From a virus, in IMG/VR virus record IMGVR_UViG_3300025887_000072, positions 1 through 35,480 of that record: a DNA stretch of 35,480 nt; one strand, written 5' to 3'. Within the stretch, counting starts at the first letter, position 1; each line of letters begins with the position of its first letter. Positions 1 to 35,480 of this stretch are shown here, piece after piece. Under the pieces are notes generated by a model. It saw only the letters and a program-made list of their open reading frames with translations, searched no databases and was not told the origin of the DNA. The position numbers and the translations under genes are program-made.

Positions 1-571
1 CAATGCAACCCCAATCGAACGAGGTGATCAAACGACAACCGTGTCCCGCTGGGGCTTCTATATAAATGACGGGGAGGTCAAACCATACATAAATACCAGC
101 ATTTTGACTGGTGCGCCGGTCATGGTCGATCAGTGGGCGCTTTACGCAATGGCTCGGCGCAGTGGTGTTTTAGAGGTTTACTCCAACGGGGTTCTTAGAA
201 ATTCAATCGCGGCGACAGGGGATGTTTCAAGCACCCCACGTAGCTTGCATATTGGTGCCCGCTCTGCGGGTGCCAATCACACAACTGGTGAACTGGCTCT
301 GATCCGCATAAGCGCCAACGCGCCAACAGCCGAACAGATGACCAAAATCTTTGAAGACGAACGCATGTTGTTCCAGCCTGGGGCGCAATGCACCCTCTTC
401 GGCACGTCTGACGGTGTGACGGACTTAGCCCGCGATAAGCAAACCAATCTCTTGCACGTAGGGACAGTCCAAGGGCGCAGCGTCTTCGACGGGCTGCAAC
501 GTATCGACAACACAACAACAGCCGTAGGGACCGCAATCAGCGCGGTCAGCGGCATGGTAGCAGAGGACTGA
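1..571 (+). CDS. Tail fibre-like protein, C-terminal part (5' end cut by window)
   Basis: The frame is open from base 2 of the window, so the true start lies outside; a GTG at 41 is only an internal possibility. About 189 residues are visible. The first ~110 (GVLEVYSNGVLRN, then LHIGARSAG, then GELALIRISANAPT) look like the second half of a concanavalin-A/LamG-type beta sandwich, a fold common in phage receptor-binding proteins. The last ~70 residues (FEDERMLFQPGAQC onward) resemble the segment that follows such domains in tail fibres. Four small genes follow with almost no gap. Likely an adhesion or tail-fibre protein; the family is inferred from pattern only. Confidence 0.6.
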   Translation, partial: NATPIERGDQTTTVSRWGFYINDGEVKPYINTSILTGAPVMVDQWALYAMARRSGVLEVYSNGVLRNSIAATGDVSSTPRSLHIGARSAGANHTTGELALIRISANAPTAEQMTKIFEDERMLFQPGAQCTLFGTSDGVTDLARDKQTNLLHVGTVQGRSVFDGLQRIDNTTTAVGTAISAVSGMVAED

Positions 572-575
572 ACCA

Positions 576-869
576 ATGCCAGTTAACATCACCAAACCCG
601 CCCTGAACCTGCGTGAATTACTGGCAAAGGTTGCCGGTATGAAGCCAGCCCCACGGGAAATCACATTCTTCTTTGGAGGGGATAGCGCCAACACGGCGTT
701 CCCTCTTCCGCGAGGATGGAAAGCGAAGAACGTCTTTGTGGATGGTGCGATTTACCGCCCTGGCGCTTCCGAAGATTACACCGTCACGTATGACGGTTTC
801 ATTCACACCGTTTCGATGGCAGTGGCGCCAGCCTTTGTCGACGTAGCGATCATCGCGGAGACTGTATAA
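576..869 (+). CDS. Small phage protein, probably tail-associated
   Basis: 97 residues, family not recognised. The chain is beta-rich with alternating hydrophobic residues (FFFGGDSANTAFPLPRGW, then VFVDGAIYRPGASEDYTVTYDG). Such motifs are frequent in small proteins that accompany phage tail fibres. A GAGGA ribosome-binding site for the ATG lies in the last codons of the preceding gene, and the stop shares one base with the next start (TAATG), so it belongs to the tail-end operon. A tail-fibre accessory role is inferred from position only. Confidence 0.55.
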   Translation: MPVNITKPALNLRELLAKVAGMKPAPREITFFFGGDSANTAFPLPRGWKAKNVFVDGAIYRPGASEDYTVTYDGFIHTVSMAVAPAFVDVAIIAETV

Positions 870-1390
870 TGACTGTGTTTCTCACACCCGGCGACAAGCC
901 CATGTCTTACCGGCAGGCTATCAAGCGCGGCCTGCGCCACTTCAATTCGGAGAAGGCGCAATGGGTGCGCGAGACGGGCATCGTAATGGCTGACCCTGAT
1001 TATATGGCGTGGGCTGCGCAGTGGCTGACCGACAACCAGCAGAATGAGCAGATCAACCTGTTCAACCATGGCCTTGCAAATTACCGGAAAGCCTTGACCC
1101 GTTTGGTTCAATATGAGGTCTCGGTTGGCCGTGACGAGGTTACGGAGCAACTGGAAACTGGTGAGTTCGATGAAGCCACAGGAGACCCAATCACTGAGAC
1201 CGTGATTGTTGTGTCTGCGGTCGAGGCGTTGGACGCCACAGTCGAGCAGAATATCATCGATGAGGCGACAGGAGAGGTCACAGGCACCGAGACTGTGCCA
1301 AACCCGTTGATCGTCGCTGATGAGGCCGAGCGTGCGGCCGCACAGGTGGTGATCGACAACACCCCAGCATCAGTGAAGGGGTTTGGTTAA
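869..1390 (+). CDS. Conserved-looking phage protein, unknown function
   Basis: 173 residues. The N-terminal half is helical and basic/aromatic (YRQAIKRGLRHFNSEKAQWV, then YMAWAAQWLTDNQQNEQINLFNHGLANYRKAL). The C-terminal half is acidic and Thr/Val-rich with repeated TGE/DEATGE turns. Start and stop both overlap neighbouring genes by one base. Size, two-part build and position after a tail-fibre gene recall tail-fibre assembly or XkdW-like proteins, but no diagnostic motif is visible. Confidence 0.5.
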   Translation: MTVFLTPGDKPMSYRQAIKRGLRHFNSEKAQWVRETGIVMADPDYMAWAAQWLTDNQQNEQINLFNHGLANYRKALTRLVQYEVSVGRDEVTEQLETGEFDEATGDPITETVIVVSAVEALDATVEQNIIDEATGEVTGTETVPNPLIVADEAERAAAQVVIDNTPASVKGFG

Positions 1391-1647
1391 TGTTCCAACG
1401 TCTAAGAATGATCGGAAGTGCGGTCTCTCAGCTGGGGAACGTGGTCACGGCGTTTGATCTGAATGACACAGGCGCGAATGAGAGCATCAGCGCGCGCATG
1501 CACAGGCAGGGTCATGGTTTCAGGGAGTGGTTGATCAATTCCATTCTGTTCGATGACCAGCACTGCGAAAACGCGCACCAAACTGACATCGATGACGCAA
1601 TGTCATTGTTGGATGAGGTCGCAAAGGGAAAGGGGTTTGACAGATGA
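1390..1647 (+). CDS. Hypothetical small protein before the peptidase-like gene
   Basis: 85 residues, not recognised. It has a helical N-terminus (MFQRLRMIGSAVSQLG), a central RMHRQGHGFREWLINSILF segment and a short Cys/His stretch (DDQHCENAHQTDI). The start overlaps the previous stop by one base and the stop overlaps the next start by four (ATGA type). It is translationally coupled to the transglutaminase-like gene and may act with it. Confidence 0.5.
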   Translation: MFQRLRMIGSAVSQLGNVVTAFDLNDTGANESISARMHRQGHGFREWLINSILFDDQHCENAHQTDIDDAMSLLDEVAKGKGFDR

Positions 1648-2024
1648 AAAACTCACCTATGCTCGATAAGTTTCTGGCGAACTTTGACTATGAGCCTGAC
1701 GGGTGGCTGGATAGCTGGAATGTCCTGTCAATCGAAGATGATGAAGCAGGGGATTGCGACGATCACGCCGCCACAACCGCTTATATCGTCTCAGGTGGAT
1801 GGCTGATGTTCTGGGTGAACGTCTGCCTGTTCCGCATGAAGTTTCTGCGCGTCCTTACTGGTGGCGGCGTCACCCATATCATCCTGAAATACAAAGGCCG
1901 GTACATCGACAACATCACGGGCGAATGGCGTTACGACCACGCCTACAAGCCCATATTCCCGTGGATCATTCTTCCGCCCATCGTGGCGTGGAAGCTGTTT
2001 CTCGGTAAAATCGTGAGGGCATAG
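1644..2024 (+). CDS. Predicted transglutaminase-like cysteine peptidase with membrane segment
   Basis: 126 residues. It carries the Cys-His-Asp arrangement of the transglutaminase-like/papain superfamily: Cys38 in GDCDDHA, His78 in THIILKYKG, and Asp89 in GRYIDNITGEW, with the usual hydrophobic strand before the His. The C-terminus (FPWIILPPIVAWKLFLG) is hydrophobic enough to insert in or lie on a membrane. It sits between tail genes and the lysis cassette. Alphaproteobacterial phages often carry similar small peptidase-like proteins there; a role in virion maturation or peptidoglycan remodelling is inference. The triad assignment is by eye. Confidence 0.55.
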   Translation: MKNSPMLDKFLANFDYEPDGWLDSWNVLSIEDDEAGDCDDHAATTAYIVSGGWLMFWVNVCLFRMKFLRVLTGGGVTHIILKYKGRYIDNITGEWRYDHAYKPIFPWIILPPIVAWKLFLGKIVRA

Positions 2025-2026
2025 CA

Positions 2027-2254
2027 ATGGATTGGGCAGTCATATTTGAAGCGTTGGGAGGGGGGCCAGGCGCAATGATGATCGTGGCCTCTTCTTGGTT
2101 TGCGTACAACCAGATGAAGAAGGCTGACGCGCTCACCTCGATCCTCATGGAACGCAAAGACGAAGACATCCGCGCCTCTGAACGTAGGGAGATAGCTGTC
2201 CAGCAATCTTTGCAGGCCGTAATGCGCGTGATCGAACGGGGCAGGGAGTTATGA
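2027..2254 (+). CDS. Small single-span membrane protein, holin-associated candidate
   Basis: 75 residues with a short hydrophobic segment at about 8-27 (GGGPGAMMIVASSWFAYNQM) followed by a long charged amphipathic helix (KADALTSILMERKDEDIRASERREIAVQQSLQ). One span plus a cytoplasmic coiled helix is typical of small holin accessory or XhlA-like proteins. It starts two bases after the preceding stop and its own stop overlaps the next ATG. Its role in lysis is inferred from fold type and place. Confidence 0.55.
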   Translation: MDWAVIFEALGGGPGAMMIVASSWFAYNQMKKADALTSILMERKDEDIRASERREIAVQQSLQAVMRVIERGREL

Positions 2255-2418
2255 TTATGCAGTTTTTCGCTAAGAAAGTGACCATCGAGACCATCAAGCA
2301 GGCCGAAAGGGAACGGTCATCGAGAGTCAAAGAGAATTCGGAGCGCACAGCCGCCTTACAATCGGCGCTTCAAAAGGCGCTTTCAGAACTCATGCCGGAG
2401 ACAAAGAACCGTGATTGA
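2251..2418 (+). CDS. Small charged helical protein of the lysis operon
   Basis: 55 codons, M-I-M-Q-F-F-A-K-K start, then a strongly charged helix (IKQAERERSSRVKENSERTA) and a Leu-rich tail. ATG at 2251 overlaps the previous TGA (ATGA), and the last eight bases overlap the GTG start of the next membrane protein. It is too short for most gene callers, but the coupling on both sides supports it. Function unknown; possibly a holin regulator or structural linker, with no evidence beyond position. Confidence 0.45.
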   Translation: MIMQFFAKKVTIETIKQAERERSSRVKENSERTAALQSALQKALSELMPETKNRD

Positions 2419-2794
2419 ATTTTTCTTACAGCCCAACATCATCACCGGACTGCCCGCGATGGCATTGGCCCTCCTGATTATGGTTGCGTTCCGCAGCTAC
2501 GCCTTAACTTGGAATGATCGCGCCGTCGCGCACCTTGGCGCGGCACTCTTCTGGCTGTCCACAAGATCCCTTGGCCGGTCTGTGTGGTGGGACGTGTTCC
2601 ACGGGTTTGACTTTGGCAATCCATCGAACTGGATATGGAACCTGATCGGCATCTACGCCTGTTACCACGCTCTGCATGGTTTCCGCATGCTGATCCCAGC
2701 AAGGGAGCGTGACAAATTCAACATTATAACCGTGGCATTCTATCCAAGAGAGTTTCGCGTCTACCTATTCCGCAACAAAGGGGAAAACAAATGA
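2411..2794 (+). CDS. Multi-span membrane protein, holin candidate
   Basis: 127 residues, GTG start. Hydrophobic stretches at about 9-26 (IITGLPAMALALLIMVAF), 41-54 (HLGAALFWLSTRS, weaker) and 72-91 (WIWNLIGIYACYHALHGF) suggest two or three membrane spans, followed by a basic C-terminal tail (PREFRVYLFRNKGENK). It lies directly upstream of the amidase endolysin, whose ATG overlaps its stop. That is the classic holin position. Holins share little sequence, so the call rests on topology and context. Confidence 0.55.
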   Translation: MIEFFLQPNIITGLPAMALALLIMVAFRSYALTWNDRAVAHLGAALFWLSTRSLGRSVWWDVFHGFDFGNPSNWIWNLIGIYACYHALHGFRMLIPARERDKFNIITVAFYPREFRVYLFRNKGENK

Positions 2795-3345
2795 AGCGTA
2801 TTGCAATCGTAATCGGCCACAATTCAAAGGCTCAAGGTGCAATCCGCGTCTTGGATGGCCGCACAGAGTTTGATTGGAACGGCGAATTGGCCGAACTTAT
2901 CCAAGCACATGACCCGGACAGCATCCGTGTTTTCCGCCGTGAACGTGGTGGCGGGTACAGTGCAGAGATTGACCGCGTTTATGCGCAGGTTGACGCATGG
3001 GGCGCTGATGTGTCCATCGAACTGCACTTCAACGGCAGCGTGAACCCCAAGGCAAACGGTGGCGAAACCCTGTCGAGCGGCTCAAAGGGGTCTCTGGCTC
3101 TGGCGAAAGAAGTCCGTGAGCGTGTGTCCAAGGCTCTTGGGAACGCGGATCGCGGGGTTAAAACGCTGGGACGCAAGGATCGTGGGGGCCGTTCGCTCTG
3201 GCAAGGGAAGGCACCTGCCATCCTGACAGAGCCTTACTTTGGGTCCAACGCCGCAGAATGCCTCACAGCACAGATGAACATGGATGAATTGGCCGAAGCC
3301 TACTACCGCGGTGCATATGCATTCCTGTCTCCGGTGCCCGCGTGA
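2791..3345 (+). CDS. N-acetylmuramoyl-L-alanine amidase endolysin (Amidase_3 type)
   Basis: 184 residues, probably the phage lysin, which would cut the amide bond between MurNAc and the stem peptide. The zinc amidase_3 pattern is complete: His10 (IVIGHNS), Glu26, His79 (SIELHFNG) and catalytic Glu147 (PAILTEPYFGSN). A single catalytic domain fills the whole chain, with no signal peptide or wall-binding domain, so export must depend on a holin. ATG overlaps the preceding membrane-protein stop by four bases, and its end overlaps the Rz start by four. Chain length fits the family. Confidence 0.9.
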   Translation: MKRIAIVIGHNSKAQGAIRVLDGRTEFDWNGELAELIQAHDPDSIRVFRRERGGGYSAEIDRVYAQVDAWGADVSIELHFNGSVNPKANGGETLSSGSKGSLALAKEVRERVSKALGNADRGVKTLGRKDRGGRSLWQGKAPAILTEPYFGSNAAECLTAQMNMDELAEAYYRGAYAFLSPVPA

Positions 3346-3788
3346 ACCGCCTGACGATCATACTGGCGGCAATCGTCGTATCGGGCGGGATGTTCTGGGC
3401 TGGCCAAGGGATTGGCTACGCTAAGGGCTACGCCGCGTCACAGGCGGCGCACGTTGCCGCCTTGGCGGTTGCCGAACGTGAGAACGCTGAAACACAGAAA
3501 GCCCTCATACGGGGCGTAGAGAAGGTGGCAGAAGATGCTGAACAAGAACGTAATGCGGTGGAAGTCCGCTTGGTTGCCGCTGGCGATGCTGTTGAGCGGT
3601 TGCGGCAGTCAGTACGTGACGCCGACGCCCGTGCAGATACCGGCACCGCCGCCGTCTCTGATGCAGCCGGTGCAAGGGCCCTACTTGCCAGTTGCGCAGC
3701 GCGATATAGAGACATGGCAAGCCACGCTGACCGCCTCCGTGCCACTGTCATAGGTCTGCAAAATTATGCGATTGAGGTCTCTCAATAG
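3342..3788 (+). CDS. Rz: Rz-type i-spanin (inner-membrane spanin)
   Basis: 148 residues. One N-terminal membrane anchor (about 4-23, LTIILAAIVVSGGMFWAGQG) is followed by a long periplasmic alpha-helical region rich in Ala/Glu/Arg (AVAERENAETQKALIRG and onward) and a C-terminal CAARYRDMASHADRL segment. This is the layout of Rz-like i-spanins, which fuse inner and outer membranes in the last lysis step. It overlaps the amidase stop and carries an Rz1 reading frame inside it, which strongly supports the call. It is the last gene before attP. Confidence 0.82.
   Translation: MNRLTIILAAIVVSGGMFWAGQGIGYAKGYAASQAAHVAALAVAERENAETQKALIRGVEKVAEDAEQERNAVEVRLVAAGDAVERLRQSVRDADARADTGTAAVSDAAGARALLASCAARYRDMASHADRLRATVIGLQNYAIEVSQ
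3535..3753 (+). CDS. Rz1: Rz1-type o-spanin lipoprotein, embedded in Rz
   Basis: 72 residues in a different forward frame, wholly inside Rz. It shows a short basic/hydrophobic signal (NVMRWKSAWLPLAMLLSGC) with a clear lipobox LLSGC at about 19-23, then a proline-rich mature part (TPTPVQIPAPPPS). These are the hallmarks of Rz1 outer-membrane lipoproteins that pair with Rz through the periplasm. A GAAGG about nine bases upstream supports ATG 3535; ATG 3553 is an alternative that would give a shorter signal. Nested Rz/Rz1 genes are known from lambda. Confidence 0.8.
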   Translation: MLNKNVMRWKSAWLPLAMLLSGCGSQYVTPTPVQIPAPPPSLMQPVQGPYLPVAQRDIETWQATLTASVPLS

Positions 3789-3971
3789 AGGCCCGATAGC
3801 TTGTGGCCATCGCCTGTATGTGGCAAAATTCAACAGTGAGCGGCGCCTGAATTTTTAACCAACGGTTATGAGTGACCGGACGTGCTAAATCCAAAATGCG
3901 CTAACATTTGTCTCCGGTGCCGCTCACACCAATCACCCTCATTTCCAGCAACCGGCATCGATGGCAAGTCC

Positions 3972-3993
3972 GTGTCCCGTTTGTGTCCCGTTT
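3972..3993 (+). repeat. Left arm repeats of attP: two tandem GTGTCCCGTTT units
   Basis: Two perfect 11-bp units GTGTCCCGTTT, head to tail. The same doubled unit recurs in the same orientation at 4176-4197 on the other side of the tRNA-derived core. Paired short direct repeats flanking a core are what arm-type binding sites of tyrosine integrases look like. The repeats are seen directly; integrase binding is inferred. Confidence 0.7.
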
Positions 3994-4074
3994 AACCGAA
4001 TTCAAACACCCCAAAACGGGCCGAAAACAAGAACAAAAGCGGAATTTACAACGAACAAAGCCCCTGTCACTGTT

Positions 4075-4119
4075 CTCCGAAGGCAGAGGTCACAGGTTCG
4101 AATCCTGTCGGGTGCGCCA
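4075..4119 (+). other. attP: attP core: 3' part of tRNA-Arg(CCG)
   Basis: The 45 bases equal a tRNA from its anticodon loop (CTCCGAA, anticodon CCG, Arg) through the T-arm (ACAGG-TTCGAAT-CCTGT), the acceptor strand CGGGTGC, the discriminator G and CCA. No matching 5' half (which should begin GCACCCG) lies upstream, and the bases before the loop do not complete the anticodon stem. It is therefore not a tRNA gene but the core through which the phage recombines with a host tRNA-Arg gene and restores its 3' end. Lysis genes lie on one side and the integrase on the other, so the site is attP, unintegrated. Confidence 0.88.
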
Positions 4120-4175
4120 AAATCACCATATAAATAAAGGGTTTAGAGATTTACGGGGAAGGTGCTTTTTTTGCT

Positions 4176-4197
4176 GTGTCCCGTTTGTGTCCCGTTT
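4176..4197 (+). repeat. Right arm repeats of attP: two tandem GTGTCCCGTTT units
   Basis: Identical to the doubled unit at 3972-3993 and in the same orientation, lying between the core and the integrase stop codon. The region 3789-4211 otherwise holds no convincing gene. A run of seven T at 4166-4172 precedes these repeats without a clear hairpin, so no terminator is called. Confidence 0.7.
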
Positions 4198-4211
4198 GGG
4201 CCGGAATCGGA

Positions 4212-5297
4212 TCACCTGCCGCGCTTATTGATCGCATCGATGGCGCTTTTCTGGTGGTCCGGTGAGTGGTGTCCGTAGACACGTTCGATGGTATCGACGC
4301 TGGTGCCGAAGTATCCGGCCACATCCCAGATCGATGCGCCCCCCTGCAAGGTCCACGTAATCGCGGTGTGCTTGAGCGTGTGTGGTGTCACATCGGACAG
4401 ATCCAGATCGATCCCGCGCGATTCCGCCAATATCTCGGCTTGGATCTTCGCGTTGGACCAGCCCTTTCTGATGTCACCGACACGGTTCCCCATGTGATCT
4501 TCAACGACAAAGCGCCGGCCCATCGCAACATGGCGACGTAGGCGGCACAAATATGAGTGAGGCAAGCGCGCCGGGGTCTGGCGTTTCGCGGTCATCCGCT
4601 TGCCTTGCGGCTTACGGTACAGGACGCCCGCGTCCGTATCGACATATCCACCATAGATCGATGGCGTGTCCAGACGCAGGCTTAGGATCGTCTGCTTCCT
4701 GCTTCCCGTGTAAAGCCCGCAGAGGATGAAGTGGGCGAGGTGACGGCCATCGATGCGCAGTGAGCGCGCGGCGCGCAGTAGGAATGCGGCCTCTTGGCGT
4801 GTCAGCCAGCGTTCGCGCGGGGCCGCTCGGGGCGGCAGAACCACGGCGGGCGCTGATGTCAGGTAGCCTTCTTTGAAGCAGTGGTTGATCGCGGCGCGCA
4901 ATGTTCCAAGTTCACGGCGGACTGTGCCTTCTGAAACGCCGCGTTCGCGCATGTATCGGCGGCATGTCTCGCCTCGGACAGTTGAGACAGGCTGATCCCG
5001 CCAAAACCTATCGAGCGCGTCTATGGCGTATCCTATGCGCTCTGGCGCGGCGACTGTCTGGGCATGTTCCTCGGCGTAGATAGCCAAGCACATGCTGATG
5101 CTCATTAGGTCCGGTGAAGCGGGACCAGTTGGGCGATGTTTTCGTTCGATGTGCGCGGCGAGGGCTTTTTCAGCTTCCGCGCGGCAATCTGTGCCGGTCG
5201 AAATTCGCGTTGATCCGTCTCGGATTTCCCAGAACGGCTTTCTGTCACCGCTTGGGGTTCTCCAGTGCAGCCTTGCGCCCTTTGTCCTACGCGGCAT
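4212..5297 (-). CDS. int: Tyrosine-recombinase integrase
   Basis: 361 residues, site-specific recombinase for the adjacent tRNA-Arg attP. The N-terminus (KGARLHWRTPSGDRKPFWEI, DGSTRISTG, AEKALAAHIERKHRP) matches integrases of alphaproteobacterial prophages. The catalytic domain shows the first Arg in LYTGSRKQTILSLRL, the box H306-T-L-K309-H, and the nucleophile Tyr341 in RVYGHHSPDH. The usual HxxR Arg is Lys here, and the later His/Trp position reads FGT; both look like features of this subfamily, not damage. The start is set by the conserved N-terminus although it overlaps the excisionase-like gene by 193 bases. The 3' end abuts attP. Confidence 0.92.
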   Translation of the reverse strand: MPRRTKGARLHWRTPSGDRKPFWEIRDGSTRISTGTDCRAEAEKALAAHIERKHRPTGPASPDLMSISMCLAIYAEEHAQTVAAPERIGYAIDALDRFWRDQPVSTVRGETCRRYMRERGVSEGTVRRELGTLRAAINHCFKEGYLTSAPAVVLPPRAAPRERWLTRQEAAFLLRAARSLRIDGRHLAHFILCGLYTGSRKQTILSLRLDTPSIYGGYVDTDAGVLYRKPQGKRMTAKRQTPARLPHSYLCRLRRHVAMGRRFVVEDHMGNRVGDIRKGWSNAKIQAEILAESRGIDLDLSDVTPHTLKHTAITWTLQGGASIWDVAGYFGTSVDTIERVYGHHSPDHQKSAIDAINKRGR

Positions 5298-5446
5298 TTT
5301 TCGACCAACTCCCCGATACGATCGCTTTCGATACGCAATGCGCGTCCCATGCGAATGATGAAGCCGTGTTCATGCGCGACAGTTCGCAGACTTGCAACTG
5401 GCACGTCAAGTATTTTGGCGGCTTCCTCGATGCGAAGTAGCTTCAT
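5105..5446 (-). CDS. xis: Excisionase-like helix-turn-helix protein
   Basis: 113 residues from ATG 5446, which overlaps the preceding stop as ATGA. The N-terminal ~45 residues (LLRIEEAAKILDVPVASLRT, then GFIIRMGRALRIESDRIGEL) form a MerR/HTH_17-type fold as in excisionases and small DNA-binding adaptors. The C-terminal part is basic and low-complexity (RPAQIAARKLKKPSPRTSNE). It overlaps the first 193 bases of the integrase, so the pair must be co-expressed. Directionality control of excision is the likely job. A longer in-frame start at 5515 would overlap the small upstream gene and lacks support. Confidence 0.62.
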   Translation of the reverse strand: MKLLRIEEAAKILDVPVASLRTVAHEHGFIIRMGRALRIESDRIGELVEKCRVGQRAQGCTGEPQAVTESRSGKSETDQREFRPAQIAARKLKKPSPRTSNENIAQLVPLHRT

Positions 5447-5583
5447 GTGATCACCGCCCAGATGACAATCCCCCACCAGATCGTGCCCGCAAGAACGATT
5501 GGGCTGATCCACCATCCGCTTGGGAAAAATCTGGTGGTCTTCTTGGCTTTCCGTATGCCAATAGCGTACTTTCTAGCGATCAT
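5443..5583 (-). CDS. Tiny membrane protein, 46 residues
   Basis: ATG 5583 overlaps the upstream TGA (ATGA) and its own TGA overlaps the excisionase-like ATG in the same way. The basic N-terminus (MIARKYAIGIRKAKKTTRFF) is followed by one hydrophobic span with several Trp (WWISPIVLAGTIWWGIVIW). The coupling on both ends and the clean single-span layout argue for a real gene. Function unknown; superinfection exclusion or a structural role would be guesses. Confidence 0.55.
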   Translation of the reverse strand: MIARKYAIGIRKAKKTTRFFPSGWWISPIVLAGTIWWGIVIWAVIT

Positions 5584-5747
5584 AATACCATTCCATTCAA
5601 TATGCTGATTGTGCGCGCCGCGATGCCTTCGAAAAGCATCCAGACGATGTAGGTCGACAAGGCCAAAGCCATGACGCCGTTGATGATCCAGATGCCGTGA
5701 CGGCTTACGAATGGGCCTTCTGGATTGGTTTTGTTGTTGCTTTTCAT
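5580..5747 (-). CDS. Tiny membrane protein, 55 residues
   Basis: Starts at ATG 5747, one base after the upstream stop. A polar N-terminus (MKSNNKTNPEGPFVSRHG) leads into one or two hydrophobic stretches (IWIINGVMALALSTYIVWML, then IAARTISILNGMVL). The ATGA overlap with the next tiny membrane gene suggests the two proteins are made together. Longer in-frame extensions upstream are low-complexity and run through the neighbouring gene, so they are rejected. Function unknown. Confidence 0.55.
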   Translation of the reverse strand: MKSNNKTNPEGPFVSRHGIWIINGVMALALSTYIVWMLFEGIAARTISILNGMVL

Positions 5748-5748
5748 G

Positions 5749-5991
5749 CTAATCGCCTCGCTGGGTGATGAATTCATAGTTGCCGACCCTGCGGCCATGC
5801 GCAGATCGGTCGATGGGGTCTGGATTGAGGCGGCGATCACGCGCGCTGGCCATCCGCTTGAGGTAATCCTGGCGCCCGCTTTCTTTTTGGTGCGCGATGT
5901 ACTCCGGGGTGCGGATCTCCGCGACGATGCCAGCAAGCCACTCTTTGTATTGAGCGGGATCGGATATGTCGTAGTGCGGGTTTCTTGCCAT
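5749..5991 (-). CDS. Hypothetical protein, 80 residues
   Basis: ATG 5991 is chosen (MARNPHYDISDPAQYKEWLA) because it lies one base after the upstream stop. The chain is soluble and charged with aromatic residues (TPEYIAHQKESGRQDYLKRM, then HGRRVGNYEFITQRGD). It sits in the chain of coupled genes of the leftward early operon. Family not recognised. Confidence 0.5.
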   Translation of the reverse strand: MARNPHYDISDPAQYKEWLAGIVAEIRTPEYIAHQKESGRQDYLKRMASARDRRLNPDPIDRSAHGRRVGNYEFITQRGD

Positions 5992-5992
5992 G

Positions 5993-6103
5993 CTACGCAC
6001 TCCGCTTCATGCGGGCGGGACACGTCCTGCCTTGGTTGCAGTTCCGAGTGCATCCCGTGCCGAATAGGCGTGCGGCCGCATTTTTGATTAGCTTGAGGAT
6101 CAT
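5993..6103 (-). CDS. Tiny cysteine-containing protein, 36 residues
   Basis: ATG 6103 overlaps the TGA of the HNH gene (ATGA); TAG at 5995-5993 is one base before the next gene's ATG. It has a basic amphipathic N-terminus (MILKLIKNAAARLF) and then a CTRNCNQGRTCPAR segment with three cysteines. Short phage proteins with a C-x3-C-x-QGR-x-C pattern occur in other phages, usually without known function. Support comes from the coupling on both sides and this motif. Confidence 0.45.
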   Translation of the reverse strand: MILKLIKNAAARLFGTGCTRNCNQGRTCPARMKRSA

Positions 6104-6483
6104 GTCGGGTTCCTCAAAACTGTGCGCCCATCGACGGTGCGCTTGTATTTACTGTCCTTGCTGCCCGCGATGGTCGCCTTCTTGGTTTCGATCCCAAGGT
6201 GCTTCTTGCGGACGCGTGCATCCTTCGCCTTGATCGCCACATCCTTCGCGGTCTTCTGGCGGTGCGCCTTGCGCAATGCTGGCTGCAAATTGCTTTCGCG
6301 GTTCTCCCCGCCGTTAGCGAGTGCTTGGGCGTGATCGCAGTCCCACTGGTCGCCCACATTGATCTTGCGGCCTGTCAGCGCGCAGATGCCCTTATGGGCC
6401 TCAAACACGCGCAGCTTGACGCGCGCCGGTATTGCGGTGTCTGGCGTCTTGCCAATCCATTCTGGCGTTGATCGTCCTGTCAT
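6100..6483 (-). CDS. HNH-family endonuclease-like protein
   Basis: 127 residues from ATG 6483, which overlaps the previous stop (ATGA). The central part (VFEAHKGICALTGRKI, DQWDCDHAQALANGGENRES, NLQPALRKAHRQKT) carries the HNH core Asp-His, Asn and His. The C-terminus is very basic (KDARVRKKHLGIETKKAT). Such small HNH proteins are common in phage early regions, where they may nick recombination or replication intermediates. It lies downstream of the Rad52-like annealing gene, in the recombination part of the operon. The second zinc-finger Cys pair of some HNH proteins is absent. Confidence 0.75.
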   Translation of the reverse strand: MTGRSTPEWIGKTPDTAIPARVKLRVFEAHKGICALTGRKINVGDQWDCDHAQALANGGENRESNLQPALRKAHRQKTAKDVAIKAKDARVRKKHLGIETKKATIAGSKDSKYKRTVDGRTVLRNPT

Positions 6484-6908
6484 TTTTTCATCCAATGCAA
6501 TGGGTCGTATCCAATGGCGTCAGCCAGTTCGGCCAGCGCCTCGTCCATAAATTCGCAAAAGTCTCTGTGCGGCATGCTGTCGAAAGAGGTGCTGTCGGGC
6601 TTGTAGCCAACGATGCCGCCTTGCAGGTCGAACACGGGCTCGATGCGGCCCAGCTTGATCTTCAAAGCGTCATGCAGCGCATTCCGGTTACGCCAGCGGC
6701 CAGTCGCGTCCACCACAAGGGTCAACGTCTTCCAGTATGTGCCGTGCTGGGGGATGCTGCGGGCAGTCCTTGGCACCAAGTCAAACTCGGTGCCAAGCGC
6801 GTGCTTACGCATTTCATCTTCGTCATACTGCGAGACAGGGGAAATTTTCCCGCCTTGATCCAGCGACACAATGGCAGGAGGGGCCTTGTCTTTGCCTTTA
6901 CGTGCCAT
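6480..6908 (-). CDS. DUF1367-like phage protein
   Basis: 142 residues. The sequence around the middle (MRKHALGTEFDLVPRTARSI, HGTYWKTLTLVVDATGRW, ALHDALKIKLGRIEP, STSFDSMPHRDFCEFMDEAL) resembles DUF1367, a phage family often found near recombination genes such as ninB or rusA; its biochemical role is not known to me. The ribosome-binding site is GGGAG upstream of ATG 6908. The stop overlaps the HNH start. Confidence 0.6.
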   Translation of the reverse strand: MARKGKDKAPPAIVSLDQGGKISPVSQYDEDEMRKHALGTEFDLVPRTARSIPQHGTYWKTLTLVVDATGRWRNRNALHDALKIKLGRIEPVFDLQGGIVGYKPDSTSFDSMPHRDFCEFMDEALAELADAIGYDPLHWMKK

Positions 6909-6932
6909 GACCGCACTCCCAAGATAAGCGCA

Positions 6933-7634
6933 TCAGTACGCCTCTTTCCCGTGCGTGACGGTGACGCCATCAATCTTCTTCACTTTGAAGTTGCTCTGCA
7001 CGTATGCCTCGATGAAGGCTGTGATCGCCGGGCTGTCATTGCGAATGATGTCGTTGAACGCGGCCTTGTGGTCATCGATCACGAACGTAGAGACCTTCCG
7101 CATACCCTTCACGGTGTCTTTGGTCTTCGCCTGTGCAGCCTTGGTCGCCTCAAGTGCAGCTTCCTTGGCAGCAGCCGCCGCACGCGCCTGATCGATGTCA
7201 CCTGCGCGCGCTTCTTTCTCTAGGGCCTCTGCCGCGCGGCGGGCCTTCTCTGCGACTTCCCATGCCGCGCGCTTCTCGGCTTCCTTCTCGGCTGCGAGTT
7301 TCACCTTAAAGGGTGCGCCAAGGTCAACCAGCGCCTTTTTCATCAGCGCCGCGTCATTGACGTAAATGTTGACGGCCTTGATTTCAGCCTTCCACGCATC
7401 ATGCATGGGCTTTGTGCGTGCTGACGCGGCAGCATCCAGCGCCGTGCAGTACGGCTTGAACCCCTTGATGACCAGATCGAGCGCCTTCATCTGGTCCTCG
7501 GTCTCTGGTGGGGTGCCGTCAGCCCAATTCTGGGCCTCGCTGATGATGTCACCAAATTCATCCATGCAGGCTTCGATGGGGTCAACGGGCGGGTGGTTGC
7601 CGCCGATCACTGCGCGGCCATTGTCATCAAGCAT
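6933..7634 (-). CDS. Coiled-coil early protein next to the annealing protein
   Basis: 233 residues from ATG 7634, which has a strong AAGGAGCG ribosome-binding site and begins one base after the upstream stop. The middle (about 110-175) is a long Ala/Glu/Lys coiled coil (AAEKEAEKRAAWEVAEKARR). The N-terminal part is acidic (MLDDNGRAVIGGNHPP). The C-terminal ~55 residues are globular (RKVSTFVIDDHKAAFNDIIR). Proteins with this build often sit beside single-strand annealing proteins in alphaproteobacterial prophages. No nuclease motif is seen, so a partner exonuclease is not identified. Function unknown. Confidence 0.6.
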   Translation of the reverse strand: MLDDNGRAVIGGNHPPVDPIEACMDEFGDIISEAQNWADGTPPETEDQMKALDLVIKGFKPYCTALDAAASARTKPMHDAWKAEIKAVNIYVNDAALMKKALVDLGAPFKVKLAAEKEAEKRAAWEVAEKARRAAEALEKEARAGDIDQARAAAAAKEAALEATKAAQAKTKDTVKGMRKVSTFVIDDHKAAFNDIIRNDSPAITAFIEAYVQSNFKVKKIDGVTVTHGKEAY

Positions 7635-7635
7635 C

Positions 7636-8448
7636 TTACGCTCCTTCATATTGGTTGTTGTCGTATGGGTTGTTGTCGTGCGAACCGTCGCCATGTGAAT
7701 GGCCGTTCATCCCGTCATCGGGCGGGGTTTGTGATTGCTGGTTTTGAGTGCCAGCCATCGCCTTTTCAGCGATGGTCACGCCCAGCTTCTTCACAGCCTT
7801 CGCAAAGTCGCCTGCAAGCAGTTCTTCCAGAGCATTAACCTTGAATGCAGTTGCGATCCTCGCTTGATCAACGCCTGCCGTTTCGGCCAGATCGCGCAGC
7901 TTAATGAATTGATCGCCGCTGATCCGCTCCGGTGGCTTTGGGGCTTCCGGCTCTTGTTCCTTCGCGGCCTCAACCGCGTGCAGATCGCCCTTGTGCCAAA
8001 GGTCCAGTGCTGCACCAAAGCGCATTGCGGCATTGCGGATCGCATCACCGATAATTTCCTTGATGGCGTTGCCACCCTTCTTGCCGTCCGCATCGCCGTA
8101 GCCAAGGCGGGTGACGCCGCAAACTGTCAGCTTGATCCACATGCCGCCGTTCGCATCCAACAGCGGGGCGCCAGCTTGGTCGTAAGCCAGCGGAATCCAA
8201 TTCCAAGACGGATCACACTCAAGCAGACGGTCTGTGATGGCCGCGTGACCCACATAGTCTAGGTGGATCACGTTCTTGTGGTGCCATCCGCCGCAGACCT
8301 TGCAGTTGATGCCCAAGTTACGATCAGCGCGCAGGCCATCGGTCTGGTTTTTCGTCGGCTTTGGCAGCTTCGATATTGTCGATGCATCGAATGGCTCACG
8401 TAGAAGCGCGAGACCCGTCTTTGCAGCCGGTTCTTTTTTGTCGGCCAT
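7636..8448 (-). CDS. Rad52-like single-strand annealing protein
   Basis: 270 residues from ATG 8448. After a short tail there is a Cys/His segment (NCKVCGGWHHK) and then a Rad52-type core: HAAITDRLLECDPSWNWIPL, GGMWIKLTVCGVTRLGYGD, and the diagnostic helix KEIIGDAIRNAAMRFGAALD-LW. The C-terminal third has a helical hairpin (GDQFIKLRDLAETAGVDQAR) and a Gln/Asn/Gly/His-rich disordered tail. It would anneal complementary strands during phage recombination, working with the SSB and RusA of the other arm. No exonuclease partner is visible nearby. Confidence 0.75.
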   Translation of the reverse strand: MADKKEPAAKTGLALLREPFDASTISKLPKPTKNQTDGLRADRNLGINCKVCGGWHHKNVIHLDYVGHAAITDRLLECDPSWNWIPLAYDQAGAPLLDANGGMWIKLTVCGVTRLGYGDADGKKGGNAIKEIIGDAIRNAAMRFGAALDLWHKGDLHAVEAAKEQEPEAPKPPERISGDQFIKLRDLAETAGVDQARIATAFKVNALEELLAGDFAKAVKKLGVTIAEKAMAGTQNQQSQTPPDDGMNGHSHGDGSHDNNPYDNNQYEGA

Positions 8449-8449
8449 G

Positions 8450-8644
8450 TTAAACTCCAATCTTTGGTTGAGTGTGTGTGTTGGTTTGGGACTGGCCGCG
8501 ATCCACCAGATCGTCTGACGCAAGGGCCATCGCTTTCAGTTCTTTCGCGCGGCTATCCCCAGCCTTTCTGGCAAGGCGTGCGGCGCGGTAGATCGCGTTA
8601 TTGGCCTCGCGCAGTGCGGCGCATACATCTGTGTCTGGACGCAT
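8450..8644 (-). CDS. Small helical early protein
   Basis: 64 residues from ATG 8644, whose ATGA overlaps the stop of the membrane protein upstream. Ala/Arg-rich helices (VCAALREANNAIYRAARLAR, KELKAMALASDDL) end in a polar tail. It sits immediately before the Rad52-like gene and is probably co-translated with it. Not recognised; could be a small recombination or host-modifying factor. Confidence 0.5.
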   Translation of the reverse strand: MRPDTDVCAALREANNAIYRAARLARKAGDSRAKELKAMALASDDLVDRGQSQTNTHTQPKIGV

Positions 8645-8880
8645 CACCACGGCTGACCTTCCAGTGGATTGGCGTGAAGGAAGGCAGCTTTCGCCACCCA
8701 CGCATTCACTGCCAGTCCGAAAATCAATGTGATGGCGACACCCACAAGGGCGGTCAGGATGAAGACAGCAACAGTCTGCGCTGTTGTCATCTGCGCATCA
8801 GACTTGTCGGTATTCACGCGGTAAAAGTTTGCGGAATTCCGGCCAAGTATCTGGTGCGCGGTGGTCTTGTTTTGGTTCAT
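8644..8880 (-). CDS. Membrane protein, first gene of the leftward operon
   Basis: 78 residues from ATG 8880, chosen for the GGAGG ribosome-binding site seven bases upstream; a TTG at 8892 has none. The polar N-terminus (MNQNKTTAHQILGRNSANFY) is followed by one long hydrophobic span at about 37-58 (TVAVFILTALVGVAITLIFG) and a short tail. Being first after the candidate leftward promoter, it would be made earliest after infection or induction. Superinfection exclusion is a plausible but unproven role. Confidence 0.6.
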   Translation of the reverse strand: MNQNKTTAHQILGRNSANFYRVNTDKSDAQMTTAQTVAVFILTALVGVAITLIFGLAVNAWVAKAAFLHANPLEGQPW

Positions 8881-8913
8881 TGTATCCTCCAACGAAAAGT
8901 GCCGTTGAAGCTG

Positions 8914-8942
8914 ATACTACGTTGGAATAATCCGACAAGCAA
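8914..8942 (-). promoter_or_regulatory. Candidate leftward early promoter (PL-like)
   Basis: Read leftward: -35 TTGCTT (8942-8937), 17-bp spacer, -10 TAGTAT (8919-8914), about 34 bases before the first leftward gene. The spacer is filled by the repressor-type operator at 8921-8936, as expected for a repressed prophage promoter. Predicted from spacing and match only. Confidence 0.55.
8921..8936. promoter_or_regulatory. Repressor operator copy 1
   Basis: GTTGGAATAATCCGAC, a near-palindrome (half sites TTGGA/TCCGA). The same pattern recurs at 8949-8966 and 9522-9538, all beside switch promoters. This copy lies inside the spacer of the candidate leftward promoter. Confidence 0.7.
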
Positions 8943-8948
8943 GGTAAA

Positions 8949-8966
8949 TGTCGGAATATTCCAACA
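8949..8966. promoter_or_regulatory. Repressor operator copy 2
   Basis: TGTCGGAATATTCCAACA, the most symmetrical copy (GGAATATTCC centre is a perfect palindrome). Its centre lies about 29 bp from that of copy 1, just upstream of the candidate leftward -35, so two dimers could bind side by side. Confidence 0.72.
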
Positions 8967-8998
8967 TGAAATTTTAGGTCAGAATTCTTTACCTTTTT

Positions 8999-9017
8999 GC
9001 TCTGTTAGTAACAGAGC
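8999..9017. promoter_or_regulatory. 19-bp perfect inverted repeat downstream of the repressor
   Basis: GCTCTGTTA-G-TAACAGAGC has nine-base arms. It stands between the repressor stop and the leftward promoter. No T-run follows it on either strand, so it is not a standard terminator. It may be a binding site or an RNA structure that shapes readthrough from the repressor gene. The rest of 9018-9105 shows nothing supported. Confidence 0.5.
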
Positions 9018-9105
9018 GGGTCGCGTAGGGGTGTGGGAGGTGCATATGTAGAGGGATCGCCGGTGAACATCACGACAAGCACAGACAGAATGCTCTTGGC
9101 TATTG

Positions 9106-9438
9106 CTATGTTGCGATGTCAGGCAGGAAAGCAGCCGCTATTTTCTCAACACGCTTCTGATCATCAACGCCCAACTCAAGAAATATCCGCACAATCTCCA
9201 TCTGCGCCTCAAGCTGGCCGTGCGTTAGGAATAAGTCTGAAATAGGGACTGCAAGTGCTGACGCTATGAGCGCGCATGTCTTGACGCGGGGGCTTTGGCT
9301 CTTACCGGACATAATATCGTAGATAGCAGTCCGATTAAGGCTGGACCTTTCGGCCAGTTCGGCAGGGTTCAAACCCCGTTCATTCATCAGTCTGTCGATG
9401 TTTTGTGTGAGTAACTCGGTCACTGGATCTCTGGTCAT
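9106..9438 (-). CDS. Xre-family repressor (CI-like)
   Basis: 110 residues. The N-terminal HTH_3 domain (about 12-68) is clear: LLTQNIDRLMNERGLNPAEL, AERSSLNRTAIYDIMSGKSQ, SPRVKTCALIASALAVPISD. The short C-terminal helix region (EIVRIFLELGVDDQKRVEKI) lacks a LexA-type autoprotease domain, so induction cannot follow the RecA self-cleavage route of lambda CI. It faces a Cro-like gene across a 108-bp region with operators. It is most likely the lysogeny repressor acting on the TGTCGGAATATTCCAACA-type sites. Confidence 0.78.
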   Translation of the reverse strand: MTRDPVTELLTQNIDRLMNERGLNPAELAERSSLNRTAIYDIMSGKSQSPRVKTCALIASALAVPISDLFLTHGQLEAQMEIVRIFLELGVDDQKRVEKIAAAFLPDIAT

Positions 9439-9468
9439 CGCGATTCTGCCTCAACATATAAGGTTTTC

Positions 9469-9496
9469 AGCATACATCCACTGTCGGAAATTTCAA
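9469..9496 (-). promoter_or_regulatory. Candidate repressor-maintenance promoter (PRM-like) with degenerate operator
   Basis: Read leftward: -35 TTGAAA (9496-9491), 16-bp spacer, -10 TATGCT (9474-9469), about 30 bases upstream of the repressor ATG. A degenerate operator TGTCGGAAATTTCAA (9482-9496) overlaps the -35 and spacer, which would fit autoregulation. Confidence 0.45.
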
Positions 9497-9511
9497 AGCG
9501 GAAGTTTCCTA

Positions 9512-9540
9512 TTGACCTTTCGTTGGATTAATCCGACATT
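9512..9540 (+). promoter_or_regulatory. Candidate rightward early promoter (PR-like)
   Basis: -35 TTGACC (9512-9517), 17-bp spacer, weak -10 GACATT (9535-9540). Operator 9522-9538 fills the spacer. The predicted start of transcription falls at or next to the ATG at 9547, so the Cro-like mRNA may be leaderless; no Shine-Dalgarno is visible. Confidence 0.5.
9522..9538. promoter_or_regulatory. Repressor operator copy 3
   Basis: GTTGGATTAATCCGACA, same pattern as the two copies at 8921-8966, with a GGATTAATCC centre that is a perfect palindrome. It sits inside the rightward promoter spacer, so binding would block early rightward genes. Confidence 0.7.
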
Positions 9541-9546
9541 GCACGT

Positions 9547-9768
9547 ATGAAAACATACATTGATAACGAGCTAATTTCAGCCATCGAAAAAGTCCTGTCT
9601 GATTGCAAAGTCACGCAATCGCAGTTCGGCATCGATGCTGTAAATGATGCCAATCTACTGCCGCAGCTGCGCGAAGGTAGAGAACTGCGCCGGACAACCC
9701 GCGCTAAAGTCACCGCTTGCATTGAACACATGAAGCAAGACCCAGCAATCGCGGGGCAAGCCGCATGA
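9547..9768 (+). CDS. Cro-like small DNA-binding protein
   Basis: 73 residues. It opens the rightward early operon, divergent from the repressor. The chain MKTYIDNELISAIEKVLSD, then KVTQSQFGIDAVNDANLLPQ, LREGRELRRTTRAKVTACIE reads as a compact helix-turn-helix of the kind seen in small Cro/Xre proteins of alphaproteobacterial prophages. Its job would be to compete with the repressor at shared operators. The stop overlaps the GapR start by four bases. Confidence 0.62.
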   Translation: MKTYIDNELISAIEKVLSDCKVTQSQFGIDAVNDANLLPQLREGRELRRTTRAKVTACIEHMKQDPAIAGQAA

Positions 9769-10055
9769 ATATGCAATCACAAATGAAGCAGTCACCGGAA
9801 GATACTGCGGTCATCGATAAGGTCACGACCATCGCAGGCCAGGAGTTGCGCCAGTTCGTAGAGCGTTACGAGCGCCTCGAAGCTGAAAAGAAAGACATCG
9901 CAGACGCGCAGAAGGAAGTCATGGCCGAGGTCAAGGGGCGCGGCTACGACACCAAGGCCCTGCGCAAGATCGTCGCGATCCGCAAGATGGATGCCAACGA
10001 CCGCGCCGAACAGGAAGCCGTTGTCGAAATGTATATGTCAGCGTTGGGAATGTGA
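9765..10055 (+). CDS. gapR: GapR-family (DUF2312) nucleoid-associated protein
   Basis: 96 residues. The core from about 22 onward (IAGQELRQFVERYERLEAEK, KDIADAQKEVMAEVKGRGYD, TKALRKIVAIRKMDANDRAE) matches DUF2312/GapR, an alphaproteobacterial protein that clamps around overtwisted DNA ahead of replication and transcription and aids topoisomerases. The length is close to cellular GapR, with an extra ~10 residue N-terminus. Being second in the early rightward operon suggests a role in phage replication or in remodelling host DNA. It supports an alphaproteobacterial host. Confidence 0.88.
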   Translation: MNMQSQMKQSPEDTAVIDKVTTIAGQELRQFVERYERLEAEKKDIADAQKEVMAEVKGRGYDTKALRKIVAIRKMDANDRAEQEAVVEMYMSALGM

Positions 10056-10339
10056 TCATGGGAATACAAAGCGCACAGGAAGCCTTCGACCTCTTCGAAG
10101 AACATAGGGCCGAGTATCTAGCGAAATCGCGTCTCTTCATGCGGATGTTCGCCCGTGATGGCCGCACTGTCACCGTCAATGACCTGATTGAGCATGGTCC
10201 ACGTATGCCAGAAGGCGTTGATCCAAGGGTTCGCGGTGCCGTGTTTATAGAGCGGGATGTCTGGGAACGCCTTGGATACACCGGAAGCCGCAGGAAGAAG
10301 TCTCATGGCCGTCAAGTTATGAGTTTCAGGCTTCTGTGA
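10052..10339 (+). CDS. Phage early protein of unknown function
   Basis: 95 residues; GTG 10052 overlaps the GapR stop (GTGA) and ATG 10058 is an alternative. The pattern [52 protein letters not shown] recurs in small replication-region proteins of many phages and looks like a compact winged or helical DNA-binding domain with a basic tail. No function known to me. Confidence 0.55.
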   Translation: MIMGIQSAQEAFDLFEEHRAEYLAKSRLFMRMFARDGRTVTVNDLIEHGPRMPEGVDPRVRGAVFIERDVWERLGYTGSRRKKSHGRQVMSFRLL

Positions 10340-10545
10340 TGGCTGATCGGGAACACCTCAAAGCAATCCCCAAGGGCGACCTGATCGCCTTTGAAATGGA
10401 TCGCGGTGGTTTTGACCTGTTGTCACGGATCGTGTCGCGGTCAGAACCGCGCGGCACCGACAACCCCAAAGCCCACAAAGACGTAAAAGACCGCATTGAT
10501 GGCGCACTACTCGCCGCACGGTCGCAAATGAATTGGAGCAGATAA
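10336..10545 (+). CDS. Hypothetical early protein, 69 residues
   Basis: Start GTG 10336 (overlap with previous stop) or ATG 10339. The sequence is [40 protein letters not shown], with a charged C-terminus. Placed one base ahead of ssb. Family not recognised. Confidence 0.5.
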
Positions 10546-10546
10546 G

Positions 10547-11086
10547 ATGGCCGGATCAGTCAATAAAGTAATCCTCTTGGGCAATCTGGGTGCAGACCCG
10601 GAAGTGCGCAGTTTCCAGAACGGCGGCAAGGTCTGCAATCTGCGGATCGCTACGTCAGAGACATGGAAAGACAAGAACAGCGGCGAACGCCGTGAGAAGA
10701 CCGAGTGGCATGCCGTGGCCATCTTCAATGAAGGTCTGGTGCGTGTCGCAGAGCAATACCTGAAAAAAGGCAGCAAGGTCTACATCGAAGGCAAGCTGGC
10801 AACCCGCAAGTGGCAGGACCAGTCAGGCAACGACCGTTACAGCACCGAAGTTGTCCTGCAAGGGTTCGATAGCACGCTGACAATGCTCGACACCCCGCGC
10901 GGCGATGGCAATGGCGGCAATCAGGGCGGTGGCTACGGCGGCGATAGCGATGGCGGCGGCTACGGCGGCGGTCAGGGTGATGCAGGACGCCAAGACCCTA
11001 ATAGCGGTTACGGAAGCGGTGGCAGGCCATCAGGCGGCGGCGATATGGACGACGAAATTCCATTTGCGCCAGAGTTCCGCGCCTAA
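10547..11086 (+). CDS. ssb: Single-stranded DNA-binding protein
   Basis: 179 residues. The OB-fold is complete in residues 1-110 ([80 protein letters not shown]). A Gly/Asp/Gln-rich linker follows. The acidic partner-binding tip DMDDEIPF is present but is not terminal: six residues, APEFRA, follow it. Bacterial SSB normally ends at that Phe, so binding of host partners may be altered. It coats single strands during phage replication and recombination. Confidence 0.96.
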
Positions 11087-11454
11087 TGCACACAGTCACG
11101 TTCCCTTGGCCACCATCCTGTCTTTCACCCAACGCAAAGCGTCGTTCGCACTGGAGTAAGTATTCCGGTCCAACGAAGAAGTATCGCGCGCTGTGTGGAT
11201 GGTTGGCCAAGGAACAGGGCTTGCACTTGAACCGGCGCAACGACCCGGACGCCAAGTGGAATGTGGCCCTGACGTTCAACCAGCCGACCAAGCACCGCCG
11301 CGACATGGACGGCATGCTTGGCAGCTTCAAGGCAGGCTTAGACGGGCTGGCTGATGCGATGGGCGTCGATGACCACAAGTTCGAACTGTCACTCAAGACA
11401 GGCGAATTCATAAAGGGCGGCTCTGTGACCGCTCAAATAGAGGCAATACTATGA
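11086..11454 (+). CDS. rusA: RusA-family Holliday junction resolvase
   Basis: 122 residues. The RusA layout is visible: PWPPSCLSPNAKRRSHWSKY at the N-terminus, then the metal-binding RRDMDGMLGSFKAGLDGLAD with Asp73 and Asp75, and GVDD with Asp95/Asp96. These match the catalytic Asp set of RusA, and the chain length fits. It would resolve branched DNA so that concatemers can be packaged. It overlaps ssb by one base and the replication gene by four. Confidence 0.88.
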   Translation: MHTVTFPWPPSCLSPNAKRRSHWSKYSGPTKKYRALCGWLAKEQGLHLNRRNDPDAKWNVALTFNQPTKHRRDMDGMLGSFKAGLDGLADAMGVDDHKFELSLKTGEFIKGGSVTAQIEAIL

Positions 11455-12260
11455 CAGGCTTCATAACCATAGAGCGCAAGTTATGGGATCACCCCATCTT
11501 TGCGCCGTCACCAATGTCCGAGCGTGAGGCTTGGGTCTGGATGATTTCAAGGGCCGCATGGTCCGATACTGAACACTTTGTGGGCGGTCAAATGCGCCCT
11601 GTGTCACGCGGTTCCTTCATGGTCACGCTGCGCGAAATGCAGTCGGCGTTCATGTGGGGATCGGACAAGAAGGTGCGGAATTTCCTTAAAAAGCTGGAAA
11701 ATCACGAAATGCTCACTGGCGAAACTGTGGGCCAACGGAACGCACGAAAGACGCATGTAACTATCTGTAATTACGACGAATATCAGTCATCAGGACGCAG
11801 CAAAGACGCACCAAAGACGCACGGGGGACGCACCAAAGACGCAGTAAAGAACAAGGTAACAAAAGAACAAGATAAGAAAGAGGAAGAAGCTAACGCTTCT
11901 TCTTTGCCTGCGGCTTCAAAATCCAATGGCTCAAGGCTTCCTGATGAATGGTTCTTACCAGTCGAATACGGGGAGTGGGCTGTCTCACAGGGATGGCCAG
12001 TCGCGGTCATCCGATTGGAGGCCGACAAATTCAAAGACTACTGGATCGGCATAGCAGGCGCGAAGGCAACCAAGAGAAATTGGTTCGCTACGTGGCGCAA
12101 CTGGATGCGCCATTCAACATCACCAAAAGCAATCAACGGAGGTCTCAATGAACGATCTAACAATAACACCAGCAACGACCAACACGGTGGACTTACCAAA
12201 GGCCAAGAACGGTCTAACGCCACTCTTGAGAACATTGCTCGACTCGCGCAGCTTAGATAA
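11451..12260 (+). CDS. Phage replication initiator (O-like winged-helix protein)
   Basis: 269 residues. The N-terminal ~120 residues form a winged-helix domain typical of phage replication proteins (GFITIERKLWDHPIFAPSPM, SEREAWVWMISRAAW, VSRGSFMVTLREMQSAFMWG, KKVRNFLKKLENHEMLTGET). A charged Lys/Glu linker (KNKVTKEQDKKEEEANASSL) leads to a second small domain (LPDEWFLPVEYGEWAVSQGW, WFATWRNWMRH), also usual in this group. It likely recognises the phage origin and recruits the helicase loader. No iteron array was identified inside it by eye. The 3' end is overlapped by 113 bases by the next gene. Confidence 0.72.
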   Translation: MTGFITIERKLWDHPIFAPSPMSEREAWVWMISRAAWSDTEHFVGGQMRPVSRGSFMVTLREMQSAFMWGSDKKVRNFLKKLENHEMLTGETVGQRNARKTHVTICNYDEYQSSGRSKDAPKTHGGRTKDAVKNKVTKEQDKKEEEANASSLPAASKSNGSRLPDEWFLPVEYGEWAVSQGWPVAVIRLEADKFKDYWIGIAGAKATKRNWFATWRNWMRHSTSPKAINGGLNERSNNNTSNDQHGGLTKGQERSNATLENIARLAQLR

Positions 12261-12630
12261 GCACCGCGCCTTGGTGGCCATCGAACTGGAAGTGTTGGCA
12301 AAGAAGTTCGACCGTTTCGGTTGGGACCGTGATCTTGGCACGCCAGCGCACGACCGCCTTTTGATCGACTGGATGGATGCGCTTTGCGACTACCCTCTGG
12401 ACGAAGTGCGCGCGGCCTGCCGCGTCGTGGTCCAAGGCAATCCAAACAAGATGCCGAACGAAGGCCACATCAAGACCCAGATCGTGAAGGCGCGCGCCAA
12501 GTTCGTGGTTAAGGCCCCTGAACCGGATGCCAACTTCCAGATCGCATCGCCAGAGGCGCGCGAACGGATGCAGAAGATGATCGAGGACGTAGGTTTCGCG
12601 CCAAAGACGTTCGGAGGTCGCACAATATGA
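12148..12630 (+). CDS. Putative helicase-loader-like (P-like) replication protein
   Basis: 160 residues. The ATG has a strong GGAGG seven bases upstream, so the 113-base overlap with the initiator gene looks genuine. The middle (LIDWMDALCDYPLDEVRAAC, RVVVQGNPNKMPNEGHIKTQ) is a helical domain common in phage proteins that follow O-like initiators. No Walker motif is present. A link to helicase loading is inferred from position. Confidence 0.6.
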   Translation: MNDLTITPATTNTVDLPKAKNGLTPLLRTLLDSRSLDKHRALVAIELEVLAKKFDRFGWDRDLGTPAHDRLLIDWMDALCDYPLDEVRAACRVVVQGNPNKMPNEGHIKTQIVKARAKFVVKAPEPDANFQIASPEARERMQKMIEDVGFAPKTFGGRTI

Positions 12631-12983
12631 GTTCACAGACCTTCCATGAAATCAAGAAAGCGACAGCCAACGTCTATGGCATCACCGTGGCTGACATCGA
12701 TGGGACCAGCAGGTTGCCCATGTTTACGCGCCCGCGTCAGATGGCGATGTTTCTGTGCCGTAAGCTGACATCGGAAAGCGCGCCCACCGTTGGACGGGCA
12801 TTCAGACGCGATCACACGACCATTCTGCATGCAGAGAAGAAGTTATCGAAGCGGATGCTGCCGGATGAAAGCGACAGCATGAACGCCATCCTCAAGGCTA
12901 TCCCGCAATACGAACTCTACGTTGGTGGCGTGTTTCGCAGCCGCCGCGTCCCCAAAATTGAATTCAGGAGCGTCCGCACATGA
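12627..12983 (+). CDS. Stand-alone DnaA domain IV-like DNA-binding protein
   Basis: 118 residues. The sequence VYGITVADIDGTSRLPMFTR, PRQMAMFLCRKLTSESAPTV, GRAFRRDHTTILHAEKKLSK matches the C-terminal DnaA-box-binding domain of DnaA, including the signature RDHTTILHA. No AAA+ region is present. It could bind DnaA boxes to redirect or block host initiation, or help phage origin firing. It is coupled to its upstream neighbour by an ATGA overlap. The C-terminal ~30 residues are outside the domain. Confidence 0.82.
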   Translation: MSSQTFHEIKKATANVYGITVADIDGTSRLPMFTRPRQMAMFLCRKLTSESAPTVGRAFRRDHTTILHAEKKLSKRMLPDESDSMNAILKAIPQYELYVGGVFRSRRVPKIEFRSVRT

Positions 12984-13693
12984 GCATGAAACCACATAAA
13001 GGCCAGCGCGGCGAAGAACAGGCGAAGGTCACATGTGATGACTGCGGTTCAGTCGAGATAGTGAAAGCCTGCCACGGGTCGTCATCTGGGGGGCAGCGGT
13101 ACAACGCCGGGGTACTGCGCAACGAAGGCCAAGTGATCCGCAAGATGGAATCTGCCGGATGGGCGAATGTCAAAAACAAACTGCGGTGCCCAACGTGCGA
13201 GGCCGAGCGCCGCGAACAGAACAACAGCGACACCACAACCCAGAAAGAGGAACAACCCATGAAGCATCAACCGATCGTAGCACTTCAAACCGTCAAGGAT
13301 GAACTGCGCAAGCCGACACCGAAGCAAAAGCGCGAGATAATTGGTCTCTTGGAGGATGTCTACGACGATGTGTTGCTGCGGTATCGCGGGAAAGAGACCG
13401 ACAAGGCCGTCGCGGAGACCATTGGCGACGTGATGCCGGGCTGGGTTGCGGAGATCCGCGATGACATGTTTGGCCCAGATGGTTCCAATGATGAAATGGA
13501 AGCCTTGATGTCTGAAATGCGCGTGTGGCGCGATGCGCTCAAGACGGAAACTGACACGGCCAATAAGCGCCTTGCAGCAGCGGAGAGCGCAATCAGGGCT
13601 ATGAATGCCGCGATAGCCAAGGTGGCCGAATTTGAAAAGCGTCAGGCCGCAATCATCAAGGCAGTCGGGCCCAAAGCACACATTAAAGGCTGA
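12980..13693 (+). CDS. Zinc-finger and helical protein, possible two-start gene
   Basis: 237 residues. The N-terminal ~80 residues hold a zinc-ribbon-like set of cysteines (CDDCGSVEIV near 19-28 and CPTCEAER near 70-77). From residue 94 (MKHQPIVALQTVKDELRKPT) comes a helical domain (KREIIGLLEDVYDDVLLRYR, then a coiled coil ending AEFEKRQAAIIKA). An internal ATG at 13259 has GAGGA about seven bases upstream and may produce the helical part alone. Either a fusion of two phage genes or one gene with two products. Function unknown. Confidence 0.6.
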   Translation: MSMKPHKGQRGEEQAKVTCDDCGSVEIVKACHGSSSGGQRYNAGVLRNEGQVIRKMESAGWANVKNKLRCPTCEAERREQNNSDTTTQKEEQPMKHQPIVALQTVKDELRKPTPKQKREIIGLLEDVYDDVLLRYRGKETDKAVAETIGDVMPGWVAEIRDDMFGPDGSNDEMEALMSEMRVWRDALKTETDTANKRLAAAESAIRAMNAAIAKVAEFEKRQAAIIKAVGPKAHIKG

Positions 13694-13852
13694 TCAGTCC
13701 TCGGAAGGCTTTGGGGTGTTCGATTCATAGAAGGCTTTGATAGCGTTCTCGATCACCCAGCTTTCCGAGCGATCATGCTCTACCGCTAAAGTGACAAGTT
13801 TCCTTTTTGTTTCAACGGATAAGCGGGCCGATGTCGGAACTGTATTACTCAT
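13694..13852 (-). CDS. Ribbon-helix-helix (CopG/Arc-type) regulator
   Basis: 52 residues from ATG 13852. The RHH pattern is VPTSARLSVETKRKLVTLAV (strand plus helix A), then EHDRSESWVIENAIKAFYES (helix B with the conserved S-E-S-W turn). It is convergent with the replication operon (stops adjacent). Three 10-bp direct repeats lie just upstream, between it and the divergent accessory genes, so it probably represses itself and the rightward transcript. The only minus-strand gene in the right arm. Confidence 0.75.
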   Translation of the reverse strand: MSNTVPTSARLSVETKRKLVTLAVEHDRSESWVIENAIKAFYESNTPKPSED

Positions 13853-13862
13853 ATCATGCACC

Positions 13863-13890
13863 ATGTAGTTAAATGTAGTTAAATGTAGTT
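13863..13890. repeat. Three 10-bp iterons, likely RHH operator
   Basis: ATGTAGTTA occurs three times at exactly 10-bp spacing (last copy ends TTG). One helical turn per unit suits cooperative binding of RHH dimers. The last copy runs into TTGACA (13888-13893), a good -35 for rightward transcription (a weak TACCAA lies 17 bp further), so bound protein would cover that promoter. Confidence 0.7.
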
Positions 13891-13916
13891 GACACCCAGA
13901 GGAGCCACCCTTACCA

Positions 13917-13967
13917 ATGAATGTAATACAAATGACTACAACCCGCAACGCCGGAGATTACCAATGA
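13917..13967 (+). CDS. Possible 16-codon leader peptide
   Basis: ATG 13917 follows GAGGAG by 12 bases and the frame ends in TGA overlapping the next ATG (ATGA). It could couple translation of the accessory operon to its 5' end. Too short to support on composition; listed because of the ribosome-binding site and coupling. Confidence 0.25.
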   Translation: MNVIQMTTTRNAGDYQ

Positions 13968-14266
13968 CAATCAACACACACATCCTCGAAGCCGAATTCG
14001 CATACGACGAGACCCAGACCAACGACGCCATTGAAAGCGGTGACATCCTAGTTGCTGGCAATGTGGTCGGTTTCCTCTGTGACGCATGGCCCATCGCCGT
14101 GACTGTCGAGGCTGGTCAGTTCCATCAGGTAACAAAAGGCAGCGACCCCGAGGACATGTACGCCGGATCGCAGATGAAGCCCTGCGCAATCGCATATGCG
14201 GTCGAACACGCCGTGACTTTGGGTCTGCCGGTTCACCCCGACTACGCCCACCTCATCGACTGCTAA
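13964..14266 (+). CDS. Accessory protein, unknown (100 residues)
   Basis: ATG 13964 is chosen for the GGAG seven bases upstream. The sequence EAEFAYDETQTNDAIESGDI, VVGFLCDAWPIAVTVEAGQF, PVHPDYAHLIDC is acidic and mixed alpha/beta. First substantial gene after the RHH-controlled region. Family not recognised. Confidence 0.5.
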   Translation: MTINTHILEAEFAYDETQTNDAIESGDILVAGNVVGFLCDAWPIAVTVEAGQFHQVTKGSDPEDMYAGSQMKPCAIAYAVEHAVTLGLPVHPDYAHLIDC

Positions 14267-14313
14267 TTAACGGGGCCACAGCGCCCCACAACCGCAAAGA
14301 CGGAGGTTACAAA

Positions 14314-14514
14314 ATGGTCAAGACACACACAGCGACACAGCTCCGCGACTTAGACGGTCGCCTCGAAGGCTACGATTATCGCGGCGTCGAGATCCGCTTG
14401 GACCGCAGTGTCCCGACTACCTACTGGGGCCGCTACAAGATCGGCGGCTACCGCAACGGCGATGGCTTCACGACATTGAAAGAAGCCAAGAGCCACATCG
14501 ACGCGCAAGCCTAA
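14314..14514 (+). CDS. Accessory protein, unknown (66 residues)
   Basis: ATG 14314 has GGAGG eight bases upstream. Sequence: MVKTHTATQLRDLDGRLEGY, DYRGVEIRLDRSVPTTYWGR, YKIGGYRNGDGFTTLKEAKS; a small beta-type fold with a final helix. Its first codons share the run AAGACACACACAGC with the next gene, hinting at a duplicated translation-start region. Confidence 0.5.
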   Translation: MVKTHTATQLRDLDGRLEGYDYRGVEIRLDRSVPTTYWGRYKIGGYRNGDGFTTLKEAKSHIDAQA

Positions 14515-14538
14515 CCCCCCCCTTCTGAGGAGAGACAC

Positions 14539-14898
14539 ATGACCAAGACACACACAGCATTCCCATCCCACATGGATCAGAACGAAATCAAGGTGATCGA
14601 TCGCTTGATCCGCGACGCCCTCAAGGCTGGATGCACAGTCGCCATCCATGATGGAGAAGAGTGGAGCATCCGACCCATTGATAAGTCAGTGGACCACGAT
14701 GTGATCGCCGCAGAGATTGCAGCCACAGACGAAACTGAAATTGTATTTGATCTTGGTGGACAGCGCGCGATCTTCCTGTTGGTTCACGGAAACTCACCAT
14801 CCGAAGTCATCGCAAACTACACCGACACGCCATTTGCGAATGGCTTGATGACGGGCGCGCAGACAGTGATCGACAACCTAGAAAATCGGGGGCTTTGA
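14539..14898 (+). CDS. Accessory protein, unknown (119 residues)
   Basis: GAGGAG precedes ATG 14539. Mixed alpha/beta: NEIKVIDRLIRDALKAGCTV, AIHDGEEWSIRPIDKSVDHD, ETEIVFDLGGQRAIFLLVHG, then PSEVIANYTDTPFANGLMTG. The pattern of a helix, a DGEEWSI strand and a TDE-type acidic strand occurs in small phage proteins of unknown function. N-terminus MTKTHTA resembles the previous gene. Confidence 0.5.
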   Translation: MTKTHTAFPSHMDQNEIKVIDRLIRDALKAGCTVAIHDGEEWSIRPIDKSVDHDVIAAEIAATDETEIVFDLGGQRAIFLLVHGNSPSEVIANYTDTPFANGLMTGAQTVIDNLENRGL

Positions 14899-14899
14899 T

Positions 14900-15223
14900 A
14901 TGACTATCCAGAAGAACGAACTATTCGCCACGCCAGACAGCATGGCCGACCTCATGGCCTACTTGATGCGGTTCAACGGTTCCGAGCGTGTCGCAGCAAT
15001 GACCGCAGCAGGCATGGCCATGAACCTTGCATCAAGTCTCGAAGCGGCGGGCAAGGCAGCGGCCAGCACAGCGCCACACACGATCACCGTCCAACTGACC
15101 TTCAACCCCAACAACTGCGTTGATGTCGATGCGGACGGATACGACCTCGATGCAGACCTCGATGCCATCATGGGGTTCGGCGCAGAACACTACAATCTTG
15201 AAGACTGGAACATTGTCCAATGA
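14900..15223 (+). CDS. Accessory protein, unknown (107 residues)
   Basis: Starts one base after the previous stop. An N-terminal helical part (DSMADLMAYLMRFNGSERVA) is followed by a strand (HTITVQLTFNPNNCVDVDAD) and an Asp-rich, possibly metal-binding stretch (DGYDLDADLDAIMGFGAEHY). The stop overlaps the next ATG. Not recognised. Confidence 0.5.
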   Translation: MTIQKNELFATPDSMADLMAYLMRFNGSERVAAMTAAGMAMNLASSLEAAGKAAASTAPHTITVQLTFNPNNCVDVDADGYDLDADLDAIMGFGAEHYNLEDWNIVQ

Positions 15224-15414
15224 GTACCGCACCCGAAATCATGCACCGCGACATGGAGCGCCACGTTCAGGAAGTCTGGGAAGCCTTAGAGGGCTTCCGT
15301 GATGACTGCATCCCAGAGGGCGATGACGCACACGACCGCCAGTGGGCCGATATATGCGAGAGCATGGCCATCATCCGCGAAGAACTTGGACTGAAAGACG
15401 AGGTGAACCTATGA
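15220..15414 (+). CDS. Small acidic helical protein (64 residues)
   Basis: MHRDMERHVQEVWEALEGFR and DRQWADICESMAIIREELGL are two amphipathic helices with many acidic residues. Overlaps neighbours on both sides by four bases, so it is coupled. Not recognised; the size and charge fit a host-takeover peptide but nothing specific is seen. Confidence 0.48.
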   Translation: MSTAPEIMHRDMERHVQEVWEALEGFRDDCIPEGDDAHDRQWADICESMAIIREELGLKDEVNL

Positions 15415-15824
15415 CTAATATTGCACTTTTCATTGAAGGCTGTGACCCAGCAACGGACACGCTGGAAGGGTTTTACGAGGCAGACAAGAGCCTGACACAA
15501 GATCAGAAGGCTAAGATTGATCTTCATACTGGTCTTGGGATTGTCACGACATTCGGTGGCGGGCCAACGCCCAGCGTGACCATTGTTTCGCTCAACCATC
15601 GCGATGCTGGCCGCAACGCAGGTGAAGTTCTGGAACTGGATCAGATGATCCAGCTTTGGGAACTGTATTGCGACCTCAACGGCCTACCCAGCATGAGCGC
15701 CGATGACTTGCTTGCACGCCTGACCAACTTGGACATCGACAGGCGTGACTACACCAACCAGATCAACTGGATCAGCGGCTTTATCGATGGCTGGGACGCT
15801 TCGGACGCGATGGCAGTAGCATGA
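15411..15824 (+). CDS. Accessory protein, unknown (137 residues)
   Basis: ATG 15411 is chosen because it overlaps the previous stop (ATGA); an upstream in-frame ATG would run through the neighbour. Sequence: NIALFIEGCDPATDTLEGFY, SLTQDQKAKIDLHTGLGIVT, then a helical C-terminus (YTNQINWISGFIDGWDASDA). Not recognised. Confidence 0.5.
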   Translation: MTNIALFIEGCDPATDTLEGFYEADKSLTQDQKAKIDLHTGLGIVTTFGGGPTPSVTIVSLNHRDAGRNAGEVLELDQMIQLWELYCDLNGLPSMSADDLLARLTNLDIDRRDYTNQINWISGFIDGWDASDAMAVA

Positions 15825-15988
15825 CCCACATCCACACCCTTTACGACGAAATCGCATCGCATCAGCGCCGCATAGGCACAGAGCATGACACGGTTTCAAT
15901 CATCAACCTTGTAGCCGCACGATCCGGCTTCCCAATCTCACAGGTCCAGCGCGTGCTGGACCGCGAACCGCAAGAAATGAGCAGATAA
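15821..15988 (+). CDS. Tiny helical protein (55 residues)
   Basis: ATG 15821 overlaps the previous TGA, and its TAA shares a base with the next ATG. Sequence HIHTLYDEIASHQRRIGTEH, DTVSIINLVAARSGFPISQV, QRVLDREP reads as a small helix-turn-helix-like fold (helix, turn at SGFPIS, helix QVQRVLD). It may bind DNA or a host protein. Supported by coupling on both sides. Confidence 0.48.
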   Translation: MTHIHTLYDEIASHQRRIGTEHDTVSIINLVAARSGFPISQVQRVLDREPQEMSR

Positions 15989-16596
15989 TGAACACCGAAT
16001 TTCAGCACACATGCGAACGCTCGATGATGCACAGCTTCAAGATCGGGGATATGGTCAACTACGTCAACGGCATGGGCGTGAACATGGGCGTCCGCAAGAT
16101 CGCAGCCTATGCCCTATGGGATGATGTGCCGCGGTACTACTACGAAGGCACCGACACGCCTTGGTATCCGGTCTACCAGCATCAGCTTTCACTGGTGACA
16201 GGCACGCCGGAGCCGGTACAGCACGTCTGCGGCAACTGCGGCAGTAGCATGGTTTACTATGATGCGACCGCCTATTGGGATGTGGACACGCAGTCATTTG
16301 CGTTGAGCGATGGCAGTGAGCGGGGCCCGTCCATATGTGGCGGCGATTGCGGCGACGAAGGCACCGTGACCATCAAGCCGGTCATCGAGGAAACATTCAC
16401 CTTCTGGATCGCGCAAGCCAACGGCGAAGGCACTCACTACGTGACAGCCGTGACTTCACACAGATTGGGCAGCGCCAAGATCGAGGCTTTGAACGATTGC
16501 GCCGAAGATTGGCAGTGTGAGGCAGACACTCTTCACATCCTGGGGGTGGCCAAAGGCGATATTGAAATCCTTGAATGGGACGAGGTGGCAGCATGA
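15988..16596 (+). CDS. Zinc-ribbon-containing accessory protein (202 residues)
   Basis: The N-terminal part (FKIGDMVNYVNGMGVNMGVR, PWYPVYQHQLSLV) looks like a small beta-barrel module. A central CGNCGSS and CGGDCGDEG pair, about 35 residues apart, can bind zinc. The C-terminal ~65 residues (TFTFWIAQANGEGTHYVTAV, KIEALNDCAEDW) form a separate alpha/beta unit. Start ATG 15988 (overlap) is preferred; internal Met codons near residue 13 are possible. Function unknown. Confidence 0.5.
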   Translation: MNTEFQHTCERSMMHSFKIGDMVNYVNGMGVNMGVRKIAAYALWDDVPRYYYEGTDTPWYPVYQHQLSLVTGTPEPVQHVCGNCGSSMVYYDATAYWDVDTQSFALSDGSERGPSICGGDCGDEGTVTIKPVIEETFTFWIAQANGEGTHYVTAVTSHRLGSAKIEALNDCAEDWQCEADTLHILGVAKGDIEILEWDEVAA

Positions 16597-16745
16597 AGTC
16601 CGCAATCCTTTTGATTGTCCTGCATGGGCAAATGACATGTGAGCCTCAAATCAGGGACATCCCGATCACCGCAGACGCATACTGCACGCTGGGCGATCTG
16701 GCGCCAGTCACCAGCCCACGTCCTATAGCGAGGCCAGACCGATGA
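16593..16745 (+). CDS. Tiny protein with hydrophobic N-terminus (50 residues)
   Basis: ATG 16593 overlaps the previous stop, and its TGA overlaps the next ATG. It begins MKSAILLIVLHGQMTC, like a short signal or membrane segment, then a Pro-rich tail (PVTSPRPIARPDR). The Cys at residue 16 is not in a proper lipobox. Possibly secreted or membrane-attached; not recognised. Confidence 0.4.
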   Translation: MKSAILLIVLHGQMTCEPQIRDIPITADAYCTLGDLAPVTSPRPIARPDR

Positions 16746-16948
16746 CACCAAACCCGCAGGAGGGAACACCCCGCGACATGTGGATGACGCACGATGGCAT
16801 GGTCCACCTCGAAGACATGCTGGATGAACATGTGATCAACGCATTCAAAACGTGCATGCGGCACAGCAACCCCAAGGCAGACGATGTGTACCGCGAACTG
16901 GCATCCCGCAACATCGAGTACAGGGTGAAGAAGGTGAAGCAGACATGA
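16742..16948 (+). CDS. Accessory protein, unknown (68 residues)
   Basis: Sequence: TPRDMWMTHDGMVHLEDMLD, EHVINAFKTCMRHSNPKADD, VYRELASRNIEYRVKKVKQT; helical with a basic end and several His/Met. Coupled on both sides by ATGA overlaps. Not recognised. Confidence 0.46.
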   Translation: MTPNPQEGTPRDMWMTHDGMVHLEDMLDEHVINAFKTCMRHSNPKADDVYRELASRNIEYRVKKVKQT

Positions 16949-17145
16949 CCACACTCAACACCAAGCCGCTGGATGACTGGAATAGCATCAACCGCTTCCT
17001 AGAAGACGCGCGCATAGACATCGCCAGAGGCCAGCACATGAAGGCCACCGCAATGGGGCTGGTCGCAACATCAGAATTTATGGAACAGCAGGGCATGAGC
17101 GCCGATGACTGGGCCGGATACTTTAGAAAGGATAACACCAAGTGA
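16945..17145 (+). CDS. Accessory helical protein (66 residues)
   Basis: ATG 16945 is chosen over an upstream in-frame ATG because of the ATGA overlap. Two or three helices: DDWNSINRFLEDARIDIARG, QHMKATAMGLVATSEFMEQQ, then GMSADDWAGYFRKD. This resembles a tetratricopeptide-like hairpin but is a single short unit. Not recognised. Confidence 0.48.
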   Translation: MTTLNTKPLDDWNSINRFLEDARIDIARGQHMKATAMGLVATSEFMEQQGMSADDWAGYFRKDNTK

Positions 17146-17531
17146 TACGCATACCGCAAACCAGCATGAGCCCCCGTGTGCTGCCCATGAACACGCCAAT
17201 TACGCATCCCGGCATGACATATGGCGATTTTGTACGCGCGGAGAACATTGCAAAGAAGAGGAAAACCAAAGGGTTGCCGCCAAGCCCGATCAAGAACCAG
17301 ACAGAAAAGGGCATGACGCCGAATATGGTCATAGTTCTTGGCCACATTGCGGCTCAAGACGGCGGGATTACCCAGTCGGCACTGGCGGTATTGATGGATA
17401 CCACAAGATCAAGCATCCAGAACTACTGCCGTGCCTTAGTGAAGTGCGGGGCAATCTTGAACCTAAGCACGCGATCCAACAAAGCAATTTATGTGGTAGA
17501 GCAAACCACCGAAGGGGAGACCAAGCCATGA
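17142..17531 (+). CDS. Winged-helix DNA-binding protein
   Basis: 129 residues from GTG 17142; ATG 17166 or 17187 are alternatives. The C-terminal ~70 residues form a MarR/IclR-like winged helix: MTPNMVIVLGHIAAQDGGIT, QSALAVLMDTTRSSIQNYCR, ALVKCGAILNLSTRSNKAIY-VV. The N-terminal ~50 residues are basic and flexible (RAENIAKKRKTKGLPPSPIK). It lies near the end of the early/middle region, just ahead of the late genes, so it is a good candidate for a late-gene regulator. Winged-helix regulators often bind 15-20 bp palindromes; a link to the palindromes before the late genes is only a hypothesis. Confidence 0.65.
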   Translation: MIRIPQTSMSPRVLPMNTPITHPGMTYGDFVRAENIAKKRKTKGLPPSPIKNQTEKGMTPNMVIVLGHIAAQDGGITQSALAVLMDTTRSSIQNYCRALVKCGAILNLSTRSNKAIYVVEQTTEGETKP

Positions 17532-17977
17532 CCCTACGTGATAAGATTGCCGAGATTATTTTCGCAAACAAGCACAGCGGGTCTCAATATACTGCCGACG
17601 CCATCCTTGCCCTGCCAGAAATCGTTAACTTGCAAAAGAAGCTGGCCGAGGTAGAGGCGGCTCTGGAATTTTGTGAAGAACAAGCCTGCACCATAGAGGG
17701 AGGGTATCATTCCGAGAAAGCCCGCGCCGAAGCAGCCGAAGCCATTGTAGAGCAACTTACCAATAACCCCGACTATCTTACGGTCTACCGCAAGGGGTTT
17801 GAAGATGGGAAGGCCAAGCTGGCCGAGGTACAGACCATGAGTGAAGCACCTGAAACGATATGGGCATCAAGGGATGGTTTTTGGTTTCGAGTAGGGCCAG
17901 AATATGCGCGAACAGTAGAATACCTCCGCGCCGACCTACCCGCTGACTTGGTTGAACGTGTGAAAGGGAGTGAGTGA
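17528..17977 (+). CDS. Coiled-coil accessory protein (149 residues)
   Basis: ATG 17528 overlaps the previous TGA. The N-terminus resembles small phage proteins that begin with a helical IAE-type motif (LRDKIAEIIFANKHSGSQYT). A coiled coil follows (LQKKLAEVEAALEFCEEQAC), and the C-terminal part (ETIWASRDGFWFRVGPEYAR, TVEYLRADL) is typical of phage Ead/Ea22-like accessory proteins. Function unknown; the modular build suggests recombination between phages. Confidence 0.5.
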   Translation: MTLRDKIAEIIFANKHSGSQYTADAILALPEIVNLQKKLAEVEAALEFCEEQACTIEGGYHSEKARAEAAEAIVEQLTNNPDYLTVYRKGFEDGKAKLAEVQTMSEAPETIWASRDGFWFRVGPEYARTVEYLRADLPADLVERVKGSE

Positions 17978-18165
17978 TGGAATGGCAACCGATAGAGACA
18001 GCGCCGAAAAGTGGGACAATCTTGCTACTTCAAGGCCAAAACAACATTATCAGAACAGGAAATTGGAGCAAGACACATAACCATTGGTCCGTGGGTAGTG
18101 GCCCGATGGGGTTCCTAGCAAAAGTTACCCACTGGATGCATCTACCAGAGCCACCAACAACCTGA
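17974..18165 (+). CDS. DUF551-like small phage protein
   Basis: 63 residues (or 62 from ATG 17977). MEWQPIETAPKSGTILLLQG at the start and VTHWMHLPEPP at the end match DUF551 and related phage proteins, which share the W-x-P-I-E-T-A-P opening and the THWM-x-LPEPP close. Role unknown. Last gene before the terminator that closes the early/middle operon. Confidence 0.7.
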   Translation: MMEWQPIETAPKSGTILLLQGQNNIIRTGNWSKTHNHWSVGSGPMGFLAKVTHWMHLPEPPTT

Positions 18166-18192
18166 TCAAACCTGACAAGAAATGAATAGATT

Positions 18193-18224
18193 GCCCGCCT
18201 GCTTGATTGCACGGCGGGCTTTTT
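18193..18224 (+). terminator. Rho-independent terminator closing the accessory operon
   Basis: Seven-base stem GCCCGCC (18193-18199) / GGCGGGC (18213-18219) with a 13-base loop, followed directly by TTTTT. It separates the early/middle transcript from the late genes. Confidence 0.88.
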
Positions 18225-18261
18225 CATGGCCAATCATCAAAGCATGATCTTTAATGATGAC

Positions 18262-18280
18262 CCAACATATAGTATGTGGT
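18262..18280. promoter_or_regulatory. Late-motif copy 1 (ACATA-TAG-TATGT inverted repeat)
   Basis: ACATATAGTATGTGGT contains the core CTATATGT on the opposite strand and TATGTGGTA on the forward strand. First of the recurring motif copies in front of late genes; centre 36 bp from copy 2. Confidence 0.5.
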
Positions 18281-18299
18281 AGATGAAATAAGCATCCAA

Positions 18300-18319
18300 A
18301 CCACAATATATGGTATAAT
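18300..18319 (+). promoter_or_regulatory. Late-motif copy 2 fused to an extended -10 promoter
   Basis: Palindrome ACCACAATATATGGT (18300-18314) ends in TGGTATAAT, an extended -10 (TGnTATAAT) with a perfect TATAAT at 18314-18319. No -35 match is visible upstream, so the palindrome may stand in for it. Transcription would start near 18326, three bases before the terminase ATG. Confidence 0.6.
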
Positions 18320-18328
18320 CAACCAATC

Positions 18329-18895
18329 ATGGGCGTCCTCAAGAACATCAAGCATGAGAAGTTCGCCCAAGGCATCGCCAAGGGATTGTCTGCCAGCGCC
18401 GCATTCGTAGAGGCAGGCTTCAAGAAGAATGATGGCAACGCCGGAAGACTGAACAGAAATGAACAGGTTGCAGCGCGCGTCAGAGAACTAGCCGAAGGTG
18501 CCGCAAAGCGTTCAGCCAAGTCGCTCGATCAAGTCCTTGCAGAGTATGAGCGTGTTGCCTTCACTGGCATGTCCAAGTTCCTGCGTGTTGATCCAGACGG
18601 CAATCCACAGATTGACCTGACCAACTGCGATCCGGCTGACCTCGACCTGATTGGTGAGGCACAGACCACAGTAAGACGCACGCCGGGCAAAGGTGATGAT
18701 GAAGGGTCAGAGTTCGTCACCGTCAAGATCAAGCCATTGGACCGCCTCAAGGCACTTGAGAAGCTGGGCATGCATTTGGGTATGGGTGACAAGGCAGCCA
18801 ACCAAGCCACAGACCGACTGGCAGACGCCATCCGCGCCATTTCAGAGCGTGGCAGCAAGATGCCTATGCGCAAGCCACGGAACCCTCGGACGTGA
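18329..18895 (+). CDS. terS: Terminase small subunit
   Basis: 188 residues. The N-terminal helix-turn-helix (KHEKFAQGIAKGLSASAAFV, EAGFKKNDGNAGRLNRNEQV, AARVRELAEGAAKRS) is the DNA-recognition domain of small terminases. A middle segment (SKFLRVDPDGNPQIDLTNCD, RLKALEKLGMHLGMGDK) resembles Terminase_2/XtmA-type proteins. It would select phage DNA for packaging and regulate the large subunit, which begins inside its stop (GTGA). There is no Shine-Dalgarno before ATG 18329 and the promoter is only ten bases away, so translation may be leaderless. Confidence 0.85.
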   Translation: MGVLKNIKHEKFAQGIAKGLSASAAFVEAGFKKNDGNAGRLNRNEQVAARVRELAEGAAKRSAKSLDQVLAEYERVAFTGMSKFLRVDPDGNPQIDLTNCDPADLDLIGEAQTTVRRTPGKGDDEGSEFVTVKIKPLDRLKALEKLGMHLGMGDKAANQATDRLADAIRAISERGSKMPMRKPRNPRT

Positions 18896-20496
18896 ACGTC
18901 ATGGCCAAACAACCACTGTCGATAGATCCTTCATTCGAGCCGAAGACGGAGCAGGAAATTGAGGCGTGCCTTGATTGCTGGGAGTGGCGCATCTTTTCGG
19001 GCCAACTGTATAGCATCATGGTCAAAGAGGACGAGGGCGACGACGACAGCGCATCGTTTGTCATGCCATTCATTCCCAACGCGGCACAGATCGCATTCAT
19101 GGATGAAGTCCACAGCCGCAACATCATCCTCAAGGCCCGCCAGTTGGGCTTCACCACACTGATCGCAATCCTTTGGCTCGATCACGCATTGTTCAATGCA
19201 GACCAGCGTTGCTGCATCATTGCCCACACCAAGAACGCGGCAGAGCGCATCCTGCGTGACAAAGTTCTATTCGCCTACAACCGAATGCCCGCATGGGCGC
19301 GCGAACCCATGCCGCTACTACGGGAATCCGCCGAGGAACTGGTTTTCGCGCATAACAACAGCGCCATCGAAGTCACCGTGTCCGCACGATCAGGCACATT
19401 CCACCGCCTGCACATATCCGAAATGGGCAAAGTCGCAGCCAAGCAGCCACAGAAGGCCGCTGAAATCGTCACAGGCTCACTGCCGTCCGTTCCCAAGAAT
19501 GGAATATGCGTGATCGAAAGCACAGCGGAGGGAAGCGAGGGCGCATTCTACGAAATGTCATCGCGCGCCGAGGAATTGTTCCAAACCGGCTTTGATCCTT
19601 TGCCAGCCGAATGGCTATTCCACTTCTTTCCTTGGTGGAAAGCACCAGAGTACATCGCAGATCCCGCAGGCGTGACATTCACCGAGGCGGATCACGTCTA
19701 CTTCCATGAGGTAGAGGTCGAGACGGGCACCAAGCTATCGATGGAGCAGCGCGCTTGGTACGTCCAGCGCCGCGACAACGACTTCTCCGGTGATGCCGAG
19801 CAGATGTGGCGCGAAATGCCTTCGACAAGCACAGAGTGCTGGCAGAAATCCACAGAGGGCACGTTCTACGCCAAGCAGCTGGCACTGGTCCGCAAAGAGA
19901 AGCGCATCACCAAGCTGCCGCACATCGAGAACATCGTCTGTCACACATTCTGGGACATCGGCGCATCTGATGGCACTGGCGTCTGGACCTTGCAGCAGGT
20001 TGGCGCACAGCACCGCTTCATACGCTACATCGAGGGATGGTCGCTGGGATACGCGCACTTCATCAAAGAACTGCGTGAGACAGGCTTCATCTACGGCGTC
20101 CATTACCTGCCACACGACGCAGAGAGCAAGCGGCAGACCAAGGATGGCGTTAAGGCACCCATCGATGACCTGCGTGAACTGGCCCCGGACTGGACGTTCC
20201 ACGTTGTTCCCCGTGTCCATGAACTGATGCACGGCATCAACCAGACACGCGCCAAGTTCAATCAAGCATGGTTCGATGAAGAGGGATGTGCAGACGGCCT
20301 AGAGCATCTGCGCCTCTACAAGAAGAAGTGGAACAACACTCTGGGCGTTTTCACCAACGAACCAGAGAAACTGACAGGCCATTCAGAAGCCGCCGACGCA
20401 TTCCGTCAGTGGGCTCAAGGCTACGATCCAACATTATTGAGCGGTCCAACCCGACCACGCCGCAGAAACCGTCCAGCAGGAGGCATGTGGGTATGA
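18892..20496 (+). CDS. terL: Terminase large subunit (packaging ATPase-nuclease)
   Basis: 534 residues from GTG 18892 (ATG 18901 possible). ATPase motifs: Walker A-like LKARQLGFTTLIA, Walker B HISEMGK with catalytic Glu, coupling motif IESTAEGSEG. Nuclease domain acidic residues: FWDIGASDGTGVW, HDAESKR, HSEAADAFRQW. Domain order and length are normal for large terminases that power DNA entry through the portal. A Shine-Dalgarno for the next gene lies inside the last codons. Conserved and intact. Confidence 0.95.
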   Translation: MNVMAKQPLSIDPSFEPKTEQEIEACLDCWEWRIFSGQLYSIMVKEDEGDDDSASFVMPFIPNAAQIAFMDEVHSRNIILKARQLGFTTLIAILWLDHALFNADQRCCIIAHTKNAAERILRDKVLFAYNRMPAWAREPMPLLRESAEELVFAHNNSAIEVTVSARSGTFHRLHISEMGKVAAKQPQKAAEIVTGSLPSVPKNGICVIESTAEGSEGAFYEMSSRAEELFQTGFDPLPAEWLFHFFPWWKAPEYIADPAGVTFTEADHVYFHEVEVETGTKLSMEQRAWYVQRRDNDFSGDAEQMWREMPSTSTECWQKSTEGTFYAKQLALVRKEKRITKLPHIENIVCHTFWDIGASDGTGVWTLQQVGAQHRFIRYIEGWSLGYAHFIKELRETGFIYGVHYLPHDAESKRQTKDGVKAPIDDLRELAPDWTFHVVPRVHELMHGINQTRAKFNQAWFDEEGCADGLEHLRLYKKKWNNTLGVFTNEPEKLTGHSEAADAFRQWAQGYDPTLLSGPTRPRRRNRPAGGMWV

Positions 20497-20981
20497 CCCA
20501 GCAACAGAATTTCCTTAACAACCCGTCAACGCCCGACATCGATACCGATGAGTACAAGGCACCGTATGATCTACGGATCAGCCATGCATGCTACTCACGC
20601 GGTGACATCCTTGTCTGGCTCACATGGAACCAGACCACAGGCGAGGCAGCCATGATCCTGACGCCGCGTGTGGACAAGATCAGCCATGAGCGCATCATTC
20701 CATGTGTCATCCCGCTATCACGCGCATGGGCATGGGCCGAAGAGACAGGCGACGAAGGCGATACCGTCATCAATGCCGGATTGTTCTGCGCCAACCTTGG
20801 CTTCAACCCCAACAACCTCAAGAACGTCATTCGGGTCATGGGCATTGTCCGCGACCATCTGGGCGACTTGCTGTCCACACCGCCACGCCCACGCGACCAC
20901 TTCGCAGTGACCGCAGACGTGACAGTCACCAACACAGATACGGGTTCAGTCACCCACCATGAGGTTACAGACCATGCGTAA
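20493..20981 (+). CDS. Hypothetical packaging-module protein (162 residues)
   Basis: ATG 20493 overlaps the terminase stop and has AGGAGG upstream; longer in-frame starts read through terminase and are rejected. Contents: DEYKAPYDLRISHACYSRGD, LVWLTWNQTTGEAAMILTPR, a helical segment SHERIIPCVIPLSRAWAWAE, and an FCANLGFNPNNLKNVIRVMG stretch. It sits between terminase and portal. Not recognised, but coupling on both sides suggests a DNA-packaging or virion role. Confidence 0.55.
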   Translation: MTQQQNFLNNPSTPDIDTDEYKAPYDLRISHACYSRGDILVWLTWNQTTGEAAMILTPRVDKISHERIIPCVIPLSRAWAWAEETGDEGDTVINAGLFCANLGFNPNNLKNVIRVMGIVRDHLGDLLSTPPRPRDHFAVTADVTVTNTDTGSVTHHEVTDHA

Positions 20982-23274
20982 TGATCAAACGGACATCCCG
21001 CCAAACCAGATCGAAAGCTACACACGGCCCAACCAGCGGCCAGAGGATCGCATTCAGGTGCCATCGTCCGAATTGCTGGGCGATGCACCCAAGGTCGAGA
21101 AGGACAGCCTCGATGGCTTAGAGGCCATGAACATGCACCAGCGTCTTGTTGGGCACTACCTGCGCGAACTGGAAGTGCAGGGCCCATCACGCAAGCTGAT
21201 GGAGAAGGACGAAGCGTTCTATGACCACGATCAGTGGAGCGCCGAAGACAGAGCCGTCCTAGAGGCGCGCGGCCAGAACGTGCTGACCTACAACGTCATC
21301 GCGCAAAGCATCAACTGGATTCTGGGAACCGAGCGCCGGTCGCGTGTCGATTACAAGATCCTGCCACGCAAGAAGGGCGACCGCGCAGCCGCCGAGAAGA
21401 AAACACACCTTCTCAAGTATCTGGCAGACGTGAACAAGTCAGAGTTCGAGATCAGCCGGGCGTTCGAAGAGTGCGCCAAGGTCGGACTGGGCTGGATCGA
21501 GAGCGGCTTGCAGGACGATAGCGAAGGCGAACCGATCTATGACCGCTACGAAAGCTGGCGCAACATCATCTATGACACTGCCGCTGGCAACATGGACCTC
21601 AACGATGGCCGCTACCAGTTCCGCACCAAGTGGGCGGACGTAGACAACGCCGAAGCCATGTTCCCCAAGCGCAAGGGCATCATCCAAGCCAGCATATCAA
21701 GCCATATGGAATGGGGCGCATCAACTGACCGCCACGGCGATGACCCGATGGACAGCCAAGAAGAACTGATGGACGGCAATGGTGGCAGCTACCATTCGAT
21801 CGAGCATCCGTCTGCAACCCGCGACCGTGTGCGTCTGATCGAGGGATGGTTCAAAGTCCCCGTGATGGAAGACAAGATCGCAGGCGGCGAATTCGCAGGC
21901 GACATCTATGACCCAAGCAGCCTTGGCCACCAGATCACGGTCAACGAAGGCTTTGGCGAGGTCCGGTCACGCCTGACACAGCGCGTCTATGTGATGATCT
22001 TCACCCTCAAAGGCGTCCTTTGGATGTCCAAGTCGCCATACCGTCACAACCGCTACCCGTTCACACCCATCTGGGCATACCGCAAGGCATCAACGGGCAT
22101 GCCGTATGGCGTTATCCGTGGCATGATCAGTGCGCAGGAAGACATCAACAAGCGCGTGTCCAAGGCTCTATCGATCATCAACTCTAACAAGGTGATCATG
22201 GACAAGGGTGCCGTCGATGACCTTGACGAGTTCGAGGAAGAAGTTGGCCGTTCGGATGCGATCATCGTCAAGAACCGTGGCTATGAATTGACCATCGATG
22301 CCGACCGTGAACTGGCATCCGCACACCTAGAGGTCATGCACATGTCTATGGGCCTGATCCAGACGCTATCCGGCGTCACTGATGAGGCTATGGGCCGCAC
22401 CACGAACGCAACCAGCGGCAAGGCCATCGAGGCACGCCAGAACCAAGGCGCGATGTCCACAGCCAAGGTATTCGACAACCTACGCCTTGCCCGCCAGTAC
22501 CACGGCGAGAAGATGCTATCGCTGACCGAGCAGTTTATGACCGAAGAGAAGGAGTTTCGGATCACCGACAAGCGCGGGAAGCTATCTTATGTGAAAGTCA
22601 ACGATGGCTTGCCAGACAATGACGTGGTTAGCACCAAGGCAGACTTCATCATTTCCGAAGACGCATGGAGTGCCAGCCTACGCCAGAGCGGCGTAGCGCA
22701 ATTCATGGAGTTGTTGCAGCAGGTTGGCCCAGTTGCACCGCAGATCGTCACAGTCTTGCTCGATGTCGTTGTCGAAATGATGGACTTGCCCGGTGGCGAA
22801 GAAGTCGTGAACCGTATCCGTCAGATGACAGGCATGGAAGACCCCGACGCCGATCCAGATACACCTGATCCAGAGCGCGAAGCCCGCGAAGCAAGCAAGC
22901 AGGCGCAGAATGAACTGCAACAGCGTCAGGTCATGGCTGAACTGGGCAAGGTCGAAGGCGAAGCTGCACAGAAGATGGCACTCGCAGAGAAAGCCAAGGC
23001 CGAAGCCGAGAAGCTGATCAAGTCGATGCCGGATGACAGCATCGAGACCCAGCGCAAAGCCCTTGAACTGGCTCTGCAAATCCTCGGTGCCGCGCCCGCC
23101 ATGCCAGTCGTGGACAACGTACTCAACCGATCTGGCTACGTGTCCCCAGTGGATGAAGCAAAGCGCCTCGCCCAAGCCGAAATGGAAGCCGCACAGGCCG
23201 AAGTGATGGCGCAGGCACAACAACAACAACCACAACAACCACAACAACAGCCCATGCCGGAGGAAATCGCATGA
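20974..23274 (+). CDS. Portal protein (P22-like)
   Basis: 766 residues from ATG 20974 (GAGGT eight bases upstream). The N-terminal and middle parts match podovirus/P22-type portals: LMEKDEAFYDHDQWSAEDRA, QSINWILGTERRSRVDYKIL, RAFEECAKVGLGWIESGLQD, ESWRNIIYDTAAGNMDLNDG, NRYPFTPIWAYRKASTGMPY, GVIRGMISAQEDINKRVSKA. The C-terminal ~110 residues are a Glu/Gln/Ala coiled coil ending in a Gln/Pro-rich tail, like the extended barrel of P22-like portals. It forms the dodecameric DNA gate at one capsid vertex and the tail attachment site. Confidence 0.93.
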   Translation: MRNDQTDIPPNQIESYTRPNQRPEDRIQVPSSELLGDAPKVEKDSLDGLEAMNMHQRLVGHYLRELEVQGPSRKLMEKDEAFYDHDQWSAEDRAVLEARGQNVLTYNVIAQSINWILGTERRSRVDYKILPRKKGDRAAAEKKTHLLKYLADVNKSEFEISRAFEECAKVGLGWIESGLQDDSEGEPIYDRYESWRNIIYDTAAGNMDLNDGRYQFRTKWADVDNAEAMFPKRKGIIQASISSHMEWGASTDRHGDDPMDSQEELMDGNGGSYHSIEHPSATRDRVRLIEGWFKVPVMEDKIAGGEFAGDIYDPSSLGHQITVNEGFGEVRSRLTQRVYVMIFTLKGVLWMSKSPYRHNRYPFTPIWAYRKASTGMPYGVIRGMISAQEDINKRVSKALSIINSNKVIMDKGAVDDLDEFEEEVGRSDAIIVKNRGYELTIDADRELASAHLEVMHMSMGLIQTLSGVTDEAMGRTTNATSGKAIEARQNQGAMSTAKVFDNLRLARQYHGEKMLSLTEQFMTEEKEFRITDKRGKLSYVKVNDGLPDNDVVSTKADFIISEDAWSASLRQSGVAQFMELLQQVGPVAPQIVTVLLDVVVEMMDLPGGEEVVNRIRQMTGMEDPDADPDTPDPEREAREASKQAQNELQQRQVMAELGKVEGEAAQKMALAEKAKAEAEKLIKSMPDDSIETQRKALELALQILGAAPAMPVVDNVLNRSGYVSPVDEAKRLAQAEMEAAQAEVMAQAQQQQPQQPQQQPMPEEIA

Positions 23275-23840
23275 AAGACCTAGACACATCCACGCCACCA
23301 ACCAAAGGCCCGTTCACTTTAAGGCAGGCCGCTAACGGCGGCTGGATGATCGAGAAGTGCGTTCCCAATCCGGGCATGATGCCTGAAATCGTGGGCTCAT
23401 ACACCGACGATGAAGACATGATCGACGGCCTTGAGCGGTTGATTGGCCCGACCGATGCCGAATTGGAAGCGATGGACCAAGCGTGGGAAGCGGACAACGA
23501 AGCCTACTTGGCCGAAGAACGGGCCGAGTGGGATGCGGAAGAGAGCGCCGAACGGGCGGAAATGGAAGCCGAATGGGCAGAGGAAAACATGCGCGACACC
23601 GTTAAAGATGCGGTCGCAGAGGCTTTCCAAGTGTGGATGTCATACCCAGCAGCCCCACAGCCAGAGGAAGTCCCCAACCCTCAATCCGCAGATGAGATCC
23701 GCGAGAAGGAACGTGATGAATTCTTCAAGGTCTTGCGGGCCATAGACACAGGCCCACGCGAAGCCGAGGCACGCGCCGAAGAGGTCAAAGTGCGCAAGGT
23801 ATTCGTATCACGCAATCCCGACCCGTTTGAAACAGCATAA
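23271..23840 (+). CDS. Acidic protein between portal and scaffold
   Basis: 189 residues, strongly acidic (ERAEWDAEESAERAEMEAEW), largely helical. The N-terminus (GPFTLRQAANGGWMIEKCVP, GSYTDDEDMIDGLERLIG) resembles a small beta module common in phage accessory proteins. The C-terminus contains KERDEFFKVLRAIDTGPREA. Position suggests a head assembly or virion accessory role; not recognised. Confidence 0.55.
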   Translation: MKDLDTSTPPTKGPFTLRQAANGGWMIEKCVPNPGMMPEIVGSYTDDEDMIDGLERLIGPTDAELEAMDQAWEADNEAYLAEERAEWDAEESAERAEMEAEWAEENMRDTVKDAVAEAFQVWMSYPAAPQPEEVPNPQSADEIREKERDEFFKVLRAIDTGPREAEARAEEVKVRKVFVSRNPDPFETA

Positions 23841-23887
23841 CCGCAGGGCTTAACCCCCAGCACTAAGGCACAAGGAAGGAATCCCAC

Positions 23888-24898
23888 ATGCCAGACGAAA
23901 TCAAAGAGATCATCGATGCCGAAATCGTGGAAGACACGCCGGACGATGACACACCCGTAGCAGCCGAGGCCGAAGCCGATGGTGATGACGAACCAGAGCA
24001 GGCCGTCGATGATGACACGCCATCAGATGATGATGACTGGTCCGAAGAGGATATGCGCCTTCTTAGCGATGAAGAACGCGCGGCATTGCTTGAGGGTGAC
24101 GATGACGGCGAGGCAGGCGATGCTGACCCCGATGCTGACGACGATGGGGCAGCCAAAGCCAAAGATGAGCCTGATGCGGCCGCTTTGGAGGCGGGCGCAG
24201 CCAAGGCCGATGACGCCGAGCCCGTCAAAGGCACGTCATTGCCTGACCTCAATGCCTATGAGGTTGAACTGACCACCCTGTCCGATGCCAAGAAGACGGC
24301 GTTTGATAGCTGGGAAGACGGGGATATGACCCGCGACGAATACCTCGCCAAGCTGGATGAACTGGACACAGACATCAAAGAGGTTGTCTCGGATCAGGCC
24401 ACCGCCAAGGCCATGCACCAGAACGTCTACGATTCATTCATCAAGACCGCGCGGGGATACTTCAAAGACAACCCCGAACTTGCGACCGATGAGCATGCCA
24501 AAGAGTATGACCGTCACGTCAAGGCTGTCACGGGTGATGAGCGTTACCAGCACATGACCCACAACCAGATGCTTGAGGCAGCCCACCGCCTCTATGTCGC
24601 GGAAGCGGAGACATTCGGCAAAGACGTGCCCGCATTCAAAGGCAAGGCAAAGGCCAAGGCTGATCCAGTCGTGCCAAAGGCAGATCCGGTGACACCCAAG
24701 CCACCACGCAAGCGTCCGGGCGATGATGCACCCAAGACACTGGCCAACATCCCAGTGGCACAGGCGACATCTGCCAGTGATGGCAAGTATTCGGCAATCT
24801 CACAGCGTCTCGATAGCGCCGTAGGTGAGGAATACGAGCGTATCTGGTCCTCGATGTCACCGGCTGAACAAGAAGCCTTCGCAAGCATGGACGTTTAA
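23888..24898 (+). CDS. Putative head scaffolding protein
   Basis: 336 residues with a highly acidic N-terminal third (repeats of DDD/EAEADGDD) and helical C-terminal parts (AKKTAFDSWEDGDMTRDEYL, QNVYDSFIKTARGYFKDNPE, HNQMLEAAHRLYVAEAETFG). The C-terminal helical end (GEEYERIWSSMSPAEQEAFA) fits capsid-binding tails of scaffolds. Placed after the portal and before the capsid gene, separated from it by csrA. Acidic composition, length and place are typical of podovirus scaffolds. AAGGAAGGA precedes the ATG. Confidence 0.78.
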   Translation: MPDEIKEIIDAEIVEDTPDDDTPVAAEAEADGDDEPEQAVDDDTPSDDDDWSEEDMRLLSDEERAALLEGDDDGEAGDADPDADDDGAAKAKDEPDAAALEAGAAKADDAEPVKGTSLPDLNAYEVELTTLSDAKKTAFDSWEDGDMTRDEYLAKLDELDTDIKEVVSDQATAKAMHQNVYDSFIKTARGYFKDNPELATDEHAKEYDRHVKAVTGDERYQHMTHNQMLEAAHRLYVAEAETFGKDVPAFKGKAKAKADPVVPKADPVTPKPPRKRPGDDAPKTLANIPVAQATSASDGKYSAISQRLDSAVGEEYERIWSSMSPAEQEAFASMDV

Positions 24899-24912
24899 GG
24901 GGAGATCACGCG

Positions 24913-25089
24913 GTGCTTACACTCAAACTCAAGGCGGGCGAGAGCCTGTTACTCGGTGATGACATTCGGATCATTGTGCGCGGCGATGCGGGCAAGGGAC
25001 GTGTGACTATCGGGGTGGATGCACCGCGTGAGATCGCCATAGCGAGGATCGACGCACACACAACTGCACAAGTAAAGCACAACATGTAG
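24913..25089 (+). CDS. csrA: CsrA/RsmA-type RNA-binding regulator, phage-encoded
   Basis: 58 residues from GTG 24913 (GGGGAG about ten bases upstream). The CsrA pattern is clear: MLTLKLKAGESLLLGDDIRI (canonical opening M-L-x-L-x-x-x-x-G-E-S-L-x-x-G-D), then IIVRGDAGKGRVTIGVDAPR, EIAIARIDAH, including the conserved Leu4 and Arg45 (E. coli Arg44). CsrA dimers bind GGA motifs in mRNA leaders and change translation. It lies between the scaffold and capsid genes, followed by a promoter-like palindrome and a hairpin-forming capsid leader with GGA motifs. Control of the capsid mRNA is inferred. Too short for many gene callers. Confidence 0.88.
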   Translation: MLTLKLKAGESLLLGDDIRIIVRGDAGKGRVTIGVDAPREIAIARIDAHTTAQVKHNM

Positions 25090-25106
25090 TCTATTGTTGG
25101 CAAGCC

Positions 25107-25121
25107 ACCACTATATGTGGT
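25107..25121. promoter_or_regulatory. Late-motif copy 3, perfect-arm palindrome before the capsid gene
   Basis: ACCACTATATGTGGT, five-base perfect arms around TATAT, the best copy of the motif. A TATAAA (25132-25137) lies 11 bp further and could be the -10 of a capsid promoter, or the overlapping TGGTATTAG could serve. Sits between the csrA stop and the capsid leader. Confidence 0.62.
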
Positions 25122-25160
25122 ATTAGACGAGTATAAAGGCTAGGAGCCGGATCATCAGGG

Positions 25161-25202
25161 CATGGAAGTCCACCCAATTCATCTTCGATGAGGACTACCA
25201 TG
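25161..25202 (+). promoter_or_regulatory. RNA hairpin over the capsid ribosome-binding site and start codon
   Basis: Arm CATGGAAGTCC (25161-25171) pairs with GGACTACCATG (25192-25202): ten of eleven pairs, one A-A mismatch, 20-base loop. The 3' arm contains the end of the capsid Shine-Dalgarno (GAGGA) and its ATG. Each arm carries a GGA, the core of CsrA binding sites. It would keep the capsid start closed until melted or bound. Confidence 0.7.
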
Positions 25203-26291
25203 ACAGCTACAACTCTAAATTGGGGTGACACTCGCGCACAAAAGAAATGGTCCGCGACCCTCGCCACACAAGTAAACCGCAACAGCTACTTCAACAAAAA
25301 GTTTGTTGGTAAGGGCGAAAACAACATTATCGAAGAGAAGATGGACCTCGCGTCCGATGCGGGCGACCGCGTTTCCTTCGATCTGTCCGTCAAGCTGCGC
25401 CAGAAGCCGACATTCGGTGATGCGCGCGTGAAGGGCAAAGAAGAGAACCTCCGCTTCTTCTCCGACGAAGTGGTCATTGACCAGATGCGTCACCCTGTGT
25501 CCGCAGGTGGCCGTATGAGCCGCAAGCGTACCATCCACGACATGCGCAAGATCGCAAAGGATCGTCTTGCTGAATACTGGACGCAGTACATCGATGAACT
25601 CTATTTCATCTACCTGTCCGGTGCGCGCGGCGTGAATGCCGAGTTCATCGAAGATACGGCCTACACTGGCTTTGCAGACAATGCCCTGCAAGCACCAGAC
25701 GCAAGCCACATCTTGTTCGCCGGTTCCGCGACAGCCAAGGCCAATCTGGTTGCCGCTGACGTGATGACCACCAATCTGATCGAGAAGACCGCAACCCGCG
25801 CGAAGATGATGCGTGCCAGCGACCCAGACGCGACAGACATGATGCCTGTCGATGTCGAAGGTGAAAAGCACTTCGTCACAGTGATGTCCCCATATCAGGC
25901 GCACACCATGCGTACTGCATCGGGTTCGCAGTGGTTGGACTTCCAGAAGGCAGCAGCCGGAGCAGAAGGCAAGAAGTCGCCAATCTTCAAAGGCAACATG
26001 GGCATGATCAACAACGTCGTGTTGCATGAGCATGAGAACGTCATCCGCTTCAATGACTACGGTGCTGGCACAAACCTGCCCGCAGCCCGCGCATTGTTCC
26101 TTGGCCGTCAGGCTGGCGTCTGTGCTTACGGCACACCGGGCGGCATGCGCTACATGTGGAAAGAGGAAATGGAAGACTACGACAACGAACCAACAGTCGT
26201 TGCCGGTGTCATCCTGGGCGTGAAGAAGACCCGTTACAACGGGCGCGACTTCGGCGTCATCGCTTTGGATACATACGCAGTCAACGTCTAA
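25200..26291 (+). CDS. Major capsid protein (N4-gp56/DUF4043 family)
   Basis: 363 residues from ATG 25200, chosen because GAGGA lies six bases upstream; ATG 25188 has no Shine-Dalgarno. Family features: TATTLNWGDTRAQKKWSATL, GKGENNIIEEKMDLASDAGD, RVSFDLSVKLRQKPTFGDAR, DQMRHPVSAGGRMSRKRTIH, and MVTVMSPYQAHTM-like VTVMSPYQAHTMRTA, then GMINNVVLHEHENV. These match the N4 gp56-like HK97-fold capsid family. No N-terminal maturation peptide is obvious; a separate scaffold precedes it. It builds the head shell. Its leader carries the hairpin described at 25161-25202. Confidence 0.92.
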   Translation: MTATTLNWGDTRAQKKWSATLATQVNRNSYFNKKFVGKGENNIIEEKMDLASDAGDRVSFDLSVKLRQKPTFGDARVKGKEENLRFFSDEVVIDQMRHPVSAGGRMSRKRTIHDMRKIAKDRLAEYWTQYIDELYFIYLSGARGVNAEFIEDTAYTGFADNALQAPDASHILFAGSATAKANLVAADVMTTNLIEKTATRAKMMRASDPDATDMMPVDVEGEKHFVTVMSPYQAHTMRTASGSQWLDFQKAAAGAEGKKSPIFKGNMGMINNVVLHEHENVIRFNDYGAGTNLPAARALFLGRQAGVCAYGTPGGMRYMWKEEMEDYDNEPTVVAGVILGVKKTRYNGRDFGVIALDTYAVNV

Positions 26292-26302
26292 CCCATTGGT
26301 TA

Positions 26303-26322
26303 GGGCGGCAATAACGCCGCCC
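26303..26322 (+). terminator. GC-rich hairpin after the capsid gene without a T-run
   Basis: GGGCGGC (26303-26309) / GCCGCCC (26316-26322), 6-base loop. No U-tract follows, so it more likely slows decay of the upstream capsid mRNA or gives partial termination than full termination. Confidence 0.6.
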
Positions 26323-26372
26323 TGACGCCTTCGACCAGAAACAACCCATGATCTGATAAAGGAACTTGTCCC

Positions 26373-26813
26373 ATGACAATTCGCCAGACTTCCGCAGCAA
26401 AGGGGCAGGCAAGTACGCCAGCGGCATTCCAAGCCGGTCTCGTAACGACTGCTATCTTCAAATACACGTTCAACGAAAGCTTCGTGGCCGCCGACGATCA
26501 GCTTGAACTGGGCCTCTTGCCCGCAGACGTTCAAATCATTGGCGCGACCATCATCGGCACCGGCCTTGGCGCAATTACCGCCAACGTAGGCGTCATGGCT
26601 GGCACACCAAGCGACACCGTAGGCACCCGTGCTGTCGGCACCCAACTGTTTTCCGCGATCACAGTGAACAACGCTGAAAACAACGCCACACTCACCAACT
26701 GCCTGACAGTTGCACCCAACAAGGCGCACCGCGCACTGGGTCTGACGCTATCAGCAGACGTGGCCGCTGGCGGGGCAAAGACAGTCACCGTTCGTGTTGA
26801 ATACGTGGCCTAA
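26373..26813 (+). CDS. Small virion protein after the capsid gene (decoration-like)
   Basis: 146 residues, Ala/Thr/Val-rich and beta-predicted: GLVTTAIFKYTFNESFVAAD, DQLELGLLPADVQIIGATII, NKAHRALGLTLSADVAAGGA, TVTVRVEYVA. AAGGA precedes ATG 26373. Position right after the capsid protein and the all-beta look fit a head decoration or minor head protein, but no family is recognised. Confidence 0.55.
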   Translation: MTIRQTSAAKGQASTPAAFQAGLVTTAIFKYTFNESFVAADDQLELGLLPADVQIIGATIIGTGLGAITANVGVMAGTPSDTVGTRAVGTQLFSAITVNNAENNATLTNCLTVAPNKAHRALGLTLSADVAAGGAKTVTVRVEYVA

Positions 26814-26826
26814 GCGAAAGCGATAT

Positions 26827-26859
26827 GGGGAAGGGCGGTTCGCTGGCCTTCCCCTTACT
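26827..26859 (+). terminator. Stem-loop between virion genes
   Basis: GGGGAAGG (26827-26834) pairs with CCTTCCCC (26847-26854), 12-base loop, followed by TTACTTT. Weak U-tract, so likely partial termination that lowers expression of downstream tail genes relative to the capsid. Confidence 0.6.
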
Positions 26860-26878
26860 TTAACCGGAGGGACACCCC

Positions 26879-27334
26879 ATGAAACTTATGACAGCAGCAA
26901 TGCGTATCGGTGGATCAATTCACACGATTGACGAAAATGAATATCACTTCAAACCAGAGGCAGGCGGCACAACGCACGTCTGCCATGTGGACGATGCAAA
27001 CCACATCAAGCGGTTCCTAAGCATCGATGGCTTTGAAATCGCAGGCTCACCCGCAGCTAAGGCAGCCTTGAAGCCTGAACCCCCAATCAAAGAAGATCCG
27101 CCCGTCATCACACCGGAACCCGCAACACTCGCAGCTGGGTCTATCCCCGCAGATGCGATCACCGCAAATGTGGTCACACCCGCACCCGATGGCGATGAAG
27201 CACCCACACCGCTCGAAACCATGACCCGCGACGAACTGGCTGACATCCACAAAGAAGTCACCGGCAAGAAGCCCCACTACAAGTGGGAACACGCCAAGAT
27301 CATCACTGAAATCCGCGCACACGCAGGGAACTAA
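26879..27334 (+). CDS. Head/connector-region protein (151 residues)
   Basis: GGAGG nine bases upstream of ATG 26879. An N-terminal beta module (IGGSIHTIDENEYHFKPEAG) with a HIKRFLSIDGFEI helix leads into a Pro/Thr-rich linker and a C-terminal helical unit (LETMTRDELADIHKEVTGKK, PHYKWEHAKIITEIRAH) that looks like a small Rho-N/HeH-type domain. Similar proteins sit after capsid genes in many phages. Exact role unknown. Confidence 0.55.
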   Translation: MKLMTAAMRIGGSIHTIDENEYHFKPEAGGTTHVCHVDDANHIKRFLSIDGFEIAGSPAAKAALKPEPPIKEDPPVITPEPATLAAGSIPADAITANVVTPAPDGDEAPTPLETMTRDELADIHKEVTGKKPHYKWEHAKIITEIRAHAGN

Positions 27335-27337
27335 CCA

Positions 27338-28030
27338 ATGCCAGTCAACGTCCAGAGCGTTTTAAGCCGCGCTTCCAAGGCTCTAAGTGACGTTGCTCAA
27401 GTTCGCTGGACAGAAGCCAGCAAGCTAGATTACTTCAACGATGGGCTTTTGGAAATCGCAATCCAGAAGCCCACCGCCTTCTCAAGAACAGTCGAAATCG
27501 AACTGGCAATAGGCACGCTTCAAACCGTGCCCGCAGCATATGCCGGACTGGTCCGCGCCACACGCAATGTAACCGGCGTCCTTGACGCAACACCCCGTGT
27601 TGGTGGCCGCGTCATATCCCCAGCACGCCAAGACATTCTGAACGATCAATTCCTTGACTGGCATAACCCAACCATCGTGCCATTCAGCCGTGTGACCATG
27701 CATGTGGTTGCCGACGAATTCGAGCCACGTCAGTTCTTTGTATTCCCCGGCAATGACGGCACAGGCATCATCGAGGCAGTCGTGTCTCTGATCCCCACAC
27801 CGATCACCGGAGCCATCGACGCCAACACCACAGCGCCGCTGGATCAGGTCTATTTCAACGCACTGGCCGATTACGTGACCTACCGTTGCTACGCCGAGGA
27901 CATGATCCTGAACGGTGCGCCACAGCGTGCGCAGGCTCACTACGGCCTATTCCAAGCCGCACTGGGTATCCGCATGAACATTGAAGGTGCGGCCAACGTC
28001 AACACCACCAACAAGGAGGCAGGCCAGTGA
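27338..28030 (+). CDS. Head-to-tail adaptor-like protein
   Basis: 230 residues. The sequence VQSVLSRASKALSDVAQVRW, TEASKLDYFNDGLLEIAIQK, GTLQTVPAAYAGLVRATRNV, PGNDGTGIIEAVVSLIPTPI, VYFNALADYVTYRCYAEDMI resembles podophage adaptor proteins (phage SU10-like) that join portal and tail tube. Helical ends with a central beta part fit that fold. Its stop overlaps the next start by four bases. Family name is from memory of pattern, not a search. Confidence 0.65.
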   Translation: MPVNVQSVLSRASKALSDVAQVRWTEASKLDYFNDGLLEIAIQKPTAFSRTVEIELAIGTLQTVPAAYAGLVRATRNVTGVLDATPRVGGRVISPARQDILNDQFLDWHNPTIVPFSRVTMHVVADEFEPRQFFVFPGNDGTGIIEAVVSLIPTPITGAIDANTTAPLDQVYFNALADYVTYRCYAEDMILNGAPQRAQAHYGLFQAALGIRMNIEGAANVNTTNKEAGQ

Positions 28031-28689
28031 CGATCCCCATCCAGCTTACAAAGTTCCTGCCAATGGTTCTCCCACATGTGCCGGAATGCCCGCATGGCGT
28101 GGCCACCTTCAACCTGCGTCTTGCGGCCATCGAGTTCTGCGAACGCACTCTGTGCTGGCGCCATCTGGCCAAAGTGACCATCGCCAAGGATGGACGCGCA
28201 ATCTCTGCGCCGATCTTTGCCGCGATCCACAAGATCGAGAGCGCCACGTTTGGTGACTCGACGCCGCTTGAACCGCTGCAATTCTCCGATGTTGATGAAG
28301 CAGAGTTTGCAGCATCAGCGGGATCGACGCCCAAGTACATCACCCAGTCCGAATACAACATGATCCGCGTGCTTCCTTTCACAGAAGGCACCGTGGCATT
28401 GTCGCTATTCCTCAAGCCGGTCAACGGTAGCCAGATGGCAGCCGGCACTGACGGGATTGTCACGGACGAATTCGATGCCGTGCCAGAGTTTATCTACACC
28501 ATGCATGCCGAAGCGATCGCACATGGCGCGCTATCACGCCTGATGGCACAGCCAAAGAAGCCTTGGTCAGACCCGAAGCTGGCGATGCTCTACATGCAGA
28601 AATTCGAAACCGCCATGACCAACTCATTCTCTGTCAGCTTGACAGGGCAACAGCGTGCAAAACGCCGCACGCGCTACCGTGACTTTTAA
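28027..28689 (+). CDS. Tail/adaptor-region structural protein (220 residues)
   Basis: Alpha/beta: IQLTKFLPMVLPHVPECPHG, NLRLAAIEFCERTLCWRHLA, KYITQSEYNMIRVLPFTEGT, ALSLFLKPVNGSQ, AEAIAHGALSRLMAQPKKPW. The HGALSRLM...KPWSDPKLA end is common in small structural proteins paired with adaptors in podophages. Coupled to the adaptor-like gene. Role in the portal-tail junction is inferred. Confidence 0.6.
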   Translation: MTIPIQLTKFLPMVLPHVPECPHGVATFNLRLAAIEFCERTLCWRHLAKVTIAKDGRAISAPIFAAIHKIESATFGDSTPLEPLQFSDVDEAEFAASAGSTPKYITQSEYNMIRVLPFTEGTVALSLFLKPVNGSQMAAGTDGIVTDEFDAVPEFIYTMHAEAIAHGALSRLMAQPKKPWSDPKLAMLYMQKFETAMTNSFSVSLTGQQRAKRRTRYRDF

Positions 28690-28697
28690 GGTTAGCC

Positions 28698-30287
28698 ATG
28701 AAAATTCGGATTGCAGACTTCAAGGGCCAAATCCCACGTAGGCATCCGCGTTTACTTCCAATGGAGTATGCGCAGACAGCCAGTGACACACGTTTGGACG
28801 ATGGCACCATCGCCCCCGTTCGTGAACCCGCACTGACCACCACGCTGGCCGCAGACGCGCAGTCGATCTTCCTGCACAAAGGCACATGGCATTCATACAA
28901 CGCCGATGTTGACGTTGTGCCGGGTCCGGTTGTGGATGATCGCCTCTACATCACAGGCGATGGCGTGCCAAAGATGAAAGTGGCCGGCACAACCTATCCC
29001 TTGGCACTGCAAGCCCCAGCCCTTGCGCCAACCGTTGTGTTGAGCGGCACACCCGATGACGCCATCGCCACATTCATCACCTACGCCTATACGTTCGTGA
29101 CCATCTTCGATGAAGAGAGCGCACCATCGCCAGTCAGTAACGCATTGCTTTGGTCCGCTGGCCTCGATGCAACCGTGTCTGGATACTCAATCGCGCCCGC
29201 TGGACGTGGCATTGACCGCATCCGCCTGTATCGCTCGATCACCAGCCTGTCAGGCATCACCGATCTATACTTCGTGTCTGAATACGCCGTGGCCACCACC
29301 AGCTATGTTCACTCACTGGTCGCAGAGCCCCTGCAAGAAGTCCTGCCATCGGCAGATTTTGACGCACCGCCAGACACCATGTCAGGCATCATCGCCCTAC
29401 CCAATGGCATGATGGCCGCATTCGATGGCAAGGAGGTCTTGTTCTGTGAGCCATTCAAGCCCCACGCATGGCCAGAGAAGTACCGCCTGATCGTGGACCG
29501 TGACATCGTAGGTCTCGCAGCATTCGGCACCACAATGGCCATCCTGACCACTGCCACGCCCTATGTGGCGCAAGGTACGGCACCAGAGAACATGGTGATG
29601 GAGAAGATGGAGCGCGATCTACCCTGCGTATCCAAGCGTGGCATTGTCGATATGGGATATGCCGCCGTCTACCCATCATCCGAAGGTCTGGTGATGATCA
29701 CGGGCCAAGGCGCGCAGCATGTGTCCAAGAGCCTCTTCACCACCGAGCAATGGAAGGCACTGGACCCCACCAGCTTCCACGCCGAGCAATACGAAGGCAG
29801 ATACTTCTTTTCGCATGCACCCGTTGGCGGCGCAGGGCAGCAAATGGGGATCTTCGACATATCCGGCGAACAGCCATACTACATCCAGACGGATGAAACC
29901 CCGATCACCATGACCCGCGAAGCCTCGACCGGCGCGCTCTACATGCTTTTGACCGCGCGCGGCGTCCACCGTTGGGATGCCCCCGCGTCAGAACTCAAGG
30001 CGCAGGTCTGGCGGTCGCGTTTGTATCAGATTGTATCGCCCGTCAGCTACGCCGGAATCCTGGTGGAAGCAGATGCCGCCATCGGGACCATCCCCGCAGG
30101 CCAGACACCCAACCTTACCCGCGTCTATGCGGATGGCGTTCTGGTGCGCGAGTTTTCGACCGTGAACGATCCGGTACGTCTGCCAAACGGTTTCAGATCA
30201 AAGAAATGGGAGATTGAGATTGAAGGATACATTCCAATCACGGCCATATCTATGGGCCAAAGCTATGATGATTTGAGCCAGCCATGA
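28698..30287 (+). CDS. Tail accessory (nozzle-like) beta-propeller protein
   Basis: 529 residues. It begins MKIRIADFKGQIPRRHPRLL, then has repeated beta segments with aromatic-Gly turns (GTWHSYNADVDVVPGPVVDD, FITYAYTFVTIFDEESAPSP, LFCEPFKPHAWPEKYRLIVD, RGIVDMGYAAVYPSSEGLVM). The layout of many short blades fits the P22 gp10-type tail-hub/nozzle group. It comes after the adaptor genes and before the tail fibre. The stop overlaps the fibre start. Function by fold and order, not by motif. Confidence 0.65.
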   Translation: MKIRIADFKGQIPRRHPRLLPMEYAQTASDTRLDDGTIAPVREPALTTTLAADAQSIFLHKGTWHSYNADVDVVPGPVVDDRLYITGDGVPKMKVAGTTYPLALQAPALAPTVVLSGTPDDAIATFITYAYTFVTIFDEESAPSPVSNALLWSAGLDATVSGYSIAPAGRGIDRIRLYRSITSLSGITDLYFVSEYAVATTSYVHSLVAEPLQEVLPSADFDAPPDTMSGIIALPNGMMAAFDGKEVLFCEPFKPHAWPEKYRLIVDRDIVGLAAFGTTMAILTTATPYVAQGTAPENMVMEKMERDLPCVSKRGIVDMGYAAVYPSSEGLVMITGQGAQHVSKSLFTTEQWKALDPTSFHAEQYEGRYFFSHAPVGGAGQQMGIFDISGEQPYYIQTDETPITMTREASTGALYMLLTARGVHRWDAPASELKAQVWRSRLYQIVSPVSYAGILVEADAAIGTIPAGQTPNLTRVYADGVLVREFSTVNDPVRLPNGFRSKKWEIEIEGYIPITAISMGQSYDDLSQP

Positions 30288-31513
30288 GTGCTTGGTTTGG
30301 CGTACAATCGATTGCAAAGCAGGTAGCAGAGGCACCACGCCCACAGGCGGAAGGCCGTCCACTGGACCGCCGCGCACTGGAGCAGGCGTTGATCCTCGCA
30401 GGGCAGCGTGGCAATGAAGCCGATCATGCAGTCCGTAGGGGTGAATTCGAAGACCTTGTTGCGTCAACAAGCGGGACACAGCGGTTCGATGTGGAAATCC
30501 AAGACATTCGCGGCATCCTCGATGCGCCTGCCGCTCTATTCCGCAACGCGGGCCTATCCGCGCCGGAAATCGTGGACACGTTACCCACATCGATCACTGA
30601 CAATTTCACTGGGCGTTTGGTGTTCCTGACTACTGACAGCAAACTTTACCGTTTCACGTCGCAAGGTGCGTGGTCGCGTGCCGTTGAGGCCGTTGATGTA
30701 TCAGGGCAGATGACAAACGCACAGATCGCGGACCTTGCCGCTACGAAAATATCTGGTCAGCTGACAAACGCACAGCTTGCAGACATTGCGGCTACGAAAG
30801 TTACAGGTCAGTTGACAAACGCCCAGCTTGCAGACCTTGCTGCCGCAAAGTTGACAGGGCAGATCGCTGGCACGCAGATTAGCGACAATGCCATCACGAC
30901 GCCAAAAATCTCAGCGGGTGCCATCACGGCAGGCACAATCGCCGCCGGTGCCATCGTGGCAGACAAGATCGGCGCCAATGCTATCACCGCCGTTAAAATT
31001 TCGGCGGGGGCGGTCACGGCAGGCAAGGTCGCGGCGAACGCTATCACGGCAAACGAGATAGCCACCAATGCGATCACAGCGGCGAAGATCAGCGCAGGGG
31101 CGGTCACGGCGGGAAAGGTCGCGGCGAACGCCATCACAGCAAACGAGATTGCAGCCAACGCCATTACCGCAGCAAAGATCGACGCAGGGGCCATAACAGC
31201 AACCAAAATGGCGGCAAACTCGATTACCGCCAACAACATCGTGGCCAACACCATCACAGGTGGCTTGCTGGCCACGTCCGGTATCATCACCCAGTCAGCA
31301 CAGATCGGCGCAGCCATCGTCGGTGAGGTGCAGATTGCCGACAACGCAGTGACCGCTGACAAAATTCTAGTAAACAGCCTTTCCGCCATATCGGCCACGA
31401 TTGGTACATTCCAGTCAGCGGCGACAGGCGCACGCACAGTCATATCAGACGCAAAGATCGAGGTTTACGACGCAAGCGGCGTCCTTCGCGTTGTCATCGG
31501 GGATTTGACCTGA
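30284..31513 (+). CDS. Tail fibre protein with repeated shaft
   Basis: 409 residues. The first ~135 include an N-terminal virion-attachment-type part and a small domain (TDNFTGRLVFLTTDSKLYRF, TSQGAWSRAV). Residues 140-190 are three 17-residue repeats (Q-x-TNAQ-x-AD-x-AA), and residues ~200-350 are NAIT-x-x-KI / GAVTAGKVA type repeats that form trimeric beta-helical shafts in tail fibres. The C-terminus (ARTVISDAKIEVYDASGVLR) resembles the end of J/DUF1983-like fibre proteins. It probably links the tail to receptor-binding proteins. Confidence 0.75.
   Translation: MSAWFGVQSIAKQVAEAPRPQAEGRPLDRRALEQALILAGQRGNEADHAVRRGEFEDLVASTSGTQRFDVEIQDIRGILDAPAALFRNAGLSAPEIVDTLPTSITDNFTGRLVFLTTDSKLYRFTSQGAWSRAVEAVDVSGQMTNAQIADLAATKISGQLTNAQLADIAATKVTGQLTNAQLADLAAAKLTGQIAGTQISDNAITTPKISAGAITAGTIAAGAIVADKIGANAITAVKISAGAVTAGKVAANAITANEIATNAITAAKISAGAVTAGKVAANAITANEIAANAITAAKIDAGAITATKMAANSITANNIVANTITGGLLATSGIITQSAQIGAAIVGEVQIADNAVTADKILVNSLSAISATIGTFQSAATGARTVISDAKIEVYDASGVLRVVIGDLT
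30701..30853 (+). repeat. Three tandem 51-bp coding repeats in the fibre gene
   Basis: Units at 30701, 30752 and 30803 encode near-identical 17-residue segments (SGQMTNAQIADLAATKI and variants). Diverged at third positions, so old. In-frame change in copy number would lengthen or shorten the fibre shaft. Confidence 0.8.
30977..31156 (+). repeat. Two tandem 90-bp coding repeats in the fibre gene
   Basis: Bases 30977-31066 and 31067-31156 encode almost the same 30 residues (NAITAAKISAGAVTAGKVAA then NAITANEIA). High similarity at protein level with silent changes in DNA. Part of the shaft. Confidence 0.8.
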
Positions 31514-31929
31514 TGGCGTATGGCTTTGAAGCATACCGCGCAGATGGATCGACGTTGATCAGTTCAACGGATGGCGTGGCACGCCTGATCTTCGCCCGCA
31601 GGATTGAAGACCAGTGGTCAGGGACGTTCTCTGTTCCCGCATTCGACAGCGCCTTGGGCTTCTGGACCATCACCCCATACCTGACGCGCTGGTTGCGGAC
31701 GGGTGGGGATTGGCGTGCGGTTGCCGATACCGAAACATGGACGCAATCGGGAAGCCCGCAAGCGCAGTTGATGGGGTCGAGAAACCCGGTCCTGTCTTGG
31801 AACAATACCACAAAGGTAATGACCGTCACTGCAAATTCAGAGACGCAAAAGAAGATTGATGGCCTCGGATCAAGTGTAGTTCTCGACAGAAACCCGCCGA
31901 CACGCATCAAGTTCATTCACTACAGGTAA
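31513..31929 (+). CDS. Tail-fibre-associated protein (138 residues)
   Basis: Starts one base inside the fibre stop. MAYGFEAYRADGSTLISSTD, VARLIFARRIEDQWSGTFSV, DSALGFWTITPYLTRW, VLSWNNTTKVMTVTANSETQ is a beta-rich protein. The MAYGFE-x-Y opening with an STD-x-VARLI strand is shared with small phage tail proteins of cyano- and roseophages. Probably a tip or attachment protein. Confidence 0.58.
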   Translation: MAYGFEAYRADGSTLISSTDGVARLIFARRIEDQWSGTFSVPAFDSALGFWTITPYLTRWLRTGGDWRAVADTETWTQSGSPQAQLMGSRNPVLSWNNTTKVMTVTANSETQKKIDGLGSSVVLDRNPPTRIKFIHYR

Positions 31930-31933
31930 AAGC

Positions 31934-32830
31934 ATGACATTTGGTATCGCCCTTAGAAACGAATTCAATGACAACTTGGTCGATGTGACCGAGGGCATGA
32001 CCTATTATCTCAAGAGCGAAGGCACCTGCTTTAGTTCAACAGACATCCCTTTCATTACACTCACCAACGGCCTCGATCAAAGGTATTACGTCCCGTTTGC
32101 TGATTACGTCACCCATACCGATAACCTCATAGCCAAAAATTTGCAGATTGGTTTCACCGAAACCTTCAACAGAATCCGTATGGCAGGCACGGTGATGGAC
32201 ACAATCCGATTTGCGTTCAACCAGTACAACGACATGGGTTATGTCAGCGCGTCCTCCAACTTTGACGACATCGTGTTTTTCAAGCTGCCAACAAACGGCT
32301 TGATCCGAGCGACACAGTACATCTGCGACTTTGACGAAGCGGGAACCGAAAGAGTGACGCCGCACCTTGGCGCTTACGTCTGCATGAGCAAAGACGTGCC
32401 CGAAGCCGAAGCCCTGCTATACAAGGTCGTTTCGACCGATCTGCCCGCGTCCGTTGGGACGCATGGCATACGCAGGTTCGACCCGTCAGGCGCGCTGACC
32501 TTTGACACCACACGCGAGATTGCATCCTTCAGGGACACGATCAGGCTTACCGCAGCAGAAGCGCAAAGCATCATCACGACCGGTGCCGTTGTCGATAAGA
32601 CACTGCGCGTGCCGCTGGTCACAAGTGACATCTGGGTTAACTGCGACTTCTTCTCGAACTGGCGCAACGACATCGATGGATCTTCGTGGATCGAGAACGT
32701 CAGAATCCGCGCGATCAACTCAACAACAATCCGGTTCGATAGAGAAATGGCCAGCGGGAACAACACCGGCTGGGCCAGCTACAATTTTTCATCCTACGAC
32801 GACGCCCAATTCCTCATAACGACATTCTAG
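31934..32830 (+). CDS. Tail protein, probable receptor-binding or tip component
   Basis: 298 residues. It opens MTFGIALRNEFNDNLVDVTE, like the preceding protein's MAYGFE-type opening. Contents: RYYVPFADYVTHTDNLIAKN, FNRIRMAGTVMDTIRFAFNQ, VCMSKDVPEAEALLYKVVST, LRVPLVTSDIWVNCDFFSNW, beta-rich throughout. No enzymatic motif is visible. Placed after the fibre genes, it is likely part of the receptor-binding apparatus. Confidence 0.55.
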   Translation: MTFGIALRNEFNDNLVDVTEGMTYYLKSEGTCFSSTDIPFITLTNGLDQRYYVPFADYVTHTDNLIAKNLQIGFTETFNRIRMAGTVMDTIRFAFNQYNDMGYVSASSNFDDIVFFKLPTNGLIRATQYICDFDEAGTERVTPHLGAYVCMSKDVPEAEALLYKVVSTDLPASVGTHGIRRFDPSGALTFDTTREIASFRDTIRLTAAEAQSIITTGAVVDKTLRVPLVTSDIWVNCDFFSNWRNDIDGSSWIENVRIRAINSTTIRFDREMASGNNTGWASYNFSSYDDAQFLITTF

Positions 32831-32839
32831 GAGCCAACT

Positions 32840-33082
32840 ATGCGATATTTCATCATACTCCTTTCGGCCTTCATCTTCCTTGGCGCATGTTCCCCTGCCG
32901 GTCAGTGGGCCCCGCAACTCTACGTGGGCGATACGGTCCTGCCAGCAGAGCCCCAAGGGTCGATCCACGACTACATGGGCAACATGCGGGAGGGCCAAGG
33001 CTTCCCCGACCACATTTACCAAGAGCCGTTCGGCAATGTGTCATCCCCGTCCTACGGGCTTGGCTTTACCTATCGGTTCTAG
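32840..33082 (+). CDS. Small lipoprotein
   Basis: 80 residues with a signal peptide MRYFIILLSAFIFLGAC and lipobox FLGAC (Cys17). The mature part has Pro/Gly/Asp and ends in an aromatic strand (SSPSYGLGFTYRF), with Phe as the last residue. It is encoded among tail genes, so it could act in superinfection exclusion or in the infected-cell envelope. GGAG lies upstream of ATG 32840. Confidence 0.65.
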   Translation: MRYFIILLSAFIFLGACSPAGQWAPQLYVGDTVLPAEPQGSIHDYMGNMREGQGFPDHIYQEPFGNVSSPSYGLGFTYRF

Positions 33083-33087
33083 CAGAC

Positions 33088-33130
33088 ACAACATATAGTG
33101 CATTGCGGCAATATTTACGCTATATGTGGT
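33088..33130. promoter_or_regulatory. Late-motif copies 4 and 5 as an inverted pair before the GNAT gene
   Basis: ACAACATATAG (33088-33098) and CTATATGTGGT (33120-33130) are inverted copies of the late motif with a 21-bp spacer. The second reads TATATGTGGTGCAAT forward, the same lead-in as copies 2 and 3. Lies 20 bp before the acetyltransferase start, so it may start a separate late transcript. Confidence 0.6.
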
Positions 33131-33149
33131 GCAATGCAGAGGCGCGCTT

Positions 33150-33614
33150 ATGAACGATTACACGATGCACATCGAGAGGTTTGACAAGACGTATCCAGAA
33201 ATGGAGCCGCTCTATCGTCAGCACTTTGCCGAAATGCGGGAGCGCAAAGCCGCGTTCGGCATTAAGATCGATGACTATGACTTGGATACCGAAGGGTATT
33301 TTGCCTACGCCGCATCGGGCCAGTTGATCAGCTATGTCGCGCGCTGCGATGGTGCGCCGGTTGGCTATGCACTGATCTATTATGCCCGCGATCATCGCAC
33401 TGGCGAAATCATCGCCACGGAAGACGCCTTGTTCGTCATGCCAGACCATCGCAACGGCATTGGCCGTAAACTGATCATGTTTGTTCTGGCCGAGTTGCGC
33501 AAAACGAACGTGAAGAGACTTCAAACAACCGTCGCCGGAGACCGCCGTGTGGCATCGTTGCTTGCCCGCATGGGCTTCAAGAATACCGCCATTGAAATGA
33601 CATACGCCTTTTAA
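33150..33614 (+). CDS. GNAT-family acetyltransferase
   Basis: 154 residues from ATG 33150 (GAGG eight bases upstream; an upstream in-frame start is less likely). The GNAT fold is visible: ISYVARCDGAPVGYALIYYA, TEDALFVMPDHRNGIGRKLI (acetyl-CoA loop R-N-G-I-G-R, variant of R/Q-x-x-G-x-G/A), TTVAGDRRVASLLARMGFKN. Podophages often carry such a gene near tail genes. Its substrate is unknown; it could modify a host protein or a virion part. Confidence 0.85.
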   Translation: MNDYTMHIERFDKTYPEMEPLYRQHFAEMRERKAAFGIKIDDYDLDTEGYFAYAASGQLISYVARCDGAPVGYALIYYARDHRTGEIIATEDALFVMPDHRNGIGRKLIMFVLAELRKTNVKRLQTTVAGDRRVASLLARMGFKNTAIEMTYAF

Positions 33615-33625
33615 GGATCAAACCC

Positions 33626-34660
33626 ATGTGTAGTTCACCACCTAGTCCAGACCCACGCATCGGCGAAGCCGCTGTCATGCAAGCCGAAATCGGTATGCGC
33701 GCCCAAGAGGCCGCAGAAGGTTTCGCGCAACAGCAGATCGACATGAGCCGCGAATACCAAGACTACATGATGGGTCAGGCCGAAATCACGAACGGCTGGG
33801 CCGCAGAGGATCGCAGCCGGTACACGGACGTTGCCGTTCCATTGCAGGATGACTGGATCGCAGAGGCAAACGCCTACGACAGCCCAGAACGCAAGGCGAT
33901 GGCGGCTGATGAAGCATCCGCAGATGTCCGTCAGCAGTTCGCGCTTGGACGCCAGCAGACACAGCGGCAGAATGCAGCCGTTGGCGTAAACCCCGCGTCT
34001 GGCCGGTCGCAGTCTGGCACAAACCGCATGCAGGCGATGGAATCGCTAGGCGCAGCTGGTGCAGCAAACGGCGCACGCCGCCAGACAGAGGCAACAGGCC
34101 GCCAGTTGAAAGCCACATCGATCAATATGCTTGGTGGCCTAGCGGTCAACCCTGGCACAAGCATGGGCCTATCCACAGGCGCAGGCAGTGGCGGCATGGC
34201 AGCGGCAACCAACGGTATCGCCAGTGCAGCAGGCACCACAATGGCCGGCGCACAGGCCGCGATGGGTGGCCAGCAGGGCATGATGAATGGCTTGAATGCC
34301 CAGTACCAAAACCAGATGCAGGCACACAATGCCAGCCAAGCGTCTTTGAGTTCGGCCCTTGGCGGCATTGGTCAGGTCGCGGGCTATGCGATGATGTCCT
34401 CGAAGGATTACAAAACCAACAAAACCAAGTCGATGTCTGCGCTCGATGCCATGAAGAAGATGCCGGTCGAAGAGTGGGAATACAAAAAAGGCTTGGGCGA
34501 CGGCGGCGGCAAGAAGCACGTTGGCGCATATGCCGAAGACTTCCAGAAGGCGACCGGCCTTGGCGATGGTAAGTCAATCAGCATCATCGATGCCATTGGC
34601 GTCTCGATGGGCGCGATCCAAGAATTGTCCAGTAAAGTAGATCAGATGGCGGCAGCGTAA
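33626..34660 (+). CDS. Internal virion-type protein with C-terminal S74-like chaperone domain
   Basis: 344 residues. The N-terminal ~150 are helical (EAAVMQAEIGMRAQEAAEGF, QQQIDMSREYQDYMM, RQQFALGRQQTQRQN), followed by a Gly/Ala/Met-rich region (GGMAAATNGIASAAGTTMAG). The end resembles peptidase S74/intramolecular chaperone domains: SSKDYKTNKTK (in place of the usual S-D-x-R-x-K), EEWEYKKGLGDGGGKKHVGA-YAEDFQ, IDAIGVSMGAIQELSSKV. Such domains trimerise and self-cleave in fibres; here it ends a small ejection-type protein. Likely a DNA-ejection or internal head component. Confidence 0.62.
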   Translation: MCSSPPSPDPRIGEAAVMQAEIGMRAQEAAEGFAQQQIDMSREYQDYMMGQAEITNGWAAEDRSRYTDVAVPLQDDWIAEANAYDSPERKAMAADEASADVRQQFALGRQQTQRQNAAVGVNPASGRSQSGTNRMQAMESLGAAGAANGARRQTEATGRQLKATSINMLGGLAVNPGTSMGLSTGAGSGGMAAATNGIASAAGTTMAGAQAAMGGQQGMMNGLNAQYQNQMQAHNASQASLSSALGGIGQVAGYAMMSSKDYKTNKTKSMSALDAMKKMPVEEWEYKKGLGDGGGKKHVGAYAEDFQKATGLGDGKSISIIDAIGVSMGAIQELSSKVDQMAAA

Positions 34661-34689
34661 GACCTGCCACCGATAAAAGGAGTGCCATC

Positions 34690-35256
34690 ATGGCTATCGG
34701 AAGTTTTGTAGACGGCGTGTTCAAAGGGATGGATCGGAGGGAGCAGCGCGATGACCGCGTGACCAACCGTGAACGTGACACCACACGCTTTGAGCGCGAC
34801 GGTGAACGCTGGGAAAGCGAGAAGGAAGACATGGGCCGTTCTGGCGACCGCTGGACGATGGAGCAAGAGCGCCACGCCGCAGCTATGCGCGCATCTGCCC
34901 GTGCAGGCCGCCCCAGCACCACGCAAACCCGCGCGCAACTGATTGCCTCTATCATGGCAGAAGGCGGCGATCCCGCGTCTGTTGATCAGGGTGGCGGCGG
35001 ATCACAGCCGCAGGGCGGTGGCAACGGGTTCTCTATCAATATGGCACTTCCGCAATCCAACAATCTTTCCTACGGCACACCCGCAGCAACGGCACAGGGC
35101 CTCACACCGGAGCAAACTGGCGCACCAGCCCCAGCCCCAGCCCCAGCAGCGGCACCAATCGAACTGTCTGCGCTAAGTGCCACGCCACAAGGCCAGCAGC
35201 CGCAACGCTTCACATACCAGCCCGGTCAGGGCTTGATCCCAAGAGGTACAGCATGA
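34690..35256 (+). CDS. Internal virion-like protein, disordered
   Basis: 188 residues. A charged Arg/Asp/Glu helix opens (RREQRDDRVTNRERDTTRFE), then a polar linker, then Gly/Gln and Pro/Ala-rich low-complexity stretches (APAPAPAPAAAPIE). AGGAG precedes ATG 34690; the stop overlaps the next start. Composition fits proteins carried inside podophage heads, but no domain is recognised. Confidence 0.52.
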   Translation: MAIGSFVDGVFKGMDRREQRDDRVTNRERDTTRFERDGERWESEKEDMGRSGDRWTMEQERHAAAMRASARAGRPSTTQTRAQLIASIMAEGGDPASVDQGGGGSQPQGGGNGFSINMALPQSNNLSYGTPAATAQGLTPEQTGAPAPAPAPAAAPIELSALSATPQGQQPQRFTYQPGQGLIPRGTA

Positions 35257-35480
35257 TCATCGAAGTCCAACTTCCAGACGGATCAATCGCGGAGTTTCCA
35301 GAGGGAACCCCGCCAGAGGTTATGCAGGCCGAGATTGAGAAAACGCTTGGTGGTAACAGCGATCCACGCCGCAATCCTGACCCGACACGCGAACCATCGC
35401 CACGCCCAGAGGTTCCAAACCGTTTGCAGCAAGGCCAGCGCGGCGGCGGAGCATCGAGCATGCCAATCCCGCGTTCAATG
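35253..35480 (+). CDS. Large internal virion protein, N-terminal part (cut by window)
   Basis: Open to the window end, 76 residues visible, ATG overlapping the previous stop. It begins MIIEVQLPDGSIAEFPEGTP, PEVMQAEIEKTLGG, a short opening seen at the head of many large podophage proteins that are ejected with DNA (often lytic transglycosylase carriers), followed by a Pro/Arg linker. The catalytic part, if any, lies outside the window. Confidence 0.6.
   Translation, partial: MIIEVQLPDGSIAEFPEGTPPEVMQAEIEKTLGGNSDPRRNPDPTREPSPRPEVPNRLQQGQRGGGASSMPIPRSM

Follow-up and report, generated by a model that had tools for sequence, protein, structure and literature searches.

A capsid leader with two alternative conserved hairpins in Bcep22-like phages and its association with phage csrA

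Does a CsrA protein encoded by a phage act on the capsid gene that lies behind it? In many phages csrA has so far been listed as cargo of unknown benefit, usually assumed to target the host. For the Bcep22-like phages (Lessievirus and allied), published accounts describe csrA as a 'moron' gene and give the identical order portal, gp8-like gene, csrA, capsid; in the parts of these papers that were accessible, csrA is assigned no phage target and no leader element is mentioned (PMC9144972, PMC10269572, PMC7366521). We analyzed a 35,480-base IMG/VR virus record of a Bcep22-like phage, the whole of which we call the window, with the gene order terminase, portal, gp8-like gene, csrA, major capsid, virion proteins. 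The record meets the criteria for a Bcep22-like podophage (capsid PHROG 334 / Phage_capsid_3, portal PHROG 156, csrA before the capsid gene), and its capsid protein is 55–62% identical to those of named relatives. A reading made from the sequence alone (hereafter the sequence-only reading) had suggested that a hairpin before the capsid gene forms a CsrA- or translation-controlled switch, and had correctly recognized csrA as the next gene upstream. The locus contains the following elements:

24913..25089, plus strand: phage csrA, GTG start, 58 aa (Pfam CsrA E 3e-11, PHROG 9500), with the equivalent of R44 present (I-A-I-A-R)
25097..25126, plus strand: inferred promoter-like TTGGCA (25097-25102), 18-nt spacer and TATTAG (25121-25126), between csrA and the capsid gene
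25190..25194, plus strand: Shine-Dalgarno (SD) sequence GAGGA, read from the sequence, 5 nt before the AUG at 25200
25200..26291, plus strand: major capsid protein, 363 aa (Phage_capsid_3, PHROG 334)

The layout of promoter-like hexamers in the gap is common to close relatives, and by inference from it the capsid leader is expected to start near 25133; a strict promoter consensus scan did not recover the TTGGCA/TATTAG pair. An in-frame ATG at 25188 was rejected as capsid start, not being the homologous one. The same region holds two copies of a ACNACATGTNGT-like dyad 31 nt apart, ACAACATGTAGT and ACTATATGTGGT, at 25079-25090 and 25110-25121, one over the csrA stop codon and the other between the promoter-like hexamers; similar repeats occur in L003-L005, L006, L008, L010 and L011, and the two copies resemble paired operators of the capsid promoter. 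In most clades other than the window's, TTGCAA precedes a TATAAT-like box upstream of the capsid leader (e.g., L063, L110, L121), possibly a shared -35 or regulator site. Far from this locus, a tRNA-like gene (4060-4116, Rfam 31.5 bits) adjoins an integrase-like gene on the minus strand (4212-5297, a weak Pfam match under the cut-off), and the two are possibly a temperate phage attachment site.

Between the promoter-like sequence and the start of the capsid gene, the leader can form these structures:

25138..25148, plus strand: upstream hairpin GGC-UAGGA-GCC with GGA in the loop
25158..25171, plus strand: hairpin A, GGGC-AUGGAA-GUCC, a CsrA-type site (C-ANGGAN-G), mutually exclusive with hairpin B
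25161..25171, plus strand: 5' arm of hairpin B, overlapping hairpin A
25179..25191, plus strand: inner 5-bp hairpin in the loop of hairpin B (25179-25183/25187-25191), which pairs the rest of the SD
25192..25202, plus strand: 3' arm of hairpin B, covering the 3' portion of the SD together with the start codon

Hairpin B is the stem that the sequence-only reading had noticed, and it is present as described: CATGGAAGTCC at 25161-25171 pairs with GGACTACCATG at 25192-25202 in 10 of 11 bp around a 20-nt loop, the single mismatch being A25166/A25197. The claim that it closes the SD and the start codon also held, as GAGGA (25190-25194) and the AUG are wholly paired in the minimum free energy (MFE) fold by the stem together with the inner hairpin. 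Taken alone, the window leader folds only slightly better than its shuffles (z -1.66; 10 of 200 equal it), and the significance of the fold comes from the relatives, not from the window alone. The sequence-only reading had pointed to GGA in both arms and twice more upstream. The pair upstream exists (25143-25145 and 25149-25151) and the link to CsrA found support, but both GGAs within hairpin B are base-paired and thus closed to CsrA.

The conserved, CsrA-site-like part of the leader had been overlooked and is hairpin A. Hairpins A and B cannot coexist because the same bases form the 5' arm of B. Close relatives keep GGGCATGGANGTCC, in which N is freely A, U or C; its fold is GGGC-AUGGAN-GUCC, a hairpin whose loop of six bases holds GGA. 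The form preferred by CsrA/RsmE is C-ANGGAN-G (PMC7652899), and the window loop AUGGAA within GGGC/GUCC matches this form of binding site, although there are no binding data. The likely CsrA binding site is thus hairpin A rather than the stem noticed earlier, with binding itself not shown. Also overlooked was the GGA-loop hairpin at 25138-25148, which is confined to the window's own clade and has the counterparts CGGC-UGGAU-GCCG, CGGC-AGGAU-GCCG and GACGGC-UGGGA-GCCGUC in relatives. Searching IMG/VR for the pattern GGGCATGGANGTCC...GAGGA gave 43 stretches, of which only 6 had a capsid homologue downstream and csrA upstream, the rest having neither.

The comparison drew on 152 unique leaders from named phages, IMG/VR and 72 prophage loci of GTDB genomes. 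Nearly all leaders have GCGC-A[G/U/A]GA(N)-GUGC at the position of hairpin A; AGGA(N) is the most frequent loop and recreates the repeat of CsrB, CAGGA(U/A/C)G (PMC7652899). Hairpins of this type were found in 130 of the 152 leaders, compared with 26.2 ± 3.2 expected from dinucleotide shuffles. Among 26 representatives all six pairs showed two-sided changes, none of 500 shuffles reached any of five measures, and sliding controls for the covariation scored far lower. Because the loop served as the anchor of the hairpin A alignment, that alignment is biased towards the structure. Independent of any gapped alignment was a swap test of the outer stem at 80%-identity representatives, which gave 1.20 versus 0.65 extra bp (0 of 5000). 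MAFFT put no gaps into hairpins of mixed loop length, and its alignment was left out of the pair counts.

For hairpin B, 20 nt from the loop of A were hybridized with the ribosome-binding site (RBS) region of the same phage or with those of other phages. Own partners reached -17.6 kcal/mol, swapped partners -11.4 and shuffled ones -8.9 (0 of 2000 and 0 of 5000 permutations), and the own partner had a median rank of 0.04. The result did not change when representatives were limited to <90, 80, 70 and 65% capsid identity (n = 106, 74, 44 and 25), and the 11-nt core shared by the two hairpins was significant by itself. Compensated arms are seen in GGACGUGC/GCACGUCC (L095), GGAGUGUG/CACACUCC (L106), GGAAGUGCUC/GAGCACUUCC (L143), GGAGCGCC/GGCGCUCC (L148) and, with the start codon included, CAUGAGUGC/GCACUCAUG (PBC5). 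Most members of the window's clade keep hairpin B, L005 being weak (rank 0.5). The sequence-only reading would have been refuted had relatives lacked the stem or broken it without compensation; what we found across 25 to 136 leaders was compensated pairing that closes the RBS. By this comparison, the conservation of both hairpins across ~150 Bcep22-like phage and prophage leaders, down to ~45% capsid identity, is well supported. In the folding model hairpin B is the MFE structure and hairpin A about 7.4 kcal/mol weaker; forcing hairpin A lifted RBS accessibility from 0.26 to 0.48, with a rise in 127 of 136 leaders. Rfam gave no match at the gathering score for the window leader or for 12 relatives.

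These data bear on two other explanations. A fortuitous hairpin in a GC-rich leader would sit well with the marginal z of -1.66 for the window alone, but it is refuted by all comparative tests (hairpin A counts, partner swaps and covariation), and we give it practically no weight. The dyad of hairpin A could instead be a DNA operator, bound by a transcription factor and not folded as RNA, as an inverted repeat does follow shortly after promoter-like sequence in many leaders. Against this, a G·U wobble, which breaks the dyad symmetry of DNA, is the commonest state of one stem pair (20 of 26), the loop A-D-G-A always lies on the sense strand of the gene, and the distal RBS arm covaries with the dyad. 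In the leader of POI1126 gp11 (GCCGCCC-AUGAC-GGGCGGC), moreover, the stem is almost wholly different and the loop unchanged. We regard an operator as very improbable.

In F116-like (H66) and Vibrio 1F273 phages the capsid is distant, and csrA does not immediately precede its gene. The Stenotrophomonas prophages L183 and L184, whose hosts own a strong CsrA, carry a tandem pair of GCGCAGNAGUGC-type hairpins with AGUA/AGCA/AGAA loops, which may be a further specificity variant.

The gene csrA lies upstream of the capsid gene in 125 of 177 loci, always on the same strand, and mostly ends 60–145 nt before the capsid ATG. While the window CsrA is a clear member of PF02599 (43.5 bits, cut-off 27), those of relatives often score lower and fall under the cut-off (Parlo 24.8, PBC5 20.1 bits). 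A profile of 13 sequences matched solved CsrA chains at 2e-22; it consists of 12 phage proteins and E. coli CsrA, so this match is partly circular. Where the capsid block is rearranged, a CsrA-like gene is often found elsewhere (PBC5, Atu_ph08, POI1126 gp06, G002, G003, G005, G006, G007; E 2e-5 to 3e-3, for the most part under the Pfam cut-off). Reading frames of PBC5 and Atu_ph08 show the CsrA signature immediately past the gp8-like gene, and gp06 of POI1126 directly follows gp05. The CsrA-like gene of PBC5 (L223, 34161-34328, minus strand) is absent from the annotated features; that of Atu_ph08 is L224. A Pfam search of 16 records detected no CsrA in 5 (G001, G004, G008, G009, Mwe-JY25), some of them fragments, and an HMM built in this analysis gave a weak candidate in Mwe-JY25. 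Pseudomonas phage 8P has a CsrA-like gene (L266, 9910-10122) between structural and tail genes, not before the capsid gene.

Many hosts of these prophages appear to lack a csrA of their own. No CsrA match at E <= 1e-3 was found in the genomes of 9 of 16 prophage hosts (alpha/beta; Agrobacterium, Rhizobium, Devosia, Thioclava and others), and in 5 more (Caballeronia, Burkholderia, Sphingobium, Sagittula) the single match lay at the expected site of the prophage csrA. A strong host-type CsrA was seen in Stenotrophomonas and Dyella, and two in Luteimonas. The absences rest on the Pfam model, which misses diverged phage CsrAs too. B. cepacia, B. cenocepacia and S. meliloti are without chromosomal csrA according to a published survey (PMC7366521). 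JC1 CsrA was detected in virions by one peptide (PMC9144972). Knock-down of csrA in the unrelated E. coli phage PTXU04 causes small plaques (PMC11879866); we rejected this as evidence for the switch, as the layout differs and csrA is far from the capsid gene.

The G of the loop GGA is present in 73 of the 112 leaders with csrA, and about a third of the csrA-bearing leaders have the loop AUGA or AAGA, which is not a canonical CsrA site. Residue R44, without which E. coli CsrA no longer binds RNA (PMC7652899, PMC6692469), is present in the window protein and in 55 of the 112 CsrA proteins whose loop was classified, and is lost in the others, mostly those with non-GGA loops. Among 164 CsrA column/residue features, R44 was the top correlate of loop GGA versus A/U-GA: the loop has GGA with 50 of 55 R44 proteins and with 23 of 57 non-R44 proteins (Fisher 1e-8, the next best feature reaching 4e-4). 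Mapped on the capsid tree, the loop underwent at least 19 changes and R44 16. Independent pairs agreed in 6.3 cases versus 0.5 (sign test median P 0.06, low power), and in an Mk simulation on the capsid tree R44 was matched in 0 of 3000 replicates (0.017 corrected over all 164 features).

This co-variation is relevant for the idea that the switch is real and CsrA not its ligand, the balance of A and B being set by another phage or host protein or by folding during transcription and csrA being a mere neighbor. The element does persist without an adjacent csrA (in rhizobial phages) and without a loop GGA, and Pfam finds no CsrA-like gene in some records; several such genomes, however, retain CsrA-like genes elsewhere. 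That the R44-loop association survives a phylogenetic null, that the loop agrees with both the repeat of CsrB and the consensus of RsmE, and that the several copies scattered over a genome point to a trans-acting factor leave this idea only a small chance. We consider the structure and its linkage to CsrA well supported.

The dispersed copies were found with a covariance model, R1, built from pentaloop relatives and searched against complete phage genomes. The strong matches are on the sense strand just before late genes, save three in or near the coding sequence of darB and a few unplaced. They precede endolysin or lysozyme genes in ZX1, Skulduggery, Pavtok, PEp14, Itty13 and Parlo, in PBC5 and Atu_ph08 the gene that diverges from the capsid gene, and in POI1126 gp11, gp21, gp26, gp30 (DarB-like) and the gene after gp30; gene identities in PEp14, Parlo and Mwe and that of the POI1126 gene after gp30 were inferred from the reading frame and not from annotation. 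Matches inside darB of JC1 and DC1 were set aside as coding sequence, and the CSP3 match was not located in a gene. The extra leaders were complementary to their own RBS at -13.8, versus -11.9 for swapped (8 of 5000) and -8.4 for shuffled partners, in a set chosen because R1 had found it. R1 misses the window's own hexaloop hairpin (best chance matches E 0.3 or more) and is therefore unsuited to counting copies there. When 33 gene leaders of the window were scanned directly, the only further GGA-loop hairpin lay before the ORF at 20286, and no leader but that of the capsid gene had an element of the conserved type; the hairpin A pattern with 2–3 mismatches allowed matched no further leader there. 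In rhizobial phages (L065, L063; L260, L261), divergent capsid and endolysin-like genes share one intergenic region with the hairpin in both leaders.

The comparative evidence thus shows both structures, their mutual exclusivity, their association with phage csrA and selection on both; the physical binding of CsrA, the sign (activation) and the timing are inferred. With the compensated RBS pairing, the CsrA-like loop, the adjacent and retained csrA and the R44-loop co-variation, the earlier suggestion of a switch controlled by CsrA or translation gains support short of binding. We propose, as a probable reading with binding and sign inferred, that the capsid leader is a two-state translational switch in which phage CsrA binds A, prevents B and turns the translation of late proteins on. 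In state B, RNA around GANGUGC (CAUGGAAGUCC in the window) would pair with the SD and start-codon region and block ribosomes. In state A the same strand would pair with the upstream GCGC (GGGC in the window), exposing GGA or the variant A-D-G-A in the loop and leaving the RBS free. The default would be off because B alone is the more stable fold. CsrA building up from the upstream gene of the late operon would bind the loop of A, trap A and switch translation on, and capsid and lysis proteins would be kept off until it accumulates. The same device before endolysin and other late genes in relatives suggests that CsrA would activate the translation of virion and lysis proteins at a late stage, and that it may also guard against leaky expression in lysogens. 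More tentatively, with slightly less than an even chance in our judgment, phage CsrAs govern a late-gene translational regulon of their own (capsid, endolysin, DarB-like and other virion proteins) on a portable bistable leader, and one branch lost R44 and switched with its loops from GGA to A[U/A]GA.

The sequence-only reading had left the direction of control open. Activation, CsrA opening the RBS, is in our inference most likely, but the sign is the weakest step of the model, since repression would follow if CsrA spanned the loop and the SD GGA, as it does on glgC. CsrA would then anchor on the loop of A with its second face reaching the SD GGA ~26 nt downstream, B being an extra off state or a tuning element. 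The window SD GAGGA does hold a GGA at bridging distance from the loop GGA, a further GGA precedes the AUG in 62 of 73 GGA-loop leaders, and repression is the commonest mode of CsrA (PMC7652899). A repressor, however, has no need of an RBS closed by default (B being the MFE structure in the model) or of strongly selected pairing; 11 of the 73 leaders have no other GGA, and any SD normally contains one. We hold repression to be unlikely, without dismissing it. Activation itself lacks binding or expression data, the GGA in most SDs makes a repressive bridge possible, and the A form is weak in silico, so that tight binding or cotranscriptional folding would be needed.

If the activation model is right, the leader gives csrA of Bcep22-like phages a concrete phage target and a mechanism, and would explain why phages of csrA-free hosts retain it. 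Phage structural and lysis genes would make up a CsrA regulon, and the system would provide a natural series of coevolved CsrA-RNA pairs for dissecting CsrA specificity and a compact, portable leader for controlled translation. We found no description of the leader in the literature; subscription papers, among them the original Bcep22 paper (PMC3187461), were outside our scope, and prior mention is not excluded.

A close known system is E. coli ymdA, which CsrA activates by opening an SD-sequestering hairpin that contains the CsrA site (PMC7492729). The corresponding SD-closed default fold is seen in the MFE fold of the window leader and in the folding model of relatives. Unlike in ymdA, the phage leader presents the site by a conserved alternative hairpin, the regulator is encoded by the phage, the targets are capsid and late genes in many genera, and experimental proof is lacking. 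With E. coli glgC, which CsrA represses (PMC7652899), the leader shares a GGA in an upstream hairpin loop, there of high affinity, and a GGA in the SD; whereas glgC is repressed by bridging to the SD, the phage leaders have a conserved competing helix that closes the RBS, and some are without a second GGA. The loop resembles sites of the CsrB/RsmZ type, CAGGA(U/A/C)G or C-ANGGAN-G in the loop of a short hairpin, but the phage sites are in mRNA leaders, each with a single main site, and one loop in three is A[U/A]GA. CsrA control through a leader that closes the SD is thus of a known kind, and what is new is its phage setting.
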